NCBI GenBank assembly: GCA_947446645.1
Contig: CANFHA010000003.1
Span: 1 to 64,000 of the forward strand
Direction: 5' to 3'
Length of the DNA: 64,000 nucleotides
DNA from: Chitinophagaceae bacterium
GTDB lineage: Bacteria; Bacteroidota; Bacteroidia; Chitinophagales; Chitinophagaceae
Part shown: in pieces, positions 1-64,000 of the stretch
Numbering within the stretch: position 1 is the stretch's first letter
Layout of the letters: each line of letters starts with the position of its first letter
Made by a program: the position numbers and the translations under genes
The notes under the pieces: model-generated
Database searches by the model: none
Told to the model about the DNA's origin: nothing
The model's input: only the letters and a program-made list of their open reading frames with translations

Positions 1-242
1 ATACCCTCAGTTTCATACCAGGCTCACGCTCTAAGCCATCGCCCGGTTTCAAAGTAAAAAATTAAAACTTAAAAGTAAAAATACCCTCAGTTTCATACCA
101 GGCTCACGCTCTAAGCCATCGCCCGGTTTCAAAGTAAAAAATTAAAACTTAAAAGTAAAAATACCCTCAGTTTCATACCAGGCTCACGCTCTAAGCCATC
201 GCCCGGTTTTCAAAGTAAAAAAATTAAAACTTAAAAGTAAAA
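1..242. repeat. Tandem repeat, three copies of an 80-bp unit
   Basis: Two identical 80-bp units (1-80 and 81-160) are followed by a third (161-242) that differs only by two extra bases in homopolymer runs; a fourth copy breaks off after about 10 bases. Each unit has a GC-balanced half (ATACCCTCAGTTTCATACCA...) and an AT-rich half of AAAAGTA/AAAACTT-like heptamers. The array continues to the left edge of the window, so its full copy number is unknown. I see no coding function. Near-identity of the copies points to recent expansion or gene conversion. Confidence 0.95.
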
Positions 243-296
243 ATACCTTCAGCTTTCAGAGAGCAGGTGCAAATTACGAATTATAAGTTCATTGAA

Positions 297-389
297 ATGT
301 TAATTGCTTTTGGGTTGTTTTCTGCCGCGGCACAGATTTCATTTTTCTCCAGGCTGATAAAAGGCGTGGATAAACGGAATTTTGTTTAG
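297..389 (+). CDS. Possible small membrane peptide (30 aa), below ORF-track size
   Basis: A 30-residue reading frame starts at ATG 297 (an in-frame GTG at 267 would give 40 residues) and ends at TAG 387-389. It reads as one short hydrophobic stretch (MLIAFGLFSAAAQISFF) followed by a basic tail (RLIKGVDKRNFV). The composition is protein-like, but there is no recognisable family and the frame could equally be the degraded 3' end of an older gene interrupted by the tandem repeat to its left. Existence as a gene is an inference. Confidence 0.2.
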   Translation: MLIAFGLFSAAAQISFFSRLIKGVDKRNFV

Positions 390-474
390 GCTTATTCTCT
401 TTTCAATCATAAGATCATTAATTTTATCCCAATCAATAATCAGCAGCAAAGGCGATCATCGCTAAATTTACTTT

Positions 475-669
475 ATGGGAATTGAATTAGTGGTTATGTT
501 TTTGGCCGCAATAATGTTTGTGAGCGGCATAGTACTCATCTTTGTTTCCAAAGGGGCATGGAGGAAATTCGGCCTTGTGCTTATATTACTAGGCATCATC
601 ATTTTTGTGGTGTGTATGTTGTTCTGGCCACGGGCTAAGGAACATACCTTCATATTGCTTGGGTATTAG
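475..669 (+). CDS. Small two-helix membrane protein (64 aa)
   Basis: The protein consists almost entirely of two hydrophobic helices (about residues 4-24 and 32-50) joined by a short basic loop (SKGAWRKF), followed by a polar tail. No family is recognised. It lies 38 bp upstream of the Lgt-like gene on the same strand. A protein of similar size and architecture lies after the radical SAM gene, so the two may be accessory membrane subunits of the same cluster; that link is an inference. The start is the only ATG in frame at this position. Confidence 0.55.
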   Translation: MGIELVVMFLAAIMFVSGIVLIFVSKGAWRKFGLVLILLGIIIFVVCMLFWPRAKEHTFILLGY

Positions 670-707
670 CGCCTGCCCGGGATTTTTCGTTTCATTTAAT
701 GTAGTTA

Positions 708-1481
708 TTGGCTGTGCGGTTTCCATTTACTCTACATATCGGCCAATATCCAGTTTTGCTGCATGGTCTGTTTGAGTTCGCGGGCATATTTGTGGCTTTC
801 AGATATTATGTGTGGCTACGCAAGCAGCAGGGAGATACGATATCGCAAGAGCACAGAATATACGCAATAACCGGCGCTGCACTGGGCGCTGTGATAGGCG
901 CAAGACTGGTTGGCGCTATGGAGAACCTGCCGGAATGGATGTCTGCTCCATCGGCATGGGCTTACTTTGCAGGTAATAAAACACTGGTAGGTGGCCTGCT
1001 GGGCGGCCTGGCGGGTGTGGAAATTGCTAAGAAAATAGCAGGAGAAAAGAGGAGTACCGGCGACCTTTTCACCTACCCGCTACTGGCCGGTATGATCATA
1101 GGCCGGATAGGCTGTTTTTCGGCGGGCATACATGAAGAGACTTATGGGGTGCCCAGCCACCTTCCATGGTCTATGGACCTGGGCGATGGTATAGCGCGCC
1201 ACCCGGTAACGCTATACGAGATCGTATTTTTGGTACTTTTATGGATAGGGCTTGCAAGTGTGCGGAGGCGGTTCGTATTGGATGAGGGAGCTTTGTTTAA
1301 GCTATTTATGATCGCTTACCTGGTATACCGTTTCCTGCAGGATTTTATAAAACCGGGCTGGCGGTATTGCCTGGGAATGGGAACTATACAGCTGGTGTGC
1401 ATAGCCGGGTTGCTGTACTATGGTAGATACATTATTCATCCGCGATCGCTGATCGTATCAAAACGGGGACATGCCAGTTAG
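708..1481 (+). CDS. Lgt-like prolipoprotein diacylglyceryl transferase homologue, divergent
   Basis: This 257-aa polytopic membrane protein resembles Lgt, which moves diacylglycerol from phosphatidylglycerol to the lipobox cysteine. Visible Lgt-type blocks are a GARL motif near residue 65, GRIG near 140, a RHPVTLYE block near 165 and YRFLQDF near 210, the last carrying an Arg like the essential C-terminal Arg of Lgt. Two expected features are missing: the usual HGG block reads VGG (TLVGGLLGG), and the Asn after GRIG is Cys (GRIGCF). It is therefore probably not the housekeeping lgt. The start in the track is TTG. The 3' end overlaps the radical SAM gene by 11 bp, implying translational coupling and a shared job. 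Confidence 0.75.
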   Translation: MAVRFPFTLHIGQYPVLLHGLFEFAGIFVAFRYYVWLRKQQGDTISQEHRIYAITGAALGAVIGARLVGAMENLPEWMSAPSAWAYFAGNKTLVGGLLGGLAGVEIAKKIAGEKRSTGDLFTYPLLAGMIIGRIGCFSAGIHEETYGVPSHLPWSMDLGDGIARHPVTLYEIVFLVLLWIGLASVRRRFVLDEGALFKLFMIAYLVYRFLQDFIKPGWRYCLGMGTIQLVCIAGLLYYGRYIIHPRSLIVSKRGHAS

Positions 1482-2862
1482 AAAATACACTTACTACGAC
1501 TTTACTGTTAGCCTGTGCCCAGAGTGCCTGAAGCGGATAGATGCGAAAATAGTGTTTGAAGATGGCAAGGTGTATATGCTGAAAACCTGCCCGGACCACG
1601 GATTTCATAAGGTCGTCATTGCGACAGATATAGAATACTATAAGAATACACGCAACTATAACAAACCATCCGAAACGCCGCTGAAGTTTAATAATAAGGT
1701 GCACTATGGCTGCCCCTATGACTGTGGGCTGTGTACCGACCATGAGCAACACAGCTGCCTGACACTGATAGAAATAACGGACCGGTGCAATCTTTCCTGC
1801 CCCACATGCTACGCTATGTCGTCGCCACATTATGGGCGGCACCGCACGCTTGAAGAGGTGGAGCGCATGCTGGACATAATAGTGGCGAGCGAGGGAGCGC
1901 CCGATGTGGTGCAGCTAAGCGGTGGCGAGCCTACGCTGCATCCGCAGTTTTTTGAGATACTGGATATCGCAAAGCGCAAGCCGATAAAGCACCTGATGCT
2001 GAATACGAACGGTGTGCGCATAGCGCAGGATCCGGGATTTGCAGAGCGGCTGGCTACTTATATGCCAGATTTTGAGCTATACCTGCAGTTTGACTCCCGT
2101 AGACCGCATGTGCTGGAGGCGCTGAGGGGAAAGGACCTTACGGATGTGCGGGTAAAGGCATTGGAAAAGCTGAATGAGCTGAACCTGTCCACGACTTTAG
2201 TAATAACGGTGCAGAAAGGCCTTAATGATGATGAGATAGGGTCGCTTATCGACTTTACGCTGACGCAGCGATGCGTGCGCGGCATTACCTTTCAGCCTGT
2301 GCAGATAGCGGGCAGATTTGAACATGACCCTGATAAGAACCGGATGACACTTACCGAGGTGCGGGATGGTATACTATCCCAAACGGATGTGTTTAAACCC
2401 AATGATATTATACCTGTGCCCTGCAACCCTGATGCGCTGGCTATGGGCTATGCGCTGAAGCTGAACGGTAATGTGTTTCCGCTGACGAGGTACCTGGACC
2501 CCGCGCTGCTGCTGAACAGCAGCTCGAAGAACACAATAGTGTATGAGCAGGATACACACCTGCATGAACAACTGATAAAGATATTCAGCACAGGCGTATC
2601 GGTAGATAAGGTGACGGAGGATATGCACCAGCTTTTGTGCTGCCTGCCGCAGGTGGTGGCGCCTGGTCTGGCTTATGAAAATTTATTCCGTATTATTATA
2701 ATGCGTTTTATTGATGCCTATGATTTTGATGTGCGGTCGATAAAGAAATCGTGTGTGCATATTGTGAGCAAGGACGGCAGGATAATACCCTTTGAGACCA
2801 TGAACCTGTTTTACAGGGATGAGAAGGAAAGCTATCTTAAGGAACTAACCGGAAGAGAATAA
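1471..2862 (+). CDS. Radical SAM protein resembling the tetraether synthase (Tes/MJ0619) family
   Basis: The 463-aa protein has a canonical radical SAM cluster motif CNLSCPTC (CxxxCxxC, near residue 107) and a GGEPTLHP motif binding SAM. Ahead of the core is a cysteine-rich N-terminal module: CPEC (residues 17-20), CPDHG, and CPYDCGLCTDH (near 80-90). That order, cysteine-rich head then rSAM core then a long C-terminal part with CCLP, is the architecture I associate with the MJ0619/Tes family, whose archaeal members join lipid chains by C-C coupling; bacterial members are mostly uncharacterised. It overlaps the Lgt-like gene, which suggests a lipid or lipoprotein substrate. The radical SAM class is sure, the subfamily moderately so, the substrate unknown. 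Confidence 0.8.
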   Translation: MPVRKYTYYDFTVSLCPECLKRIDAKIVFEDGKVYMLKTCPDHGFHKVVIATDIEYYKNTRNYNKPSETPLKFNNKVHYGCPYDCGLCTDHEQHSCLTLIEITDRCNLSCPTCYAMSSPHYGRHRTLEEVERMLDIIVASEGAPDVVQLSGGEPTLHPQFFEILDIAKRKPIKHLMLNTNGVRIAQDPGFAERLATYMPDFELYLQFDSRRPHVLEALRGKDLTDVRVKALEKLNELNLSTTLVITVQKGLNDDEIGSLIDFTLTQRCVRGITFQPVQIAGRFEHDPDKNRMTLTEVRDGILSQTDVFKPNDIIPVPCNPDALAMGYALKLNGNVFPLTRYLDPALLLNSSSKNTIVYEQDTHLHEQLIKIFSTGVSVDKVTEDMHQLLCCLPQVVAPGLAYENLFRIIIMRFIDAYDFDVRSIKKSCVHIVSKDGRIIPFETMNLFYRDEKESYLKELTGRE

Positions 2863-2890
2863 ATAATTTGAACAGGTAAAAGCAGTTTAT

Positions 2891-3091
2891 ATGATGGATC
2901 TATTAGCTTTATTGGGTATAGTGCTGGCTGTAGTGGGTGGCCTGGCAGTGCCAATAGGCCTGGTAATTATAATAGTGGGGGCTCTTTCATCAGAGAAAAA
3001 GACAAGCAAGTTTGGTGTACGAGTGCTGCTGGTTGGGTCGGTAAGTTTGCTTTTTAGTTTCACACTTTGTTCCGTATCGTTCAAATTATGA
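2891..3091 (+). CDS. Small two-helix membrane protein (66 aa)
   Basis: Two hydrophobic helices (about residues 3-32 and 43-62) are separated by a charged loop (SSEKKTSKFG). The layout mirrors the 64-aa protein upstream of the Lgt-like gene, though the sequences are not obviously identical. It follows the radical SAM gene by 28 bp and its stop overlaps the next start (ATGA at 3088), so it sits in the same operon. No family recognised. An accessory membrane role for the Lgt-like/radical SAM pair is inferred from position only. Confidence 0.6.
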   Translation: MMDLLALLGIVLAVVGGLAVPIGLVIIIVGALSSEKKTSKFGVRVLLVGSVSLLFSFTLCSVSFKL

Positions 3092-3513
3092 AGAGGATAG
3101 TACAGGTTGTTTTAATGGTGATGCTTGCTGCTACGGCATTGGCTCAAAATAAGGATGAGCAGGCTATAACTAAAATGCTGGCAGCCCAGGTGGCGGAATG
3201 GAACAAGGGTAGTGTAGACGGCTATATGCATGGCTACTGGGACAGTGACAGCTTGCTTTTTATAGGGTCGGCGGGGCCGCGATATGGCTACCAGGCTACG
3301 CTGAAGCGCTACAAGGAGGCCTACCCGGATGCAGCCCATATGGGCACACTGATGTCTACGGTGGTGAGTATGAAGCGACTTTCAAAAGAGTATTATTTTG
3401 TTGTGGGCAAATGGGCGTTGAAGCGCAGTGCGGGCGATGTGGCCGGGTCTTACACATTGCTCTTGCGTAAGATAAAAGGTGAATGGGTGATTGTGAGTGA
3501 CCATAGCAGCTAA
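3088..3513 (+). CDS. Secreted DUF4440/SnoaL-like protein
   Basis: I start this gene at ATG 3088 rather than the upstream TTG in the track, because MKRIVQVVLMVMLAATALAQ is a clean signal peptide and the ATG overlaps the preceding stop as ATGA. The mature part (about 120 aa) reads as a small NTF2-like alpha+beta fold: an N-terminal helix (EQAITKMLAAQVAEWNKG), a GYWDSDSLLFIG strand pair, and a C-terminal LLLRKIKGEWVIVSDHSS, typical of DUF4440. Members of this superfamily bind or isomerise small hydrophobic ligands, or act as immunity or scaffold proteins; the ligand cannot be read here. It closes the Lgt-like cluster. Confidence 0.7.
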   Translation: MKRIVQVVLMVMLAATALAQNKDEQAITKMLAAQVAEWNKGSVDGYMHGYWDSDSLLFIGSAGPRYGYQATLKRYKEAYPDAAHMGTLMSTVVSMKRLSKEYYFVVGKWALKRSAGDVAGSYTLLLRKIKGEWVIVSDHSS

Positions 3514-3626
3514 AGGGTATAGCCGTTGTTATCGGGTTTGATTATTCATTTATTTTCGGGATTTATACGTGCATCATCCGCAGCATGCTGTTTTTTCAAT
3601 AAATTGTGTTGCTTAAAGAATTTATC

Positions 3627-6029
3627 ATGAATAGAAGTATCCGTAAAGTTGCGGTGATAGGGAGTGGTGTTATGGGCTCGCGTATAGCGTGCCATTTTGC
3701 AGGCATAGGTGTGCAGGTGCTGCTGCTGGACATAGTGCCGCCGGCGCTGAACGATGCAGAAACTGCAAAGGGCCTGACACTGAATGATAAACAGGTGCGT
3801 AACCGTATAGTGAATGACGCGCTGCAGGCCACGCTGAAAAGCAAGCCATCAGCAGTGTATACCAGGAGTGTGGCCCAGCATATAAAGACGGGTAATATAG
3901 ATGACGACTTGCCGAAAATAGGAGACTGCGACTGGATAATAGAGGTGGTGATGGAGCGTCTTGATATAAAGCAAAAGGTATTTGACCAGGTGGAGAAATA
4001 CCGCAGGCCGGGTACGCTGGTTACTACGAATACTTCGGGTATACCTATACACCTCATGAGCGAGGGCAGGAGCGAGGATTTTCAGCAGCACTTTTGTGGT
4101 ACACACTTCTTTAATCCGCCGCGCTACCTGCGCCTGCTGGAGATAATACCAGACCCAAAAACAAAACCGGAAGTACTGGATTTCCTGATGGATTACGGAG
4201 ACCGTTTCCTGGGTAAGACTACGGTACTGTGCAAGGATACACCAGCTTTTATTGCGAACAGGGTAGGTGTGTTTGGATTTATGGCGGTATTTAAAGCCAT
4301 TCAGGACCTGGGCCTGAATGTGGATGAGGTGGATGCGCTGACCGGCCCGGTGCTTGGCAGGCCGAAGTCGGCGACCTTTCGCACGGGTGATGTGGTAGGG
4401 CTGGATACGCTGGTGCATGTGGCAAAAGACCTGCCAAAAAATGCGCCAAATGATGAGGCTAAGGAATTGTTTATAATGCCACCCTTCCTGGAGACAATGC
4501 TGGCCAATAAGTGGCTGGGCGATAAGACGGGCCAGGGTTTTTATAAAAAGGTAAAAGGAGAGAAAGGCAAATCTGATATACTGACGTTGAACCTGCAAAC
4601 CATGGAGTATGGCCCGAAGGTGAAGACGAAATTTGCGACCATTGAGGCGGCTAAGCAGGTTGATGACCTGGCACAACGACTTAAGACGCTGTATAACGGC
4701 AGCGATAAGGCGGGTGAATTTTACAAGCTGTTCCACCACCTGTTGTTTGCATATATAAGCAACCGTATACCGGAGATAGCCGATGAGTTATACAAAATAG
4801 ATGATGCGCTGAAGGCCGGTTTTGGCTGGGAGATAGGAGCATTTGAAAGCTGGGATGCCCTGGGTGTGAAGAAGGTGCTGGAGAAAATGAAGGCTGCCGG
4901 TGTGCAGGTGGCACCGTGGGTGCAGGCTATGCTGGATAAGGGTATTACCTCGTTTTATAAAACCGAAGCGGGTGTACGCAAATACTACGATATACGCACT
5001 GAGGCCTTCCAGCCTATACCGGGCATGGGGGCTTTCATACTGCTGGAGCACCTGGATGAAAAGGTAGTGTGGAAAAACAGCGTGTGCAAACTGTATGATA
5101 TAGGCGACGATGTGGTGGCGCTGCGCTGGAATACCAAAATGAACAGCATAGGCGGCGAGGTGCTGGATGGAGTGCAGAAATCTATAGCGGCTGCAGAAGA
5201 AAAATATAAGGGGCTGGTGATAGCCAATGGCGGGCCAAATTTCAGCGCCGGCGCTAATGTGGGTTTGATATTCATGTTTGCCGCTGAGCAGGAATATGAT
5301 GAGCTGGATATGGCGGTGCGCGCATTCCAGAATACTACTATGCACATGCGCTACAGCAGTATTCCGGTAATAGTGGCGCCTCATGGCCTTACGCTGGGTG
5401 GCGGCTGCGAAATGTGCCTGCATGCAGATGCGGTGCAGGCATCGGCAGAGAGCTATATAGGGCTGGTGGAAGTGGGTGTGGGCCTGATACCGGGCGGTGG
5501 CGGCACCAAGGAAATGGCGCTGCGTGCGAGTGACCGCAACATAAAGGAAGACATAGAGGTAAACTACCTGCAACAACTGTTTATAAACGTGGGTACGGCA
5601 AAGGTATCTACATCAGCACATGAGGCGTTTGAGAATTATGTGCTGCGGCCGGGCTATGATCATATTTCTATGAACCCGGACAGGCGTATAGCTGATGCGA
5701 AGCGCAATGTATTGCAGCTATGGGAGCGGGGCTATACGCAGCCTGTTGCCCGAAACGACATAAAGGTGCAGGGCCGTGGCGGACTGGGTGGCCTGCTGGC
5801 AGGTGTGCATGGCATGAGGCGCGGCAACTACATAAGCGACTATGATAAGCTGATAGCGGAGAAACTGGCCTATGTAATGTGTGGCGGCGATCTGTCGGCA
5901 CCTACCGTAGTAAGTGAGCAGTATCTGCTGGACCTGGAGCGTGAGGCTTTCCTGAGCCTTTGCGGCCAGAAAAAAACATTGGAGCGGTTGCAGAGTATTT
6001 TGACTACCGGGAAGCCGTTGAGGAATTAG
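3627..6029 (+). CDS. 3-hydroxyacyl-CoA dehydrogenase / enoyl-CoA hydratase fusion (FadN type)
   Basis: This roughly 800-aa bifunctional enzyme carries out the hydratase and NAD-dependent dehydrogenase steps of fatty acid beta-oxidation. The dehydrogenase comes first: a Rossmann motif GSGVMGSRIACHFAG at residues 12-26, then NTSGIP and HFFNPPRYL. The crotonase domain is C-terminal, with FSAGANVG as oxyanion region and the two usual Glu positions in GGGCEMCLHAD and GLVEVGVGLIPGGGG. This order (dehydrogenase then hydratase) is that of B. subtilis FadN rather than E. coli FadB, and the length fits FadN. ATG 3627 is preferred to the GTG at 3606. No thiolase gene lies next to it, so the partner is elsewhere. 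Confidence 0.92.
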   Translation: MNRSIRKVAVIGSGVMGSRIACHFAGIGVQVLLLDIVPPALNDAETAKGLTLNDKQVRNRIVNDALQATLKSKPSAVYTRSVAQHIKTGNIDDDLPKIGDCDWIIEVVMERLDIKQKVFDQVEKYRRPGTLVTTNTSGIPIHLMSEGRSEDFQQHFCGTHFFNPPRYLRLLEIIPDPKTKPEVLDFLMDYGDRFLGKTTVLCKDTPAFIANRVGVFGFMAVFKAIQDLGLNVDEVDALTGPVLGRPKSATFRTGDVVGLDTLVHVAKDLPKNAPNDEAKELFIMPPFLETMLANKWLGDKTGQGFYKKVKGEKGKSDILTLNLQTMEYGPKVKTKFATIEAAKQVDDLAQRLKTLYNGSDKAGEFYKLFHHLLFAYISNRIPEIADELYKIDDALKAGFGWEIGAFESWDALGVKKVLEKMKAAGVQVAPWVQAMLDKGITSFYKTEAGVRKYYDIRTEAFQPIPGMGAFILLEHLDEKVVWKNSVCKLYDIGDDVVALRWNTKMNSIGGEVLDGVQKSIAAAEEKYKGLVIANGGPNFSAGANVGLIFMFAAEQEYDELDMAVRAFQNTTMHMRYSSIPVIVAPHGLTLGGGCEMCLHADAVQASAESYIGLVEVGVGLIPGGGGTKEMALRASDRNIKEDIEVNYLQQLFINVGTAKVSTSAHEAFENYVLRPGYDHISMNPDRRIADAKRNVLQLWERGYTQPVARNDIKVQGRGGLGGLLAGVHGMRRGNYISDYDKLIAEKLAYVMCGGDLSAPTVVSEQYLLDLEREAFLSLCGQKKTLERLQSILTTGKPLRN

Positions 6030-6116
6030 ACATTAAATGGCTAAATGACTGGATTGCTCAATGGCTCAATGATGAGTGCGCAAGCCAGACAAATTCATTT
6101 TTTGTATCTTTAACTT

Positions 6117-6716
6117 ATGTTAGTCAATGAACCTGCTGTTGCCTATAGCAAACGAAAATATTCCATAGCAGAGTATCTCGAAATGGAGCAGGCGTCCGCT
6201 GAGAAACACGAATATTACCAAGGGGAGATATTCGCAATGGCCGGGCCTAAGTTTCAGCATGTGGTCGTTGCCGGCAATATATTCGGCCAGCTAAAAAATA
6301 AACTGAAAGGAAAGCCATGTCAACCACTCGGCAGTGATATGCGTGTGCATATTCCAAAGAATACTCTGTTTACATACCCTGATATTTCGGTTGTTTGCTT
6401 ATCGCCGGAATTTCTGAATAATGATGAATGGAATTTGCTAAATCCATCAGTAATTATTGAGGTGCTTTCGCCTTCTACAAGAAACTATTACCGTGGAGAC
6501 AAGTTTAACCTGTACCGGGATATTCTTACACTTAAAGAGTATATTTCAGTGGATTCGCAAACAATCGGCATAGAAGCGTTTTATATCAATGCGCAGGGAC
6601 TGTGGGAGTTGAGGGAACATAAGAATGCAGAGGAAACGCTCCAGTTGAAGAGCATAAAGATGGCTGTGAAGGTTGCAGACATTGATGAGGGGACAAAATT
6701 TGACTGGAGCGCATAA
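6117..6716 (+). CDS. Uma2 family (DUF820) endonuclease-like protein
   Basis: The 199-aa protein has the Uma2 pattern: an N-terminal [10 protein letters not shown] helix, [14 protein letters not shown] near residue 33, a PDISVVC block near 95, and [19 protein letters not shown] near 118. The acidic and basic residues (E, D, E, K) of the restriction-endonuclease fold are in place. Cellular roles of Uma2 proteins are largely unknown; they are frequently multicopy and patchily distributed. It is followed after 8 bp by a short HigA-like protein, so the two may form a unit. An octamer-like repeat (AATGGCTC) and a TATCTTTA element lie just upstream, leaving a very short leader. Confidence 0.85.
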
Positions 6717-6724
6717 GAATAGAG

Positions 6725-6925
6725 ATGATAAAGCCAATACAAACAGAACAAGAATATAAGCAGGCGATGAGCCGGCTTGATGAGATATTTGATGCCAAGA
6801 GAGGTTCTAAGCAAGGAGATGAACTGGAAGTGTTGGCGATGTTAATTGAGAACTACGAAAGTGAGCATTTCGCAATTGATTCCCTTCCCGCCAACAATTA
6901 TGCTTTCCCTAAGAATACCAAATAA
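6725..6925 (+). CDS. HigA-like N-terminal domain protein lacking the HTH
   Basis: The 66 residues match the start of HigA-type antitoxins: IKPIQTEQEYKQAMSRLDEIFDA, then KQGDELEVLAMLIENYESEHFAID. In full-length HigA proteins this stretch is followed by a helix-turn-helix of the XRE type. Here the frame ends soon after (PKNTK), so the DNA-binding part is absent, and no HigB-like toxin is visible on either side. It follows Uma2 by 8 bp. It may be a domesticated or decayed antitoxin, or a protein partner of Uma2; I cannot decide between these. Confidence 0.65.
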   Translation: MIKPIQTEQEYKQAMSRLDEIFDAKRGSKQGDELEVLAMLIENYESEHFAIDSLPANNYAFPKNTK

Positions 6926-6954
6926 TAATAAGTGTTACCTTGCCTGATATATTT

Positions 6955-8799
6955 ATGGGGATTGGAAAGAACATAGTGAAGTGGGCGCTGGCCTGTATAT
7001 CGGTATTGTGCGTCAATAGTATTTTGCTTGCACAGCAGGTAGGCATTGAGATGCATACCGAAGCACAGGCCGACACGGCCAAAAAAGAAGTGATCAAAGA
7101 GGTGCCGGCCATCACCGTGGAAGAGCTGGAGCAGCTTTATAACAAAAACCCCGATTCTATCTATAGCCAGTACTTGCATACCCTACTGGAAAATAAACAA
7201 TTTAAGACGGCAGAGAAGGTTGTGATCAATCAGCGCAGCCACAACCCGCAGGACCTTTCCCTGCGTGTGGACATGGGCGATGTATATGCCTGGGAGCGGC
7301 GATATGACAAGGCTAAGGTGCAATATGACAGCCTGCTGCAGATGCTGAACGGCGATGATGGACTTACGCAACGTGTTGTAAAAACATTTACTGACCATGG
7401 CAACGACGACTATGCGCTAAAGGCGCTGGAGCGGACTGCTGTACTGACCAATGCATGGTACTACTACGGTATGCCCCTGGCGCGGCTGTATGACAAGTGC
7501 GGCAGGGGAGACAAAACTATAGAGATGCTGCTGATAGCCGTGCCTGTGCAGGGCGGCAACCTGGAAACGCTGAAGACTATGCTGCTGGAGATGCTGGGCA
7601 CTGACCCTGCAAAGCTGCAGCAGATGCAGAAAGGAATTGTAAAAAAGATAAACGATGACCCGGGCAATGCTAACTATGCAGACCTGCTAACCTGGATATA
7701 CACCCAGAAAAATGACTGGGATGGTGCGCTGATACAAATAGAAGCGCTGGACGAGCGTAATAAGGAAAGCGGCAGGCGACTGATAGAGCTGGCGCGCGTT
7801 GCTGCGAATGCCAGGCAGTATGATGCAGCTGCCAAAGCCTATGACGATGTGATAGCACAGGGCAAGGAATCAGTAAACTATCTGACAGCCCGCAGTGGCC
7901 GGCTTTCTATAGCGTTTGAACTGATTAAAAACGATACGTTGCTGAAGCCAGCGGTAATTGTGGACCTGGCGAAGCAATATGATAGTTTGCTGGTGGAGTA
8001 TCCGCAGCAGTATACCACGCAGACTGCGGCAGACTATGCCATGCTGGAGGCCCAGTATGCCGGCAATGCACTAAAGGCGCTGGCGCTATTGCAACGCGCT
8101 ATTACCGAACCGGGTATAAGGCAAAATGCCGTAGGCATGTTTAAGCTGCAGATGGGCGACTACTACCTGCTTACAGGCCAGCTATGGGACGCATCACTCA
8201 TATATAGCCAGGTAGATAAAGAGTTTAAGCAGGATATGCTGGGCGAGGATGCCCGGTTCAGGAATGCGAAACTTGCTTACTACCGGGGCGATTTTGTATG
8301 GGCTCAGCGGCAGCTATCCGTGCTTAAAGCTTCTACATCCCAGCTTATTGCCAATGATGCGCTGTACCTGTCTGTACTGATCACCGAGAACGTGGAAGAC
8401 AGCAACTATGTGCCGCTGGAGCGGTTTGCAAATGCCAGCCTGCTGCTGTTTGAAAACAAGGACAAGGAAGCCGAATCGCTGCTGGACAGTATAAACAAAG
8501 CTTACCCCAAGCATCCGCTGAATGATGATATTATTATGGCACGTGCCGACCTGGCAATGAAGCACCATAACTACCTGAGAACGCTGGAACTGCTGAAAGC
8601 CTTATACGATAAGTATGGCCAGGATGTGCTAGCAGATGACGCTGTGTATAAGATGGCGGAAATATACCGCAACCAGCTGCATGATATACGGGAGGCCAAG
8701 CACTATTATGAGCAGCTGATAATAGACTACCCGGGCAGCACCTATGTACAGGCGGCACGCCAGCACCTCTACGACCTCAATAACGCAGTTTTACCATAG
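6955..8799 (+). CDS. Large secreted TPR protein
   Basis: Starting at ATG 6955 instead of the track's TTG gives a signal peptide (KNIVKWALACISVLCVNSILLAQQ). The remaining roughly 590 residues are helical repeats of TPR type, such as DLSLRVDMGDVYAWERRYDKA, and near the C-terminus MAEIYRNQLHDIREAKHYYEQLI followed by DYPGSTYVQAARQ, a typical end of TPR proteins of the BamD/YbgF kind. It is probably periplasmic and acts as a protein-binding scaffold. The function is unknown. Its stop codon directly abuts the ATG of the VF530-type gene. Confidence 0.8.
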   Translation: MGIGKNIVKWALACISVLCVNSILLAQQVGIEMHTEAQADTAKKEVIKEVPAITVEELEQLYNKNPDSIYSQYLHTLLENKQFKTAEKVVINQRSHNPQDLSLRVDMGDVYAWERRYDKAKVQYDSLLQMLNGDDGLTQRVVKTFTDHGNDDYALKALERTAVLTNAWYYYGMPLARLYDKCGRGDKTIEMLLIAVPVQGGNLETLKTMLLEMLGTDPAKLQQMQKGIVKKINDDPGNANYADLLTWIYTQKNDWDGALIQIEALDERNKESGRRLIELARVAANARQYDAAAKAYDDVIAQGKESVNYLTARSGRLSIAFELIKNDTLLKPAVIVDLAKQYDSLLVEYPQQYTTQTAADYAMLEAQYAGNALKALALLQRAITEPGIRQNAVGMFKLQMGDYYLLTGQLWDASLIYSQVDKEFKQDMLGEDARFRNAKLAYYRGDFVWAQRQLSVLKASTSQLIANDALYLSVLITENVEDSNYVPLERFANASLLLFENKDKEAESLLDSINKAYPKHPLNDDIIMARADLAMKHHNYLRTLELLKALYDKYGQDVLADDAVYKMAEIYRNQLHDIREAKHYYEQLIIDYPGSTYVQAARQHLYDLNNAVLP

Positions 8800-9021
8800 A
8801 TGAGCACAGACCAGAAAAACAATCCGCTGCACGGTATTACCCTTGAGGTGATGCTGAATCACCTGGTAGCAAACTACGGCTGGGAAAAGATGAACGACCG
8901 TGTGCGGATAAATTGCTTTTTTGAAAATCCGAGTATCAAGTCCAGCCTGAAATTTTTACGCGCTACACCCTGGGCGCGTAAAAAAGTAGAAGATCTGTAT
9001 CTGGAAAGTATTAATAAGTAA
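8800..9021 (+). CDS. VF530 family small DNA-binding protein (DUF2132)
   Basis: The 73-aa protein contains the family signature: [22 protein letters not shown], then RIRINCF-like [34 protein letters not shown]. The family is named from a Vibrio fischeri structure annotated as a double-stranded DNA-binding protein; the physiological role is not established. The ATG begins immediately after the stop of the TPR gene (TAGATG), so translation may be coupled, although the two products should be in different compartments. Confidence 0.85.
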
Positions 9022-9129
9022 CTGAGGACTCCACAAAATAAGTCTGTTTCTCAACAATTTGCAGCTTCTGAAAAGCTGTGGCATGCCTTTTGTAATACAC
9101 TTACCAAACGAGGACTAAAACTACATTTT

Positions 9130-9318
9130 ATGAAAAAACGTACGATGAGATATTTCAGCAAAAACAGGGCTTTAAAATTATTTGAACGCCCCACACAACT
9201 TGATCTGCACACTTTCCTTAGCGCTACATTTGCCATATCTCAGAGCCGTGTAGTGAAGCAACATGTACAGAGCGTGCTTCACGAGCTGAGCATGCCTTCT
9301 TACAAGCTTAGTGCATAA
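9130..9318 (+). CDS. Small basic hypothetical protein (62 aa)
   Basis: Not recognised. The protein is basic at the N-terminus (MKKRTMRYFSKNRALKLF), has no clear transmembrane segment and no cysteines, and ends before a well-formed terminator at 9351, which supports the view that a transcript ends here. The ATG at 9130 is the obvious start; an AGGA lies upstream (CGAGGACT). Codon use looks like that of its neighbours. The opposite-strand ORF covering the same region has no protein-like character. Confidence 0.5.
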   Translation: MKKRTMRYFSKNRALKLFERPTQLDLHTFLSATFAISQSRVVKQHVQSVLHELSMPSYKLSA

Positions 9319-9350
9319 ACATCTTTTTTACTATAGTTGGTAATTATATG

Positions 9351-9375
9351 ACCGGGGCTGCCCGGTTATTTTTTT
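9351..9375 (+). terminator. Rho-independent terminator
   Basis: ACCGGG-GCTG-CCCGGT forms a six-pair GC-rich stem with a four-base loop, followed by TTATTTTTTT. It closes the transcript containing the 62-aa gene. Confidence 0.85.
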
Positions 9376-9562
9376 GCCTCTACCTGCCGGTCGCAGGGGT
9401 ATTACCTAAATGTATTTGCATGCAGATTGCTTTTGCAAAATAAACATCGGAAAGTCGTAATCAAAAAAAATAAATTTACCGGTAGTAAGGTAATAAAATA
9501 TGGTATATTAGCAGTTTACAAGCAATTTCTAAGCAATTTTCCATCTGTAAACTGATGATTGA

Positions 9563-9570
9563 TAAATTTG
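9563..9570 (+). promoter_or_regulatory. Candidate -7 element (TAAATTTG) for the DUF4783 gene
   Basis: TAAATTTG fits the Bacteroidota -7 consensus TAnnTTTG and lies 63 bp before ATG 9634. No convincing TTTG lies at the usual spacing upstream. The remaining intergenic stretch 9376-9562 is AT-rich and holds nothing else I can name. Confidence 0.4.
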
Positions 9571-9633
9571 GCTTAATTTTTGCAATAAGGTTGGTTGACG
9601 GAAAGATATACGTTATTTGTAAGGAATAATTGT

Positions 9634-10032
9634 ATGAGAAAAATACTACTATCGATAACATTTACTTTGCTATTTTTTGCAGCACAGGCCCAAAGCAGCA
9701 AGACACCAATGGAAGACATGGTGAATGCGCTGAGGATGGGCCGGGCTACAGATATGGTGAAGTACTTCGATAATTTCGTACCAATTACCATAAATAACAA
9801 CCAGCAGATATACAGCCACAACCAGGCGCAGGTAGTACTACAGGATTTCTTTGATAAGCACAGCGCCCGGGATTTTGTGATAATGGATAACGGCTCACCC
9901 GACAATACTTCTAAGTTTCTCATTGGAAGTTTCACAGAGCCATCTGGTGCTAAGTACAGTGTGTACATACTTATGAAAACCAAGGCTGGAGATTATATGC
10001 TGCAGGAGCTAAGGTTGAATAAGGAGAATTGA
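9634..10032 (+). CDS. Secreted DUF4783 protein
   Basis: ATG 9634 opens a signal peptide (MRKILLSITFTLLFFAAQAQ); the upstream TTG used in the track is not needed. The mature domain of about 113 aa (DMVNALRMGRATDMVKYFDNFVPITIN, then SHNQAQVVLQDFFDKH, then GSFTEPSGAKYSVYILMKTKAGDYMLQELRL) has the NTF2-like layout of DUF4783, a family found mainly in Bacteroidota. The function is unknown; it is probably periplasmic. The gene is monocistronic and ends at a bidirectional terminator shared with the convergent DUF4139 gene. Confidence 0.8.
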   Translation: MRKILLSITFTLLFFAAQAQSSKTPMEDMVNALRMGRATDMVKYFDNFVPITINNNQQIYSHNQAQVVLQDFFDKHSARDFVIMDNGSPDNTSKFLIGSFTEPSGAKYSVYILMKTKAGDYMLQELRLNKEN

Positions 10033-10063
10033 TTTGTTTAGTTTACTTCATAAGTACAAAATA

Positions 10064-10083
10064 AGAGGACCCGAGGGTCCTCT
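10064..10083. terminator. Bidirectional terminator hairpin
   Basis: AGAGGACCC-GA-GGGTCCTCT is a perfect 20-base palindrome between two convergent genes. It is flanked by A-rich sequence on the left and T-containing sequence on the right, so it can stop transcription from both sides. Confidence 0.8.
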
Positions 10084-10106
10084 CATTTATTTAAGCTATT
10101 GGCTGC

Positions 10107-11750
10107 CTATCTCATATTTGCAATCGTTTTCCCCTTAGGGTACTTTATGGTATAGCCGAAGGGCAGTGTTTTTGTTTCATTCGCGTTCAGCGATATTGTC
10201 CACTTCATAAGCCCGGTGGTTTCGTTGTACTCAGCTGAGCCTGTCTCCTTGTCCTCAATTACAATGTCTTTGTCATTGCTTACGGGCTGCTGATCTTCTA
10301 TTACCAGGTTTATATTTTCCTTGCGGGTATTGCGCACAGATATGGTGTAGGCAAATGTTTCGCGCACATTGTTGCCTATGGTCTTCACGCTGCGCAGCTT
10401 GGTATCGCGTACGCGCTTCACCACTATCTTCTTGTCCCTGCCCAGCGATATGGTCATTGTGTCACGCACATTGCGCATATCAATATTGCCCTGGCCCACA
10501 TAGGTGCCTTCATAGAAAATATTGGTTTGTCCCGGCAGCAGGTTCAGGTCTTCCCAGTTGGTGATCTCCGCCTGCAGGAAGGCATCTTTATCCAGCTTGG
10601 GCACGGCAAAGTAGTGATAGGTGGCGGGCAGCTCATATTTCTTTATGGCTACCAGGTGCTGCTGGCCATCGCTGGGTATTGTATACGGCAAGTCTATATC
10701 AAACGAGGTGTTTACGCCCGAGTTATCAACCGATACATATTCGTTGATGGAAGATTGTTCGTCTTTCATAATGCCGGCTGCACCTTCCATCACGTCGCCT
10801 GCACTCCTTGTCTTAGAATATGCTGCCGCGGGGGCTTGTGGCATGTTGTTGTTTCTGTATACATTTTTGTACACCGGTTCGTAAAAGGCGAGGTACCATC
10901 GGTTCATAGCAGGTGCCTGCACACCTTCGTTAGGGTTGCCGGTGGATAGTGTGAGACGTACGTTGTTCCACTTCACGCCGCTGTTCTGGTAGATGTTAGC
11001 CTTGTAGTAGAGCTTTACCGGCTTGTTCACCTCGTCAGCAAATATATCGTACGTGGGTGTCCAGCCCGCGTGCGGCACTATATAGTCAATGGTTATGGCG
11101 CTGCTGGTAGACTCCTTTGCATAGAATTTCACCAGGAGCTGGCCGCCTGGCTGGTAGTCTTTTTTCTGCTCTTCATCCAGTTGCTTATTTAGCCGGGCGA
11201 TCCGTTCATCCAGTTTTTTAAGGCGTGCTTCTTCCTCTGTTCTCTGATTCAGGTAACCTTCCATTTTGCTATTTACAAGGTCCAGCATCTTAGATAGCTC
11301 TGCCACCGAGAGGCCGGTGTTTTCCCCGCTTACTTTCTGGTTGGCGGTTATTATAGCCAGTTGCTGGTTCAGCACTTTTATTTTGTTATTTACCTGGTCC
11401 TTAGTTGCGCCCAGCCACAGTATGCTGTCTTTTATCATTTTCGCTTCGGGCGAGAATATTTCTGCCTCCAGGTAATTGTTCTGAAAAGTAGCAGACTCTA
11501 TCACCACACCATTGGTTGCGTTCACCGTCAGGCTCTGGCTGTTTACGTCACCGGCCACATTGGTGAACAGTATTTCGTTCTCTCCCTTGGACAGACTTAT
11601 GTTTGCGGTGCTGGTCAGCTCTGCCCCGCTCAGGAAGACTGTTGCCTGCTCTATGTTCAGTTTTTGATGCGCCTGGGCATGGAGCAGGGCTTCAGGCATG
11701 GAAACAGAGATCAGTAAAGCAGCGGAAAATAAAAATTTGGTTTGCGTCAT
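10107..11750 (-). CDS. DUF4140/DUF4139 protein (mucoidy-inhibitor-like), secreted
   Basis: The 547-aa protein has a signal peptide ending around LLHAQAHQ, a DUF4140-type N-terminal domain (IEQATVFLSGAELTSTANISL), a coiled coil (about residues 165-195: LNQRTEEEARLKKLDERIARLNKQLDEEQ), and a DUF4139 beta-rich part beginning near ITIDYIVPHAGWTPTYDI. It ends with IKYPKGKTIANMR. Proteins with this architecture are widespread in Bacteroidota; some are annotated as mucoidy inhibitor A-like, but the function is not known. It is transcribed alone. A TAACTTTC element about 30 bp upstream resembles a -7 box with one mismatch. Confidence 0.85.
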   Translation of the reverse strand: MTQTKFLFSAALLISVSMPEALLHAQAHQKLNIEQATVFLSGAELTSTANISLSKGENEILFTNVAGDVNSQSLTVNATNGVVIESATFQNNYLEAEIFSPEAKMIKDSILWLGATKDQVNNKIKVLNQQLAIITANQKVSGENTGLSVAELSKMLDLVNSKMEGYLNQRTEEEARLKKLDERIARLNKQLDEEQKKDYQPGGQLLVKFYAKESTSSAITIDYIVPHAGWTPTYDIFADEVNKPVKLYYKANIYQNSGVKWNNVRLTLSTGNPNEGVQAPAMNRWYLAFYEPVYKNVYRNNNMPQAPAAAYSKTRSAGDVMEGAAGIMKDEQSSINEYVSVDNSGVNTSFDIDLPYTIPSDGQQHLVAIKKYELPATYHYFAVPKLDKDAFLQAEITNWEDLNLLPGQTNIFYEGTYVGQGNIDMRNVRDTMTISLGRDKKIVVKRVRDTKLRSVKTIGNNVRETFAYTISVRNTRKENINLVIEDQQPVSNDKDIVIEDKETGSAEYNETTGLMKWTISLNANETKTLPFGYTIKYPKGKTIANMR

Positions 11751-11946
11751 AATGCGTGATTTTTAAAGAAGAGAGCTGAAAGTTAGAAATTCCATAGGCG
11801 GGATAGGGTTGATTAGGGATAGTTAACAATAATTTATGGCTTTGGTTATAAGCATTTGTGGCCGCTTTTAGTTTTTAAGTAGCGCATGTTTATGGAATAG
11901 TAATGCTTCCTGTGTCTGTGATAGGGTAACCGATTAAATAAAAGAC

Positions 11947-12234
11947 ATGGAACAGCCAGCGATAAACCGTAATTTTGCAGCCCAAATAAACGAGATGAGC
12001 TACGAAGAAAGTAAAGAAAGACGCAGGTCGAGAAGCAGCTTTCGCACTACACTGGATGTGGGCATGGGCTTGTTTTATGTGGCTATAGGCATAGCGGTGA
12101 TGGTGCTGAGGGCTTTTGGTACTTTCCAGATACGGCCGGAGATCATTGCCTATGTACTGGGCGCTATGATGATAATAGGCGGTTGCTTCCGCTTCTATCG
12201 CGGCCTGCAGGATATTTTGCGCAACAGGAAATAG
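11947..12234 (+). CDS. Small membrane protein (95 aa)
   Basis: A charged N-terminus (YEESKERRRSRSSFRTT, residues 19-35) precedes two hydrophobic helices (about 37-57 and 66-84) and a basic end (RGLQDILRNRK). No family is recognised. It sits 165 bp upstream of the PstS-like gene on the same strand. In related genomes as I recall them, PstS-like/TPR pairs follow exbB-exbD-tonB genes with a small membrane protein in between; here only the small protein is present, which makes the comparison suggestive but not conclusive. Confidence 0.65.
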   Translation: MEQPAINRNFAAQINEMSYEESKERRRSRSSFRTTLDVGMGLFYVAIGIAVMVLRAFGTFQIRPEIIAYVLGAMMIIGGCFRFYRGLQDILRNRK

Positions 12235-12398
12235 GAGACTCCCAAGAGCAGGAAGAGATGATGAAGTAGTGCAACATATAAGTCTCCCGCCTACCAGCTG
12301 TTACGAGTGTAGGGAAGAGGCAACCGCTGTTAAATTATTGTTACAACAGATATCAGCGATCTCTATTAGTTGAATTAATAAGTAAAATTGCGGTCCTT

Positions 12399-13307
12399 AT
12401 GCATTTGCTCAAATATGTTTTATTGTTCTTTGTTTTGACCGGTGTGCTGGTTTCATGCGAGGAAGCCCCAAAGAACCAGGATAACCTGGGCAAGGGTACG
12501 ATAGATATTTCTGTAGATGAATCGTACCGGCCAGTGATAGATGAACAGCTAAGGGTATTTGACAGCAGCTATCCGGATGCAAAGATCAATATCCACTATA
12601 AGCCGGAGGCAGAATGCTTTAAAGACTATTTTGAAAACAAGGCAAGGGTAATACTGGTAACCCGCCCGCTGACAAAAGTGGAGAAGGAACAGTGCGATCA
12701 GCAGAAGATATATACCACATCTATGAAGCTGTGCAGGGATGCTGTGGCCGTAGTAGTGAACAACAGCTCTGAAGATACGCTGCTGGATATGAATGTGCTG
12801 AAAGGCATACTCACCGGAGTGTATAAGCAGAAGTACACAGTGGTGTTTGACAACCAGGCATCGAGTATAGTGCGCTTTGTTGTAGACTCTGTGCTCAAGG
12901 GTGGCAAGCTCGGCGCAAATGTGTTTGCCGCAAAGGGTAGCAGGGATGTGGTAGACTATGTGGCTAAAAATAAGGATGCGATAGGCTTTGTGGGACTGAA
13001 CTATGTAAGTGACACTACAGACCCGAATAATACCGGCACTTTCATAAATACTGTTAAAGTTGTAGCCATGAAGAATGACAGTACCGGGGAGTTCTTAAAG
13101 CCCTACCAGGCATGGCTGGCGCTGAAAACGTACCCGCTGTACCGCAGTCTTTATTACATAAACCGGGAAAGTTATCCGGGTCTCGGCACGGGTTTTGCAA
13201 ACTTTCTTGTAGGGCAGCGTGGGCAGCTGATTTTTAAATTTGCGCACATGTTTCCTGTAAATGCAGAGATGATAGTAAGGGAAGCACAAATAACCAATCA
13301 TAAGTAA
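12399..13307 (+). CDS. PstS-like substrate-binding lipoprotein
   Basis: The 302-aa product has a lipoprotein signal (LLFFVLTGVLVSCEE, Cys near residue 20) and a periplasmic binding fold of the phosphate-binding type: IDISVDESYRPVIDEQLRVFDSSYPDAKI, then ARVILVTRPLTKVE, then RDAVAVVVN, LKGILTG, and KNKDAIGFVGLNYVSD. No Pst permease or ATPase lies nearby. Instead it is followed by a TPR protein, an arrangement common in Bacteroidota and often associated with ExbB/ExbD/TonB-type energy systems. A role as a structural or sensing binding protein rather than a transporter component is an inference. Confidence 0.8.
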   Translation: MHLLKYVLLFFVLTGVLVSCEEAPKNQDNLGKGTIDISVDESYRPVIDEQLRVFDSSYPDAKINIHYKPEAECFKDYFENKARVILVTRPLTKVEKEQCDQQKIYTTSMKLCRDAVAVVVNNSSEDTLLDMNVLKGILTGVYKQKYTVVFDNQASSIVRFVVDSVLKGGKLGANVFAAKGSRDVVDYVAKNKDAIGFVGLNYVSDTTDPNNTGTFINTVKVVAMKNDSTGEFLKPYQAWLALKTYPLYRSLYYINRESYPGLGTGFANFLVGQRGQLIFKFAHMFPVNAEMIVREAQITNHK

Positions 13308-13348
13308 GTCACTAATTATCAAACATTAAATAACATAAACGTACTAAG

Positions 13349-14971
13349 ATGTACAACAGCAGAAGAATAATGATAATGCTTATTGCGATCGTTTTCAGCA
13401 TAAGCGCCACTGCACAATCGCTGCAGGACGGTATCAAAATGTATAACTACGAGAAGTACCAGAGTGCCGAGCGTATACTTTCGCCGCTGGCTGCAAATGA
13501 TGCTATGGCCAACTATTACCTGGGCCTTTGCCAGCTGCAGGAAGGTGATGCAGCAAAAGCAAATGCTACGTTCTCAAAATTTCCGCAGGATGCGGCCAAC
13601 TTGTCTGGCTTGGCGCGCGTGTTTTTCATAAATAAGGATGTAGCAAAGGGTATGCAGGCTGCAAAAGACCTGGCTGCAAAATCGAAGAAGAAAGAGTGGC
13701 AGGCAGAAAAATATGCAGCTGATGCCATCACCTACACTACTGGTGGCGACTATAACCAGGCTATATTCTGGTATAAGGATGTGCTGACGAAAAGCCCTGA
13801 CGATGCAGCTACACACCTGGGTTTGGGCGATGCACTGAGGAAAATACCCGGCGGTGGCGGCGATGCCATGACCAACTATGAGTCGGTAACGGAAAAGGAT
13901 GCCAAGAATTCGCTGGCATTTACCCGCATAGGCGACCTGTGGTACGAAGCGAAGAACTACCAGAGCGCACTTGATAACTATGCCAAGGCCAAGGACGCTG
14001 ACAATACTAACCCACTGCCTTACCGTGCATTGGCAAGGGCTTTCTCAAGCTCAGGCAAATTCAAGCAGGGGCTGGAAAACTCGCAGAAGTACTACGAGCT
14101 TTCGGACAAAACCCCGATGGATAAAATAAACTATGCTGAAGCGCTCTTCCTGGCTCAGAATAACTGCGAAGCAGCTAAGATGGCTAAGGATATGCTGAAT
14201 GATGTAACGGACTACAAGCAAAAGACAGAGCTGTATGGTATACTGGGCTTTGCTGAAGCTCAGTGCGGCGACTCAATAGATGCCATTAAGAATATCCGCA
14301 TTTACCTGGGCCGCCAGGAGCCTTCAAAGGTGCTGCCTACTGACTACGTAAACGTAGGTAAGCTGTTCCTGAAAATGGGTATGCTTGACTCTGCTGTAAC
14401 TTACTACAATAAGGGAATTGCTAATGACACCGGGGCGAATAAAACAGACATTTACCGCCAGATAGCAGAAGCCTTTAAAACAAGGAAAGACTATTGTAAC
14501 TCTGCTGCATGGTATGACAACCTGATAAAGGCAAATCCTGCTACCCAGCCTGCAGACTATGCATGGAGAGGTATTATGTACTACTACTGCAAGGACTACG
14601 TAAAGGCTATGAAGTCTTATAACGATTTCGAAGTTAAATATCCTGATCAGCCGTCTATACCTTACTGGCAGGGCCGTATACAGCAGGTGATCGACTCTGA
14701 CGCCGTATCTGGTGCAGCTGTTCCTTACTTCATGAAGTGGTTTGGAAAAATAGGGGATAACTACGAAAAGAAGAATGAGCTTAAGGGCCCTTATGAGTAC
14801 CTGGTTTATTATTTCTACAACAAGAAAGACAAGGAAAATATGAACATGTATAAGGAGAAGCTGAGGACCCTGGATCCTACTAATGCTAACCTGAAGGCGA
14901 TAGAAGAAATGGAGAAAAACGCTAACGCGCCTAAGAAAGCAAAAACAACAACGCCAGCTAAGGGCAAATAA
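13349..14971 (+). CDS. Secreted TPR protein paired with the PstS-like lipoprotein
   Basis: A signal peptide (RRIMIMLIAIVFSISATAQS) is followed by more than ten TPR-like units across 540 aa, for example GDYNQAIFWYKDVLTKSPDDAATHLGLGDAL-type repeats, and a low-complexity basic end (APKKAKTTTPAKGK). It lies 41 bp after the PstS-like gene, most likely in one transcript that ends at the hairpin at 14990. A periplasmic scaffold role is likely. The specific partner cannot be read from sequence. Confidence 0.8.
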   Translation: MYNSRRIMIMLIAIVFSISATAQSLQDGIKMYNYEKYQSAERILSPLAANDAMANYYLGLCQLQEGDAAKANATFSKFPQDAANLSGLARVFFINKDVAKGMQAAKDLAAKSKKKEWQAEKYAADAITYTTGGDYNQAIFWYKDVLTKSPDDAATHLGLGDALRKIPGGGGDAMTNYESVTEKDAKNSLAFTRIGDLWYEAKNYQSALDNYAKAKDADNTNPLPYRALARAFSSSGKFKQGLENSQKYYELSDKTPMDKINYAEALFLAQNNCEAAKMAKDMLNDVTDYKQKTELYGILGFAEAQCGDSIDAIKNIRIYLGRQEPSKVLPTDYVNVGKLFLKMGMLDSAVTYYNKGIANDTGANKTDIYRQIAEAFKTRKDYCNSAAWYDNLIKANPATQPADYAWRGIMYYYCKDYVKAMKSYNDFEVKYPDQPSIPYWQGRIQQVIDSDAVSGAAVPYFMKWFGKIGDNYEKKNELKGPYEYLVYYFYNKKDKENMNMYKEKLRTLDPTNANLKAIEEMEKNANAPKKAKTTTPAKGK

Positions 14972-14989
14972 TAAAGTCAATGCTATTAA

Positions 14990-15022
14990 ATGGAAAAGCT
15001 GCTCATGGGCAGCTTTTTCCAT
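14990..15022 (+). terminator. Terminator hairpin after the TPR gene
   Basis: GGAAAAGCTGC and GCAGCTTTTTCC pair across a short CATGG-type loop, with one bulge and a T-rich 3' arm. It lies 19 bp after the TPR stop. Confidence 0.7.
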
Positions 15023-15112
15023 TTACGTGTATCCAGATCAGGATTTAGCAATTTATGCTTATTTTTAGCGGGAAGCGGTGCCTGAAGCAATGTACCGATC
15101 TCCGCACACAAT

Positions 15113-16102
15113 ATGAAGATCACAAAAGCGCTTATATTCTTACCGGCTATTCTGGTGTTATTGGTCGCCGGCAGTTGCAGCAATGACAAGAAGAAACTGG
15201 GAGGGCTTACCTACGATATGGCCCGCAAATCTCTGAATGAGAAATACCCCAAGCTGCCTACTGATGAAATATTTCGCCAGGCCAGCAGCGGCAGGCTGTA
15301 CAATGAGCTAAAGGACCGGTATAGACGTGGGCTGAACGACCTGGCTATAGAGACGGACCGCGACGGCGCCAAGCTGGTGGTGGTTGTGATGTCGCCGGAT
15401 GTGGGGCGGGCATTATCGCTCTCCAATACCTCGGGCATACCGTACATTGTGCAGTTGTGCAATACGATGGGTATTGATTGCCTGGATATGACACCTATAC
15501 TGGCATCGCAGCACGCAAACTCAACAGGTCAGTCGGCATCGGAAGGCAACTTTAGCAAGGGTGGGGCGGCAGTGGTAGCCGAGCAGCTTTCTTACCTCAT
15601 GCTCACTTACGACTGTTTCAAGAACAACAAGAAATTCCCCGCCGGACCGAAACCCGAAACCTTCGGCGATGCAGAACCTAACAAGAAAGAAGTGATAGAC
15701 GAGGAAAAAGGAGTAAAGTACTACCTTACCACAAACTCGCAGGGCCTGAGGATGGACCATAACGTTACCTTCCCTAAGAAAAAGCAAACCATTTACTTCA
15801 TGGGCAATGCACAGATCTACAGCCCGCTGCTGGATGACAATTCGATCGCTACCCACATGCTGCAGGAAAAATACCCGGCCAAAGAGATTATCAATGCAGG
15901 TTACCTCAACTATACTATTGAAGACTTTGCCGGACAGTATGTAGAAAAAGGACGTTTTACCGAGCCGGATGTAGTGGTGCTGTGTACCAGCGGAGAAGAT
16001 ATATTGAGCAACTTCTTTACCCAGCGCAACCGCTTTGCAAGGTCTAAGAAGATTTACAAGCCCTCGCCTGCGGAGGAAGAGTTTTATTTACATCTCAATT
16101 AG
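15113..16102 (+). CDS. Lipoprotein with degenerate, apparently permuted SGNH-hydrolase-like blocks
   Basis: The 329-aa protein has a lipoprotein signal (LPAILVLLVAGSCSN, Cys 22). Its second half reads like the start of an SGNH hydrolase: TNSQGLRMD, TIYFMGNAQIYSP in place of the GDS block, then IINAGYLNYTIEDFAGQY and PDVVVLCTSGEDI. Its first half reads like the end of the same fold: AKLVVVVMSPD, then CLDMTPIL, then EGNFSKGGAAVVAEQL where a DxxH block would be expected. The nucleophile Ser is Ala and the terminal His is missing, so it is unlikely to be an active esterase. The blocks also appear in swapped order. The assignment rests on motif reading alone. Confidence 0.45.
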   Translation: MKITKALIFLPAILVLLVAGSCSNDKKKLGGLTYDMARKSLNEKYPKLPTDEIFRQASSGRLYNELKDRYRRGLNDLAIETDRDGAKLVVVVMSPDVGRALSLSNTSGIPYIVQLCNTMGIDCLDMTPILASQHANSTGQSASEGNFSKGGAAVVAEQLSYLMLTYDCFKNNKKFPAGPKPETFGDAEPNKKEVIDEEKGVKYYLTTNSQGLRMDHNVTFPKKKQTIYFMGNAQIYSPLLDDNSIATHMLQEKYPAKEIINAGYLNYTIEDFAGQYVEKGRFTEPDVVVLCTSGEDILSNFFTQRNRFARSKKIYKPSPAEEEFYLHLN

Positions 16103-16118
16103 GCTAAAAACCGCCAAT

Positions 16119-16661
16119 ATGGAAAACGATCTGGAACACCTCAAGTACCCCATAGGCCGCTACCAGAAGCCGGAAGCGCGCACACCCGAATTGATGCAAG
16201 AGTGGATAAACGTGCTTACCCTATTACCATCGTGGATGGATGCCTGCATAGAGAACCTTGATGAGGCGCAGCTGCACGTGCCCTACCGTGAAGGCGGATG
16301 GACTATTCAGCAGGTAGTGCATCATGTGGCAGACAGCCACATGAATGCCTTTATAAGGCTGAAACTGGCACTTACGGAAGATAACCCCACCGTGAAGCCG
16401 TATGATGAAAATGCCTGGAGCCAACTGGAAGATGTGAAGCAGGTGCCGGTGAACATATCTGTGACCATGCTGCACACCATACACCGCCGCATGGTGACCA
16501 TATTGAAGAATATGAAAGAGACAGACTGGGAGCGTACCTACTTTCACCCGCAGTACCAGAAAAGTTTCCCGCTGTGGGAGATGGTGGCCCTGTATGCATG
16601 GCATAGCCAGCACCATACCGAGCATGTAAGGCGCCTGCGCGACCGGATGAACTGGTGGTAA
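16119..16661 (+). CDS. DinB/YfiT-like metal-dependent protein
   Basis: I place the start at ATG 16119, after the previous stop; the track's GTG at 16035 lies inside the upstream gene. The 180-aa protein belongs to the DinB four-helix fold, YfiT branch: YPIGRYQ at the N-terminus, then WTIQQVVHHVADSHMNAF near residue 68 and WHSQHHTEHVRRL near residue 160. These supply the three His of the metal site. YfiT-type proteins have been described as metal hydrolases or thiol-dependent S-transferases (bacillithiol in Firmicutes); the cofactor used in this organism is unknown. Confidence 0.85.
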   Translation: MENDLEHLKYPIGRYQKPEARTPELMQEWINVLTLLPSWMDACIENLDEAQLHVPYREGGWTIQQVVHHVADSHMNAFIRLKLALTEDNPTVKPYDENAWSQLEDVKQVPVNISVTMLHTIHRRMVTILKNMKETDWERTYFHPQYQKSFPLWEMVALYAWHSQHHTEHVRRLRDRMNWW

Positions 16662-16751
16662 GCCGTGGCTATAGAAATGGCCTGCAATTTCATTTTCAAA
16701 CGATAATTTCGGAAAATCAATACTACCTTTAACGCAATAAAATCTACCCCC

Positions 16752-17225
16752 ATGCAGGCGCAACTTCACTACTTTCTTTACTTCCACAGCATTCTCCGTT
16801 ATCTTATTTTGCTTTTTGCGCTCATAGTAGTGGTGCAGAGCCTTGTAGGCATGATGGGCAAGAAAAAATTTGAAAAAGGCAACAAAACCACCGCACTGGT
16901 ATTGCTCATCTGCTGCGACCTGCAGCTGCTTATGGGCTTTATACTTTACTATTTCAAGGTATATGCAGTGGGACTGCTGCAGGGCGGCGATGTGATGAAA
17001 GACCCCTACAAGCGTTTCTGGGCTGTGGAGCACAGCGTGGCTATGATAGTGGCTATAATACTGATACACATGGGCTACTCCATTACCAAGAAGAATATGG
17101 ATGATGACCGTAAATTCAAGCGCCTCTTCTGGTTTGTTTTCGTGGCATTGGTATTATTCGTAGCCACAATTCCGTGGGAGGGTAAGCAGGTAGTGGGCAG
17201 GCCTAATGTCCCTCATCTGAACTAG
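16752..17225 (+). CDS. Four-helix membrane protein with conserved-looking His
   Basis: The 157-aa protein has four hydrophobic helices (about residues 14-34, 45-66, 88-108 and 121-141). Histidines lie near helix ends (LHYFLYFHSILRY, AVEHSVAMI, LIHMGYS), which suggests a heme or metal-binding membrane protein; similar proteins are often labelled cytochrome b-like without proof. A TACCTTTA element about 17 bp upstream resembles a -7 box. It is followed by plsC after 110 bp containing a heptamer repeat. Confidence 0.6.
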   Translation: MQAQLHYFLYFHSILRYLILLFALIVVVQSLVGMMGKKKFEKGNKTTALVLLICCDLQLLMGFILYYFKVYAVGLLQGGDVMKDPYKRFWAVEHSVAMIVAIILIHMGYSITKKNMDDDRKFKRLFWFVFVALVLFVATIPWEGKQVVGRPNVPHLN

Positions 17226-17296
17226 TTCAGTGTTAAGTCAAACCGATTTTGTCTATCAACAGTTAATCAGATCATTAGTATGAATAGTACCAGACT

Positions 17297-17328
17297 CTTT
17301 GGTTTTGACTTTTGCCTTTTGACTTAAT
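17297..17328 (+). repeat. Heptamer-type repeat before plsC
   Basis: TTTGGTTTTGACTTTTGCCTTTTGACTT contains three TTTTGMC-like heptamers ending seven bases before ATG 17335. It belongs to the array family found in front of several genes in this window. Confidence 0.7.
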
Positions 17329-17334
17329 AAGAAG

Positions 17335-18069
17335 ATGTTCAGGAAGATAGTGCAGCCATTTTATACAGCTTATGCCATCATTAGCTTTAGTACGGGGCTG
17401 GCTATTTTGTTTCCCTTTTTCCTGCTCATCAGCATTGGCAACAATATTGCTGCCCGCCGCACTATTTACAAGATCGTCACTTACTGGGCCAAGTCATGGC
17501 TGTGGATGAATGGCATGTCGCTAAAGATATCCGGGCCCATACCGCCTAAGAGGCGCTATGTGGTAGTGGCTAACCATATTTCTTACCTGGACACGGTGGT
17601 GGTATTCAATGGCCTGCCCGGCTATTTCCGTGCGCTGGGAAAAAAAGAGTTTTCTAAAGTGCCGGTAATGGGATTTCTGTACCGCCAGATAGTGATAATG
17701 GTAGACCGGAGCAGCGAGCACAGCAGGGCGCGCAGTATGCGCCTTATGTGGCGTGTGTTGAAAAACGAGGCGGATATTATGATCTTCCCAGAGGGCACTT
17801 TTAACGAAACCGGGAAACCACTGAAGGAATTTTACAATGGCGCTTTCCGGCTGGCTATCGATACGCAGACACCCATTTTGCCTGTTATTTTCCCCGATAC
17901 GGTAGACCGCTGGCACTACAGCCACTGGTGGAAGATATGGCCGGGGCGCAACAGGGCCATTTACCTGCCGCCCATACAGGTGGAAGGATTGCAATTGGAA
18001 GACCTTCCCGCACTGAAGCAACGGGTATATGAGGAGATGGAGGCAGCCCTTATAAAGGCGGCCGCTTAA
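17335..18069 (+). CDS. 1-acyl-sn-glycerol-3-phosphate acyltransferase
   Basis: PlsC converts lysophosphatidic acid to phosphatidic acid at the inner membrane. The 244-aa protein has an N-terminal membrane helix (about residues 10-35), the NHISYLD block (the HX4D catalytic motif) near residue 82, the VDRSS region near 122, and FPEGTFNETGKP near 150 for phosphate binding. Length and motif order fit PlsC well. The last codons overlap a possible 32-aa reading frame on the other strand. Confidence 0.92.
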   Translation: MFRKIVQPFYTAYAIISFSTGLAILFPFFLLISIGNNIAARRTIYKIVTYWAKSWLWMNGMSLKISGPIPPKRRYVVVANHISYLDTVVVFNGLPGYFRALGKKEFSKVPVMGFLYRQIVIMVDRSSEHSRARSMRLMWRVLKNEADIMIFPEGTFNETGKPLKEFYNGAFRLAIDTQTPILPVIFPDTVDRWHYSHWWKIWPGRNRAIYLPPIQVEGLQLEDLPALKQRVYEEMEAALIKAAA

Positions 18070-18164
18070 TGGAGCATCCGGTAGCTGAGGAATACAATAG
18101 CACCTATCGAAACTACAAGGAACCCCAGGGTCGTCAGCAGTGAAATCAATCTATCTACACGCAT
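18066..18164 (-). CDS. Possible 32-aa single-helix membrane protein
   Basis: Too short for the ORF track. The minus-strand frame from ATG (18164) to TAA (18066) encodes a charged N-terminus (MRVDRLI), one hydrophobic helix (LLTTLGFLVVSIGAIVFLSY) and a short basic end (RMLH). This is the classic shape of a one-helix small protein, such as those attached to respiratory complexes, and such a pattern is unlikely from the complement of non-coding DNA by chance, but one example proves little. No clear promoter or ribosome binding site is seen. It is convergent with and overlaps the end of plsC. Confidence 0.35.
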   Translation of the reverse strand: MRVDRLISLLTTLGFLVVSIGAIVFLSYRMLH

Positions 18165-18387
18165 TGGCAAAACCAAATATCTTTATACACACAAAAAATC
18201 GAGGCAAAGGTACCCCCTGTAAGCACCGGAACAGGTTTAAAACACTTAAATTTGAATTAAAGTTGCAAAAAAGCGGATTTAATTATAAAAAATTCGGTGA
18301 AAGTCATATTTTTATCGCTTAGTAATGCGAGCGGGCTCCGTCCCGGTTTGTTTTTCTTACAAAACTTAACTTGAATAAAAGGTTTAT

Positions 18388-19131
18388 ATGCAAAAAGGAT
18401 TATTGAAAAGCACCTCAGCACTGATGGCAATATTGTTTGTTGTTTTCAGTTCTAACTCTTACGCACAGGACATTGTGAAAATTAGGAATCAGAATTTCAC
18501 GTCTTATTTCTCTAAATCACAGCATATTCCGGTACTGGTTGTTTATTCGCTGACACCCGACATGTTCAATTGCATAAAGATGAAGGGTGAGAATGGTATT
18601 AAGCTTGACACTGATCCCCAGTTGCCTGAAATTACAGATCTGAAAGACGATTACATCAACGGTTATACTTTGTTTGACAATGCACAGATGATGGCTCCGG
18701 AAGCTAACACCTGTGATAAAGATGCGTTTGTAGAAAGCTTTTACTTCACCAACGTAATGCCTATGCCTAAGGACCTGTACAAGGATCTGTGGGAAAAGCT
18801 GCAGGAAAAAGAGATCGTAAAGGCTAAGAAATTCAAGAAAGTGAAAGTGTTTGCAGGTACAGTAGGCCGCAACTGGGTAATGGGTAAGAACCACAACGTA
18901 ATAGTGCCTGAGTGGGCATGGAAAGTGATCTACATACCTAGCACCGATGAGTACCTGTGCTACCAGTTCCACAACATTCAGCCTTCTAAGCCTGACTACA
19001 ACCCAACAAATGCTAAAGACAACCTGGCTAACCACAAGGTAGATATCAATGCTATTGAGTCACTTGCAGGCGTTCACTTCGTGAATGGCGTTATATCAGC
19101 CAGCTACGTTACCGTTACTCCGAACAACTAA
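18388..19131 (+). CDS. Secreted DNA/RNA non-specific endonuclease homologue without the catalytic motif
   Basis: After a signal peptide (ALMAILFVVFSSNSYAQD) the 247-aa protein follows the order of the NUC (DNA/RNA non-specific endonuclease) fold: HIPVLVVYSLTP, a DLKDDYINGYTLFDNAQMMAP block, then ESFYFTNVMPMPKDLYKDLWEKLQE and KVFAGTVG, ending with NVIVPEWAWKVIYI. In active enzymes the second block contains DRGH, with the His as general base; here the aligned residues read DNAQ. The Asn that helps bind the metal (FTNV) appears kept. It is therefore probably inactive as a nuclease and may bind nucleic acid or serve another periplasmic role. Confidence 0.55.
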   Translation: MQKGLLKSTSALMAILFVVFSSNSYAQDIVKIRNQNFTSYFSKSQHIPVLVVYSLTPDMFNCIKMKGENGIKLDTDPQLPEITDLKDDYINGYTLFDNAQMMAPEANTCDKDAFVESFYFTNVMPMPKDLYKDLWEKLQEKEIVKAKKFKKVKVFAGTVGRNWVMGKNHNVIVPEWAWKVIYIPSTDEYLCYQFHNIQPSKPDYNPTNAKDNLANHKVDINAIESLAGVHFVNGVISASYVTVTPNN

Positions 19132-19159
19132 TTTAATAGCTCAATTTCTTAATGGCTCA

Positions 19160-19185
19160 ATGGCTCAATGGAGTTATTGAGCCAT
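19160..19185. repeat. Hairpin made of AATGGCTC octamer repeats
   Basis: ATGGCTCAAT-GGAGTT-ATTGAGCCAT is a perfect 10-pair stem between convergent genes, inside a longer run (about 19141-19250) of AATGGCTC and its complement. It could end transcripts in both directions although no long T-tract follows. Confidence 0.6.
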
Positions 19186-19238
19186 TTGCTTTGGAGCAAT
19201 CAACAAAGCACGAAGAACTGAACTATTAAGCCATTGAG

Positions 19239-19817
19239 TCATTTCAATTTCTTTATCACCTTCTCCATCCGTTTGTACTTAGTTGGCTGCTCCGCAAGGT
19301 CGCGCAGTCTTAATGTGAGTACTTCAATGAAAATCGCCCTGTTCTTATCATTGACCAGCGGCATGGCGTTCTCGGCATAGGTAGGTAGCTGGTTTACAGG
19401 CGCGCTGTGCAGCAGCTCTATCAGCAGGGTAAAGCAGTCATCGGCATACTGTTTCATGCCTCCCAGCCGGGTCAGTATCTTAGCGTAGTGATCTTTAGTG
19501 ATCACAGTGCCTTTCTCAGCTACAGCGGCTATTTTGCCCAGTTCGTTGTATAGTTCCGCCGGATTTTTAGTAGTAATGCAACTCAGGGCGCACATAGCAC
19601 CCCACTGCAGGCGGTTGTGCTTACTATCGAGCATGGCAATAAACTCTTTGGCGTAGCCGGCTACCAACTCCGGTTTCAGCTCACCCAGTTCGTACAGTGT
19701 CTTAATACAATCGAATTGTATGTCCTTGCTTTTGTGCCGTAGCGCATTTACCAGTTCTTTTACGCCGGCTTTATTATTATTGGCGGCAATCTGTTTTGCG
19801 AGCGCTATATTGGGCAC
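19239..19817 (-). CDS. HEAT-repeat-like protein, N-terminus uncertain
   Basis: The 192-aa product is all-helical with HEAT-like repeats (KELVNALRHKSKDIQFDCIKTLYELGE, then AKEFIAMLDSKHNRLQWGAMCALSCI). No enzyme motif is seen; such proteins are scaffolds. The track start is GTG at 19817. However, the frame stays open upstream and reads SPWPQRNEVPN straight into the start, a protein-like sequence, with no ATG in that frame. An ATG does exist at 19868 in another frame. Either a one-base indel separates the ATG from the gene or a non-standard start is used. Confidence 0.65.
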   Translation of the reverse strand: MPNIALAKQIAANNNKAGVKELVNALRHKSKDIQFDCIKTLYELGELKPELVAGYAKEFIAMLDSKHNRLQWGAMCALSCITTKNPAELYNELGKIAAVAEKGTVITKDHYAKILTRLGGMKQYADDCFTLLIELLHSAPVNQLPTYAENAMPLVNDKNRAIFIEVLTLRLRDLAEQPTKYKRMEKVIKKLK

Positions 19818-20011
19818 CTCATTTCTCTGTGGCCAAGGGCTGAGGCTAGTTTGTTTAGTACTGACATTTTTCGTTGTTTGGCAAAATTAATTAGTGAAAT
19901 CCTATGCTATTTGTAAGTAAAAGCTAAAATGGAATTGGCAGCTTTTGTTTACATAAATTATTCTGTAAATTTACTTTCTCTACGGTATAATAACTACTGT
20001 ATATCAAACCT

Positions 20012-22345
20012 ATGCTCGCGTATTTCCTTAGTAGTCCCGCTCTTATTATTGGTGTATTTGTATTATTGATCCTTCTTTGGGTGTCTGTTCTGAATGCCAA
20101 AGGTGACGAAATTGTAGTACTTGAAAGACGCTGGTTTGGTGCCGCCATGCCTGAGAACCGAACGGTGGCCAAGAGCAATGAAATAGGTGTGCAGGCGCGC
20201 ATACTTGGTCCGGGTCTTCGTTTCCTCGCACCCTTCATCTATAAAAAGAGAAAGTACAAGTTTGTAACGATACGCAAGGGTGAAGTAGGGTTGGTAACGG
20301 CCATCACCGGTGAGCCCCTGGCATCGGGCCAGCTGTTTGCTAACCCTGTGGAATGTAACTCTTACCAGGATGGAGAAGCCTTTCTGACCAATGGTGGACA
20401 AAAAGGTCCGCAGGTAGCTATTCTACCGGACGGTGAGCATAAGATCAATCCATACCTGTTTCATGTGGAGATAGTACCTGTAATAGTTATAGGCGAAGAC
20501 CAGATAGGCGAGGTGGAATCTATAGCCGGTGAGCCGTGTGCAAGGGGCCGCATCTTTGCTACCCCTGTAGATTGCGATGACTACCAGAACGCGGAAAAAT
20601 TCATTAATAATCATGGCCAGAAGGGACCGCAGGTAAGGGTGCTGGGACCGGGTAACTACCGCATAAACACCATGCTTTTTAAAGTGACCATAGAGCCAAT
20701 AGTAAATATAATGGGCGGGTATATTGGTTTGGTGACAGCAATGGACGGGGCCAGCATACCTGAGGGCAGGCTGCTGGGCAAAAAGATTGACGGCCACCTG
20801 AACTTCCTGGATGGTGAAGCATTTATCAGTAATGGCGGCGAAAAGGGCAGGCAGCTGGATGTGCTCATGCCGGGTAAATACAGGATCAATACATCCTTGT
20901 TTCGCGTAGATCCTAATCAGCCGTGGACGAGCATCAATGCAGATGAGATAGGTATTGTGACGGTTAACGAAGGACGGCCCATACTGGATGCGACAATGAT
21001 AGCCGCTGCCGAAGTGCCGTTGGATAAGCACAATAACTTCCAGGACCCGGCAGCCTTCCTGGCGGAGAATGGGCAGAAGGGCTTGCAGATACCCGTACTA
21101 CGATCAGGCAACTATGCTATAAATCCATGGTTCGCAACCATTGAAAAGGTGATGATGACCATTGTGGAAATAGGTAAGTGCGGTGTGGTAACCAGCTATG
21201 TAGGGGAGAGAGGCGAAGATACAAGTGACTCAAAAGTGAACGCGAAAATAGTGGAGAATGGTTTTAAAGGAATTTGGAAAGAGCCACTGGGACCGGGCAA
21301 GCACCCTATAAATACGAAGACCTATAAGATAGACATGGTGCCCACCAACCAGATAACACTGAGCTGGGCAGACAGCCGCAGCAGCGCCCATGAGCTGGAC
21401 TCAAACCTGAAGACCATAACCCTGCGCACGGCCGATGCCTTTAGCGTAAACATGGATGTGAACGTAATCATCCATATACCAATGGATAATGCGCCAAAGG
21501 TGATAGCCAACCAGGGCTCTATACAAAGCCTTATTTCGCAGGTGCTGGAGCCGGCTATTTCATCCCACTTCCGCAATGCTGCACAGTACATAAAAGCGCT
21601 GGACCTGTATACACAGCGTAAGGAACTGCAGGCCACGGCGAAAGCGCACATAGTGGAAGTGCTTAAGGAACACTTTATTGACTCAAAAGATACGCTGATA
21701 GCAGATGTTGTATTGCCTACAAACCTGACCAAAATAGTGTCTGATAAGCAGATAGCAGAGCAGGAAAAGATTACCTACAAAACACAGACAGAAGCGGAAG
21801 AGCAAAGGAAAATGCTGGCCAATATGAAGGCGCAGGCAGATATGCAGCCCAAGGTGGTGGACTCTGAGCGGGGCGTGGAAATATCGAAGAACGTGGCGAA
21901 CAGCGATGTGGAGCGCGCCATAGGTGCGGCCCGGGCTGTAGAGCTTACCGCAGAAGGCGCAGCTAAAGCAACCAAGCTAAGGGCCGCGGCTGAGTCAGAA
22001 GCAACCAAACTTACCGCCACTGCCCAGGCTGAGGCCACTTCGAAGGTAGGTCTTGCTGAGGCAGAGGTAATACTGGCGAAAGGTAAATCTACCGCGGAGT
22101 CATACAAGCTGCAGACAGATGCTATGGGCAAGGATATATTCGGCCAGATACAGGTGGTAGAAAAAATAGCTGCCAGCAACTTAAAGCTGATACCCGATGT
22201 GCTCATCTCTGGTGGTGGCGGCCAGGGTGGCAGCAACCTGGAAAACATGATGGGCATGATGCTGCTGGAAAAAATGAGCGGAAAGAAATTTGAGGTGGCG
22301 GAGAAGGGCCCGACCCCGGGAGATGGTAGTAGTGTAGTAAACTAG
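20012..22345 (+). CDS. Large SPFH/flotillin-like protein with vault-like repeats
   Basis: The 777-aa protein has one N-terminal membrane helix (about residues 5-27). Residues 40-440 hold about six repeats ending in GQKGPQVxxLxPGxYRINxxLF-type motifs (GQKGPQVAILPDGEHKINP, GQKGPQVRVLGPGNYRINT, GEKGRQLDVLMPGKYRINT, GQKGLQIPVLRSGNYAINP, GFKG...LGPGKHPINT). An SPFH/Band 7 domain follows (about 440-590), then a flotillin-like Ala/Glu-rich helical region (AEGAAKATKLRAAAESEATKL) and a Gly-rich tail. The repeat-SPFH-coiled-coil order resembles major vault protein more than ordinary flotillin. It probably forms large membrane-attached oligomers. It is a single gene with no NfeD partner. Confidence 0.8.
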   Translation: MLAYFLSSPALIIGVFVLLILLWVSVLNAKGDEIVVLERRWFGAAMPENRTVAKSNEIGVQARILGPGLRFLAPFIYKKRKYKFVTIRKGEVGLVTAITGEPLASGQLFANPVECNSYQDGEAFLTNGGQKGPQVAILPDGEHKINPYLFHVEIVPVIVIGEDQIGEVESIAGEPCARGRIFATPVDCDDYQNAEKFINNHGQKGPQVRVLGPGNYRINTMLFKVTIEPIVNIMGGYIGLVTAMDGASIPEGRLLGKKIDGHLNFLDGEAFISNGGEKGRQLDVLMPGKYRINTSLFRVDPNQPWTSINADEIGIVTVNEGRPILDATMIAAAEVPLDKHNNFQDPAAFLAENGQKGLQIPVLRSGNYAINPWFATIEKVMMTIVEIGKCGVVTSYVGERGEDTSDSKVNAKIVENGFKGIWKEPLGPGKHPINTKTYKIDMVPTNQITLSWADSRSSAHELDSNLKTITLRTADAFSVNMDVNVIIHIPMDNAPKVIANQGSIQSLISQVLEPAISSHFRNAAQYIKALDLYTQRKELQATAKAHIVEVLKEHFIDSKDTLIADVVLPTNLTKIVSDKQIAEQEKITYKTQTEAEEQRKMLANMKAQADMQPKVVDSERGVEISKNVANSDVERAIGAARAVELTAEGAAKATKLRAAAESEATKLTATAQAEATSKVGLAEAEVILAKGKSTAESYKLQTDAMGKDIFGQIQVVEKIAASNLKLIPDVLISGGGGQGGSNLENMMGMMLLEKMSGKKFEVAEKGPTPGDGSSVVN

Positions 22346-22536
22346 TGCGTGGGGGGTAGCGTATATCAAATGTTTTAAGACATTTACTATACTCTTTCAT
22401 AGGGCCATATCATTTACGAGCAAGATCTTTTGCCAGTACCTTTTATGTGCTGGTTTGTTAACGGAACGCTGAGTAGTGTTGGTATGGAACTGGGGGTGAT
22501 TTTACTTTTATAGGTTTTCATTGACAATAAAATGGA

Positions 22537-22920
22537 TTACCAGATTGTGTTGATATCATATTTCGGGATGATTCCATCCTTCGTAATAATAGCCAGTTTC
22601 TCATATATAGCTTGAGCTATTAATATTCTATCAAAAGGATCTTTGTGATGATTGGGTAAATTTTGCAGTTTTAATAAATGTTGCCGCGTTATCGGCAGCT
22701 CTATAAATCCTGTGTCTGTGATAATATCAAAACATTCCCGAAGCGGCATTTTCAGGTCAAGCGCACCAAGCGAATGTTTTATAGTAATTTCCCATAGAGA
22801 TGCAATGCTAAAGTAACATACATTCTGAACATCAGTTATATATCTTTTAGCTGTGCCTGAAAGTTTGTTGTCGTCAAGAATTGCCCAAAGCAAAGTATGT
22901 GTATCGAGAAGAAAAGACAT
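22537..22920 (-). CDS. VapC-type PIN-domain toxin
   Basis: The 127-aa PIN ribonuclease has the acidic residues of the family: LLDTHTLLWAI at the N-terminus (D6), SLWEITIKHSLG (E44), and KDPFDRILIAQA (D93/D96 region). PIN toxins of this DUF2281-linked group cleave RNA, often tRNA or rRNA. The gene starts two bases after the stop of the antitoxin gene, giving the usual antitoxin-toxin order on the minus strand. It appears intact. Confidence 0.9.
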   Translation of the reverse strand: MSFLLDTHTLLWAILDDNKLSGTAKRYITDVQNVCYFSIASLWEITIKHSLGALDLKMPLRECFDIITDTGFIELPITRQHLLKLQNLPNHHKDPFDRILIAQAIYEKLAIITKDGIIPKYDINTIW

Positions 22921-22922
22921 GA

Positions 22923-23123
22923 TTATTGATATTCTTCAAATCCGGGAATCGGTTCATCAAAGCTATCCTTAATAATTATTTTCCCTTTTGCCAGTCCTAA
23001 GGTGCGTTGCTTTTTTTCGTTTGGTTGAACTTTTAGTTTCAAAAAGGCAATAAAATCTGCGACCTCCTGTTTTAGTGAATCGGGAAGTGATGACAATTCT
23101 TTATATAACTGCGCGTCAGACAC
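22923..23123 (-). CDS. DUF2281 VapB-type antitoxin
   Basis: The 66-aa protein has the DUF2281 pattern: LYKELSSLPDSLKQEVADFIAFLK at the N-terminus, then KGKIIIKDSFDEPIPGFEEY, the C-terminal segment that usually wraps the toxin. It is first in the operon and should neutralise the neighbouring PIN toxin and autoregulate the pair. No obvious palindromic operator is seen upstream; the promoter would lie at about 23124-23220, which also contains an AATGGCTC-like fragment. Confidence 0.88.
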   Translation of the reverse strand: MSDAQLYKELSSLPDSLKQEVADFIAFLKLKVQPNEKKQRTLGLAKGKIIIKDSFDEPIPGFEEYQ

Positions 23124-23228
23124 AATGCAATTTAAATAAAATATCTTGATTTTGCTTTACGATGTGCTTCAAGACATGCCAAGAAGCTGCACCATTTTGC
23201 CATCACGCCACTGAGCCATTTTTAATAC

Positions 23229-23236
23229 TACCTTTG
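23229..23236 (+). promoter_or_regulatory. -7 promoter element TACCTTTG for ychF
   Basis: TACCTTTG is an exact match to TAnnTTTG, 43 bp before the ychF ATG. No TTTG at the usual spacing is seen upstream; the nearest is about 29 bp away. Confidence 0.5.
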
Positions 23237-23279
23237 CAAACATTTTCAAATTAGCATATTTCCAAATTTTCAAATTAAA

Positions 23280-24380
23280 ATGGCATTACAGGCAGGTATA
23301 GTCGGATTACCAAACGTAGGAAAATCAACATTGTTTAATGCGGTGAGCAATAGCGCCAAGGCGCAGGCAAGTAACTACCGTTTTTGTACCATAGAGCCTA
23401 ATGTGGGCCAGGTAGATGTGCCAGATGAGCGCCTTACGAAGCTGGCCGAACTGGTGCAGCCAGACCGTATTGTGCCTACAAGTTTTGAATTTGTGGATAT
23501 AGCCGGCCTCGTAAAGGGCGCCAGCAAAGGCGAAGGACTGGGCAATAAGTTCCTGGCTAACATTCGCGAGGTAGATGCTATAGTGCATGTAATACGCTGC
23601 TTTGAAGATGAGAACATACTGCGCGATGAGGGCGATATAAACCCCATAGCCGACAAAGAAATAATAGATACCGAGCTGCAGCTGAAGGACATGGAAAGCG
23701 TGGAGAAGAAGATACAGCGCGTAGAAAAAATGCTGAAAGCAGGTGATGCCAAGATAAAAAGGGCGCATGAAGTGCTGAACATCTGCCTCGCACACCTGGG
23801 CGAAGGCAAGAACATACGTGGCCTGAAGCTGGAAGGCGACGACCGCGAGGCTATAGCCGACATCTTCCTGCTTACCGATAAGCCGGTGCTGTATGTGGCT
23901 AACGTAGATGAAAAAGCATTGCTCACTGGCAACAAATACTCTGAAGCGCTGGTAAAAGCAGCTACGGAAGAAGGCGCACAGGTGATAGTAATGAACAACT
24001 CTATAGAAGCGCAGATATCAGAACTGGAAAGCCAGGAAGATAAAGAACTGTTCTTTGCAGAGTATGGTCTTACTGAGCCGGGGCTCAACCGCCTGATACG
24101 GAGCACCTACAAACTGCTCAACCTGATCACCTACTTCACTGCCGGTGTGCAGGAAGTGCGTGCCTGGACCATTCACCAGGGCTGGAAAGCGCCACAGGCC
24201 GCCAGCGTGATACATACCGACTTTGAAAAAGGCTTTATTAAGGCGGAAGTGATCGCCTACAATGACTTTGTGAACTTCAAGACGGAAGCTGCCTGCCGCG
24301 AAAACGGCAAGCTGCGGATAGAAGGCAAGGAATACTTAGTGCACGATGGCGATGTAATGCACTTCAGGTTTAATGTCTGA
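23280..24380 (+). CDS. YchF/OLA1 family redox-regulated ATPase
   Basis: This is a 366-aa P-loop protein of the Obg-related YchF family: Walker A GLPNVGKST at residues 8-16, a NYRFCTIEPNVG switch region near 34, DIAGLVKGASKGEGLGNKF near 72, and a C-terminal TGS domain ending DGDVMHFRFNV. The nucleotide specificity motif reads NVDE (about residue 207) rather than NKxD, in keeping with ATP preference. The length is standard. YchF binds ribosomes and responds to oxidative stress. It is the first gene of a plus-strand run with the YiiX-like gene 35 bp downstream. Confidence 0.96.
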   Translation: MALQAGIVGLPNVGKSTLFNAVSNSAKAQASNYRFCTIEPNVGQVDVPDERLTKLAELVQPDRIVPTSFEFVDIAGLVKGASKGEGLGNKFLANIREVDAIVHVIRCFEDENILRDEGDINPIADKEIIDTELQLKDMESVEKKIQRVEKMLKAGDAKIKRAHEVLNICLAHLGEGKNIRGLKLEGDDREAIADIFLLTDKPVLYVANVDEKALLTGNKYSEALVKAATEEGAQVIVMNNSIEAQISELESQEDKELFFAEYGLTEPGLNRLIRSTYKLLNLITYFTAGVQEVRAWTIHQGWKAPQAASVIHTDFEKGFIKAEVIAYNDFVNFKTEAACRENGKLRIEGKEYLVHDGDVMHFRFNV

Positions 24381-24415
24381 TAAATTCAAAAGCCAAAATT
24401 CAAAAAGAGATCACA

Positions 24416-25090
24416 ATGAACAGGGTTTTTCGTGCCATTTTGATTCTCTTGCTGGTGGCAGGTTCTTCTGTACTTGTGGCTATGAAAATGTCTGGTCATA
24501 AGGACAAGGCAGTTCCTGTTAGGGATCTGAAATATCATGATGCAGAGATAGCCAATATTCATAAAGTAGACACTGCTGTTTCCCTGTTGCGTGCGGGATA
24601 TGTGGTGCTGCGCATGGGTATGGGTGCGGATAGCAGGTTGCTGGCGCAGTTCAACAGGAAAAACAAAGCTTACTCCCACTGTGGCATAGTGATGATAGAA
24701 AATGGACAGCCGTTTGTATACCACAGCATAGGTGGGGAAGACAATCCGGATGAGCGCCTGAGGCGGGATCCTGCAAAAGCTTTCTTTTCTCCCCGTCACA
24801 ATTCATCACTTGCCATTATAAAGTATGACCTTGATGATGCAGGGATAGAACGGCTGCGTAGCGTGGTGCAGCACTATTACCGACAAAGGCCAAAGTTTGA
24901 CCTTAAGTTTGACCTGGGAACAGATGATAAGCTATACTGTGCAGAGTTTGTGTACAAGGCGCTCAACAAGGCTACCGGCGATACTACCTACATACAGCCC
25001 ACCACGGCTGCCGGCCTCAGGTTTGTAGCTATTGATGATCTGTTTGTGAATCAGCATGCAGGTATCGTTTGGCAAACGGCTTTTAAGTGA
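24416..25090 (+). CDS. YiiX/YebB-like papain-fold hydrolase, membrane-anchored
   Basis: A signal or anchor helix (FRAILILLLVAGSSVLVAM) is followed by a permuted NlpC/P60 fold: AGYVVLRMGMGADS, then KAYSHCGIVMIE with the catalytic His near residue 84, HSIGGEDNPDE, and KLYCAEFVYKALNKATG with the catalytic Cys near residue 180. In the permuted YaeF/YiiX group the His precedes the Cys, as seen here. Likely substrates are amide or ester bonds in the envelope. Reverse-oriented TTTTGAA heptamers fill the 35-bp gap after ychF. The last codons overlap a promoter for the next gene. Confidence 0.8.
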   Translation: MNRVFRAILILLLVAGSSVLVAMKMSGHKDKAVPVRDLKYHDAEIANIHKVDTAVSLLRAGYVVLRMGMGADSRLLAQFNRKNKAYSHCGIVMIENGQPFVYHSIGGEDNPDERLRRDPAKAFFSPRHNSSLAIIKYDLDDAGIERLRSVVQHYYRQRPKFDLKFDLGTDDKLYCAEFVYKALNKATGDTTYIQPTTAAGLRFVAIDDLFVNQHAGIVWQTAFK

Positions 25091-25098
25091 TAACTTTG
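25068..25098 (+). promoter_or_regulatory. Full Bacteroidota promoter for the DUF4878 lipoprotein gene
   Basis: TTTG (25068-25071) and TAACTTTG (25091-25098) are separated by 19 bases, matching the -33/-7 consensus TTTG-N19-TAnnTTTG. It begins within the last codons of the YiiX-like gene, predicts a leader of roughly 15 bases before ATG 25119, and is the best-formed promoter in the window. Confidence 0.7.
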
Positions 25099-25118
25099 CA
25101 CACTAAAAGAAAATAGGA

Positions 25119-25625
25119 ATGAAAAAATTAATGTATTCATCTTTGGCTTTGATAATGGCTGCATTCATGCTGGTGAGCTGCAGTAAGAACACGCCTAAAG
25201 ATGTTGCATATAACTGGCTCATAGCCTACAACCACCTCGACTTTGAGGGTGCTAAAAAACTATCGACCACGGACACAAAGAACCTGATAAACTCCCTGCA
25301 GCGCCTTACCGAAAACGTGGCAGACTCCAATAAAAAGGACCTGAAAAAGATAACGGTGGATATAAAGGGTGTAAAAGTAGATGGTGATAAGGCCGTAGCC
25401 ACCTATACATCTTCAGACAATCCTGGTAAAGAGGAGACCCTGCACCTGGTGAAAGTAAATGACCAGTGGCTGGTACTGTTCACCAAAGTAGACCTGATGG
25501 GTGAAGTGCCTGAGGGCATGTACGATGAGCCGGCAAACACTACTGACAGCACGGGTGCAACAGGAGCACTGCAGGATACTTCTATGTCGGCTGATGCTAC
25601 CCGCTCAGATACAGCAAAGCATTAG
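25119..25625 (+). CDS. DUF4878 lipoprotein
   Basis: The 168-aa product has a lipobox (LIMAAFMLVSCSK, Cys 21) and one DUF4878 domain: VAYNWLIAYNHLDFEGAKKLST, then VADSNKKDLKKITVDIKGVKVDGDKAVATYTSSDNPGK, then LHLVKVNDQWLVLF. A Thr/Ser/Asp-rich tail follows. The fold is NTF2-like, with function unknown. A near copy of this domain forms the C-terminus of the next gene, so the two genes arose by duplication and fusion. It has its own promoter at 25068. Confidence 0.85.
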   Translation: MKKLMYSSLALIMAAFMLVSCSKNTPKDVAYNWLIAYNHLDFEGAKKLSTTDTKNLINSLQRLTENVADSNKKDLKKITVDIKGVKVDGDKAVATYTSSDNPGKEETLHLVKVNDQWLVLFTKVDLMGEVPEGMYDEPANTTDSTGATGALQDTSMSADATRSDTAKH

Positions 25626-25690
25626 CTAAGTCAAAAGAAGCATTGAAGTCGCCTCTTCGTAAGATATCTTTTAAAAATCAGGAGGCGCTC

Positions 25691-25723
25691 AGATTTGATA
25701 ACTTTTTAAAAGTTATCAAATCT
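25691..25723. repeat. Perfect 33-base palindrome
   Basis: AGATTTGATAACTTTT-T-AAAAGTTATCAAATCT pairs over 16 bases on each side with a single central base. It is not followed by a T-tract, so it is not a standard terminator. It lies between two lipoprotein genes. Confidence 0.9.
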
Positions 25724-25774
25724 TGCACCTAACAATAGTACTTTAGCATTGCATCAAGGTTATTGGTTATCGCC

Positions 25775-27196
25775 ATGCAAAATTGTTACCGGCTTTTTCT
25801 CTTGTTTATTTTAGCACTTGCGGCTTGCGACCGTGCACCTGAGGCTACTGCGTTTTTCCCGGTGCGGGTAGACAACCATTATGGTTTTATGGACCGCACG
25901 GGTAAGATGACCATAAGTCCCCAGTACTCCCAGGCCGGTTGCTTTGTAGATGGGCTGGCCCTTGTAGCTTCTGCAGACGATAAGCCGAAATGGGGGTTTA
26001 TAGACAATGCCGGCAAGTATGTTATCAATCCTCTTTACGTAGATGGTACGTCATTCAGCGAGGGTATTGCCTTTGTTGTGGCTGAAAATGGTGAACCTGA
26101 AGCGATAGATAAGACCGGTGCTGTAAAATTCAGAACTAAGGGTATACAGGCCGTAGAAGACTTTCGCGATGGGCTGGCTGCCTATAGTGTGCTTACCGCT
26201 ACGGGCGAGCGCTGGGGCTTTATCGATAAAGAAGGCAAAACGATTATTGCGCCACAATTTGTATCAGCAGGGTTCTTTTCTGATGGTCTCTGTGCCGTAT
26301 CTGATGAGCGGAACAAGTGGGGGTTCATTGATAAAAAAGGTGACCTGAAGCTAGAATATAAATACGAAAATGTATCTCCCTTTCGCAGCGGTAAAGCCAA
26401 GGTAATGCTGGATGGCAGGTGGGGGATCATTGATAATACCGGCAAGTACCTGGTGGAAGCAGAATATGACAACATAGAGATAGATGGCAGCAGCTACCTG
26501 GTGCAGGACGACAATAAATTTGGCTGGCTGGACAGAGGAGGAAAGGTGATGATAACACCCCGCTTTGATGATGCGTTCCCGTTCAACGGTAATAAGTATG
26601 CAGCAGTAAGGGATGGTGCCAGGTGGGGTTATATAAATGATGCGGGGAAAATGGTGATCGAGGCCCGGTTCGATTTTGCATTTGCCTATGATGGCGACCT
26701 GGCAGCCGTGCGCCTCAATGACAAAGAAGGGTTTATCAATGCTTCCGGCTCGATGTACATACAGCCCTCATTCGATGATTTGTCCATGGACTACTATCTG
26801 CGGGCATTTGCACATACATCTGCATTCAGCGGCATAGCTACCAACAAGAATGCTCCGCTGTTTGTGGCATACAAGTGGCTGAACAAGTTTTATCACATGG
26901 ACTTTGAAGAGGCCAAAACAGTATCAACCGACGAAACGAAGACCATGCTGGAGCAGTTTGCCGGTATGGTCAACCTTATGCCCGACTCCTCGAAGCAGCA
27001 AATGATGCGGATAAGGATAGCGGTAAAAGATCCGAAAGAAGAAGGCGACAAAGCTAATGTTGCGTACACCACATCTGACAATCCCGAAAAGCCGCAAATG
27101 CTGTATCTTGTAAAAAAGGATGAAAAGTGGCTGGTGCAGTTTTCGAAGAATGATGCAGTAGCAACTGGGAGCAGCGAAGCGCCGGAGAATAAATAG
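25775..27196 (+). CDS. WG-repeat lipoprotein with C-terminal DUF4878 domain
   Basis: ATG 25775 is preferred to the track's TTG, giving a lipoprotein signal (LFLLFILALAACDRA). Residues 25-350 contain about eight WG (KWG-type) repeats such as KWGFIDNAGKYVINP, RWGFIDKEGKTIIAP, KWGFIDKKGDLKLE and RWGIIDNTGKYLVE. The last 115 residues (VAYKWLNKFYHMDFEEAKTVST ... MLYLVKKDEKWLVQFSKND) form a DUF4878 domain closely similar to the upstream lipoprotein. WG repeats are beta-rich and thought to mediate binding; the combination suggests a surface or periplasmic binding protein. Function unknown. Confidence 0.85.
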   Translation: MQNCYRLFLLFILALAACDRAPEATAFFPVRVDNHYGFMDRTGKMTISPQYSQAGCFVDGLALVASADDKPKWGFIDNAGKYVINPLYVDGTSFSEGIAFVVAENGEPEAIDKTGAVKFRTKGIQAVEDFRDGLAAYSVLTATGERWGFIDKEGKTIIAPQFVSAGFFSDGLCAVSDERNKWGFIDKKGDLKLEYKYENVSPFRSGKAKVMLDGRWGIIDNTGKYLVEAEYDNIEIDGSSYLVQDDNKFGWLDRGGKVMITPRFDDAFPFNGNKYAAVRDGARWGYINDAGKMVIEARFDFAFAYDGDLAAVRLNDKEGFINASGSMYIQPSFDDLSMDYYLRAFAHTSAFSGIATNKNAPLFVAYKWLNKFYHMDFEEAKTVSTDETKTMLEQFAGMVNLMPDSSKQQMMRIRIAVKDPKEEGDKANVAYTTSDNPEKPQMLYLVKKDEKWLVQFSKNDAVATGSSEAPENK

Positions 27197-27222
27197 TATA
27201 CGATACATTACTCACCAGGAAG

Positions 27223-27254
27223 GTTTTTGATTTTTGAATTTTTACTTTTGAATT
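27223..27254 (+). repeat. Heptamer repeat before the nucleoside-recognition gene
   Basis: TTTTTGATTTTTGAATTTTTACTTTTGAATTT, a run of TTTTGAA-like units, ends six bases before ATG 27261. Confidence 0.75.
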
Positions 27255-27260
27255 TGCAAG

Positions 27261-28511
27261 ATGGCTCTAAACTACGTCTGGATAGCATTTTTTCTCATTG
27301 GCTTTGTGGTGGCTATGTTCAAGGTCATTTTCCTTGGGCATACCGGCCTGCTGTCGGAAATGCTCACCATGCTGTTCGACGCTGCCAAGAATGGTTTTGA
27401 GATATCCATTGGTCTTACCGGTGTTATGACCCTGTGGCTGGGCGTAATGAAGATAGGGGAGAAGGCAGGTGTCATCAGGATATTTGCCAAAGGTGTTGCC
27501 CCGCTCTTCAGCACGCTTTTCAAAGGTGTGCCCAAAGAAAGTCCTGCCTACGGCAGTGTGATGATGAATCTTTCTGCCAATATGCTGGGGCTTGATAATG
27601 CAGCAACACCGCTGGGCCTTAATGCTATGAAAGAGCTGCAAGAGTTGAACCCTGAAAAAGATACAGCATCTGATGCGCAGATCATGTTCCTTGTGCTGAA
27701 TACTGCAGGTATCACCCTTATCCCCACGTCAGTTATAGCCATCCGCCAGACAATAGCGCTGGAGCAGCATGTGCAGAATTTCAATGCGGCAGATATTTTT
27801 CTGCCTACGCTTATTGCCACCTTCATTGCGTTTATTTCCGGTATGCTCATTGTGGCCATGTACCAGCGTATCAATCTGCTTCGCCTGCCTGTTATTTTGT
27901 TTGTGCTTGGCTTTAGCGGGCTTATCTGGTTGCTCCACTATTCCTTATCCGGTATGCCTGCCGACAAGATGAATCAAACCATTGGCGCTATTGGCAGCGG
28001 TGTTATTCTCACTATCATTGCTTTGTTCATTACTGCCGGCATGGTGAAGCGCCAGAATGTTTATGATAATTTTATTGAGGGTGCCAAAGAGGGTTTCAAT
28101 GTCGCTATACGCATTATTCCATACCTGGTGGGTATGCTTATAGCTATCAGCGTGTTCCGTTCCTCCGGCTGTATGGATTATGTGATACACGGCATAGCCA
28201 GGGTAGTAGCCATGTGCGGCCTGCGCACTGAGTTTGTAGCTGATCTGCCTATAGCGCTAATGAAGCCGCTGAGCGGTGGCGCAGCCCGCGGACTGATGGT
28301 GGATGTAATGCGCCACTACGGTGTAGGCTCCATAGAAGGTAAGCTGGCTGCCATTATTCAAGGCTCTACCGAGACGACCTTTTATGTACTGGCCGTATAC
28401 TTTGGCAGTGTGCAGATAAAAAACACGCGTCATGCGATGGTCTGCGGCCTGGTAGCAGATATGATAGGCATTGTTGCTGCTATTGTTGTGGGGTATATGT
28501 TTTTTGGGTAG
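27261..28511 (+). CDS. Nucleoside recognition (Gate) domain membrane protein, SpmA-SpmB-like
   Basis: The 416-aa polytopic protein is a fusion of two Gate-domain halves comparable to spore maturation proteins SpmA and SpmB. The first half contains MTLWLGVMKIGEKAGV and MMNLSANMLGLDNAATPLG; the second contains GAKEGFNVAIRIIPYLVGMLIAISVFRSSG, then LMKPLSGGAARGLM and GSTETTFYVLAVYFG. These are hallmark sequences of the family. About ten transmembrane helices are visible. Outside spore formers the function is unclear, but transport or gating of a small solute is the usual proposal. Single gene. Confidence 0.88.
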   Translation: MALNYVWIAFFLIGFVVAMFKVIFLGHTGLLSEMLTMLFDAAKNGFEISIGLTGVMTLWLGVMKIGEKAGVIRIFAKGVAPLFSTLFKGVPKESPAYGSVMMNLSANMLGLDNAATPLGLNAMKELQELNPEKDTASDAQIMFLVLNTAGITLIPTSVIAIRQTIALEQHVQNFNAADIFLPTLIATFIAFISGMLIVAMYQRINLLRLPVILFVLGFSGLIWLLHYSLSGMPADKMNQTIGAIGSGVILTIIALFITAGMVKRQNVYDNFIEGAKEGFNVAIRIIPYLVGMLIAISVFRSSGCMDYVIHGIARVVAMCGLRTEFVADLPIALMKPLSGGAARGLMVDVMRHYGVGSIEGKLAAIIQGSTETTFYVLAVYFGSVQIKNTRHAMVCGLVADMIGIVAAIVVGYMFFG

Positions 28512-28644
28512 TTAGCTATCAGCTGGTTAGCCACACTACACCAGGTGCATAAATTTTCGCGTGGTATTTTTTATTTTTTTACTTTTAGACCGTATTTGCT
28601 TTATGCAAACAACAAATTATTTACTGATCCCAAAAACTAACAAC

Positions 28645-29250
28645 ATGAAAAAGACAGTTCTTACCGGCTCCGCATTGTTTATGATGCTCCTTTTGCTTGC
28701 CAGCAGTAATGTAATGGCTAAAAAGAAAAAATGGGACGACAGTGGCAAGAAGCCCCCATTTGGTGTAGGCTCTAAGACGGTGGGCGTATTTGTGGGCGTT
28801 GGCGCCACTTATTCCTACAATTATGCCGCAGGATATGTGCCGGTGCCACTGCCTGCCTTTGGTGTGTTATATGACCAGGGTATTATAAAGGCAGGCCCCG
28901 GTGTTGTGGGCATTGGCGGTATTGTTGCTGCGCAGTTTTCTTCTTACAAATATGCCGGTTACAGGGCTACATGGTCTAACTATGTAGTAGGTGTTCGCGG
29001 TACCTGGCATCTGTCTATTCTTAAGGAAAAGAACAACAAATTTGATCCATACGGCGGTGTGCTTATGGGTGTGAGGGTTTATGAATACCGCGATAACGGC
29101 TACAATATCCTTACAAAGTCAAATAAGGTCTATCCTGCAGTTGGTGCATTCGTTGGTGCCAAGTACAACTTCAAGAGGCACTTTGGCGCCTTCGCTGAGC
29201 TGGGCTTCGATATTACTTTCTTACGCGCGGGTCTGAATTTCAATTTCTAG
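28645..29250 (+). CDS. Outer-membrane beta-barrel-like protein
   Basis: The start is ATG 28645 after removing the 28-residue upstream extension in the track; it opens a signal peptide (LFMMLLLLASSNVMAKK). The 201-aa product is Gly/Tyr-rich with alternating hydrophobic strands (VGVFVGVGATYSYNY, YVVGVRGTWHLSIL, YGGVLMGVRVYEYRD, FGAFAELGFDITFLRAGLNFNF) and ends in aromatic Phe as outer-membrane barrels do. It probably forms a small eight-stranded barrel. No specific function can be read. It is followed by a terminator shared with the convergent DUF2911 gene. Confidence 0.7.
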   Translation: MKKTVLTGSALFMMLLLLASSNVMAKKKKWDDSGKKPPFGVGSKTVGVFVGVGATYSYNYAAGYVPVPLPAFGVLYDQGIIKAGPGVVGIGGIVAAQFSSYKYAGYRATWSNYVVGVRGTWHLSILKEKNNKFDPYGGVLMGVRVYEYRDNGYNILTKSNKVYPAVGAFVGAKYNFKRHFGAFAELGFDITFLRAGLNFNF

Positions 29251-29282
29251 TTCAGTCAGCTGCATAAGTTTATTAAAAAAGG

Positions 29283-29309
29283 AAAAGCCCCTGTTGAGGG
29301 GCTTTTTTT
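29283..29309. terminator. Bidirectional terminator
   Basis: AAAAGCCCC-TGTTGA-GGGGCTTTTTTT, with an A-run on one side and a T-run on the other, lies between convergent genes. Confidence 0.9.
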
Positions 29310-29328
29310 ATTTAGAACAGGCCAATGC

Positions 29329-29850
29329 TTAAAATTTCATAGGGATCGCTACACTGGTAAGGTCCCAGAGGAGTATAAGCTGGTCATTATTTATCACAAT
29401 GGTAAATTGTTCCACAACACTTTCTCTTACCTGCACAGGGGCCGTCACGCGTGCTACGTCATTCTTATCATTATACTTATAGGCTCCCCATTGTTTCAGT
29501 TCCTTGTTTAGTATCACCGTCCACTTGTCTTTGCCGGGTATGGTAAACAGGGTATACGTACCGGCAGCTACTTTCTTATCGCCAAACAGTACGTCTTTGT
29601 CAAAGGTGATCTCCGTAGCTTCATCAGCACCGGTGCGCCATACTTTACCATAGGCTTCCAGTCCGCCAAATATGTCGCGGCCTTTCTTATAAGGCCTGCC
29701 GTAGCTGATGGTCACATTTTTTCCCTTCACCACTTCGTGCGGTGTACCGCCGGAGCCTTTGTAGTTTCCTTTTGCGGCATTGCCTGTCTGTGCAAAGATT
29801 GAGGTGGCGCTCACCATAAGTATCAGCGCCAGCGATAATAGTTTTTTCAT
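29329..29850 (-). CDS. Secreted DUF2911 protein
   Basis: ATG 29850 starts a signal peptide (MKKLLSLALILMVSATSIFAQ); the upstream extension in the track is discarded. The 173-aa protein has the DUF2911 pattern: VTISYGRPYKKGRDIFGGL, then GKVWRTGADEATEITF, then GTYTLFTIPGKDKWTVILNKELKQWG. The family is common in Bacteroidota, is periplasmic by prediction and has no assigned activity. A TAACTTGC sequence just upstream resembles a shortened -7 element. Confidence 0.88.
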   Translation of the reverse strand: MKKLLSLALILMVSATSIFAQTGNAAKGNYKGSGGTPHEVVKGKNVTISYGRPYKKGRDIFGGLEAYGKVWRTGADEATEITFDKDVLFGDKKVAAGTYTLFTIPGKDKWTVILNKELKQWGAYKYNDKNDVARVTAPVQVRESVVEQFTIVINNDQLILLWDLTSVAIPMKF

Positions 29851-30045
29851 TTTTTTGATTTTGGTGCAAGTTAGGGCCATTTGAGTATTCCTGAAGTAAA
29901 GCGACTGTTATGCACCTGATTTTAACGTAATGTACTTGATTATATGGAATCACTCTATTTTAGTGTCTGTACTGTAAACCCTCAAAAATGAGCGGCCTCA
30001 ATTGTTGGAAGCGGCCCAGGGAATAATTTTTATGCTATACATGCT

Positions 30046-30429
30046 ATGAAAAACCTAATGTTTATTGCCTGCCTGCTGTTCACATCGGTAGCCTTCGCCC
30101 AAAACGATCAGAAAGAGAAAACTGTATTTACTTATGTAGAAAAAATGCCGGAGCCGGGTTTTGATTTGCCACGGTACCTCAGCGGCAATCTTCATTATCC
30201 CGATAGTGCCCGAAGGTCTGGTATACAAGGCCGTGTTATAGTGCGCTTTGTTGTGAACGAAGATGGTCACATCAGTGATCCTAAGGTATTTAAAAGCATA
30301 GGTGGTGGCTGTGATGAGGAAGCACTTAGACTGGTAGAAAAGATGCCAAACTGGAAACCCGGTGAGCAAAACGGGAAAAAGGTAAAAGTGTACTATACAC
30401 TACCGCTTACCTTTAAGCTGGATAATTAG
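30046..30429 (+). CDS. Periplasmic TonB C-terminal domain protein
   Basis: This 127-aa protein has a cleavable-type signal (FIACLLFTSVAFAQ) and a single TonB_C domain: LHYPDSARRSGIQGRVIVRFVVNEDGHISDPKVFKSIGG, then CDEEALRLVEKMPNWKPGEQNGKKVKVYYTLPLTFKL. There is no membrane anchor or proline-rich spacer, so it cannot act as a classical energy transducer on its own. Such free TonB_C proteins are frequent in Bacteroidota and may be soluble adaptors. It is a single gene with no exbB or exbD nearby. Confidence 0.88.
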   Translation: MKNLMFIACLLFTSVAFAQNDQKEKTVFTYVEKMPEPGFDLPRYLSGNLHYPDSARRSGIQGRVIVRFVVNEDGHISDPKVFKSIGGGCDEEALRLVEKMPNWKPGEQNGKKVKVYYTLPLTFKLDN

Positions 30430-30585
30430 GGCCGGCAATCAGCTGGATGCATACAGCGGTTTAGTAGGATCCTAAAAAACTAACATACTAAACGCGGATC
30501 AACGTATTGGCCCACCTCGCAAAGTGCAGCATAACTTCATTTAACCGATTTCCGATTATTTGGAGTTTACTTTTTACTTTGCATC

Positions 30586-31374
30586 ATGCTCTCACTCGAT
30601 CTCACAGGAAAGACCGCCCTCGTTGGCGGCAGCACACAGGGAATAGGCCTCGCTTCGGCGCAGGCATTGGCATCACTGGGCGCGCGCTGCGTGCTTATTT
30701 CGCGCAATGAAGAAAAGCTGAAGGCTGCGGTGGCTACACTTAGTTCTGCTGCTGGCCAGGCACATACGTATCTTATAGCCGACTATGCTAACCCGGACCA
30801 GGTGCGTGATGTGGTTACTGCTTTCGTGAAAGATAATACGGTGCATGTGCTGGTCAATAATAGCGGTGGCCCAGCTGGCGGCCCTGCCAGCAAGGCAAAG
30901 CCGGAGGAATTCCTGGCTGCTTTCAATCAGCATCTTATCTGCAATCACATCATCACCTTACTCGTGGCTGAGGGCATGAAGCGCGAGGGCTATGGCCGTA
31001 TCATCAACGTTATTTCTACATCGGTCAAGATCCCGCTCAAAGATCTGGGCGTATCCAATACTATACGGGGCGCTGTAGCGTCATGGGCAAAAACCATGGC
31101 CAATGAGCTGGGGCAGTTTGGCATTACGGTAAACAATGTGCTGCCCGGGGCCACATCTACTGAGCGGCTTGCTACCATACTGGGCAACAAATCTGCTAAA
31201 ACAGGCAAAAGCCTTGAAGAAGTAGAAAAAGAAATGACGGAAGAAGTGCCTGCCAGGCGTTTCGGCAAGCCGGAGGAAATTGCAGCCATGATCGCTTTTC
31301 TTGCTAGTCCAGCCGCAGCCTATGTCAATGGCACGTCAATTCCAGTAGACGGCGGTCGTACCGGCAGCATTTGA
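30586..31374 (+). CDS. SDR family oxidoreductase with altered active-site residues
   Basis: The 262-aa protein is a FabG-like short-chain dehydrogenase: cofactor motif GGSTQGIGLASA at residues 9-20, NNSGGPAGG near 92, and a C-terminal VNGTSIPVDGG. At the position of YSASKAG in typical members this protein reads SNTIRGA, so the usual catalytic Tyr and Lys are replaced by Ser and Arg; an S-rich VISTSVKIP block precedes it. Some SDR subfamilies with SNT(I/L)R at this place exist, so it may be a conserved variant rather than decay. The substrate is unknown. The gene is monocistronic. Confidence 0.85.
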   Translation: MLSLDLTGKTALVGGSTQGIGLASAQALASLGARCVLISRNEEKLKAAVATLSSAAGQAHTYLIADYANPDQVRDVVTAFVKDNTVHVLVNNSGGPAGGPASKAKPEEFLAAFNQHLICNHIITLLVAEGMKREGYGRIINVISTSVKIPLKDLGVSNTIRGAVASWAKTMANELGQFGITVNNVLPGATSTERLATILGNKSAKTGKSLEEVEKEMTEEVPARRFGKPEEIAAMIAFLASPAAAYVNGTSIPVDGGRTGSI

Positions 31375-31685
31375 TAAGTGGCTTATTCAGGAAAAGAGTG
31401 GGCAAAGTTTTTTATAATATCGCATTATAAAACTAGGACTATATAATGCTCATAACCTGAGCGCACCATGTTTTTTGGAAAAAATCACCGATTGAGCATT
31501 GCATTTGTTATATAATTTGTTAATGGGGTGAAATTTGGATTTTTACAATTGGGAAATTTTTCATCTTTTTTTCGTGACACAAAAATGACATTATAAATAA
31601 ATTTATAACAAAAAAAGCCCTGAAACCCTCGCCAGTATTGAGGAATATTTTTTCAAAAATGTTACAAATTTTCGGGATTGTGTTG
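31375..31685 (+). other. AT-rich leader region before the respiratory operon
   Basis: Gene-free stretch of about 310 bp, markedly AT-rich (AATGACATTATAAATAAATTTATAAC and similar). It precedes the actA promoter element at 31686. No hairpin terminator for the SDR gene stands out. I see no ORF with protein-like content; the small minus-strand ORF in the track overlaps actA and is a shadow. Confidence 0.5.
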
Positions 31686-31693
31686 TAGTTTTG
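31686..31693 (+). promoter_or_regulatory. Candidate -7 element TAGTTTTG for the act-cox operon
   Basis: TAGTTTTG matches TAnnTTTG and lies about 45 bp before the preferred GTG start of actA. No exact -33 TTTG is present at normal spacing (a TTTTCG lies about 17 bases upstream). Its location argues that translation starts downstream, at GTG 31739, not at the TTG in the track, which lies inside this element. Confidence 0.45.
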
Positions 31694-31738
31694 CCGACAC
31701 TTTTATATAAGGGAAAGTTAATTTTCAAATTTATTCTC

Positions 31739-33022
31739 GTGCCAGAATCAATTAAGCCATTGTATAGAATATGCTTCCGGGCCATATTCACGCTAGTTAC
31801 CGTTTTGCTTTTAGGCAATGTGCCAGCATTTGCAGACCCTGATGGGAAAGCGCTGTTCATGTCAAACTGTGCGTCGTGTCACAATCCGCTGAAGGATGCG
31901 ACAGGCCCTGCGCTGCAGAACATTGACAAGACATTCCCTGATAAGCAGTGGGGGTATAACTGGATACATAACTCTGCGAAGGTTATTGCCAGCGGCGATA
32001 AGACCGCAAATGATATCTTCAACAAGTACAACAAAACAGCAATGACTGCATTCCCTCAGCTTTCTGAAGCTGAGATAGATGCTATCCTGAAGTATGTAGA
32101 CGAATATAAAGCTCCTGTAGCTGCGGCTCCTGCAGCTGGCGCAAACAGCTCAAATGCACCGGCTGAAAGCAATGGCTGGTTGTACACCATCATTACTCTT
32201 TCCCTCCTGGTGCTCGTTATTATACTGTGGCGTGCTAACCAAAGCCTTCGCCGCGTAGCAAGTGAAAGAGAAGGTTTACCGATCGAAAAAGAAATTCCGC
32301 TTTACCGCAGCAAACTGGCTATTGCCGTATTTGCTATCCTGGTGTTTATCATGGCCGGCTACTGGTTAGTAAATGGTGCGGTGAACGAAGGCCGCCAGCA
32401 GAACTACCAGCCACTGCAGCCTATCTATTATTCGCACAAGGTGCACGCAGGTATTAACCAGATCAACTGTCTTTATTGCCACGCAGGCGCTGAAAAGAGC
32501 CGTCAGGCTATGATACCTTCTTCTAACATCTGTATGAACTGCCACAAGCAGATCAATGCATACAGCGGACAGGGCGAGCATGACCTCGTAACTGCAGAAG
32601 GTAAGCACATCAATGGTACAGAGCAGATCCAGTTGCTTTACAAATATGCAGGCTGGAATCCTGAAAAGAAAGATTACAACCGCGATGCAGCAGGCAACAT
32701 ACTAGCTACCCCAATACAGTGGGTGAAGGTGCACAACCTGCCTGACCACGTTTACTTCAACCACTCACAGCACGTAAAAGTGGGCGAAGTACAGTGCCAG
32801 CGCTGCCATGGCGACATCCAGGAAATGGACGAAGTGTACCAGTTTGCTCCGCTCTCTATGGGCTGGTGTATCAACTGTCACCGCCAGACAGAAGTTCAGT
32901 TTACCAACAACAAATACTACGATGTTTTCCAGACATACCATGACGAGATCAAGGCTGGGAAACGTACAGGTGTAACTGAAGCTGAAATGGGCGGTACTGA
33001 GTGCCAGAAATGCCACTACTAA
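31739..33022 (+). CDS. ActA, multiheme cytochrome c subunit of alternative complex III (six CXXCH)
   Basis: ActA carries electrons within alternative complex III. Six CXXCH motifs are visible: CASCH in an N-terminal monoheme c-type domain (FMSNCASCHNPLKDATGPAL), then CLYCH, CMNCH, CQRCH, CINCH and CQKCH in the pentaheme part. An internal membrane helix (LYTIITLSLLVLVIILW) links the monoheme domain to the pentaheme domain, and a second helix (LAIAVFAILVFIMAGYWLV) follows. No ATG exists near the N-terminus; GTG 31739 gives a signal peptide (FRAIFTLVTVLLLGNVPAFA) and I prefer it to the track's TTG. It is the first gene of actABCDEF-cox. Confidence 0.9.
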   Translation: MPESIKPLYRICFRAIFTLVTVLLLGNVPAFADPDGKALFMSNCASCHNPLKDATGPALQNIDKTFPDKQWGYNWIHNSAKVIASGDKTANDIFNKYNKTAMTAFPQLSEAEIDAILKYVDEYKAPVAAAPAAGANSSNAPAESNGWLYTIITLSLLVLVIILWRANQSLRRVASEREGLPIEKEIPLYRSKLAIAVFAILVFIMAGYWLVNGAVNEGRQQNYQPLQPIYYSHKVHAGINQINCLYCHAGAEKSRQAMIPSSNICMNCHKQINAYSGQGEHDLVTAEGKHINGTEQIQLLYKYAGWNPEKKDYNRDAAGNILATPIQWVKVHNLPDHVYFNHSQHVKVGEVQCQRCHGDIQEMDEVYQFAPLSMGWCINCHRQTEVQFTNNKYYDVFQTYHDEIKAGKRTGVTEAEMGGTECQKCHY

Positions 33023-33054
33023 ACTCTGCTCCTTAGTGAGACAGGAGAAATCAA

Positions 33055-33082
33055 CTTTTTTGAATTTTGAATTTTGAATTTG
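33055..33082 (+). repeat. Heptamer repeat before actB
   Basis: TTTTTTGAATTTTGAATTTTGAATTTG comprises three TTTTGAA units ending about four bases before ATG 33087. Confidence 0.85.
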
Positions 33083-33086
33083 CAAT

Positions 33087-36000
33087 ATGAGTCAAAAACA
33101 ATATTGGTCGGGCCCGGAAGAACTCAATAGAATTAATTCGCAAATAGAAGTTGCGGGTGATGAGTTTAAAGAAGAGTTGCCGTTCGATCTGAGCGATGGC
33201 ATTTTTAATGCTACAACTCCCCGCCGCGACTTTTTGAAGTTCTTAGGTTTCAGCACTTTGGCAGCTACCCTGGTGGCAAGTTGCGAAATGCCGGTGCGCA
33301 GGGCTATTCCTTATGCTATCAAGCCAGAGGATATTGTACCCGGTGTGCCTAACTATTATGCTTCTACTTTTGTTGATGGTGGCGATTATTGTCCTATCGT
33401 TATAAAAACAAGGGATGGCCGTCCTATCAAGATAGAGGGTAATGAAATGTCCTCTATCACAATGGGTGGTACTTCTGCACGGGTTCAGGCATCTGTGCTT
33501 AACCTTTATGACAAGGCGCGTATCCGTCACCCGTATGCTGATGGTAACGAGGCTACATTTGACGCTATTGACAAAATGATAAAAGAAGGTATCAGCGGCA
33601 AAGCTGGTTACCTGGTTACAGCGTCTTTGCTCAGCCCTACTACAAAAGAAATTATCACACAATTCCTGGCTAAGTATACCAATATGAAGCACATCGTTTA
33701 TGATGCGTATTCATATTCAGGCATGCTGCTGGCAAATGAGGCCAGCTACGGAAAACGTACACTGCCTTCATATCATTTCGATAAAGCAAGCACTATAGTA
33801 AGTATAGGAGCTGACTTCCTTGGCACATGGATAGCGCCTATTGAATATGCAAAGGCATATGCACAGGGCCGCAAGATCAGTGCTAAGAACATGAAGCTCT
33901 CCAAGCACTACCAGGTAGAAGCTATGCACACCATTACAGGTGCTGCTGCCGACCACCGTGCTACCTGCAAACCATCTGAGATGGGCAGTGTGGCTGTAGC
34001 GCTTTATAATGCAGTAACAACGGGTGCGGCTCCTTCATTGCCAAGTGCAAATCTGAATGAGCTGGTGAAGAAAGCAGCTGCTGATCTTAAGAAAGGCAAC
34101 GGCCTGGTAGTAGGAAGCAGCAACGATGTGAACATCCAGACAGTGATCAATGCCATCAATGATGCTATTGGCGCTAATGGTGTTACGGTGAACTGGACTG
34201 TAACCAGCAACTACAAGCAGGGTGTGGACAAGGACATGGCAGACATGATTGCGGCAATGGAAGCCGGATCTGTAGGCTCGGTATTGCTGCACGGTGTGAA
34301 CCCTGTTTATGACTACCTCGACGGTAAGAAATTTGCTGCTGCCCTTGCCAAGGTGCCAGTAACTGTTTCTTTTGCTGATCGCCTTGACGAGACTGCACAA
34401 AAATGTAAGTACATAGTACCTGATCATAACTTCCTCGAAAGCTGGGGCGATGCAGAACCAAAACCTGGTTACTACAGCCTTATGCAGCCGGGTATCTCAC
34501 CGCTGTTCAAAACGCGTGCAATACAGGATTCACTGCTTATATGGGCAGGTGCAACCCAGTCTTATGCCGATTTCTGGAAAGACTACTGGATGAAGAAACT
34601 GGGTGGCCAGGAAGCGTTTGACAAAGCACTGCAGGATGGTATAGTGGAGCCGGCGGGTGAAATGGCTAATGGCGGCGCTAAGTTTGCCGGCAATATTTCT
34701 GATGCTATTGGAAAAGTGAAAAAAGGCGGCAGCGCAGTGGAGCTGGTGGTATACCAGAAGATAGCAATAGGCACAGGTGGCGCATGGAGTAATAACCCAT
34801 GGCTGCTGGAAATGCCTGACCCGATAACAAGAGCTACCTGGGACAACTACGTATGTGTATCTCCAAAGCGTGCAAAAGATCTTGATGCTGAGCTGAACGG
34901 CTTCTCTGAAGTAGACAGCAAAAAGCGCGTTATCACTATCAAAGGTAGCAATGGCTATACCGTGAACCTGCCTGTAGTAGTGGTGCCTGGTATGCACAAT
35001 GATGTGGTAGCTGTAGCAGTAGGTTTTGGCCGCGATGCTAAAGTAGGCCGCGCAGCCGCAAGCGATGCTACCAAGGGTGGCAAAAATGCCTTTCCTTTCA
35101 TGAACTTTAATGGTCTTACAATGGAGCATCATTCTGATGTTACCCTTACTAAGACTGAAGAAAAATACGATGTAGCGCTTACGCAAACGCATAATAGCTA
35201 CGAAGCCCGCCCGGTGGTACATGAGTACACGCTGGAGGAATTCCAGAAAGATCCGAATGTATTGCTGAAAGAGCGCGGCGCTGAAATAGCTGAGTTCACG
35301 CACGATCCATGGATAGAAGAAGGCAAAGAGGCGAAAGAGCCAATGCTGGACACGAACAGCGATGAAGCTTTCCGTGAGCATGGTACTATGTATACCAACT
35401 ACAAGTACGAAGGTGTGAAGTGGGGCATGTCTATAGATCTGAATACCTGTACCGGTTGCGGTGCCTGTGTTATAGGCTGTATGGCAGAGAACAATATCTC
35501 GGTAGTAGGTAAGGAGCACGTGCTGAAGATGCACGAAATGCACTGGCTGCGCATCGACCGTTATTTCAGCGGCATGCCAAACGACCCGGACACGATCCAG
35601 ACCGTTTTCCAGCCTATGTTGTGCCAGCATTGCGACAACGCACCTTGCGAAAACGTATGCCCTGTATCTGCAACCAACCACAGCTCTGAAGGTCTTAACC
35701 AGATGGCTTACAACCGTTGCATTGGTACTAAATATTGCGCTAACAACTGCCCATATAAAGTACGTCACTTCAACTGGATGGACTGGAACGGTGCAGACTG
35801 CTTCGACGACAACCTTTATGAAGATGGCCGTCGTGATGATGTCAATGATGATCTTACACGCATGGTACTAAACCCTGATGTTACGGTTCGTAGCCGCGGT
35901 GTAATGGAAAAATGTTCTTTCTGCGTACAGCGTCTGCAGGATGCCAAGCTTTCTGCTAAGAAAGAAGGTCACCCACTGAAAGATGGTGCAGTACGCACAG

Positions 36001-36227
36001 CTTGCCAGCAGGCTTGCCCAAGTGACGCAATCATGTTCGGTAACGTAAAAGATAAGGACAGCAAAATAGCTAAGCTGCGTAAAGATGAGCAACTGGAACG
36101 TACATTCTACGTACTGGAGCACATTCATACACTGCCTAGCATCAACTACCTCGCCAAGATCAGGAATACAGAAGAGATCAATGCTCTTGACGAGAACAAA
36201 AATGAGATGCTGAAGTATCACATTTAG
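33087..36227 (+). CDS. ActB, iron-sulfur/molybdopterin-like subunit of alternative complex III
   Basis: The 1046-aa periplasm-facing subunit joins a molybdopterin-oxidoreductase-like domain, which in characterised ACIII carries no Mo cofactor, to a ferredoxin-like domain. A twin-Arg segment (TTPRRDFLKFLGFSTLAATLVASC) near residue 45 fits Tat export, with a Cys that may be lipidated. The C-terminal third has four cysteine sets for Fe-S clusters: CTGCGACVIGC, CQHCDNAPCENVCP, CIGTKYCANNCP, and CSFC...CQQACPSDAI. Length and order match ActB of Bacteroidota. It accepts electrons from quinol oxidation and passes them to the ActA/ActE hemes. Confidence 0.95.
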   Translation: MSQKQYWSGPEELNRINSQIEVAGDEFKEELPFDLSDGIFNATTPRRDFLKFLGFSTLAATLVASCEMPVRRAIPYAIKPEDIVPGVPNYYASTFVDGGDYCPIVIKTRDGRPIKIEGNEMSSITMGGTSARVQASVLNLYDKARIRHPYADGNEATFDAIDKMIKEGISGKAGYLVTASLLSPTTKEIITQFLAKYTNMKHIVYDAYSYSGMLLANEASYGKRTLPSYHFDKASTIVSIGADFLGTWIAPIEYAKAYAQGRKISAKNMKLSKHYQVEAMHTITGAAADHRATCKPSEMGSVAVALYNAVTTGAAPSLPSANLNELVKKAAADLKKGNGLVVGSSNDVNIQTVINAINDAIGANGVTVNWTVTSNYKQGVDKDMADMIAAMEAGSVGSVLLHGVNPVYDYLDGKKFAAALAKVPVTVSFADRLDETAQKCKYIVPDHNFLESWGDAEPKPGYYSLMQPGISPLFKTRAIQDSLLIWAGATQSYADFWKDYWMKKLGGQEAFDKALQDGIVEPAGEMANGGAKFAGNISDAIGKVKKGGSAVELVVYQKIAIGTGGAWSNNPWLLEMPDPITRATWDNYVCVSPKRAKDLDAELNGFSEVDSKKRVITIKGSNGYTVNLPVVVVPGMHNDVVAVAVGFGRDAKVGRAAASDATKGGKNAFPFMNFNGLTMEHHSDVTLTKTEEKYDVALTQTHNSYEARPVVHEYTLEEFQKDPNVLLKERGAEIAEFTHDPWIEEGKEAKEPMLDTNSDEAFREHGTMYTNYKYEGVKWGMSIDLNTCTGCGACVIGCMAENNISVVGKEHVLKMHEMHWLRIDRYFSGMPNDPDTIQTVFQPMLCQHCDNAPCENVCPVSATNHSSEGLNQMAYNRCIGTKYCANNCPYKVRHFNWMDWNGADCFDDNLYEDGRRDDVNDDLTRMVLNPDVTVRSRGVMEKCSFCVQRLQDAKLSAKKEGHPLKDGAVRTACQQACPSDAIMFGNVKDKDSKIAKLRKDEQLERTFYVLEHIHTLPSINYLAKIRNTEEINALDENKNEMLKYHI

Positions 36228-36296
36228 TAGCAGATAGTAAGACTAACAGGTAACAGGAACTAAAAGAATATAAAATAAGCATAGTCAGGTATCGGG

Positions 36297-36330
36297 AATT
36301 TTTGATTTTTGATTTTTGACTTTTGAATTT
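36297..36330 (+). repeat. Heptamer repeat before actC
   Basis: AATTTTTGATTTTTGATTTTTGACTTTTGAATTT precedes ATG 36343 by 12 bases. Confidence 0.85.
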
Positions 36331-36342
36331 AAATAACGTGCT

Positions 36343-37815
36343 ATGCATTTGAAGTACGAGTCGTTTATAAGAGAACCATTAGTTGACGGTGATAAGACGT
36401 ATCACCAGGTGTCTGAAGACATTATCAGCCCCATTGAGCGCAAGCCGGGCCGCATGTGGTATGTAGGCTTTGTTTTTTCGCTCATATTACTGGGCTACGG
36501 TCTGTTTTCCGTTACCTGGGCGGTGTATTGGGGGCTAGGTACATGGGGTGTAAACCGCACCATAGGCTGGGGCTGGGATATCACTAACTTCGTTTGGTGG
36601 ATCGGTATCGGTCACGCGGGTACCCTCATCTCTGCCATCCTGCTGCTTTTCCGCCAGGGCTGGCGTACCGGTGTAAACCGCGCTGCTGAGGCCATGACGA
36701 TATTCGCCGTAATGTGTGCGGGCCAGTTCCCTATCTTCCACATGGGTCGTGTATGGGATGGTTTCTGGGTACTTCCACTGCCTAACACACGTGGTACTCT
36801 TTGGCCTAACTTTGACTCTCCGCTGTTGTGGGACGTGTTCGCGATCTCTACTTACTTCACCGTTTCATTATTGTTCTGGTACTCTGGTCTTGTTCCCGAT
36901 TTCGCGCTCATCCGCGATCGCGCTACTACTAAGTTCCGCAAAATGGCTTACGGCCTGGCTTCTTTCGGCTGGACGGGTACTGCAAAAAGCTGGCAGCGTG
37001 CTGAGGCCCTCTGGCTGGTACTTGCAGGTCTTTCTACACCACTGGTACTTTCTGTACACACCATTGTATCTTTTGACTTCGCCACTTCCGTTATCCCTGG
37101 CTGGCATACTACCATCTTCCCGCCATACTTCGTGGCTGGTGCGGTATTCTCCGGCTTTGCGATGGTAAATACGCTGCTGGTGCTTACCCGTAAAATTCTT
37201 CATCTTGAAGAGTACATCACTACCGGTCACCTTGAGGCAATGAATAAGATCATTCTGCTTACAGGATCCATAGTAGGTGTCGCTTACATCACCGAGCTGT
37301 TCATAGCATGGTACAGTCAGTCATGGGGCGAGCAGGCGGCATTCAAATGGCGTATCATGGGCCCATACTGGTGGAGCTACTGGGCTATGATGACCTGCAA
37401 CGTGGTATCTCCCCAGCTGTTCTGGGTGAAAAAGCTTCGTCGTAATGTACCGTTCACATTCGTAATGTCTATCGTGGTTAACATAGGTATGTGGTTCGAG
37501 CGTTTCGTGATCATCGTTACCTCTACTTACCGCGACTGGATTCCGGGCAGCTGGTCTTACTACAGCCCTACATGGCCTGAGGTTGGTTTCTACCTGGGTA
37601 CGTTCGGTCTGTTCTTTACTTGCTACTTCCTCTTCGCTAAGTACTTCCCTGTTGTGGCGGTGCATGAGATCAAGTTCGTGCTCAAGACATCAGGCGATAA
37701 CTACAAGAGGTCAATGGAGAAGCTGGAAACACAGTCCGAAGACGAGTTTATCCATATTGCCACTACACACCACGATGATGACCATGTGCTGGAAGGTGCA
37801 GGTGCACATCACTAA
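36343..37815 (+). CDS. ActC, NrfD-like membrane subunit of alternative complex III
   Basis: The 490-aa polytopic protein belongs to the NrfD/PsrC family, with about ten transmembrane helices starting at residue 37 (MWYVGFVFSLILLGYGLF). Recognisable family stretches include WWIGIGHAGTLISAILLLFRQGWR and LSTPLVLSVHTIVSFDFATSVIPGWHTTIFPPYFVAGA. In ACIII this subunit helps form the quinol site and may take part in proton translocation. It ends with a His/Asp-rich cytoplasmic tail (IATTHHDDDHVLEGAGAHH). Confidence 0.96.
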   Translation: MHLKYESFIREPLVDGDKTYHQVSEDIISPIERKPGRMWYVGFVFSLILLGYGLFSVTWAVYWGLGTWGVNRTIGWGWDITNFVWWIGIGHAGTLISAILLLFRQGWRTGVNRAAEAMTIFAVMCAGQFPIFHMGRVWDGFWVLPLPNTRGTLWPNFDSPLLWDVFAISTYFTVSLLFWYSGLVPDFALIRDRATTKFRKMAYGLASFGWTGTAKSWQRAEALWLVLAGLSTPLVLSVHTIVSFDFATSVIPGWHTTIFPPYFVAGAVFSGFAMVNTLLVLTRKILHLEEYITTGHLEAMNKIILLTGSIVGVAYITELFIAWYSQSWGEQAAFKWRIMGPYWWSYWAMMTCNVVSPQLFWVKKLRRNVPFTFVMSIVVNIGMWFERFVIIVTSTYRDWIPGSWSYYSPTWPEVGFYLGTFGLFFTCYFLFAKYFPVVAVHEIKFVLKTSGDNYKRSMEKLETQSEDEFIHIATTHHDDDHVLEGAGAHH

Positions 37816-37855
37816 GCCTGGCTATATTGCCCGGAGGTAGAATGAGGATAGAATG

Positions 37856-37886
37856 TTTTAATTTTTGACTTTTGAATTTTGAATTT
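37856..37886 (+). repeat. Heptamer repeat before actD
   Basis: TTTTAATTTTTGACTTTTGAATTTTGAATTT abuts the ATG at 37890. The upstream TTG start in the track lies within this array and translates it, so it is rejected. Confidence 0.85.
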
Positions 37887-37889
37887 AAA

Positions 37890-38471
37890 ATGGCTATAAA
37901 AAAATTTGCAGTAGCGGCTTACGATGACGAGGAAGTATTATTTCCTGCAGTTAAAAAAGTGCGCAAGAACGGTTATAAGATACACGATATCTATACACCA
38001 TTTGCTGTGCACGGACTCGATGAGGCTATGGGCCTGAAAGGCACCGACCTGCATATCGCCGGCTTTATTTACGGCCTTTGCGGTACATCTACAGCGGTAG
38101 GCTTTATCTCCTGGATATTCACTTCAGATTGGCCGATAATATATGGTGGTAAACCACACTTTGCACTACCAGCCTGGATCCCGATCACGTTTGAGCTTAC
38201 CGTACTGTTTGCAGCGGTAGGTATGACACTTACTTTCTGCTACCTCAACCAGATAATGCCAGGCGTTAAGAAACACGTTTTCCATCCGCGCCAGAGCGAT
38301 GATCTTTTTGTTATGGCCATAGAGATCAACAACCACACTCCGGAAAATGAAGTGATGGCCTTTTTGAAAGCTACGGGTGCAAAAGAAACAAGCGTGCAGA
38401 TGGCTGAAGAAGGCTGGTGGTACGGAAGGTGGGATAAGAAAGAAGCTTACGAAGCGCTGAACGCAGGGTAG
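37890..38471 (+). CDS. ActD, DUF3341 subunit of alternative complex III
   Basis: The 193-aa protein has the DUF3341 pattern: a soluble start (AVAAYDDEEVLFPAVKKVRKNGYKIHDIYTPFAVHGLDEAMGL), two membrane helices (about 58-80 and 100-125), then a cytoplasmic alpha/beta domain ending GWWYGRWDKK. ActD is a structural subunit that packs against ActC. The start is ATG 37890. Confidence 0.95.
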   Translation: MAIKKFAVAAYDDEEVLFPAVKKVRKNGYKIHDIYTPFAVHGLDEAMGLKGTDLHIAGFIYGLCGTSTAVGFISWIFTSDWPIIYGGKPHFALPAWIPITFELTVLFAAVGMTLTFCYLNQIMPGVKKHVFHPRQSDDLFVMAIEINNHTPENEVMAFLKATGAKETSVQMAEEGWWYGRWDKKEAYEALNAG

Positions 38472-38524
38472 TAGGTTTGAAAAGAATTGAATAACAGCTG
38501 TAGATTGCTATTTTCCTTCTGTTG

Positions 38525-38556
38525 GTTGACTTTTGAATTTTGACTTTTGAATTTGA
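38525..38556 (+). repeat. Heptamer repeat before actE
   Basis: GTTGACTTTTGAATTTTGACTTTTGAATTTGA has alternating TTTTGAA and TTTTGAC units and ends three bases before ATG 38560. Confidence 0.85.
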
Positions 38557-38559
38557 AAT

Positions 38560-39222
38560 ATGAACAAGATTAAAAGCATATTAATATTAAGCCTGGTACT
38601 CACGATCGGCCTTGTGTCTTGCGACTCAGGCAATATTCGCCGTACCCCGGGCCACATATATGCACCGGATATGACCTATTCACGTGCCTATGATGCCTAT
38701 ACTTCCAATCCTAACTTTACAGACAGCATGACCAGCCGTTTGCCGGTTACAGGTGCTATAGCACGTGGTCACCAGCTGCCTGATCACCTTAAAGAAGGCG
38801 ATACTACTGCATATAAGACCTTTACCACTTCCATGCGTTTCAACGATGGCGAGCTGAATGAAGGCCGCAGGCTGTTCAACATCTATTGCGGCATCTGCCA
38901 CGGTACTAATCTCGATGGTCAGGGTCCGCTGTATGCTAGTGGCAAGTTTGCTTCTATGCCGGCTAACTTTAAAGATCCTAAGTACCTGCACATGTCAGTA
39001 GGCCAGATGTTTGCTGCTGCTAAATATGGAAAGAACATGATGGGCTCCTACGCTGCTCAGCTCGATGCTAAACAACGCTGGATGGTGATTGCTTACATCA
39101 AGCAGTTCCAGTCAAAGAATGGCGGAGATGCATTTGCTCTGGGCGAAACAGCTGCTAAGCCAGTTGCTGATACCACTAAGGCGCCAATGATGGCAAAAGT
39201 TGAAGAAAAGAAAACAAAGTAA
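38560..39222 (+). CDS. ActE, monoheme cytochrome c lipoprotein of alternative complex III
   Basis: The 220-aa protein has a lipobox (LSLVLTIGLVSCDS, Cys 21), one heme motif CGICH (near residue 111) inside LFNIYCGICHGTNLDGQGP, and a Met region GKNMMGSYAAQ for the distal ligand. It hands electrons from ActA toward the oxidase. A charged Ala/Lys/Thr-rich tail follows the cytochrome domain. The order in the operon fits actE. Confidence 0.95.
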   Translation: MNKIKSILILSLVLTIGLVSCDSGNIRRTPGHIYAPDMTYSRAYDAYTSNPNFTDSMTSRLPVTGAIARGHQLPDHLKEGDTTAYKTFTTSMRFNDGELNEGRRLFNIYCGICHGTNLDGQGPLYASGKFASMPANFKDPKYLHMSVGQMFAAAKYGKNMMGSYAAQLDAKQRWMVIAYIKQFQSKNGGDAFALGETAAKPVADTTKAPMMAKVEEKKTK

Positions 39223-39256
39223 TTTTTAGAACGTATTTTAATAAAAGTCGCATACA

Positions 39257-40480
39257 ATGAATGACCGTTTTGAGATACCCGCGCGCTTAAGAAATACCAG
39301 TATGTTCCTCATCGCAGTAGGCGTGTTAACGCTGGTGGGGGGTATTGCTTGCTTGCTTATGGGCCACAATAGCACCGATGTAGATAAATCCCGTTTCTGG
39401 GCAGTGCTGCTGCATGATAGCGTATTCTTTACGCTTATTACCACTATTAGTGTTTTCGTGCAGGCTGCAGTGAGCCTGGCGCAGGGTGCCTGGCTGGTGG
39501 CTTACCGCCGCGTGCCTGAGGCTATCGGTGCCAACGTTTGGGTGTTCAGCGCCATCGCGTTCGTTGTAATGATGTTCATCGTCTTCGGTTACAAGGATTC
39601 GCATGGTATGAACCCGATCTATCCATGGGTTACTCCGGGCAATGACAAGATATTGCTGGGTAAAGCAGCATTCCTTAACAAAGGCATGTTCATCGGTTTC
39701 ACCCTGGCTTCTCTTGGCCTGTGGTCTTTCTTTGGCCGCAAATTCCGTGCTATGTCCATTGCGCAGGAGAGCGCTCCTAAAAACGATACCAAGATCTACT
39801 GGAAAGTGTTCCGCCTCTCTGCCGTATTCCTTTTTGTATACGCATTGTCGCAGATGAGCATATCACCCTGGTATTGGGTTATGAGCATCCAGGCACACTG
39901 GTACTCTACACTGTTCAGCTGGTATGCATTCGCCAGCGCATTCGTGAGTGGTATGTCACTTATCCTCCTGTGGGTAGTATACCTTAAGAACCAGGGCAAC
40001 CTGGAGCTGGTAACTAAAGAGCACATGCATGATCTAGGTAAGTTCATGTTCGCATTCAGCATTTTCTGGACGTACCTCTGGTTTGCTCAGTACATGCTTA
40101 TATGGTACTCTAACCAGCCTGATGAAACATTCTATTTCAAAATGCGCCAGCAGGGTCCATACAGCATCATATTCTATGCTAACTTCATCATCAACTTCTG
40201 TATGCCAATACTGATACTGATGGCACGCCCAAGCAAGCGTAACTACTTCACAGTTACGTTCATGGCTATGGTTATCATCTTCGGTCACTGGCTCGATTAC
40301 TTCCAGATGATTATGCCTGGTCCACTTGGTGAGAACTGGCACATCAACTGGTACGAGATCGGTATCTTCATGGGCTTTGCCGGTGTACTCATATTCAGCG
40401 TATCGCGCACACTTACCAAGTCATCCCTGGTACCGGCTAATAACCTGTTGCTGAAGGAAACAGTGGTGCATTTAAGCTAA
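39257..40480 (+). CDS. ActF, second quinol-binding-type membrane subunit of alternative complex III
   Basis: The 407-aa protein has about ten transmembrane helices and is the ActF paralogue of the ActC fold. Helices begin at residue 15 (MFLIAVGVLTLVGGIACLLMG); other stretches typical of the family are SISPWYWVMSIQAHWYSTLFSWYAFASAFVSGMSLI and FAFSIFWTYLWFAQYMLIWYSNQPDET. It lies 34 bp after actE with no heptamer array in front, unlike most genes in the operon. ActF completes the complex. Confidence 0.95.
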   Translation: MNDRFEIPARLRNTSMFLIAVGVLTLVGGIACLLMGHNSTDVDKSRFWAVLLHDSVFFTLITTISVFVQAAVSLAQGAWLVAYRRVPEAIGANVWVFSAIAFVVMMFIVFGYKDSHGMNPIYPWVTPGNDKILLGKAAFLNKGMFIGFTLASLGLWSFFGRKFRAMSIAQESAPKNDTKIYWKVFRLSAVFLFVYALSQMSISPWYWVMSIQAHWYSTLFSWYAFASAFVSGMSLILLWVVYLKNQGNLELVTKEHMHDLGKFMFAFSIFWTYLWFAQYMLIWYSNQPDETFYFKMRQQGPYSIIFYANFIINFCMPILILMARPSKRNYFTVTFMAMVIIFGHWLDYFQMIMPGPLGENWHINWYEIGIFMGFAGVLIFSVSRTLTKSSLVPANNLLLKETVVHLS

Positions 40481-40516
40481 TACGAATATGGCCCCAGGGC
40501 TGGATTGAAAAATGTT

Positions 40517-40542
40517 ATTTGAATTTTGACTTTTGAATTTTA
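40517..40542 (+). repeat. Heptamer repeat before coxB
   Basis: TATTTGAATTTTGACTTTTGAATTTT ends seven bases before ATG 40550. Confidence 0.85.
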
Positions 40543-40549
40543 ATATACT

Positions 40550-41590
40550 ATGTCGGCAGTTTTAATAGTTGCATTGGTAATTCTGGTATTCGTGGTGATC
40601 TACCAGGTAGGTAAAGCCAGCGAATATGCGTTGGTGATACGCGGAGAAGAAAAGGTAAAAGCACAGGCCAACCGCGTTGTTGCATTCCTGCTGCTGCTGT
40701 TGTTCCCGCTCGGTTGCTGGGGCATCTGGTATTGTAACTCCATCTTTATGGACAGGATGCTGCCCGTTGCTGCCTGTAAGACAGGTGTGAACTACGACTC
40801 CATGTTCAATGTAACTGTGCTTGTTACCGGTATCGTGTTCTTCCTTACCCAGGGTGTTCTTTTCTGGTTTTGCTTCAAATTCCAGGCTACAGAAAAGCGT
40901 ACATCATTCTTCTTTGCGCACAACAACAAGCTGGAGCTTATATGGACAACAATCCCGGCTATTGCAATGGCAGCGCTTGTAGCTATCGGTCTTCGTAACT
41001 GGTTTGATGTTACTTCACCTGCTCCACCGGATGCTACCGTTGTAGAAGTTATGGGCAAGCAGTTCAACTGGGTTATACGCTATCCCGGTAAAGACAACGA
41101 ATTGGGAAAGCGTGATTTCCGTAAGATCAATGACGCAAATAACATCATGGGCCTTGATTGGAACGATCCGCACAACATGGATGATGTTATTGCGCAGAAC
41201 GGTGAGTTGCACGTTGTTGTAAACAAGCCCGTTAAGCTGCTCATTGGCTCGCGCGATGTGATACATGATGTGGGTCTGACGCACTTCCGCCTGAAAATGG
41301 ATGCGGTGCCAGGTATTACTACTACACTGTGGTTCACTCCTACCATCACTACTGATTCAATGAAGCTTATTACAAAGAACCCCGATTTCGTTTATGAAAT
41401 ATCGTGTGACCAGATGTGCGGTAAGGGCCACTATTCAATGCGCGGTACTGTAATAGTGCAAACGCAGGCCGACTATGATAAGTGGATGGCAAGCCAGCAG
41501 TCTTACTACGCAGGCAACGCCCCATCTGCTCCCAAAGCCGATACTGCAAAGGCAGCAAACGAAAGTGTAAAAGAAGTAACGATGAAATAA
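40550..41590 (+). CDS. Cytochrome c oxidase subunit II
   Basis: The 346-aa subunit carries the CuA site that takes electrons from cytochrome c: CDQMCGKGHYSM (CxxxCxxxHxxM, near residue 285), with the first His ligand in HDVGLTHFRLKMDAVPG. There is an N-terminal hydrophobic segment (VLIVALVILVFVVIY), followed by the usual two helices of subunit II (FLLLLLFPLGCWGIW; VTVLVTGIVFFLTQGVLFWFCF). No heme c domain is fused, so a separate cytochrome, presumably ActE or a soluble one, delivers the electrons. Direct linkage to actF suggests an ACIII-oxidase supercomplex. Confidence 0.96.
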   Translation: MSAVLIVALVILVFVVIYQVGKASEYALVIRGEEKVKAQANRVVAFLLLLLFPLGCWGIWYCNSIFMDRMLPVAACKTGVNYDSMFNVTVLVTGIVFFLTQGVLFWFCFKFQATEKRTSFFFAHNNKLELIWTTIPAIAMAALVAIGLRNWFDVTSPAPPDATVVEVMGKQFNWVIRYPGKDNELGKRDFRKINDANNIMGLDWNDPHNMDDVIAQNGELHVVVNKPVKLLIGSRDVIHDVGLTHFRLKMDAVPGITTTLWFTPTITTDSMKLITKNPDFVYEISCDQMCGKGHYSMRGTVIVQTQADYDKWMASQQSYYAGNAPSAPKADTAKAANESVKEVTMK

Positions 41591-41624
41591 TCGGCTAAGC
41601 TATTTAGCCACAAAAGTGCAAAAA

Positions 41625-43448
41625 ATGAATAACGAAGGAATTATCATTGACGGACCAAATGTAGCACACGGCGCAGAGTCAGCTACTGATCATCATGGCC
41701 ATGAGCATCATCAACCGCATTTTGTTTGGAAGTATATTTTCAGTCAGGATCACAAGATCATCGCCAGGCAGTTTATGGTTACCGGTATTATCTGGGCGAT
41801 CATAGGCGCATTATTCTCCGTATTTTTCCGTCTGCAGCTTGGTTTCCCTGATTCTACTTTCCCAGTCATGGAAAAATTTCTGGGTGAATGGGCTAAGGGT
41901 GGAAAGCTCTCTCCTGAATTTTATTATGCATTGATAACAATGCACGGTACCATATTGGTATTCTTCGTACTTACAGCTGGACTCAGCGGAACGTTTGCGA
42001 ACCTGCTGATACCTCTGCAGATAGGTGCCCGTGATATGGCGTCGCCTTTTATGAACATGCTGTCCTACTGGTTCTTCTTTGCTGCAAGTATCCTGATGTT
42101 TGTTTCTTTGTTTATTGAAACAGGCCCGGCTTCTGGCGGTTGGACTACTTACCCTCCGTTGAGCGCTCTTAAGGAAGCATCTATGGGGTCAGGTCTGGGT
42201 ATGGATCTTTGGCTTATGGGTATGTCGCTGTTCGTTGTGTCTTCCCTGCTTGGCGGTCTTAACTACATCTCTACTGTACTTAATATGCGTACTACCGGCA
42301 TGACGATGACCCGCCTGCCACTTACAATATGGGCGCTGTTCTTTACAGCCGTGTTGGGTGTACTTTCTTTCCCGGTTCTTTTCTCTGGTGTAGTGCTGCT
42401 GATATTCGACCGCAACTTCGGTACCAGCTTCTACCTGTCAGAAATATTCATTGGCGGAAAGGCATTACCACACGTTGGTGGTTCGGCTATCCTTTACCAG
42501 CACTTATTCTGGTTCCTGGGTCACCCCGAGGTGTATATCATCATGCTTCCGGGAATGGGTATGGCTTCAGAGGTGCTGTCTACGCATAGCCGTAAACCGA
42601 TCTTTGGTTATTTCGCCATGATCATCTCTCTTATCGGTATCACATTGCTGGCGTTCCTGGTTTGGGCGCACCATATGTTCGTTACTGGTATGAGTCCGTT
42701 CCTGGGTTCTATATTCGTACTGCTTACGCTGCTTATCGCCGTGCCATCTGCAGTAAAGGTGTTCAACTGGTTAACAACCATCTGGCGTGGTAACCTGCGT
42801 TTCAATCCGCCTATGTTGTTTGCACTTGGTTTCGTATCTCTGTTTATTTCTGGTGGTCTTACCGGTATTTTCCTTGGTAACTCTGCGCTCGACATTCACC
42901 TGCATGATACTTACTTCGTTGTCGCTCACTTCCATATAGTAATGGGTGTATCAGCGTTCTTCGGTATGTTTGCCGGTGCATACCACTGGTTCCCTAAGAT
43001 GTTTGGCCGGTTTATGAATAATACGCTGGGCTATATCCACTTCTTTATTACGTTCGCGGGTTCTTATCTTATCTTCTGGCCTATGCACTACGAAGGTATT
43101 GCAGGTATGCCACGCCGCTACTATGACTTCTCAGCCTGGGAATCTTTCAAACACTTCCAGGGTGTAAACAGCTTCATCAGCATCGTGTCTATCATTGTAT
43201 TCTTTGCACAGCTGTTGTTTGTGTTTAACTTCTTCGTCAGCATCTGGCGCGGCCGTAAAATGACTACATTGAATCCATGGGGTTCTACTACACTTGAGTG
43301 GACTACACCTATCAACCCCGGTCACGGTAACTGGATAGGTGAAATACCAGAAGTTCACCGTTGGCCTTATGACTATCGTGATGATGGTCATGGTGGCGAC
43401 TTCATCCCACAAACAACGCCATTAAGGCCGGGTGAAGAATCACATTAA
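41625..43448 (+). CDS. Cytochrome c oxidase subunit I
   Basis: Subunit I holds the heme-copper site where oxygen is reduced. ATG 41625 is preferred to the GTG at 41616. Visible motifs are the heme a ligand in TMHGTILVFF, the CuB and cross-linked Tyr motif WFLGHPEVYIIMLPG near residue 290, the CuB ligands in VWAHHMFVTGMSP near 340, and the heme ligand pair HDTYFVVAHFHIVMG near 425. A His-rich N-terminal tail (DHHGHEHHQPH) precedes the first helix. At about 607 aa it is of normal length for Bacteroidota. Subunits III and IV are not in the window. Confidence 0.97.
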   Translation: MNNEGIIIDGPNVAHGAESATDHHGHEHHQPHFVWKYIFSQDHKIIARQFMVTGIIWAIIGALFSVFFRLQLGFPDSTFPVMEKFLGEWAKGGKLSPEFYYALITMHGTILVFFVLTAGLSGTFANLLIPLQIGARDMASPFMNMLSYWFFFAASILMFVSLFIETGPASGGWTTYPPLSALKEASMGSGLGMDLWLMGMSLFVVSSLLGGLNYISTVLNMRTTGMTMTRLPLTIWALFFTAVLGVLSFPVLFSGVVLLIFDRNFGTSFYLSEIFIGGKALPHVGGSAILYQHLFWFLGHPEVYIIMLPGMGMASEVLSTHSRKPIFGYFAMIISLIGITLLAFLVWAHHMFVTGMSPFLGSIFVLLTLLIAVPSAVKVFNWLTTIWRGNLRFNPPMLFALGFVSLFISGGLTGIFLGNSALDIHLHDTYFVVAHFHIVMGVSAFFGMFAGAYHWFPKMFGRFMNNTLGYIHFFITFAGSYLIFWPMHYEGIAGMPRRYYDFSAWESFKHFQGVNSFISIVSIIVFFAQLLFVFNFFVSIWRGRKMTTLNPWGSTTLEWTTPINPGHGNWIGEIPEVHRWPYDYRDDGHGGDFIPQTTPLRPGEESH

Positions 43449-43471
43449 TAGTACTGATTACAATCTTATAC

Positions 43472-43498
43472 AAGGCGCTCCCCGTGAGCGCCTTTTTT
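43472..43498 (+). terminator. Terminator of the act-cox operon
   Basis: AAGGCGCT-CCCCGTG-AGCGCC with a following TTTTTT forms a strong GC-rich hairpin 24 bp after the coxA stop. Confidence 0.9.
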
Positions 43499-43932
43499 GT
43501 ATGATATCAAATATGCTGAGGAATTGCAAGTTGCTACGGCCTTAAGACTAATACCATTTGGACATCGAAATCAAGCTGCCATTTCAATAGCCCCGTTTTT
43601 AAGCCGGCGCAGAAGCGACAACCAATACGGCTTTAGCCCAAATGCGCACCGCGTGCCTTTAAAATCTACTGAGTGTAATACAGAGTGGGCCTAAAGCTGC
43701 ATTGGCTTGGTCATTTGCTTTGCCTCATGCTTCTTTGCGTGAAATGTCTCGTGCCGGACTATATTGTCCAGTGGGTATTGCCGGGCAGAAAAATGTGCCG
43801 CGGGCAAGCAAACGCAGTTACGTTGCTTGCTCTATTCGCAAGTAAGCGTATGGGAAATTGATGATATTGAGAAGCTATGCTCTTTCCTTTTCAATTACTG
43901 CAGCGGCAGGTTAGGAGGGGTAGGAGCGGTCT
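43499..43932 (+). pseudogene. Gene-free stretch with a possible degraded coding remnant
   Basis: About 430 bp with no intact gene. One plus-strand frame without a start (43663-43845) reads quite like a protein, including LREMSRAGLYCPVGIAG, and a second frame continues as LYSQVSVWEIDDIEKL, as if a gene had suffered frameshifts. I cannot name the family. The track ORFs at 43497 and 43764 are fragments of this. No transposase motif or terminal repeat is visible. Confidence 0.25.
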
Positions 43933-44436
43933 CTACTTTCCATCTTCTCCGTGCACCATCACACTAACCCCGTTTTTGGGTTCTTTCTTAGCTGGAGTAT
44001 AGGAGCTGCCTGCAGGTGTTACCGCGCCGCTGATCTTAATAAAAGGGTATGCGCCTGGTGCCGCGTTGGTAGTGAGGAGTATATCGTGTTGAAAAGAGCC
44101 CACGTCACCCTTAGCAGTATAGGTCACAGTGAGGTATGCTTTCTTACCCGGCTTTACTGGTTTGTCCGGCCATTTGCATTTCACCTTTGCCGACTCACAT
44201 TTCATGCCCGCTATTATCAGGGGCACATTGCCGTCATTAACTATTTCAAACTGGTAAGGGATGGACTCGCCGAGGGGAATGCCGCCAAAATCATGAACCT
44301 GGTCATGATTCACAAATGAAATGCCTGGTCTGTTAACACTGGCAATGCTGTTGGCGCTGGTAGGATTTTGTGCCTGGGCAAATAACTTGCAGCCGCACAA
44401 TAATAGTATACAAGCGGTGTAAATCGCTTTTTTCAT
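43933..44436 (-). CDS. Secreted DUF1573 protein
   Basis: ATG 44436 opens a signal peptide with a possible lipobox (ACILLLCGCKLFAQ). The 167-aa protein holds one DUF1573 Ig-like domain: DFGGIPLGESIPYQFEIVNDGNVPLIIAGMK, then PGKKAYLTVTYTAKGDVGSFQHDILLTTNAA. These domains bind or present surfaces in periplasmic assemblies, but specific roles are unknown. It follows the ECF sigma gene by 59 bp on the same strand and may be expressed with it. Confidence 0.85.
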   Translation of the reverse strand: MKKAIYTACILLLCGCKLFAQAQNPTSANSIASVNRPGISFVNHDQVHDFGGIPLGESIPYQFEIVNDGNVPLIIAGMKCESAKVKCKWPDKPVKPGKKAYLTVTYTAKGDVGSFQHDILLTTNAAPGAYPFIKISGAVTPAGSSYTPAKKEPKNGVSVMVHGEDGK

Positions 44437-44495
44437 AGCCTGTAATTTTAATAGCAAGATAAGAATTTTGTAAAGTACAGGGCTATAATAAACTG

Positions 44496-45080
44496 TTATA
44501 AAATTCGAGCATGATGACGGGAAAACGATGAACCAGTATGTAACGCAAATTCGAAATCATCTCTCAGCAATTGCAGCGCGCGACGCATTCTTGTCTTAAC
44601 TGTTCCCAGTGGGGTCTTGAAAGTTTTTGCAACTTCTTCCATAGTATGACCCTTGTAGTATACAAGATAAACGAGGTTGCCAAGTACTGGAGACAATGCC
44701 AATAAGCGTTTTGAGAGGCATATCTGGTCAGTCTTCACTTCGGTCACTTGTCTAGAAAGTTCCAGGCTGTTTTCTGCTGTATGTGTCTTAGTTCTCATAA
44801 TGCTTACACTGCACTTAAAATAATCGAGTGCCTTATTTTTTGCAATGTTGCGCATCCACGTGTACAGGCTGCCTTTTTTGGGGTCGTATTGATTTATGTT
44901 AAGCCATATACTTACAAATGAATCCTGCAAGAGATCCTCAGCTATGTGGCTATCATCAGTATAAGAATTGATGACAATTAATAGTGCGGTGCTGTAATTG
45001 CAATACAGGTAGTTAAATGCCTGCTGGCAGCCAACTTTTATATCGTTTACCAATTCGTCTTGGTTATAGCCACTATTCAT
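44496..45080 (-). CDS. ECF-type RNA polymerase sigma factor
   Basis: The 194-aa protein has sigma-70 region 2 (ALLIVINSYTDDSHIAEDLLQDSFVSIWLN, then GSLYTWMRNIAKNKALDYFK) and region 4 (LLALSPVLGNLVYLVYYKGHTMEEVAKTFKTPLGTVKTRMRRALQLL). No anti-sigma factor follows; the downstream gene is DUF1573. ECF factors with this region 4.2 signature in Bacteroidota often respond to envelope or oxidative signals. The divergent DUF4331 operon is the natural candidate target, an inference from position. Confidence 0.93.
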   Translation of the reverse strand: MNSGYNQDELVNDIKVGCQQAFNYLYCNYSTALLIVINSYTDDSHIAEDLLQDSFVSIWLNINQYDPKKGSLYTWMRNIAKNKALDYFKCSVSIMRTKTHTAENSLELSRQVTEVKTDQICLSKRLLALSPVLGNLVYLVYYKGHTMEEVAKTFKTPLGTVKTRMRRALQLLRDDFEFALHTGSSFSRHHARIL

Positions 45081-45327
45081 CAGGTAGTATTTTCCGAGAG
45101 ACTAAAATTATCGTGCCAATGGAATATCGACATACTGTTGAACTATTTCCACAAAGGAATCGGGCCGCTTATGAAATATTATATGACTGAATACCAATGC
45201 CGGTAAGGGTTTCAGAAGGATCCATCTTTTTATTTTCGCTTTTTTATTTTGGATGGACAATCTAAACGCAAATTTTGGTCGTAGGTTATAGAGCTAACAT
45301 TATTGTTAAAAACTTAAATCACCATGT

Positions 45328-47091
45328 ATGCGAAAGATGAATTACTTTAAAAGACTGCGCTTATTACCTGTCTTTTTAGGAGCTATGGCGCTTGGTAGCT
45401 CGGCCTATGCCTCGAGCCACCGCGAAGCTCCATTGATTTCAAATGATCCACAGGCCGACAACACCGATCTGTATGTATTCCGAAGCCCTGATGACCCGAA
45501 TACGGTAACCATCATTGCTAATTACATACCTTTTGAATCTCCGGAAGGAGGGCCAAACTACTACACCTTCGGTACTAATGTGCGTTATGAGATACACATT
45601 AAGAACCAGGCAAGCGGTACCACAGACGATATTACTTATCGTTTCACATTCTCCCGCACAGACCAGGACACAACGACGTTTTTCAACATCCGCCTCGGTC
45701 AGCAAAATCTGAAGATGAACTATACCTGCCAGAAAAGCCTGGATGGTGGTGCTACATGGACCACTATCTATTCAGGTGGTGTAGTACCTCCAAACAACAT
45801 TGGCCCGCGCTCTATACAGAACGCAACAGTAGGCCTCGGAGCTCCTAACTATATGAGCCTTATGACAGCGGCTATCGCCACTGCATCATCTGGTGAAAAG
45901 TTGTTTTGTGGTCCTGTAGACGATCCTTTCTTCGTTGATCTCGCAGGTGCATTTGATCTGGGTAGCTTCCGTCCCGGTGGGCTGAGTACAGCCAATACAC
46001 CCAAAGATGCGCTGGCACGTTTCAATTGCCACACTATCGCTATTAAAGTGCCGATCAGTATGCTGCAGCGCAGTGGCCTCAGTGTATCGTCTGCTACTTC
46101 TATCCTCGATAGCCGTTTTGTAATAGGTGTTTGGGCTTCAGCAAGTCGCCCACAGATCAAAACCATAACTGCAAGCAATCCTGATGTGTACACAGGTGCC
46201 TGGGTGCAGGTGTCGCGCATAGGTATGCCCCTCACTAACGAGGTGATTATACCCGTAGGCATGAAGGACTACTGGAATTCGCAGAACCCTGCTAACGACG
46301 TGCAGTTCGCTAAATTCTTCAGCAATCCTGAGCTGGCGCTTTATATGGACAACTCTAAATTCGGCGGCGCAGTGCCTGCACTGAATGCACTCCGTATCCA
46401 GTCAAGCTCACTCCAGTCTTTTGACTTCCGCAATACGCACAAGGGATTATGGTCACTGAAAGGATCTTCTGCAGTTGCAGGTACAGCACTTGATAATGCT
46501 GCATTCGGCAATGTATTATTGCCCGATTCCACAAGCCCTCGCGCTGTAGATATCCTGCCGATATTCTTTACCGGCGTGCCGAATCTTGCTCCTTACCAGC
46601 TGGCTACAGGCAAGCCTACAGGCAATCCCCTGGCACATGGCAAGCCGTTTATCAACAACTTCCTGCCTACGCTGGGAGATATGCTGCGCCTGAACATGGC
46701 AGTGCCGGTAACATCGCGCACCGATCCTGCTTTTAGCTCAGAAGGTATCATTGCTGCTGCTGTCCTTGGTCTTACCAACAGCACCTACAATGCAGATACT
46801 ATGCTGCAGGCTATTCCTAACATGGACGGATTCCCTAACGGCCGCAGGCTGGAAGATGATGTAACAACCATAGAGCTACAGGCTGTGGGTGGCGTAGCAC
46901 TGGCCGCAATTGGCCTTTGGTACGATGACTATACAGTCGGCGTCACAGCTTCACCTGTTACTACTAACCTGGGCAATGTGCTGGGCTTCAATGCCGGTAT
47001 CACGCATAATGATACCACGTTCCAGTCAGCCTTCCCATATGTGCAGCAGCCATGGAGAGGTTACGATCACACATTGCAGGCAAGGTTCTAA
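45328..47091 (+). CDS. DUF4331 protein, secreted
   Basis: The 587-aa protein begins with a signal peptide (LLPVFLGAMALGSSAYASS) and then the hallmark SSHREAPLISNDPQADNTDLYVF. The DUF4331 domain runs to the C-terminus; there is no sorting tail. ATG 45328 is used, though ATG 45337 is possible. Function is unknown; the SHREAP motif, rich in His, Glu and Asp, suggests metal binding. The neighbouring second copy is clearly a paralogue. The 247 bp upstream, shared with the divergent sigma gene, hold its promoter region, without an evident TAnnTTTG box, which would suit ECF control. Confidence 0.88.
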   Translation: MRKMNYFKRLRLLPVFLGAMALGSSAYASSHREAPLISNDPQADNTDLYVFRSPDDPNTVTIIANYIPFESPEGGPNYYTFGTNVRYEIHIKNQASGTTDDITYRFTFSRTDQDTTTFFNIRLGQQNLKMNYTCQKSLDGGATWTTIYSGGVVPPNNIGPRSIQNATVGLGAPNYMSLMTAAIATASSGEKLFCGPVDDPFFVDLAGAFDLGSFRPGGLSTANTPKDALARFNCHTIAIKVPISMLQRSGLSVSSATSILDSRFVIGVWASASRPQIKTITASNPDVYTGAWVQVSRIGMPLTNEVIIPVGMKDYWNSQNPANDVQFAKFFSNPELALYMDNSKFGGAVPALNALRIQSSSLQSFDFRNTHKGLWSLKGSSAVAGTALDNAAFGNVLLPDSTSPRAVDILPIFFTGVPNLAPYQLATGKPTGNPLAHGKPFINNFLPTLGDMLRLNMAVPVTSRTDPAFSSEGIIAAAVLGLTNSTYNADTMLQAIPNMDGFPNGRRLEDDVTTIELQAVGGVALAAIGLWYDDYTVGVTASPVTTNLGNVLGFNAGITHNDTTFQSAFPYVQQPWRGYDHTLQARF

Positions 47092-47121
47092 TCTTACACC
47101 ATCAAAACAAAACCAAAGAAC

Positions 47122-49161
47122 ATGAAAAATATTATAAACAAAATATTGGTGGCAGGGCTTATATGCCTCTTGCCGCAGGTGCAGGCCACGGCCTCATCGC
47201 ACCGCGAAGCTCCGCTTATTTCAAATGATCCGCTGGCAGACAACACGGACCTCTATGTGTTCAGGAGCCCATGCGACAGCAGCAAAATTGTGATCATTGC
47301 CAACTACATTCCTTTTGAGCATCCTGCGGGAGGGCCCAACTGGTACAACTTTGGCCAGAATATCCGATACGAGATACACATCAAGAACAAGACCACAACT
47401 ACAACGGATGACATTACGTACCGCTTCACGTTCACACAGGTGAATGAGGATACAACGACGTTCTTCAACATCCGCCTGGGCAAGCAAAACATAAAAGATT
47501 TGTATACCTGCCAGCGTAGTTTGGATGGTGGCCTCACCTGGACTACTATAAAGTCAAATGGTATAGTACCTCCGCCAAACATAGGCCCACGCTCTATACA
47601 GAGCGCAGTAGGCCTGGGTGCAGCATCATACGATGCGCTCATGATGGCTGCAGTTACCACAGCATCTACTGGCGAAAAATTATTTGCCGGCCCTGTAGAT
47701 GATCCTTTCTTTGTAGATCTTGGTGGCGCGTTTGATGTAGGTGGTTTCCGTGCCGCCGGCCGCGATGGTCTTGCTAAGTTCAACTGTCACTCCATAGTGT
47801 TGGAGATACCTATCTCTACACTGCAGAAGACAGGCCTTACAACAGCATCTGCTACCAGCATTCTCGATCCTAATTTCGTGATCGGTGTATGGGCATCTGC
47901 AAGCAGGCAGTCCATCACTACACTTAGCACTACAGGCGGCCAGCCTGCTACAGCAGGAGCCTGGGTGCAGGTATCGCGCATAGGTATGCCGCTTACTAAT
48001 GAAGTGGTAATACCTATTGGTGCAAAAGACCGCTGGAATGGTACTAACCCGTATACAGGCGATATGGCTTATCAGCCATATTTCGAAAATCCTGAGCTGG
48101 CACTATACATGGATACATCAGCCTTTGCGCTCGCTGTTCCAGGTCTGTCTGCATTGCGTATACAGGCTAATTCACTGGGTTCTTTCGACTTCAGGAATAC
48201 ACATCAGGGCTTGTTCCCGGTACGTGGCACATTAGGCGCAGTAGGTACAGCATTTGATGAGATTACAGGCTACCCCAGTTTCCTGTTGCCTGATAACCAC
48301 AGCCCACGTGCGGTGGATCTGCTGCCTATATTCTACACAGGTGTTCCAAACCTTAATCCATACCAGTTGGCTACAGGCAAAACACCGGGCAACCCGCTTA
48401 CTCCGGGTAAGCCATTCATCAACAACTTCCTGCCTACTTTCTGCGATATGATTCGCCTGAACATGGCGGTACCTGTTACATCGCGTACAGATCCTAAGTT
48501 CAGCTCGCTCGGCCTCGTTAAGGCTGCCGTGCTCGGTCTCACAGATCCTGCTTACAATACCACTACTACATTGCAGTTCATACCTAACATGGATGGTTTC
48601 CCTAATGGCCGCAGGCTGGAGGATGATGTAACCACCATTGAGTTGCAGGCAGTATCTGGCGTTGTACTCGCAGCCATAGGCCTGTGGTACGATGACTATA
48701 GCGGCACAGGTAGCCCTGTAACGCCACAGCTGTCTGGTGTACTTGGTTTCAACGCAGGTGTTACCCGCAACGATACTACGTTCAAGGCATGCTTCCCTTA
48801 CCTGCAGGATCCATGGCCAGGCTTTACCGGCTCACAGTACTCAGGCCCGGCAAGCAGCCAGACTCCTCTGGAGATAGCAAGCCTGCCGCTTACAGCACCG
48901 GTGTTTGTGATGAATGCCTATCCTAATCCGTTCACATCGCAGGTTTCATTCCGTTACAAAATGGATGTAGATGGCAAAGTGAGCATACAGGTGATGGACA
49001 TCAATGGCCGCATAGTAAATAGCATAAACGAAGGCTACAAAACTACCGGTGATTATACCACGCAATGGAATGCAGGCAGCGTACCAGCCGGCAACTACAT
49101 AGCTGTGTTATCTATCAACGGTCAGCAGATACAAACGATCAAGTTGGTTAAGGCTAACTAA
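47122..49161 (+). CDS. DUF4331 protein with type IX secretion C-terminal tail
   Basis: This 679-aa paralogue of the preceding gene has a signal peptide (ILVAGLICLLPQVQATAS), the same SSHREAPLISNDPLADNTDLYVF start, and DUF4331 through about residue 570. It then adds a T9SS type A sorting domain: NAYPNPFTSQVSFRYKM, VSIQVMDINGRIVNSI, GNYIAVLSINGQQIQTIKLVK. The tail predicts export across the outer membrane and surface attachment or release, whereas its neighbour should stay periplasmic. The genes are 30 bp apart and form an operon. A terminator follows at 49190. Confidence 0.9.
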   Translation: MKNIINKILVAGLICLLPQVQATASSHREAPLISNDPLADNTDLYVFRSPCDSSKIVIIANYIPFEHPAGGPNWYNFGQNIRYEIHIKNKTTTTTDDITYRFTFTQVNEDTTTFFNIRLGKQNIKDLYTCQRSLDGGLTWTTIKSNGIVPPPNIGPRSIQSAVGLGAASYDALMMAAVTTASTGEKLFAGPVDDPFFVDLGGAFDVGGFRAAGRDGLAKFNCHSIVLEIPISTLQKTGLTTASATSILDPNFVIGVWASASRQSITTLSTTGGQPATAGAWVQVSRIGMPLTNEVVIPIGAKDRWNGTNPYTGDMAYQPYFENPELALYMDTSAFALAVPGLSALRIQANSLGSFDFRNTHQGLFPVRGTLGAVGTAFDEITGYPSFLLPDNHSPRAVDLLPIFYTGVPNLNPYQLATGKTPGNPLTPGKPFINNFLPTFCDMIRLNMAVPVTSRTDPKFSSLGLVKAAVLGLTDPAYNTTTTLQFIPNMDGFPNGRRLEDDVTTIELQAVSGVVLAAIGLWYDDYSGTGSPVTPQLSGVLGFNAGVTRNDTTFKACFPYLQDPWPGFTGSQYSGPASSQTPLEIASLPLTAPVFVMNAYPNPFTSQVSFRYKMDVDGKVSIQVMDINGRIVNSINEGYKTTGDYTTQWNAGSVPAGNYIAVLSINGQQIQTIKLVKAN

Positions 49162-49189
49162 TATACCGGATAGAATGGTTAAATATCAG

Positions 49190-49222
49190 GCGGATGGGCT
49201 TTTTAGGTCATCCGCTTTTTTA
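49190..49222 (+). terminator. Terminator after the second DUF4331 gene
   Basis: GCGGATG and CATCCGC form a stem around a roughly 12-base loop, followed by seven Ts. Read-through into the TPR gene remains possible. Confidence 0.75.
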
Positions 49223-49295
49223 TGTAAAAGAAATTGTTTGTAAAAAGAACATTCTTCATATCCCACTCGTATATGGTAGTACAAACCAGACCTCC

Positions 49296-50642
49296 ATGAA
49301 AAAAATTACACTTTTAATGCTGACATTACTGCTAAGCTGCAGTACATTATTTTTTACTTCCTGCTCAGAAAGGAAAGATGGCCTGCCGCAGCTGCTGGAG
49401 CGCAAAAAGGTAATGGGCCCCGAAGATGAAAAGGCAACTATAACGACCAGCTACAACAAAGCCGTAGAAGCACTGAAGCAAAACCCGGACGATCTGAAAC
49501 AGTATGTAACGCTGGCATCCGTGTTTATTTCTGAAGGCCGCATCACCGGCAACAACAGCTACTACAGCAATTCAGCTGTAAAAATGCTGAACAAAGTAAC
49601 AGAAAGCAATACCGCAAATAAGGATCTGGTATTCCAGGCGCTGAGTCTTAAGTCAGCTGTGCTGCTCAACATGCACCAGTTTAAAGATGCCCTCGACGTG
49701 GCTAAGCAGGGTGTGGCGCTCAATGACTACAATGCAGGCATTTTTGGCGCGCTGGTAGATGCTAACGTGGAGCTTGGCAACTACGATGCCGCAGTTAAAG
49801 ATTGTGACCGCATGATGACCATCCGTCCCGATCTGCGCTCTTACTCACGCGCCTCTTACCTGCGCCAGATATATGGCCAGAACCAGGGTGCAATGGAAGC
49901 TATGCACATGGCTGTGGATGCAGGCATGCCCGGAGCTGAGAGCACAGAATGGGCAAGGACAAAGCTCGGTGATCTTTACCTTAACACCGGTAATCTCGAT
50001 AGCGCATCTATCCTGTATCGGTCATCGCTTGTTTACCGTCCCAATTACCCGTATGCGCTTATGGGTATGGCGCTGGTAGAAAAGTCAAGAAAAAATTACG
50101 ACCAGGCAATCACCTATACACGCAGCGCCATAGCGGTGCTGAGTGAAGCTGCATTTGTTTCCACGCTTGCAGACTTATACGAGCTGAAGGGCGACGCAGC
50201 AAAAGCTAAAGACGCACGCAATGATGTGGTAGCCCTGCTGGAAGAAAGCCAGAAGGACGAGCCGGCAGACGCACTGGTAAAGCACAACGTGAGCCGCGAA
50301 ATGGCTACGGCTTACCTCAATGCCGGTAACCTGGACAAGGCGCTGCAATATGCAAAAACCGACCTGGCTATGCGCCCCGAAAATATTGATGCCAATGAGC
50401 TCATAGCCTGGGTATACTACCTGAAAGGCGACTATGCAAATGCGAAGACCCATGCGGACAAGATGATGGCTACCAAAACGCAAAATGCGGGCTCGCTGTA
50501 CAAGGCCGGTGTTATCTACTCAAGTGCGGGTGAACTGGCGCAGGGAAATGACCTCCTTAAAAACGCTATGGCAATCAATCCATTCATGGACCAGCGCCTC
50601 ATAAGTCAATCTAAATCTCCGGTTGTTGTAAATAAGGGATAA
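49296..50642 (+). CDS. TPR lipoprotein
   Basis: ATG 49296 is preferred to the track's upstream start because it opens a lipoprotein signal (LTLLLSCSTLFFTSCSE, Cys near residue 22). The roughly 448-aa protein contains TPR units, for example VDANVELGNYDAAVKDCDRMMTIRPDL, KLGDLYLNTGNLDSASILYRSSLVYRPNYPYALM and AWVYYLKGDYANAKTHADKMM. Its stop overlaps the ATG of the HupE-like gene by one base (TAATG), a strong sign of a common function. It is probably an outer- or inner-membrane-bound periplasmic scaffold for the DUF4331/HupE system. Confidence 0.85.
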   Translation: MKKITLLMLTLLLSCSTLFFTSCSERKDGLPQLLERKKVMGPEDEKATITTSYNKAVEALKQNPDDLKQYVTLASVFISEGRITGNNSYYSNSAVKMLNKVTESNTANKDLVFQALSLKSAVLLNMHQFKDALDVAKQGVALNDYNAGIFGALVDANVELGNYDAAVKDCDRMMTIRPDLRSYSRASYLRQIYGQNQGAMEAMHMAVDAGMPGAESTEWARTKLGDLYLNTGNLDSASILYRSSLVYRPNYPYALMGMALVEKSRKNYDQAITYTRSAIAVLSEAAFVSTLADLYELKGDAAKAKDARNDVVALLEESQKDEPADALVKHNVSREMATAYLNAGNLDKALQYAKTDLAMRPENIDANELIAWVYYLKGDYANAKTHADKMMATKTQNAGSLYKAGVIYSSAGELAQGNDLLKNAMAINPFMDQRLISQSKSPVVVNKG

Positions 50643-51298
50643 TGAAAAAGTATTGGATACTTCTTCTTTTGGTGCTGGGCAGTGCGCTTCCCTTATCAGC
50701 CCATGTTATCAACTATGAGCTGGATAAGATGAGCGGTAACACGGTGTTCTGGAAGTATATGCTTATCGGGTTTGAGCACATAATACCGCTTGGCTTCGAT
50801 CATATACTTTTCATCACCTGCGTCTTCTTTCTTAATTCCGATCTTAAGAAGGTTATCATCCAGGCATCTATGTTCACGCTGGCACACAGCATCACCCTGG
50901 GCCTTGCTATGTATGGCATCATCAATCCGCCATCCAATATCATAGAGCCACTTATAGCCTTATCCATCGTTTTTCTGGCTATAGAAAATATGGTGTCTGC
51001 CAGTGTAAGACCATGGCGGCTGGTGATGGTGTTTCTGTTTGGTATGGTGCATGGCATGGGCTTTGCAGGTGCACTATCGCAAATGGGCATGCCGCAATAT
51101 GCATTTGCCACCGCACTTATTAGCTTCAACATAGGTGTGGAGATAGGCCAGCTGTCTATTATCCTGCTGTTATACTTCTTGGTGTCGTCACAGTTTTCAA
51201 AATTCATCTGGTACAGGAAAAGGGTAGTGATACCCGTAAGCGTTGTCATATCGCTGGTAGCTTCCTACTGGACCATTGAGCGCATATTTTTTGTTTAA
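50642..51298 (+). CDS. HupE/UreJ-like membrane protein
   Basis: The 218-aa protein has a signal-like N-terminus ending in SAHVINY and about six transmembrane helices with family motifs: YMLIGFEHIIPLGFDHILFITCVFF, LAHSITLGLAM, and MVHGMGFAGALSQMG. The conserved His residues (FEHIIPLGFDH, LAHS, VHGMGFAG) match the HupE/UreJ group, whose better-studied members move nickel or cobalt. This branch (HupE_UreJ_2-like) is common next to DUF4331 and TPR genes, in my recollection. Metal transport is inferred from the family, not shown here. Confidence 0.85.
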   Translation: MKKYWILLLLVLGSALPLSAHVINYELDKMSGNTVFWKYMLIGFEHIIPLGFDHILFITCVFFLNSDLKKVIIQASMFTLAHSITLGLAMYGIINPPSNIIEPLIALSIVFLAIENMVSASVRPWRLVMVFLFGMVHGMGFAGALSQMGMPQYAFATALISFNIGVEIGQLSIILLLYFLVSSQFSKFIWYRKRVVIPVSVVISLVASYWTIERIFFV

Positions 51299-51477
51299 AA
51301 GTTCCGACGGTTTTATTGCGAATCAAAGCTTCGAACGTGTGGGCCTATATGATTGCATTGAAAAGATATTAATTAAATCCAGTGATCAATACATCTCACT
51401 TATCATCTTCAGGGCACGTTGGTAACTCCATCCAAATTGGAGCAGACACCGGTGTGCCAGTTTTGAAAGATGTATTG

Positions 51478-51855
51478 ATGAAGAAGCTTACGTGGATAGT
51501 TTTCTTTGCCTATGCTTTGCTTATGTTTAAGCCTGTATTGCCTGTTGTATTGGATGCTTTTGCACACACCTTCTGGGAGCAGCAGCATATGCTGGTGGTG
51601 CATGAGGTCAACGGTAAATTTCATGTCCATAATGAATTGGTAAATGCGGTACAACAGTCTGAGAAAGATAAGAAGTCTGTGTCAGGTAAGTTCCAGGTCG
51701 AGGAGTGTATTGCGGTAGCACTGCTTGTTGTATGTATCGCATTAATGCCTCGGTATAGTATAAACCGGTATGCAGTCCTAAATTACTTTTTTCCATTTTG
51801 TTCCTGTGATCTGGAGGCGCCGCCCCCTAGGTTTTTTTACAATCATATATCGTGA
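51478..51855 (+). CDS. Small membrane protein with His-rich segment upstream of the TonB receptor
   Basis: ATG 51478 is chosen over the track start because MKKLTWIVFFAYALLMFKPVLPV is a typical first helix. The 125-aa protein then has AHTFWEQQHMLVVHEVNGKFHVHNEL with five His, a charged middle (QQSEKDKKSVSGK), a second helix (IAVALLVVCIALM) and a PPPRFFYNHIS end. Small proteins of this build are common just before metal-related TonB-dependent receptor genes in Bacteroidota. A periplasmic metal-binding or sensing part is plausible. Family not recognised. Confidence 0.6.
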   Translation: MKKLTWIVFFAYALLMFKPVLPVVLDAFAHTFWEQQHMLVVHEVNGKFHVHNELVNAVQQSEKDKKSVSGKFQVEECIAVALLVVCIALMPRYSINRYAVLNYFFPFCSCDLEAPPPRFFYNHIS

Positions 51856-51941
51856 ATTACGCATTGGCTAGGTGGTATGTAATACCGTCAGGCTGTTTAT
51901 TGCAAGTATTTAACTGATTTATCTGATTAAAAAAACCAATT

Positions 51942-54251
51942 ATGAAAACAAAAATCATACAAAAAATAATCGTTTTGCTATTAATTATGACATCCGCTAT
52001 AGCAGTACATGCCCACACAGGCAGCATACGCGGCATCGTGTATGATGGCAATAGTCACAAGCCGCTGGAAGGCGTAAGCATATACATAAAGGCAATAGAC
52101 CAAAGCGCGGTAACTGACGTGTTCGGGAAATTTTTTCTGAAGAATATAGAACCGGGGCGTTACACGCTGGCTATAAGCCATTTAGGGTACACAAACACAG
52201 ACGAAGTAATAAAAGTAGAAGACGGTATCACTACGGATATCAATTTCAATCTTACTGCCTCGCCGGTGGAGATGAAAGCAGTATCTGTTAATGCAAAGAA
52301 GAATCTTAACCTCAGTTCTGTTAGCGGACTGGATCTTCAGCTGCGCCCGGTAAATAACTCACAAGATCTGCTGCGCCTCGTTCCCGGCCTGTTCACCGCA
52401 CAGCACCAGGGTGGGGGAAAGGCAGAACAAATATTTCTCCGCGGCTTCGATTGTGACCATGGTACCGATGTGAACGTAAGCGTTGACAACATGCCAGTGA
52501 ACATGGTTTCTCATGGTCACGGCCAGGGCTTTGCAGATTCGCACTTTATCATACCGGAATCCGTGCAGGAAGTGGACTACGGCAAAGGTCCTTACCAAAT
52601 GGATAAAGGAGACTTCTGCACCGCCGGCTATGTAGCATTCAAAACAAAGTCCTCGCTGGATAACAGTTTCGTAAAAGTAGATGGAGGGATGTATGATTAT
52701 TTCCGTACTGCCGCAGGTATAAGCTTGCTCAACAGCAAGCAGGACAGCAACGCACACCAGGATGCATACATAATGGGCGAGTATGGCTACAACCGTGGTT
52801 ATTTCGACCTCTCGCAAAACTTCAACAAGTTCAACCTCATCGGCAAGTACACTAATTACATTTCTACCGATAAGATATTTACCCTGACTCTTTCGGGTTT
52901 CAATTCTTTTTGGGATGCATCAGGCCAGATTCCTACCCGCGCAATATCAGAAGGTATTGTAGGACGCTATGGCGGACTGGATCCGGAAAGCGGCAATACA
53001 AGCAGGTACAATCTTAATCTCCAGTACTTCCAGTCTATAAACAGCAACAGCTATTACAAAAGCAACCTGTTTCTTACCTACTACACCTTTAAGCTCTATT
53101 CAGATTTTACCTATTACCTCATGGATTCTGTAAACGGCGACCAGATACGGCAGGCTGAAAAGCGCATCGTGGCCGGATATAATAATGAGTATGCCACCAG
53201 CTACACCTTTGCGAAACTGAAGATGAAAACACAGTTTGGGCTGGGTCTCCGCTACGATGACATTATGAATGACGAGCTCAGCCACACCATAGCCCGGTCC
53301 GTAACCCTCAACACCATAGCCCTTGGCGATGTACATGAGACAAATATCTACGGCTATATAAACCAGTCGGTCTATCTCCTTCCGCAATTGGTGCTGAACT
53401 TCGGTACCCGTTACGATCATTTCATACAGCAGTACGATAATAAGCTGGTGGCCGAGAATACCAACAGTACATTTAACAACGGCATGTTTAGCCCCAAGGC
53501 AGGCCTGTATTACAACTTCGGCAACAACGCCCGTATCTACTATAGCTACGGCACCGGGTTCCATACCAACGACACACGCACACTGGCGCTGGGTCAGCAA
53601 TTCGGAAGCCCTGTAATTGTCAACAACACGATACCCAAAGCATTTTCGCACGACCTGGGTGTAGTGGTTAAGCCCACCAGCAAGTTGCTGCTTTCTGCCG
53701 CCGCATGGCTCATCAACCTGCAGCAGGAGTTTAGCTATATAGGAGACGAGTCTGCCATTGACACCTCAGGTAAGACCCGCCGCTATGGCATAGACTTATC
53801 CGCCCGCTACGAAGTGCTCAAATGGCTTTACCTCGATATAGATGTCAACTATGCGCATGGCCGCTATGCAGACCAGCCTGCAGGAAACAACTACATACCT
53901 CTTGCTCCGGCATTTACATCTATAGGCGGTGCCACAGTTAAGGTTACACGCAACCTCCTTGCCAGCCTGCGTTACCGCCACATGAGCGACCGGCCGGCGA
54001 ACAATGACAACACTCGCACTGCACTCGGCTATACTGTCTATGATGCCGTGCTTAACTATCGCCTGCCGCATTACGAATTTGGTATGCAGGTGCAAAACCT
54101 GTTTAATGTAAAATGGAGCGAAGCACAATTTGATACCGAAACAAGACTGCGATATGCCAATGGCACGCTCGAGCCGCACTCATCTACCGATGTTTGCTTT
54201 ACGCCCGGCATCCCGTTCTTTTTAAAGCTGAGCGCTACGTATAAATTTTGA
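51942..54251 (+). CDS. TonB-dependent receptor, probably for a metal or metal complex
   Basis: The 769-aa outer-membrane receptor has a signal peptide (IVLLLIMTSAIAVHAH), a carboxypeptidase-regulatory-like domain (GSIRGIVYDGNSHKPLEGVSIYI, residues 26-110), a plug (about 120-240) and a 22-strand barrel ending LSATYKF with a terminal Phe. The plug contains an unusual His/Asp-rich loop: RGFDCDHGTDVNVSVDNMPVN, then SHGHGQGFADSHF. Together with the HupE-like and His-rich neighbours this suggests a transition-metal ligand. There is no SusD partner, so it is not a typical glycan system. It lies 86 bp after the small His-rich gene. Confidence 0.92.
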   Translation: MKTKIIQKIIVLLLIMTSAIAVHAHTGSIRGIVYDGNSHKPLEGVSIYIKAIDQSAVTDVFGKFFLKNIEPGRYTLAISHLGYTNTDEVIKVEDGITTDINFNLTASPVEMKAVSVNAKKNLNLSSVSGLDLQLRPVNNSQDLLRLVPGLFTAQHQGGGKAEQIFLRGFDCDHGTDVNVSVDNMPVNMVSHGHGQGFADSHFIIPESVQEVDYGKGPYQMDKGDFCTAGYVAFKTKSSLDNSFVKVDGGMYDYFRTAAGISLLNSKQDSNAHQDAYIMGEYGYNRGYFDLSQNFNKFNLIGKYTNYISTDKIFTLTLSGFNSFWDASGQIPTRAISEGIVGRYGGLDPESGNTSRYNLNLQYFQSINSNSYYKSNLFLTYYTFKLYSDFTYYLMDSVNGDQIRQAEKRIVAGYNNEYATSYTFAKLKMKTQFGLGLRYDDIMNDELSHTIARSVTLNTIALGDVHETNIYGYINQSVYLLPQLVLNFGTRYDHFIQQYDNKLVAENTNSTFNNGMFSPKAGLYYNFGNNARIYYSYGTGFHTNDTRTLALGQQFGSPVIVNNTIPKAFSHDLGVVVKPTSKLLLSAAAWLINLQQEFSYIGDESAIDTSGKTRRYGIDLSARYEVLKWLYLDIDVNYAHGRYADQPAGNNYIPLAPAFTSIGGATVKVTRNLLASLRYRHMSDRPANNDNTRTALGYTVYDAVLNYRLPHYEFGMQVQNLFNVKWSEAQFDTETRLRYANGTLEPHSSTDVCFTPGIPFFLKLSATYKF

Positions 54252-54595
54252 GAGTCTGGTTTGAAATAAAACCCTTCTGCGTTGTCTAATGCGGGAGGGT
54301 ATTTATTTCCACTTTTTAACCGGCAAAATGTATATAAATCTGACTGGCAGCCACACCTTTAGTTTTTCCAATGGTATTTGGGGGGAAGTGAAAATCCAAA
54401 ACAGCCGCTGCATCGTATGTTGCTGTTCAATGTAACAGCCGGTCACTTTTTGTTTAGAATGTCCGGCGGGGAAAGTACCCCACTTGCATTTTCCAATGCG
54501 GGAGGGGCTTCCTTTTTATACCTATCCTTCAATAAATTACCCGGAATTTTTAAGGAGTATCTCGTTCTACCGAATTGAGCTATTAAGCCATTAGG
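54252..54595. other. Gene-free stretch with two related hairpin-like motifs
   Basis: About 345 bp between the receptor and NUDIX genes. AATGCGGGAGGG occurs twice (54288-54299 and 54495-54506), each preceded by a partly complementary C-rich stretch and followed by T-rich sequence, so both may be weak terminators, the first for the receptor gene. An AATGGCTC-type octamer repeat lies at the right end. The 66-aa track ORF here has no protein-like features. Confidence 0.45.
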
Positions 54596-55045
54596 TCATT
54601 GAGCCATTTTCAGTTCATCCTTCAGCACCTGCAGTGCAAAATCCAGCACCTCTTTATGGTCAAATGCCATGGCAGAAATATCCTTAATATTCACCCAGCT
54701 GGCATGCGCAGCATCATCTGCGCCCTTTACGGTGTGGTCTGCGGCGTCTACAAAAGCATAGAATACCACAGATACCGTCCGCCCTCTAGGGTCGCGGCCC
54801 GGCCTGCCAAAGGTGTGTAGTTGCCGCATAGCCTGCAGCCGCATACCGGTTTCTTCCTCCAGCTCGCGCAGGGCACCGGCCTCCAGATCTTCGTCATCTT
54901 CCACAAAACCACCGGGCAAAGCCCACATGCCCTTGTACGGCTCATTGCCCCGCTCTATAAGCAGCACCTGCCATGCCCCGTTGCTCTTGCTCAGCACAAG
55001 CGCATCAGTAGTGAGTTTTATGTTCTGAGGATACAAAAAAGTCAA
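54596..55045 (-). CDS. NUDIX hydrolase with TTG start
   Basis: The 149-aa protein has a complete Nudix box, GGFVEDDEDLEAGALRELEEETGM (GX5EX7REUXEEXGU, near residue 40). It is preceded by WQVLLIERGNEPYKGMWALP, which resembles ADP-ribose or nucleotide-sugar NUDIX proteins and NrtR-like N-terminal domains, although no HTH follows. No ATG is available: an in-frame TAA lies two codons upstream of the TTG at 55045. The start codon itself lies inside a TTTTGAC heptamer array, and the last codons (ATGGCTCAATGA) coincide with the octamer repeat family. Single gene. Confidence 0.88.
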   Translation of the reverse strand: MTFLYPQNIKLTTDALVLSKSNGAWQVLLIERGNEPYKGMWALPGGFVEDDEDLEAGALRELEEETGMRLQAMRQLHTFGRPGRDPRGRTVSVVFYAFVDAADHTVKGADDAAHASWVNIKDISAMAFDHKEVLDFALQVLKDELKMAQ

Positions 55046-55068
55046 AAGTTAAAAGTCAAAATCCAAAA
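55031..55068 (-). repeat. Heptamer repeat at the start of the NUDIX gene
   Basis: Read on the minus strand, TTTTTGGATTTTGACTTTTAACTTTTGACTTTTTT is a run of TTTTGAC-like units that includes the TTG start codon. Confidence 0.75.
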
Positions 55069-55138
55069 ATGAGCCAATTCTTTTCAGGACGCCACACATC
55101 GCTACCATCATGAGAATCCCCCAATCCTAAAATCCTGA

Positions 55139-56521
55139 TCAATGTTTAAACAACCTGAAGATATCCATGCCGTTCGCATACACCATCAGTGTCAGCAGCA
55201 GCACCAGGCCCACAGTGGTAGCCCGCTCCATTACCTTTTCGCTCACCTGCTTGCCGGTTATCATTTCCCAAAGCAGGAAGATCACATAGCCGCCATCCAG
55301 GCCCGGTATGGGCAGCAGGTTCATAAACGCAAGTATGATGGATATAAACGCGGTCAGCATCAGGAACTGGCGCATATCAAATTCTGATGGGAAGATCTTG
55401 CCAAAGCTGATAAGCCCGCCCACGCTCTCATGTGCCTTTATTTCCTTTGAGCCAAACATAAGCTTGAACTGCGCCAGGTAGTTGCCAAACTGTTCAAAGG
55501 TGAAGCTGAATCCCTTTCCTATAGCGCCTATAGGCCCGTAGTGTATCGTGTCAGACTTCAGGTATTTCTTATAGTCCGGCAGTATGCCAAACGCCGAGTC
55601 CTTAGGTATCGTTACCGCTACAGAGTCCAGCACATGGTTCCTCATAAAGCTTATGATTACCGGCTTGCCATAGTTGGCCACCTTCTGCTCTTCAAATTCA
55701 TTGCGGAACCCTGCCGGTTTTCCGTTTATGGCTACTATGCTGTCGCCCACATGTATGTTGGCCCGTGCAGCTATGCTCTTGTTATCTACAGAGTCAGCTA
55801 CCATAGGTATAGCCGGGGCTATAAAGCCACCCTTCTGCATCTTTATCATCTTGCCCACAGTGCCGCGGGGTATGTTCACTACTACATCTTTGCCATCGCG
55901 CACCAGCTCTATAGTGCCTGTCTGGTCCTTGCTGTAGATCATAGCCATAGGTATGCGCTCAAAGCGCTCCACCGGCTTGCCGTCTACCGACTTTATCATA
56001 TCCCCGTCGCGCAGGCCTATGCTGCGGCCCAGGCTGTCCACAGCTATGCCATACTTAGCATTGGCAGTGCGCAGGTACTCCTCACCGTATATGCTAAAGA
56101 CAGCTATATAGATAAGTATAGCCACGATCACATTCACTATTATACCACCCAGCATTATAAACAGGCGCTGGTAAGGCTTTTTGCTGCGGTATTCCCAGGG
56201 CTGCGGTGGCTGGGCCATCTGCTCCTTGTCCATGCTCTCATCCACCATGCCCGCTATCTTCACATAGCCACCCAGCGGAAACCAGCCTATACCATATTCC
56301 GTATCACCCTTCTTCTTTTTAAAGAGTGCAAAATTCAATACCCCCGAAAAAGGGAACAAGAAGTCAAAGAACAGGTAAAACTTCTCCACCCGCGTCTTAA
56401 AAAGCCGCGCAAAGAAAAAATGCCCGAATTCATGTAATGCTATAAGAAGTGATAGTGAAGCGAACAACTGCACCACCTTCACTCCGGTGCCAGACATTAA
56501 TAAGAGGGTATTTAAATGCAT
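55139..56521 (-). CDS. RseP, site-2 metalloprotease (M50)
   Basis: RseP cleaves transmembrane anti-sigma factors and signal-peptide remnants inside the inner membrane. The 460-aa protein has the zinc motif HEFGH (near residue 31), a membrane segment ending NVIVAILIYIAVF, two PDZ-type domains (IGLRDGDMIKSVDGKPVERF and ANIHVGDSIVAINGKPAGF), and the third zinc-site motif NLLPIPGLDGG near residue 405. The length is typical for Bacteroidota. It lies downstream of dxr on the same strand, the conserved dxr-rseP order seen in many bacteria. Confidence 0.95.
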   Translation of the reverse strand: MHLNTLLLMSGTGVKVVQLFASLSLLIALHEFGHFFFARLFKTRVEKFYLFFDFLFPFSGVLNFALFKKKKGDTEYGIGWFPLGGYVKIAGMVDESMDKEQMAQPPQPWEYRSKKPYQRLFIMLGGIIVNVIVAILIYIAVFSIYGEEYLRTANAKYGIAVDSLGRSIGLRDGDMIKSVDGKPVERFERIPMAMIYSKDQTGTIELVRDGKDVVVNIPRGTVGKMIKMQKGGFIAPAIPMVADSVDNKSIAARANIHVGDSIVAINGKPAGFRNEFEEQKVANYGKPVIISFMRNHVLDSVAVTIPKDSAFGILPDYKKYLKSDTIHYGPIGAIGKGFSFTFEQFGNYLAQFKLMFGSKEIKAHESVGGLISFGKIFPSEFDMRQFLMLTAFISIILAFMNLLPIPGLDGGYVIFLLWEMITGKQVSEKVMERATTVGLVLLLTLMVYANGMDIFRLFKH

Positions 56522-56644
56522 TTGTGTAATTAGTATTTAGTAATTAGTACTTCGTACGGGATTGAATGATGTTGTATTCTTGATAATACGCTCGTATTTG
56601 TTGGCTCACGACCATCTACTACATACTATTTACTATCTACCCGT

Positions 56645-57814
56645 TTAATAAATCGACAGCTGGCTCTTCTTCAGAAACTCCGCTGCATACACCCTTGCGT
56701 CTGCATCGGTCTGCTCATAGTCTTCTATGGTTGGGTGCTCTATAAAGGGCACCATCTCCATTGTTTTCTCTATCATCTCGCTCATCTCCAGGAAGCCTAC
56801 CTTGTTCTGCAGAAAAGCGTGCACCACCATTTCATTTGCCGCATTCAGCACACATGGCGCATTGCCGCCCCGGTACAGGGCCTCTTTTGCCAGTGCAAGA
56901 TTACGGAAAGTTTTATAATCGGCAGATTCAAACGTCAGGCTCGGGAAATCCTTAAAATCCAGCCGCTTCATGCTGCTGCTCACCCTTTCCGGGAAAGCCA
57001 GTGCATACTGTATCGGCAACCGCATATCCGGCAGGCCCATCTGGGCTTTTATGCTGCCGTCTATAAACTGTACCATGCTGTGTATTATGCTCTGCGAGTG
57101 TATCAGCACCTCTATCTGCTCATTAGCCAGGCCAAAGAGCCACTTGGCCTCTATCATCTCCAGCCCCTTGTTCATCAGGCTGGCGCTGTCTATTGTTATT
57201 TTGGCACCCATGCTCCAGTTGGGGTGCTGCAGCGCATGGCTCGCCTTCACATTCACCAGGTAGTTAGGCTTCCGGCCCAGGAAGGGACCGCCGCTCGCTG
57301 TCAGTATCATCTTCTCCACCTTGTTCATATCCTCGCCCACCAGGCACTGGAAAATGGCACTGTGTTCACTGTCTACCGGTATTATCGCTGCTTTTTTCTC
57401 GGCTGCGCGCTGCATTACCAGCTCGCCCGCCACCACCAGGGTTTCTTTATTGGCCAGCGCTATGCGCTTACCACCATCTATGGCTGCCAGTATGCTGTGC
57501 AGCCCGGCAAAGCCCACTATGGCGCCCAGCACAGTATCTACCGTATCCCACTGCACCACGTCCTGCAGCGCTTTTTGCCCTGCAAACACCTTTATGGGCA
57601 GCATCATCAGCGCGTCCTTTACCTCTTTATATTTGGCTTCGTCCGTTACTACTACTGCATTGGGTTTAAATTTCTTTGCCTGCTCTATCAGCAGTGCCGA
57701 ATTATGGTGTGCGCTCAACACCTCTACCTGGAACAATTCCGGATGCGCCCCGGCCACATCCAGCGCCTGCGTACCCACAGACCCTGTTGACCCCAATATC
57801 GCTATACGCTTCAT
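56645..57814 (-). CDS. 1-deoxy-D-xylulose-5-phosphate reductoisomerase
   Basis: Dxr makes 2-C-methyl-D-erythritol 4-phosphate, the committed step of the non-mevalonate isoprenoid pathway. ATG 57814 gives MKRIAILGSTGSVGTQALDV, the family N-terminus with the NADPH-binding GSTGSVG. Other motifs: ANKETLVVAGE, PVDSEHSAIFQCL (metal and substrate site), TASGGPFLG, HPNWSMGAKITIDSASLMNKGLEMIEA and LNAANE. About 389 aa, normal length. The 53-residue extension in the track crosses the promoter element at 57843 and is rejected. Confidence 0.97.
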   Translation of the reverse strand: MKRIAILGSTGSVGTQALDVAGAHPELFQVEVLSAHHNSALLIEQAKKFKPNAVVVTDEAKYKEVKDALMMLPIKVFAGQKALQDVVQWDTVDTVLGAIVGFAGLHSILAAIDGGKRIALANKETLVVAGELVMQRAAEKKAAIIPVDSEHSAIFQCLVGEDMNKVEKMILTASGGPFLGRKPNYLVNVKASHALQHPNWSMGAKITIDSASLMNKGLEMIEAKWLFGLANEQIEVLIHSQSIIHSMVQFIDGSIKAQMGLPDMRLPIQYALAFPERVSSSMKRLDFKDFPSLTFESADYKTFRNLALAKEALYRGGNAPCVLNAANEMVVHAFLQNKVGFLEMSEMIEKTMEMVPFIEHPTIEDYEQTDADARVYAAEFLKKSQLSIY

Positions 57815-57842
57815 ACTTATTTTATTATTATTCTGCAATGCC

Positions 57843-57850
57843 CAAAGATA
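57843..57850 (-). promoter_or_regulatory. -7 promoter element TATCTTTG for dxr
   Basis: On the minus strand TATCTTTG matches TAnnTTTG exactly, 28 bp before the dxr ATG; a TTTCG lies 22 bases further upstream as a weak -33. It probably drives dxr-rseP. Confidence 0.6.
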
Positions 57851-57927
57851 TTGAAAATCTAGCCTCCCCTCCCGAAACTTTTCCCCAAAACCCAGAGATG
57901 AAAAGTTAAAAAGCGTGGTGTAGAGTC

Positions 57928-58094
57928 TCTTCCTGGGCCTAGCCGAAGGATAAGTGTGCGTGAGAATTGTCATCCTGGGCCTAGTTGAAGGATGTGCATG
58001 CGTATTCTCATCCTGCCAGTCCCTATTATTTCGGGAAGACCTGCCGAAGGATGAGCGGGAAGGCGGGTGTCATCCTGAGCGTAGTCGAAGGGTG
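57928..58094. repeat. Cluster of REP-like TCATCCTGAGCGTAGTCGAAGGATG repeats
   Basis: Four related copies lie at about 57928-57952, 57969-57994, 58008-58054 and 58069-58094. Each has CATCCT...AGGATG inverted ends around GRGCSTAGTCGA; the third has a longer interior with its own palindrome. They fit a palindromic dispersed repeat family. They sit between dxr and the AT-rich island. Confidence 0.85.
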
Positions 58095-58110
58095 TGTGCG
58101 TAGGTGTTGA

Positions 58111-58278
58111 AGTCATGTACTTAGCCTCATTACTACTATTAAGCATCGTTGCGTCGCACACTTCTACTTCAGTTTCGCTATTGAGCAGATTAATGAATTA
58201 GAGAAGCTTAGTGTTATTCTTGCAATCGCCGAAGAATCCATATCGAAGGAGTATACGTCGACGAATGAAGCAACATAA
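58111..58278 (+). pseudogene. Possible 3' fragment of a gene
   Basis: A 55-codon open frame with no start codon, beginning right after a stop, reads in a protein-like way toward its end (IEQINELEKLSVILAIAEESISKEY) and closes at TAA 58276-58278. It could be the remaining C-terminus of a gene cut by insertion of the neighbouring repeats. The remaining bases up to 58407 show nothing else I can name. Confidence 0.25.
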
Positions 58279-58407
58279 AAGCAAATTGTTAATGCCCTAA
58301 TTGTTTTGCAAAATAACACCATAATACGGGAAAAATACCCTTTTATAGAGTGAAAGTACTGTCTACCTTTATTCCGTAAAATCAACTAGAAATAAATCAT
58401 AAAATAG

Positions 58408-60015
58408 ATGGCAACACGAATGAATTGGAAGCGGCTACTTTCCACTAAGAGAGTAGCTGACTATACTAAGTGCGAAACAAACCCTAAAGTATCTCAACTA
58501 AGTGAACCAAGGAGCGCCTTTGAAAAGGATTTTGACCAACTAACATTCTCCTATCCATTTAGACGTCTTCAAGACAAGACTCAGGTTATTCCTTTTCCGA
58601 AATTTGATTTCGTGCACACAAGGTTAACGCATAGTTTAGAAGTTGCTTCCGTAGGAAGATCATTTGGAAAAATGGCTGCTGAAATAATATTTAGAGAATT
58701 GGATGAGGAATTTCTAAATGCAAGTAATATTTGTCGATCGGATATAGGAGCCTTAGTAGCTGCTGCTTGTTTGGCTCACGACATCGGAAACCCACCTTTT
58801 GGACATTCTGGGGAGGATGCAATTTCTTATTATTTTTTACAAAAGGACAATAATTTTAAACCAGATTTTGAAATTCATGATGGAAAGTTTTATAAAAGAA
58901 AATTTTTACCAGAAAATGATTTCAAAGAAACAGTGTTGGAATACATTCCAAGTGACGAAGAAATCAAACAAGTAAAGCGTTGGAAGGATCTCTCACAATT
59001 CGAAGGAAATGCGAATGGGTTTAGAATTATTACGGGCAATTGTGATAAATGCATAAATCCGTCACTTGCTTTAATAGGTTCTTTCACAAAATACCCTAAA
59101 GAAAGTTTTTTATTCCAAGACCCATTTGGAGATTTAGGGAAAAAAGATAAGCCTAAGAGCCAAACGAAATATGGTTTCTTTCAAGAGCAAAGAGAACTTT
59201 TTCAGTTTGTAGCAGATGAATTAGGGTTAATAAAGATTGAAAATATCGGAAGTACCGATATTGCATATAGAAGACATCCATTAGCTTTTTTAATGGAAGC
59301 TTCTGATGATATTGCTTATGGAATGATAGATTTCGAAGATGGGTGTAGATTAGGCTTGATTGATTTTGATAAAAAGTACCAAAAAATTAAGTTGAGAAAA
59401 AATGACAATAGTGTCGAAGAAATTATTCTCAATAAATCACCCAAAGAGATATTAGTTGAAATCGCCAACGTGGACGAGTCATTTGATAGTGAAAAACTAG
59501 AGTCGTTTACAGACTTTAAGCAAGCAATATCATATTTGAGGAGCAAAGTTATTAACGTGCTAATTCACCAGTGTTTTTCGGTCTTTGAAAAGGAGTACGA
59601 TAAAATTATGGTTGGAGGCTTCGACAAATCTTTAATCGACTGTATCGCACATGAAGGCATAAAGAAAAATTTGTCTTTAATGAGTGATTTAGTTCGAAAA
59701 TTTGTTTACCAATATCCGCCAGTTTTAGAAAGCGAGGCATCTGGATTTGAAGTAATGGAGCATTTAATAGGTTCTTTTGCCATAACAAGTAACATCTGTT
59801 TCTCTTGTGGCGACGAAGAAACTACGAAAGATCGGAAACTAAGAAGCTTACTTCCAGACGAATTTCAACCAATAAGTGAGAAGGAAATTGAACAACTTAC
59901 TATGCAAGAAAAGTATGAAAGGGTATTGTCTGTGTTGGATTACATCTCGGGTATGACCGATAAATATGCTATTAATCTGTACAGAAAAATAAAGGGATTA
60001 TACATTGAGAGGTAA
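58408..60015 (+). CDS. dGTPase-like HD-domain dNTP triphosphohydrolase
   Basis: The 535-aa protein hydrolyses dNTPs to nucleoside and triphosphate by family membership. Motifs: SAFEKDFDQLTFSYPFRRLQDKTQV (residues 36-60), HTRLTHSLEVASVGRSFG with the first metal His, and the HD motif AACLAHDIGNPPFGHSGEDAI near residue 125. SDDIAYGMIDFEDG near 300 supplies the last Asp. The length fits the long E. coli-type Dgt. Base composition is clearly more AT-rich than the neighbouring genes, suggesting acquisition by transfer. Such enzymes can restrict phages by lowering dNTP pools; whether this one does is unknown. Confidence 0.9.
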   Translation: MATRMNWKRLLSTKRVADYTKCETNPKVSQLSEPRSAFEKDFDQLTFSYPFRRLQDKTQVIPFPKFDFVHTRLTHSLEVASVGRSFGKMAAEIIFRELDEEFLNASNICRSDIGALVAAACLAHDIGNPPFGHSGEDAISYYFLQKDNNFKPDFEIHDGKFYKRKFLPENDFKETVLEYIPSDEEIKQVKRWKDLSQFEGNANGFRIITGNCDKCINPSLALIGSFTKYPKESFLFQDPFGDLGKKDKPKSQTKYGFFQEQRELFQFVADELGLIKIENIGSTDIAYRRHPLAFLMEASDDIAYGMIDFEDGCRLGLIDFDKKYQKIKLRKNDNSVEEIILNKSPKEILVEIANVDESFDSEKLESFTDFKQAISYLRSKVINVLIHQCFSVFEKEYDKIMVGGFDKSLIDCIAHEGIKKNLSLMSDLVRKFVYQYPPVLESEASGFEVMEHLIGSFAITSNICFSCGDEETTKDRKLRSLLPDEFQPISEKEIEQLTMQEKYERVLSVLDYISGMTDKYAINLYRKIKGLYIER

Positions 60016-60141
60016 AGCAATGCCAGTTGAATTAGTTTGTGCATAATAAAAATAGCGCTGTTGCGCGAGGCCTTGCCAGTTGACCGTAGTACAAAATAAT
60101 ATGGTTTAAATAGTTGTTGTATTTGTCTTAAACGTCCAATA

Positions 60142-60648
60142 ATGAAAATTATAGGTTTTGTTATATTGCTCTTCACCTGCCATGTGTCGCTTGGTCAGAA
60201 GATTACTATTAATGACTTAGTAAAAGTTGTAAATATGGATTGGGATCAGTTTGATACTTACGCTTTAGTCAATGGATTTGTTTTTGAAAAAAATGAGAGT
60301 ACTCCTATGAGCGTTTCTAAGTCATATTCGAAAGAAGGCCATCATGTAATGAATGAACGATCTATTACAAAGTCAATAATATTTAAAGCTTCGGAAGACA
60401 AACCTTATTTAGTAGACGTTACATATAATACAGAGATTAGTTCTGAATATCTGTTGCTAAAGAGCCAAGCAAAAGCCTGTGGTTTTATTTTTGTGGGTAC
60501 TCAAAATTATTCTAGTGGGGCCGTTGGTCTGGAGTACGAAAAGAAAAAACTTCACCTATCACTTATTCCAGGCAGAGCAACAACAAAAGATGGATATGAA
60601 ACGAGCAATCCACGTTATGAAATAGCTATTACATCTAAAGTAAATTAA
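60142..60648 (+). CDS. Secreted hypothetical protein in the AT-rich island
   Basis: A signal peptide (IIGFVILLFTCHVSLGQ) is followed by about 150 residues with no family I recognise. Visible parts are DLVKVVNMDWDQFDTYALVNGFVFEK at the N-terminus and a C-terminal beta-rich stretch (GAVGLEYEKKKLHLSLI, PRYEIAITSKVN). There are few cysteines. Composition is AT-rich like the dGTPase gene 126 bp upstream, so the two probably came together; a shared function is not implied. Confidence 0.7.
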   Translation: MKIIGFVILLFTCHVSLGQKITINDLVKVVNMDWDQFDTYALVNGFVFEKNESTPMSVSKSYSKEGHHVMNERSITKSIIFKASEDKPYLVDVTYNTEISSEYLLLKSQAKACGFIFVGTQNYSSGAVGLEYEKKKLHLSLIPGRATTKDGYETSNPRYEIAITSKVN

Positions 60649-61000
60649 TTTTTCCCGGTTCATCGTTGATTTCACCAAATAAAAAGATCGCATTTGGGAG
60701 TATGCTTTGCCTACGTCCTGGAGATGGCAATCTCCCTGGTGCCACCGATGTTTCCCCATGCTAGGAATTGAACAAAATTAAAAACTTGGGATACACTCGC
60801 AATAACTTTATTGCCAAAGTATTTTAGCAACAATGTTATTGCTAAAAATATAAAGCCATTATTACAGAGGCGCTCCTCCGCGATCTTAAATACAAAACAC
60901 AAGCACTGCGCCTTCGCGCCTCTGCGAGAGATCCTTCCCCCAAAATTCCCCTCATGGCAGTGTATTTGTATACCCATCTGTAACCATAAGGTTATAGTAT
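60649..61000. other. Gene-free stretch with small hairpins
   Basis: About 350 bp. I see GGAGAT-GGCA-ATCTCC near 60719-60734, an inverted repeat TTTTAGCAA...TTGCTAAAA at 60822-60847, and the motif GCGCCTCTGCGAGAGA near 60917-60932 that recurs at about 63929. No coding frame with protein-like content. Confidence 0.5.
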
Positions 61001-61279
61001 ATGAAAAAGATATTCTTGTTTATCGCATTGGTTGCCGGCACAGTAGGTGCTTTCGCTGCACCGCAGCATCGTCACTATCGCCATCATCCACGCCCATACC
61101 ATCGTTATCAGCCCCGCAGCAGGGGCAGTGTAGAGGTGATTTTGCCCGCACCTCCGGGCAGGCCGCCATTACCACCACGCCCTCCGCGTCATGGCGGTCG
61201 CTTACCCGCACCACCATTACCACCGCATCTCGGCAATTTGCCGGCGCCACCGCGCCCGCCTATGCCGCCACACCCATAG
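61001..61279 (+). CDS. Small secreted proline/histidine-rich protein
   Basis: A signal peptide (IFLFIALVAGTVGAFA) is followed by a His/Arg/Tyr-rich segment (QHRHYRHHPRPYHRYQPRSR) and a Pro-rich tail with LPAPP repeats (LPAPPGRPPLPPRPP, LPAPPLPPHLGNLPAPPRPP). There is no globular domain. Low-complexity proteins of this type are frequent in Bacteroidota and may be envelope-associated or metal-binding. ATG 61001 is the natural start. The longer frame-shifted ORF in the track (60811-61359) is a shadow. Confidence 0.7.
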   Translation: MKKIFLFIALVAGTVGAFAAPQHRHYRHHPRPYHRYQPRSRGSVEVILPAPPGRPPLPPRPPRHGGRLPAPPLPPHLGNLPAPPRPPMPPHP

Positions 61280-61411
61280 CAGGTAGTATAGTTATTACCT
61301 TATCACCTATCATTTTTTCGTGTTGGGCGCTATCTCCACCTGGACTACCTTTGTGCTGAAGTTAGACCATAGGGAGTAATGCCCGGCACGATTAACTATT
61401 TGCGCACCTGT

Positions 61412-61915
61412 GCAATTTTGACACTGCAAATCATTAATTATCAATACCAAAGTGTGCATTTTTTATTTTGCACACAGCTCTGGAAAACCAGGCGCAATTT
61501 ATACCGGCACAGCTAAAATAAGTGCGCAAGCGGCAAACGGGTAGGGGAGAGAGGGAAATAAAGAGGGTTTAATACGCTGTAAAAGCAGCAGCACAATTTT
61601 CCGGTACCCGCAAAAACCGGAAATTTTGAAACGCTAAACAATTGATTATCAAAACCAACCTGCGCAAAACTGTTTTTTCCAGCAACCGGAAAATGCGCTC
61701 TCAATTTTATAGATTATGGCACAAGCGGGGGTAACAATAAATGAGCACGAAGTACCCAAATAGCAACGAAGTAAATCAGCAGGAAAACAAGTGGCAATTG
61801 AATACAGTTTTCCGATACCCGCAAAAACCGGAAATTTTGAAACGACAAACCACTGATTATCAACATCAATCTGTGCAAAACTGGTTTTCCACCCAACCGG
61901 AAAATCTCAATAGTC
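61412..61915. repeat. Three degenerate copies of a complex repeat with about 210-bp pitch
   Basis: Copies B (61597-61708) and C (61808-61914) share about four of five bases over 105 bp: TTTTCCGRTACCCGCAAAAA, CCGGAAATTTTGAAACG, GATTATCAA, TGYGCAAAACTG, AACCGGAAAAT. A more diverged copy A starts at 61412 (AATTTTGACACTGCAAA, AATTATCAATACC). Each pair is offset by 208-211 bp. The start of B forms a hairpin (AATTTTCCGG with CCGGAAATTT). The rest of the 61280-62014 gap shows no gene. Confidence 0.8.
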
Positions 61916-61998
61916 CAGCCAGATCCTGAAAATACCTTAATCCTGAAATCCTGATCCTTTTTTAACTTTTCGATGGGCAAATAATCCCGGTTTTTCAA

Positions 61999-62006
61999 TA
62001 TATTTG
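61999..62006 (+). promoter_or_regulatory. -7 element TATATTTG immediately before bamD
   Basis: TATATTTG matches TAnnTTTG and ends only eight bases before ATG 62015, predicting an almost leaderless bamD-rpoZ transcript. Confidence 0.5.
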
Positions 62007-62014
62007 CGTCCCGT

Positions 62015-62830
62015 ATGCGACTACGATTTATAAATTTATTATATCTGTCTCTTGTTGTGGTGCTCCTTTCCTCCTGCAGCGGATTTGAAAAGATCCGTAA
62101 AAGCAGCGATGTGAACTACAAGCTCACAAAAGCCAATGAGTTTTTCGATAAGAAAGACTACATGCACGCAAACGAGCTATATAAAGAACTGATGCCGGTA
62201 ATGAAAAGTACCCGCAACTACGAGGCGCTGTTCTATAAGTACGCATACACATTCTACTACCTGAAGGACTACGTAGAGGCATCCTACTACTTCAAGAATT
62301 TCACCGAGTATTTCCCTATAAGCAAAGATGCCGAGGAGTGCGAATTCATGAGCGCAGTTTGCCTGTACAAATACGCACCCAAGTATTCGCTGGACCAGAC
62401 CAACTCTGTAAAGGCGCTTGAAGCCCTGCAGTCTTACGCCAACAGGTACCCCAAGTCTACCCGCATGGCTGATGCCAATAAGTATATTGAGGCATCCCGC
62501 AAAAAGCTGGAGACCAAACAGGCAGATGCGGCTAAGCTTTATTACAACATCAGCCAGTTCAAAGCCGCTACTGTAGCCTACAAGAGCGTGCTCCGCAACT
62601 ACCCCGAATCACCCAATGCCGACCTGTACCAGTTCATGGTCATGAAGGCCATGTACAAGTTCGCAAAAGTGAGCATACCAGAGAAGCAGGACGAGCGTTT
62701 TTCTAATGCGATCGCCGCTTATAACGATTTAAAGGCAAGTTATCCACAATCTGCGTATCTTGCAGACGCGGAGAAGCTATACGCCGAAGCACACAATAAC
62801 ATAAAAAAGATACGCAATGAGCACAAATAG
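62015..62830 (+). CDS. BamD, outer-membrane assembly lipoprotein
   Basis: BamD is an essential part of the machine that inserts beta-barrels into the outer membrane. The 271-aa product has a lipobox (SLVVVLLSSCSGFEK, Cys 21) and TPR-type repeats with family stretches: KANEFFDKKDYMHANELYKELM, FKYAYTFYYLKDYVEASYYFKNF-type units, and YPKSTRMADANKYIEASRKKLE. The end overlaps rpoZ by 14 bases. The length is normal. A single DnaA-box-like TTATCCACA near 62740 lies in coding sequence and I attach no meaning to it. Confidence 0.93.
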   Translation: MRLRFINLLYLSLVVVLLSSCSGFEKIRKSSDVNYKLTKANEFFDKKDYMHANELYKELMPVMKSTRNYEALFYKYAYTFYYLKDYVEASYYFKNFTEYFPISKDAEECEFMSAVCLYKYAPKYSLDQTNSVKALEALQSYANRYPKSTRMADANKYIEASRKKLETKQADAAKLYYNISQFKAATVAYKSVLRNYPESPNADLYQFMVMKAMYKFAKVSIPEKQDERFSNAIAAYNDLKASYPQSAYLADAEKLYAEAHNNIKKIRNEHK

Positions 62831-63137
62831 AAGATCACTGTCATCAGTGAACCCCCTGGTGGAAACACGCGATGTTATCGCGATGAAGGAAAAGACTGGT
62901 AACCTTTACGAATCTATCGTAGTGGTATCACGTCGTGCCAACCAGATCTCTGTGACCATGAAGGAAGAGCTGCACCGCAAACTCGACGAGTTTACCGTGC
63001 ATGGCGACAACCTTGAAGAAGTGCATGAGAACAAAGAGCAGATCGAGATCTCACGCATATACGAGCGCATGGCAAACGCACCGCTTCAGGCCATCACCGA
63101 GTTCAACGACGACCAGATTTACTACCGTAAAAAGTAG
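62817..63137 (+). CDS. RNA polymerase omega subunit
   Basis: The 106-aa protein has the RpoZ/Rpb6 pattern of Bacteroidota: NLYESIVVVSRRANQISVTMKEEL in the middle, then EISRIYERMANAPLQAI. Omega helps assemble RNA polymerase and can mediate ppGpp response. The start codon lies within the end of bamD (14-bp overlap), indicating coupled translation; the bamD-rpoZ pairing is, as far as I know, usual in this phylum. Confidence 0.92.
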   Translation: MSTNRRSLSSVNPLVETRDVIAMKEKTGNLYESIVVVSRRANQISVTMKEELHRKLDEFTVHGDNLEEVHENKEQIEISRIYERMANAPLQAITEFNDDQIYYRKK

Positions 63138-63153
63138 TACTAGCCTATACAAT

Positions 63154-63187
63154 AAAATAAGCTGCACCAACCGGTGCAGCTTATTTT
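63154..63187. terminator. Bidirectional terminator between rpoZ and bcp
   Basis: AAAATAAGCTGCACC-AACC-GGTGCAGCTTATTTT is a perfect 15-pair stem with a four-base loop, between convergent genes. Confidence 0.92.
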
Positions 63188-63214
63188 GTCTATCAAAAAG
63201 CGCAAGTGAAGAAA

Positions 63215-63242
63215 GTCATGGTGAGCGGAGTCGAACCATGAC
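63215..63242. repeat. Single REP-like palindrome
   Basis: GTCATGGT-GAGCGGAGTCGA-ACCATGAC shares the GAGCGKAGTCGA core with the cluster at 57.9-58.1 kb but has different arms, with compensating changes that keep the stem. Confidence 0.7.
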
Positions 63243-63281
63243 CGGCTGAATCTTATTCATAGCGCAATGAAGCAGCTGAGA

Positions 63282-63743
63282 CTACAGCCCCCACACCTCC
63301 AGTATCTGCTGGCTGTGTGTCTTGCTCTTCACCTTCTCTATTACGTGGTCTACTTTACCCTGCTCATTTATCAGAAAGGTAGTGCGTAGCACCCCCATAT
63401 ACGTGCGGCCAAACATTTTCTTTTCGGCCCACACATCATACGCCTCTATTATCTTCCGGTCCGGGTCTGCAAGTAAGGTAAAAGGCAGCTTATACTTCGC
63501 TTCAAACTTCTTGTGCTTCTGCTCATTGTCGGGGCTCACCCCCAGTACCACAATGCCTTTATCGGTAAGCGCAGAGAAGTTGTCGCGCAGGTTACAGGCC
63601 TCCACGGTACAGGTCTCCGTATCATCCTCAGGATAGAAGTACAGTACCACCTTCTTCCCCTTGTAGTCCTTCAGCGCGTGGATTTTACCGTCCTGGTCAG
63701 GCGCCAAAAATGCGGGAGCTTTGTTACCTTGTTTTAGTATCAT
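63282..63743 (-). CDS. Bcp-type peroxiredoxin
   Basis: Bcp reduces hydrogen and organic peroxides with electrons from thioredoxin. The 153-aa protein has the family pattern: NKAPAFLAPDQDGKIHALKDYKGKKVVLYFYPEDDTETCTVEACNLRD, where the first Cys (near 46) is peroxidatic and the second, five residues later, is the partner in this atypical 2-Cys group. It then has GIVVLGVSPDNEQKHKKF and RTTFLINEQGKVDHVI. The start is ATG 63743. It is a single gene convergent with rpoZ. Confidence 0.95.
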   Translation of the reverse strand: MILKQGNKAPAFLAPDQDGKIHALKDYKGKKVVLYFYPEDDTETCTVEACNLRDNFSALTDKGIVVLGVSPDNEQKHKKFEAKYKLPFTLLADPDRKIIEAYDVWAEKKMFGRTYMGVLRTTFLINEQGKVDHVIEKVKSKTHSQQILEVWGL

Positions 63744-63824
63744 GATTGATTATGTTTTGCGAACTATTACCTGGTTAAAATGAACAATTGTGTGCCACTC
63801 GCTACAACATTTTAAGGGCTAGGT

Positions 63825-63899
63825 AACACCCCCCCCTACTGTTTTTAGGAGGGGATGCACAAAAAGCATTGCGAAGCAGCTTTTTGTGCCGGGGTGGTT
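63825..63899. repeat. Multi-arm hairpin element
   Basis: An outer stem (AACACCCC with GGGGTGGTT) encloses two inner hairpins, one C-rich/G-rich (CCCCTACT...AGGAGGGG) and one perfect (GCACAAAAAGC...GCTTTTTGTGC, 11 pairs). Together they could form a cruciform of about 75 bases. No coding content. Confidence 0.65.
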
Positions 63900-63959
63900 G
63901 ACTCACAGCAGGTTGGCAGTACCTTAGCGCCTCTGCGAGAGATAACCTTCACGACACCC

Positions 63960-64000
63960 TTACCTCGTAAAGCTTAGCTCATACACAGCCTCATTCCCAT
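63960..64000 (-). CDS. Probable 3' end of a minus-strand gene entering from the right
   Basis: The minus strand from the window edge reads GNEAVYELSFTR and then TAA (63962-63960), a plausible protein C-terminus. Only 12 codons are visible, so the product cannot be named and the call is tentative. Confidence 0.3.
   Translation of the reverse strand, partial: GNEAVYELSFTR

Follow-up and report, generated by a model that had tools for sequence, protein, structure and literature searches.

A DUF4331 locus of a Chitinophagaceae bacterium, probably encoding an envelope metal uptake system with a new type of component, as predicted from sequence

Described systems and the layout of the locus

Copper acquisition by Gram-negative bacteria is poorly known (PMC12914433). 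TonB receptors of the CrtA/OprC kind have been proposed to provide heme-copper oxidases with their copper (PMC12914433, J Biol Chem 2026), and crtA is found near an oxidase operon in Bordetella. CrtA itself has two conserved His only, a PepSY_TM partner and CruR control (PMC12914433). The anglerases Ang-1 and Ang-2 (PMC12537917, Nat Commun 2025) are domains with a His at residue 1 (His1) fused to HupE/UreJ-2. The same paper describes DUF4198 and DUF6702 as secreted proteins with a chelating His at the amino terminus, likewise at residue 1. In Mycobacterium tuberculosis, SigK-RskA controls mpt70 and mpt83 (PMC7509140).

The locus compared here with these systems lies in a stretch of 64,000 nucleotides from a Chitinophagaceae bacterium (GCA_947446645.1, contig CANFHA010000003.1), the whole of which is called the window. 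An ECF sigma factor gene, putatively of the SigK type (44496..45080, minus strand), is divergent from the operon and has no adjoining anti-sigma gene. The remaining features are on the plus strand, beginning with an ECF-type promoter, CAATCTAA-N12-GTCGTAGG (45258..45285), 42 bp 5′ of the start codon of the first DUF4331 gene. This gene, copy a (45328..47091; PF14224, 430.8 bits), is followed by copy b (47122..49161; PF14224, 402.3 bits) and by a gene for a TPR lipoprotein with a lipobox ending in Cys (49194..50642, the start probably at 49296). The TPR stop overlaps by 1 base with the ORF of a HupE_UreJ_2 inner-membrane permease (50642..51298; PF13795, 150.2 bits). A small secreted or anchored protein of 157 aa, with conserved His and a C-terminal PPP (51382..51855), and a TonB-dependent receptor (51942..54251; PF13715, PF07715, PF00593) complete the set. 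Every named ORF was intact at these coordinates and the families scored above curated cut-offs, and the ORF check and profile scans thus confirmed the original prediction of a divergent ECF sigma factor, twin DUF4331, TPR, HupE, small protein and TonB receptor. Just upstream of the locus, the window carries coxB-coxA, which in two close relatives immediately precede the operon, a position similar to that of crtA near an oxidase operon (PMC12914433).

Conservation of the gene set and its promoter

Our Bacteroidota sample comprised 248 genomes, with PF14224 in 36 and PF13795 in 71. HupE and DUF4331 were present together in 24 genomes (Fisher p = 3e-7) and adjacent in 8. The TonB plug motif HxHGQGxxD was detected in 34 of the 248 genomes, 19 of them DUF4331-positive (Fisher p = 4e-10) and 14 with the two adjacent; the overlaps behind both tests were counted manually from tables. 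The order DUF4331a-DUF4331b-TPR-(HupE)-(small)-TonB was kept in about 50 Bacteroidota loci. The neighbour count covered the 50 named loci that have 6.5 kb or more of downstream sequence, where twin DUF4331 genes were found in 49/50, TPR in 48/50, TonB in 43/50, HupE in 21/50 and both of the latter in 17/50. The TPR family was recovered from 33 of the 36 sampled DUF4331 loci, and its gene lay 3′ of DUF4331 in nearly all. The linkage of DUF4331 with its partner genes is far above chance, and the co-occurrence with HupE and this type of TonB receptor, proposed beforehand as a check, was supported.

HupE was present in the Chitinophagaceae relatives, and the relatives in Dyadobacter, Spirosoma and Larkinella mostly had the arrangement DUF-DUF-TPR-TonB. 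The arrangement DUF4331-TPR-HupE/NicO recurred in Pseudomonadota and Actinomycetota. DUF4331-TPR-HupE was found on plasmids of Pseudoalteromonas, Marinobacter, Lichenicola and a Comamonadaceae bacterium; in two Streptomycetaceae, TPR and a “nickel transporter” of the NicO type come after DUF4331 on the plasmid, and a Miltoncostaea plasmid carried DUF4331 followed by TPR. On four Rhodobacterales plasmids DUF4331 adjoined type II secretion genes instead. A search of viral contigs for DUF4331 found none.

Of 88 non-redundant sequences upstream of DUF4331, 72 contained the promoter pattern AAA[AT]C[CT]A and CGTA, separated by 14-15 bases. At a score of at least 13 it was detected in 72% of DUF4331 loci and in 3.3% of other genes from the same loci; since these loci also served to train the motif, the fair benchmark is the rate among the other genes. 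The search for a shared ECF promoter that had been suggested was therefore successful, with a site upstream of DUF4331a. Genome-wide the pattern was not enriched (18 matches; the reversed control gave 25), and a regulon defined by the pattern was rejected as no better than that control. The only other intergenic, well-placed copy found in the genome precedes a fasciclin gene, 44 bp from the ATG. The upstream regions of the sigma genes themselves lacked the motif, and no autoregulation through the AAAWCYA/CGTA promoter was found.

The neighbouring sigma gene had been taken for a part of the locus. This was not upheld in close relatives, as an ECF gene was found within 4 kb in only 2 of the 50 named loci, and the idea that the gene belongs invariably to the operon was rejected. 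Action of the sigma factor in trans is more probable. SigK was the top-scoring NCBIfam model for the window sigma factor, at 96.9 bits and below the cut-off of 226. The protein was 47% identical to a SigK-type paralogue (contig C4:22384-22908) adjoining the only RskA of the genome. SigK-type and RskA genes were found near DUF4331 in 14 wider relatives, and also directly upstream of it in Pseudoalteromonas; the pair is the conserved partner in wider relatives. In Taibaiella lutea, the DUF4331 operon comes after genes for SigK, RskA and a fasciclin protein arranged in a row, and the fasciclin gene there also has the AAAWCYA/CGTA promoter. Fasciclin genes are the classical SigK target class, and MPT70 and MPT83 are fasciclin proteins. 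The sharing of one promoter by a fasciclin gene and the DUF4331 operon resembles the M. tuberculosis SigK-RskA system. It differs from that system in its promoter, AAAWCYA/CGTA, in having a DUF4331-TPR-HupE-TonB operon in the putative regulon, and in that the window sigma factor is without an adjoining RskA. We infer that a sigma factor of the SigK/RskA type reads the DUF4331 promoter.

Amino termini and conserved residues of the encoded proteins

The PF14224 profile covered positions 1-421 of 421 in both DUF4331 copies (cut-off 27 bits), and the copies shared 69% identity over 557 residues. Their signal peptides are predicted at 45328-45411 and 47122-47193, and the mature proteins would begin with SSHREAP (45412-45432 and 47194-47214), a sequence that was invariant in DUF4331. 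Among 155 non-redundant long forms, the -3,-1 rule put the predicted SPase site immediately before SSH in 154, and the residue at -1 was Ala in 148. Flanking positions fitted the rule far less often, except two residues on, where it is trivially satisfied. The alternative cut ASS/H (the slash marks cleavage) also fits the rule and would put the His at residue 1 and not 3. A motif-blind cleavage predictor placed His at +3 in 87 of 111 DUF4331 proteins (78%) and in about 2% of controls; the controls were 236 proteins from the same loci, with 2-4/236 positive (1-2%). SSH followed the cut in 8/8 plasmid homologues of other lineages, and a Marinovum protein started with ASH, which is still X-X-His. 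In flavobacteria DUF4331 is split into two genes. The product of the first begins with ADHxDAP after the cut in 13/14, where residue 3 is again His; the second gene encodes a lipoprotein.

The sequence NH2-X-X-His, known as the ATCUN motif, binds Cu(II) or Ni(II) tightly, with the His ring, the free amino terminus and two amides of the backbone as ligands. Mature DUF4331, with its NH2-Ser-Ser-His, is thus predicted to bear such a site. It differs in this from DUF4198 and DUF6702, whose His is at residue 1 (PMC12537917).

Copy b carries a T9SS type A sorting domain (Por_Secre_tail; PF18962, TIGR04183) at about 48919-49152, and the tail recurred in 8/8 further copies b (7 passed the cut-off and 1 fell just short). 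Copy a, with a mature length of 546-568 aa in 72 twin loci, lacks it. Copy b is therefore predicted to be surface-exposed and copy a is probably periplasmic, which agrees with the division into surface and periplasmic parts proposed for the pair. An AlphaFold model of mature DUF4331 built from 82 mature sequences reached pLDDT 77.5 and pTM 0.84, with residues 1-9 flexible; an earlier model from 22 similar sequences was discarded (pLDDT 48). Compared with the PDB and viral folds, the model had no counterpart (best probability 0.12 among the PDB matches listed), and a DUF4331 sequence search of solved structures gave no match. We therefore claim no function based on the fold.

The window HupE has 218 aa, and its predicted cut, LSA/HVINYE, leaves His21 (50702-50704) as the first residue. 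His1 after the signal peptide was found by the SPase rule in 29/33 relatives and by inspection in 31/34, and the motif-blind predictor placed His at +1 in 17 of 30 HupE proteins (57%) and in 1% of controls. H46, D53, H54, H82, E102, E115, H137 and E167 were invariant in 34 sequences, and the window protein thus shows, besides the profile match, the conserved H...DH, AHS, HG and E residues of HupE/UreJ-2 permeases. In most relatives the HupE of the operon is predicted to start with His1 after the cut, and so are the larger HupE and NicO proteins of the other phyla. With respect to the anglerases in the available text of PMC12537917, the likeness is that the window HupE, too, has a predicted His1 directly after its signal peptide, and that in the DUF4331 operons of Pseudomonadota HupE is preceded by a His1 domain of about 160 aa, as in Ang-1. 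Unlike these, the window HupE has no separate extracytoplasmic Ang domain: its permease domain begins at residue 39, only about 18 residues from His1. That text, moreover, does not mention DUF4331, TPR or TonB partners for Ang-1 or Ang-2. Comparison of Ang-like domains and HupE with solved structures gave no match. The system had been called possibly undescribed. This stands for the locus within the literature searched, from which the name DUF4331 was absent, but HupE/UreJ-2 proteins bearing His1 were described as anglerases in 2025 (PMC12537917).

The TPR protein was homologous to TPR proteins in DUF4331 operons of Actinomycetota (E 1e-24 and 1e-10), and a His-x-Phe motif was invariant in 8 proteins from three phyla. 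The small protein (51382..51855) had no Pfam or NCBIfam match, and its family of 9 holds the same operon position.

The cut predicted for the TonB receptor, VHA/HTGSIRG, leaves His25 (52014-52016) at the amino terminus. Bacteroidota TonB receptors usually begin with Gln. Here, 14 of 53 receptors had a Gln start, and His1 starts of the form HxG[SN].. were seen in many receptors, not all; the motif-blind predictor placed His at +1 in 29/53 (55%), compared with 1% of controls. The plug motif RGFDCDHGTD...SHGHGQGFADSHF(I)IPE lies at 52449-52559 within the receptor, and across 64 relatives its His and Asp showed conservation of 97% or more. Where CrtA has two conserved His, the window receptor has five in the plug, together with a carboxypeptidase-like N-domain beginning with His1, and HupE, DUF4331 and TPR as partners. 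In the PDB it matched only CirA and a carboxypeptidase domain and had no close relative among solved structures. The solved copper receptors were thus not matched, and CrtA is set apart by its description. No copper-receptor NCBIfam model was matched, and the heme receptor model TIGR01785 scored weakly.

Proposed route, candidate metal and alternatives

Proteins of the surface, the outer membrane and the inner membrane are all predicted to carry a chelating amino-terminal His, and metal capture is therefore probable. The metal handling anticipated from family knowledge would then find its predicted sites in DUF4331, HupE and many TonB receptors. Uptake is preferred over sequestration because a TonB receptor is present. 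The sequences themselves show which genes are present, their order and conservation, the predicted cleavage sites, the T9SS tail and the promoter; from these we infer metal binding, copper as the metal, the direction of transport, what the TPR protein does and how the metal is handed on from one part to the next. With confidence about evenly balanced, we propose an envelope-spanning system for the capture and uptake of a transition metal, most likely Cu(II), under SigK/RskA-type control. A sigma factor of that type would transcribe the operon from the ECF promoter, and the T9SS would display DUF4331b on the surface, where Ser-Ser-His would catch the metal. The TonB receptor, with its His/Asp-rich plug and periplasmic amino-terminal His, would carry the metal or a metal chelate across the outer membrane. 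DUF4331a and the TPR lipoprotein would hold or pass the metal in the periplasm, the TPR lipoprotein perhaps serving as a scaffold that keeps the parts together, and HupE_UreJ_2 would accept it at the inner membrane with its amino-terminal His and move it inward. Where HupE is lacking, the operon must either supply metal to the periplasm or depend on a permease encoded at another place. More tentatively, every protein of the route may hold the metal at its own amino terminus, in which case signal-peptide cleavage would create each site and the whole would be a new relay, present in at least three phyla under SigK/RskA-type control.

The locus can thus be read as probably an envelope metal uptake system with a new type of component. 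The operon ties DUF4331, a large family without function, to the anglerase-type HupE, a class of TonB receptors and the SigK/RskA family. The prediction comes down to a single piece of chemistry, a Cu(II)/Ni(II) site at the amino terminus, and gives DUF4331 a testable role. For SigK-type sigma factors outside mycobacteria, a candidate function and a candidate promoter can be suggested, together with a possible route of copper capture through surface proteins secreted by type IX (or type II) systems.

The link to SigK and fasciclin may leave room for a role in stress or buffering. In the best-surviving alternative, which we regard as unlikely, SigK/RskA would sense envelope stress, DUF4331 and fasciclin would sequester or buffer copper on the cell surface and in the periplasm, and HupE would export or redistribute it. 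SigK/RskA control and the fasciclin partner point to such an envelope response, exporters are known in the LysE-like clan, and DUF4331 is either secreted by the T9SS or, in Rhodobacterales, adjoins T2SS genes. However, the TonB receptor in 43/50 operons points to import, and the operon is without an efflux ATPase, CopA or Cus gene.

Returning to uptake, copper is the most likely metal, partly by exclusion. Among 32 DUF4331 genomes, urease was found in 4, NiFe-hydrogenase above the cut-off in 3 and CobN in 2, and all three were absent from 24 (the own genome and 23 of the 31 others). The own genome, 98.4% complete, had none of these three Ni/Co functions searched. A heme-copper oxidase was present in 32/32; this enzyme is near universal in aerobes. 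His1 domains on HupE/UreJ-2 bound Cu2+ at 74 nM and Ni2+ at 220 nM (PMC12537917). Copper is preferred because Ni/Co enzymes are mostly absent, oxidases occur in all, His1 binds Cu2+ more tightly and coxBA is adjacent. Nickel or cobalt, which the HupE family would suggest, is disfavoured by the encoded enzymes, and copper fits better. That the same system takes up nickel or cobalt, as in classical HupE/UreJ and NicO, is the next alternative in order and is doubtful. Permeases for nickel and cobalt do occur in PF13795 and NicO, the Streptomyces members carry the annotation “nickel transporter” and match NicO, and ATCUN sites bind Ni(II) too. The enzyme counts above speak against it, and an Rfam search of 43000-56000 gave no Ni/Co riboswitch or other match.

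Third in order, and improbable, is a function unrelated to metal, in which the His-first ends would be incidental and the operon would build a surface layer or import another ligand, such as heme or a polymer. The weak TIGR01785 score of the receptor is in keeping with this, and the lack of a PDB structural match for the DUF4331 model leaves room for other activities. Against it, a His in a chelating amino-terminal position recurs independently in three unrelated families of the same operon, and His1 in HupE and TonB was 50- to 80-fold above the control. A chance neighbourhood with no functional unity, to which the poor conservation of the ECF gene next door would lend itself, is highly improbable and was ruled out for DUF4331-TPR-TonB/HupE by gene order kept across genera and phyla and by the single common promoter.

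Copies of the ECF promoter motif outside the DUF4331 operon

The ECF promoter found upstream of DUF4331 copy a also precedes the gene for a secreted fasciclin protein, 44 bp from its ATG (own genome G000, contig C10; locus L163, 1252-1806, minus strand). Past the end of the TonB receptor gene, at 54392-54419 of the window, there is a second and stronger copy of the motif, AAATCCAA-N12-ATCGTATG. No clear gene follows this copy, which may mark a small RNA or be a chance site.

Variant forms of DUF4331 and the TPR protein

In the flavobacterial loci L048-L066, DUF4331 is divided between two adjacent genes. One half is secreted and starts with ADHxDAP, the other is a lipoprotein, and the TPR gene still comes next after the pair. 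Across the TPR proteins of three phyla one His-x-Phe is invariant, corresponding to His161 in the window protein (49194-50642).

DUF4331 copy a (45328-47091) and its relatives frequently end in ARF. The terminal Phe resembles that of outer membrane proteins, yet the AlphaFold model of the mature protein predicts no barrel.

Neighbouring genes

Cytochrome c oxidase subunits II and I are encoded upstream of the operon (40550-43448). In two close relatives (L067 and L069) coxA is followed directly by DUF4331, the sigma gene being absent. A DUF1573 protein is encoded downstream of the sigma gene (43933-44457, minus strand); a relative in L069, 49% identical, is located beyond the TonB gene.

On Rhodobacterales plasmids (L148, L153, L159 and L160), DUF4331 has an A24 prepilin peptidase on one side and type II secretion genes on the other, an arrangement that would suit a cargo protein with a type II secretion system dedicated to it.
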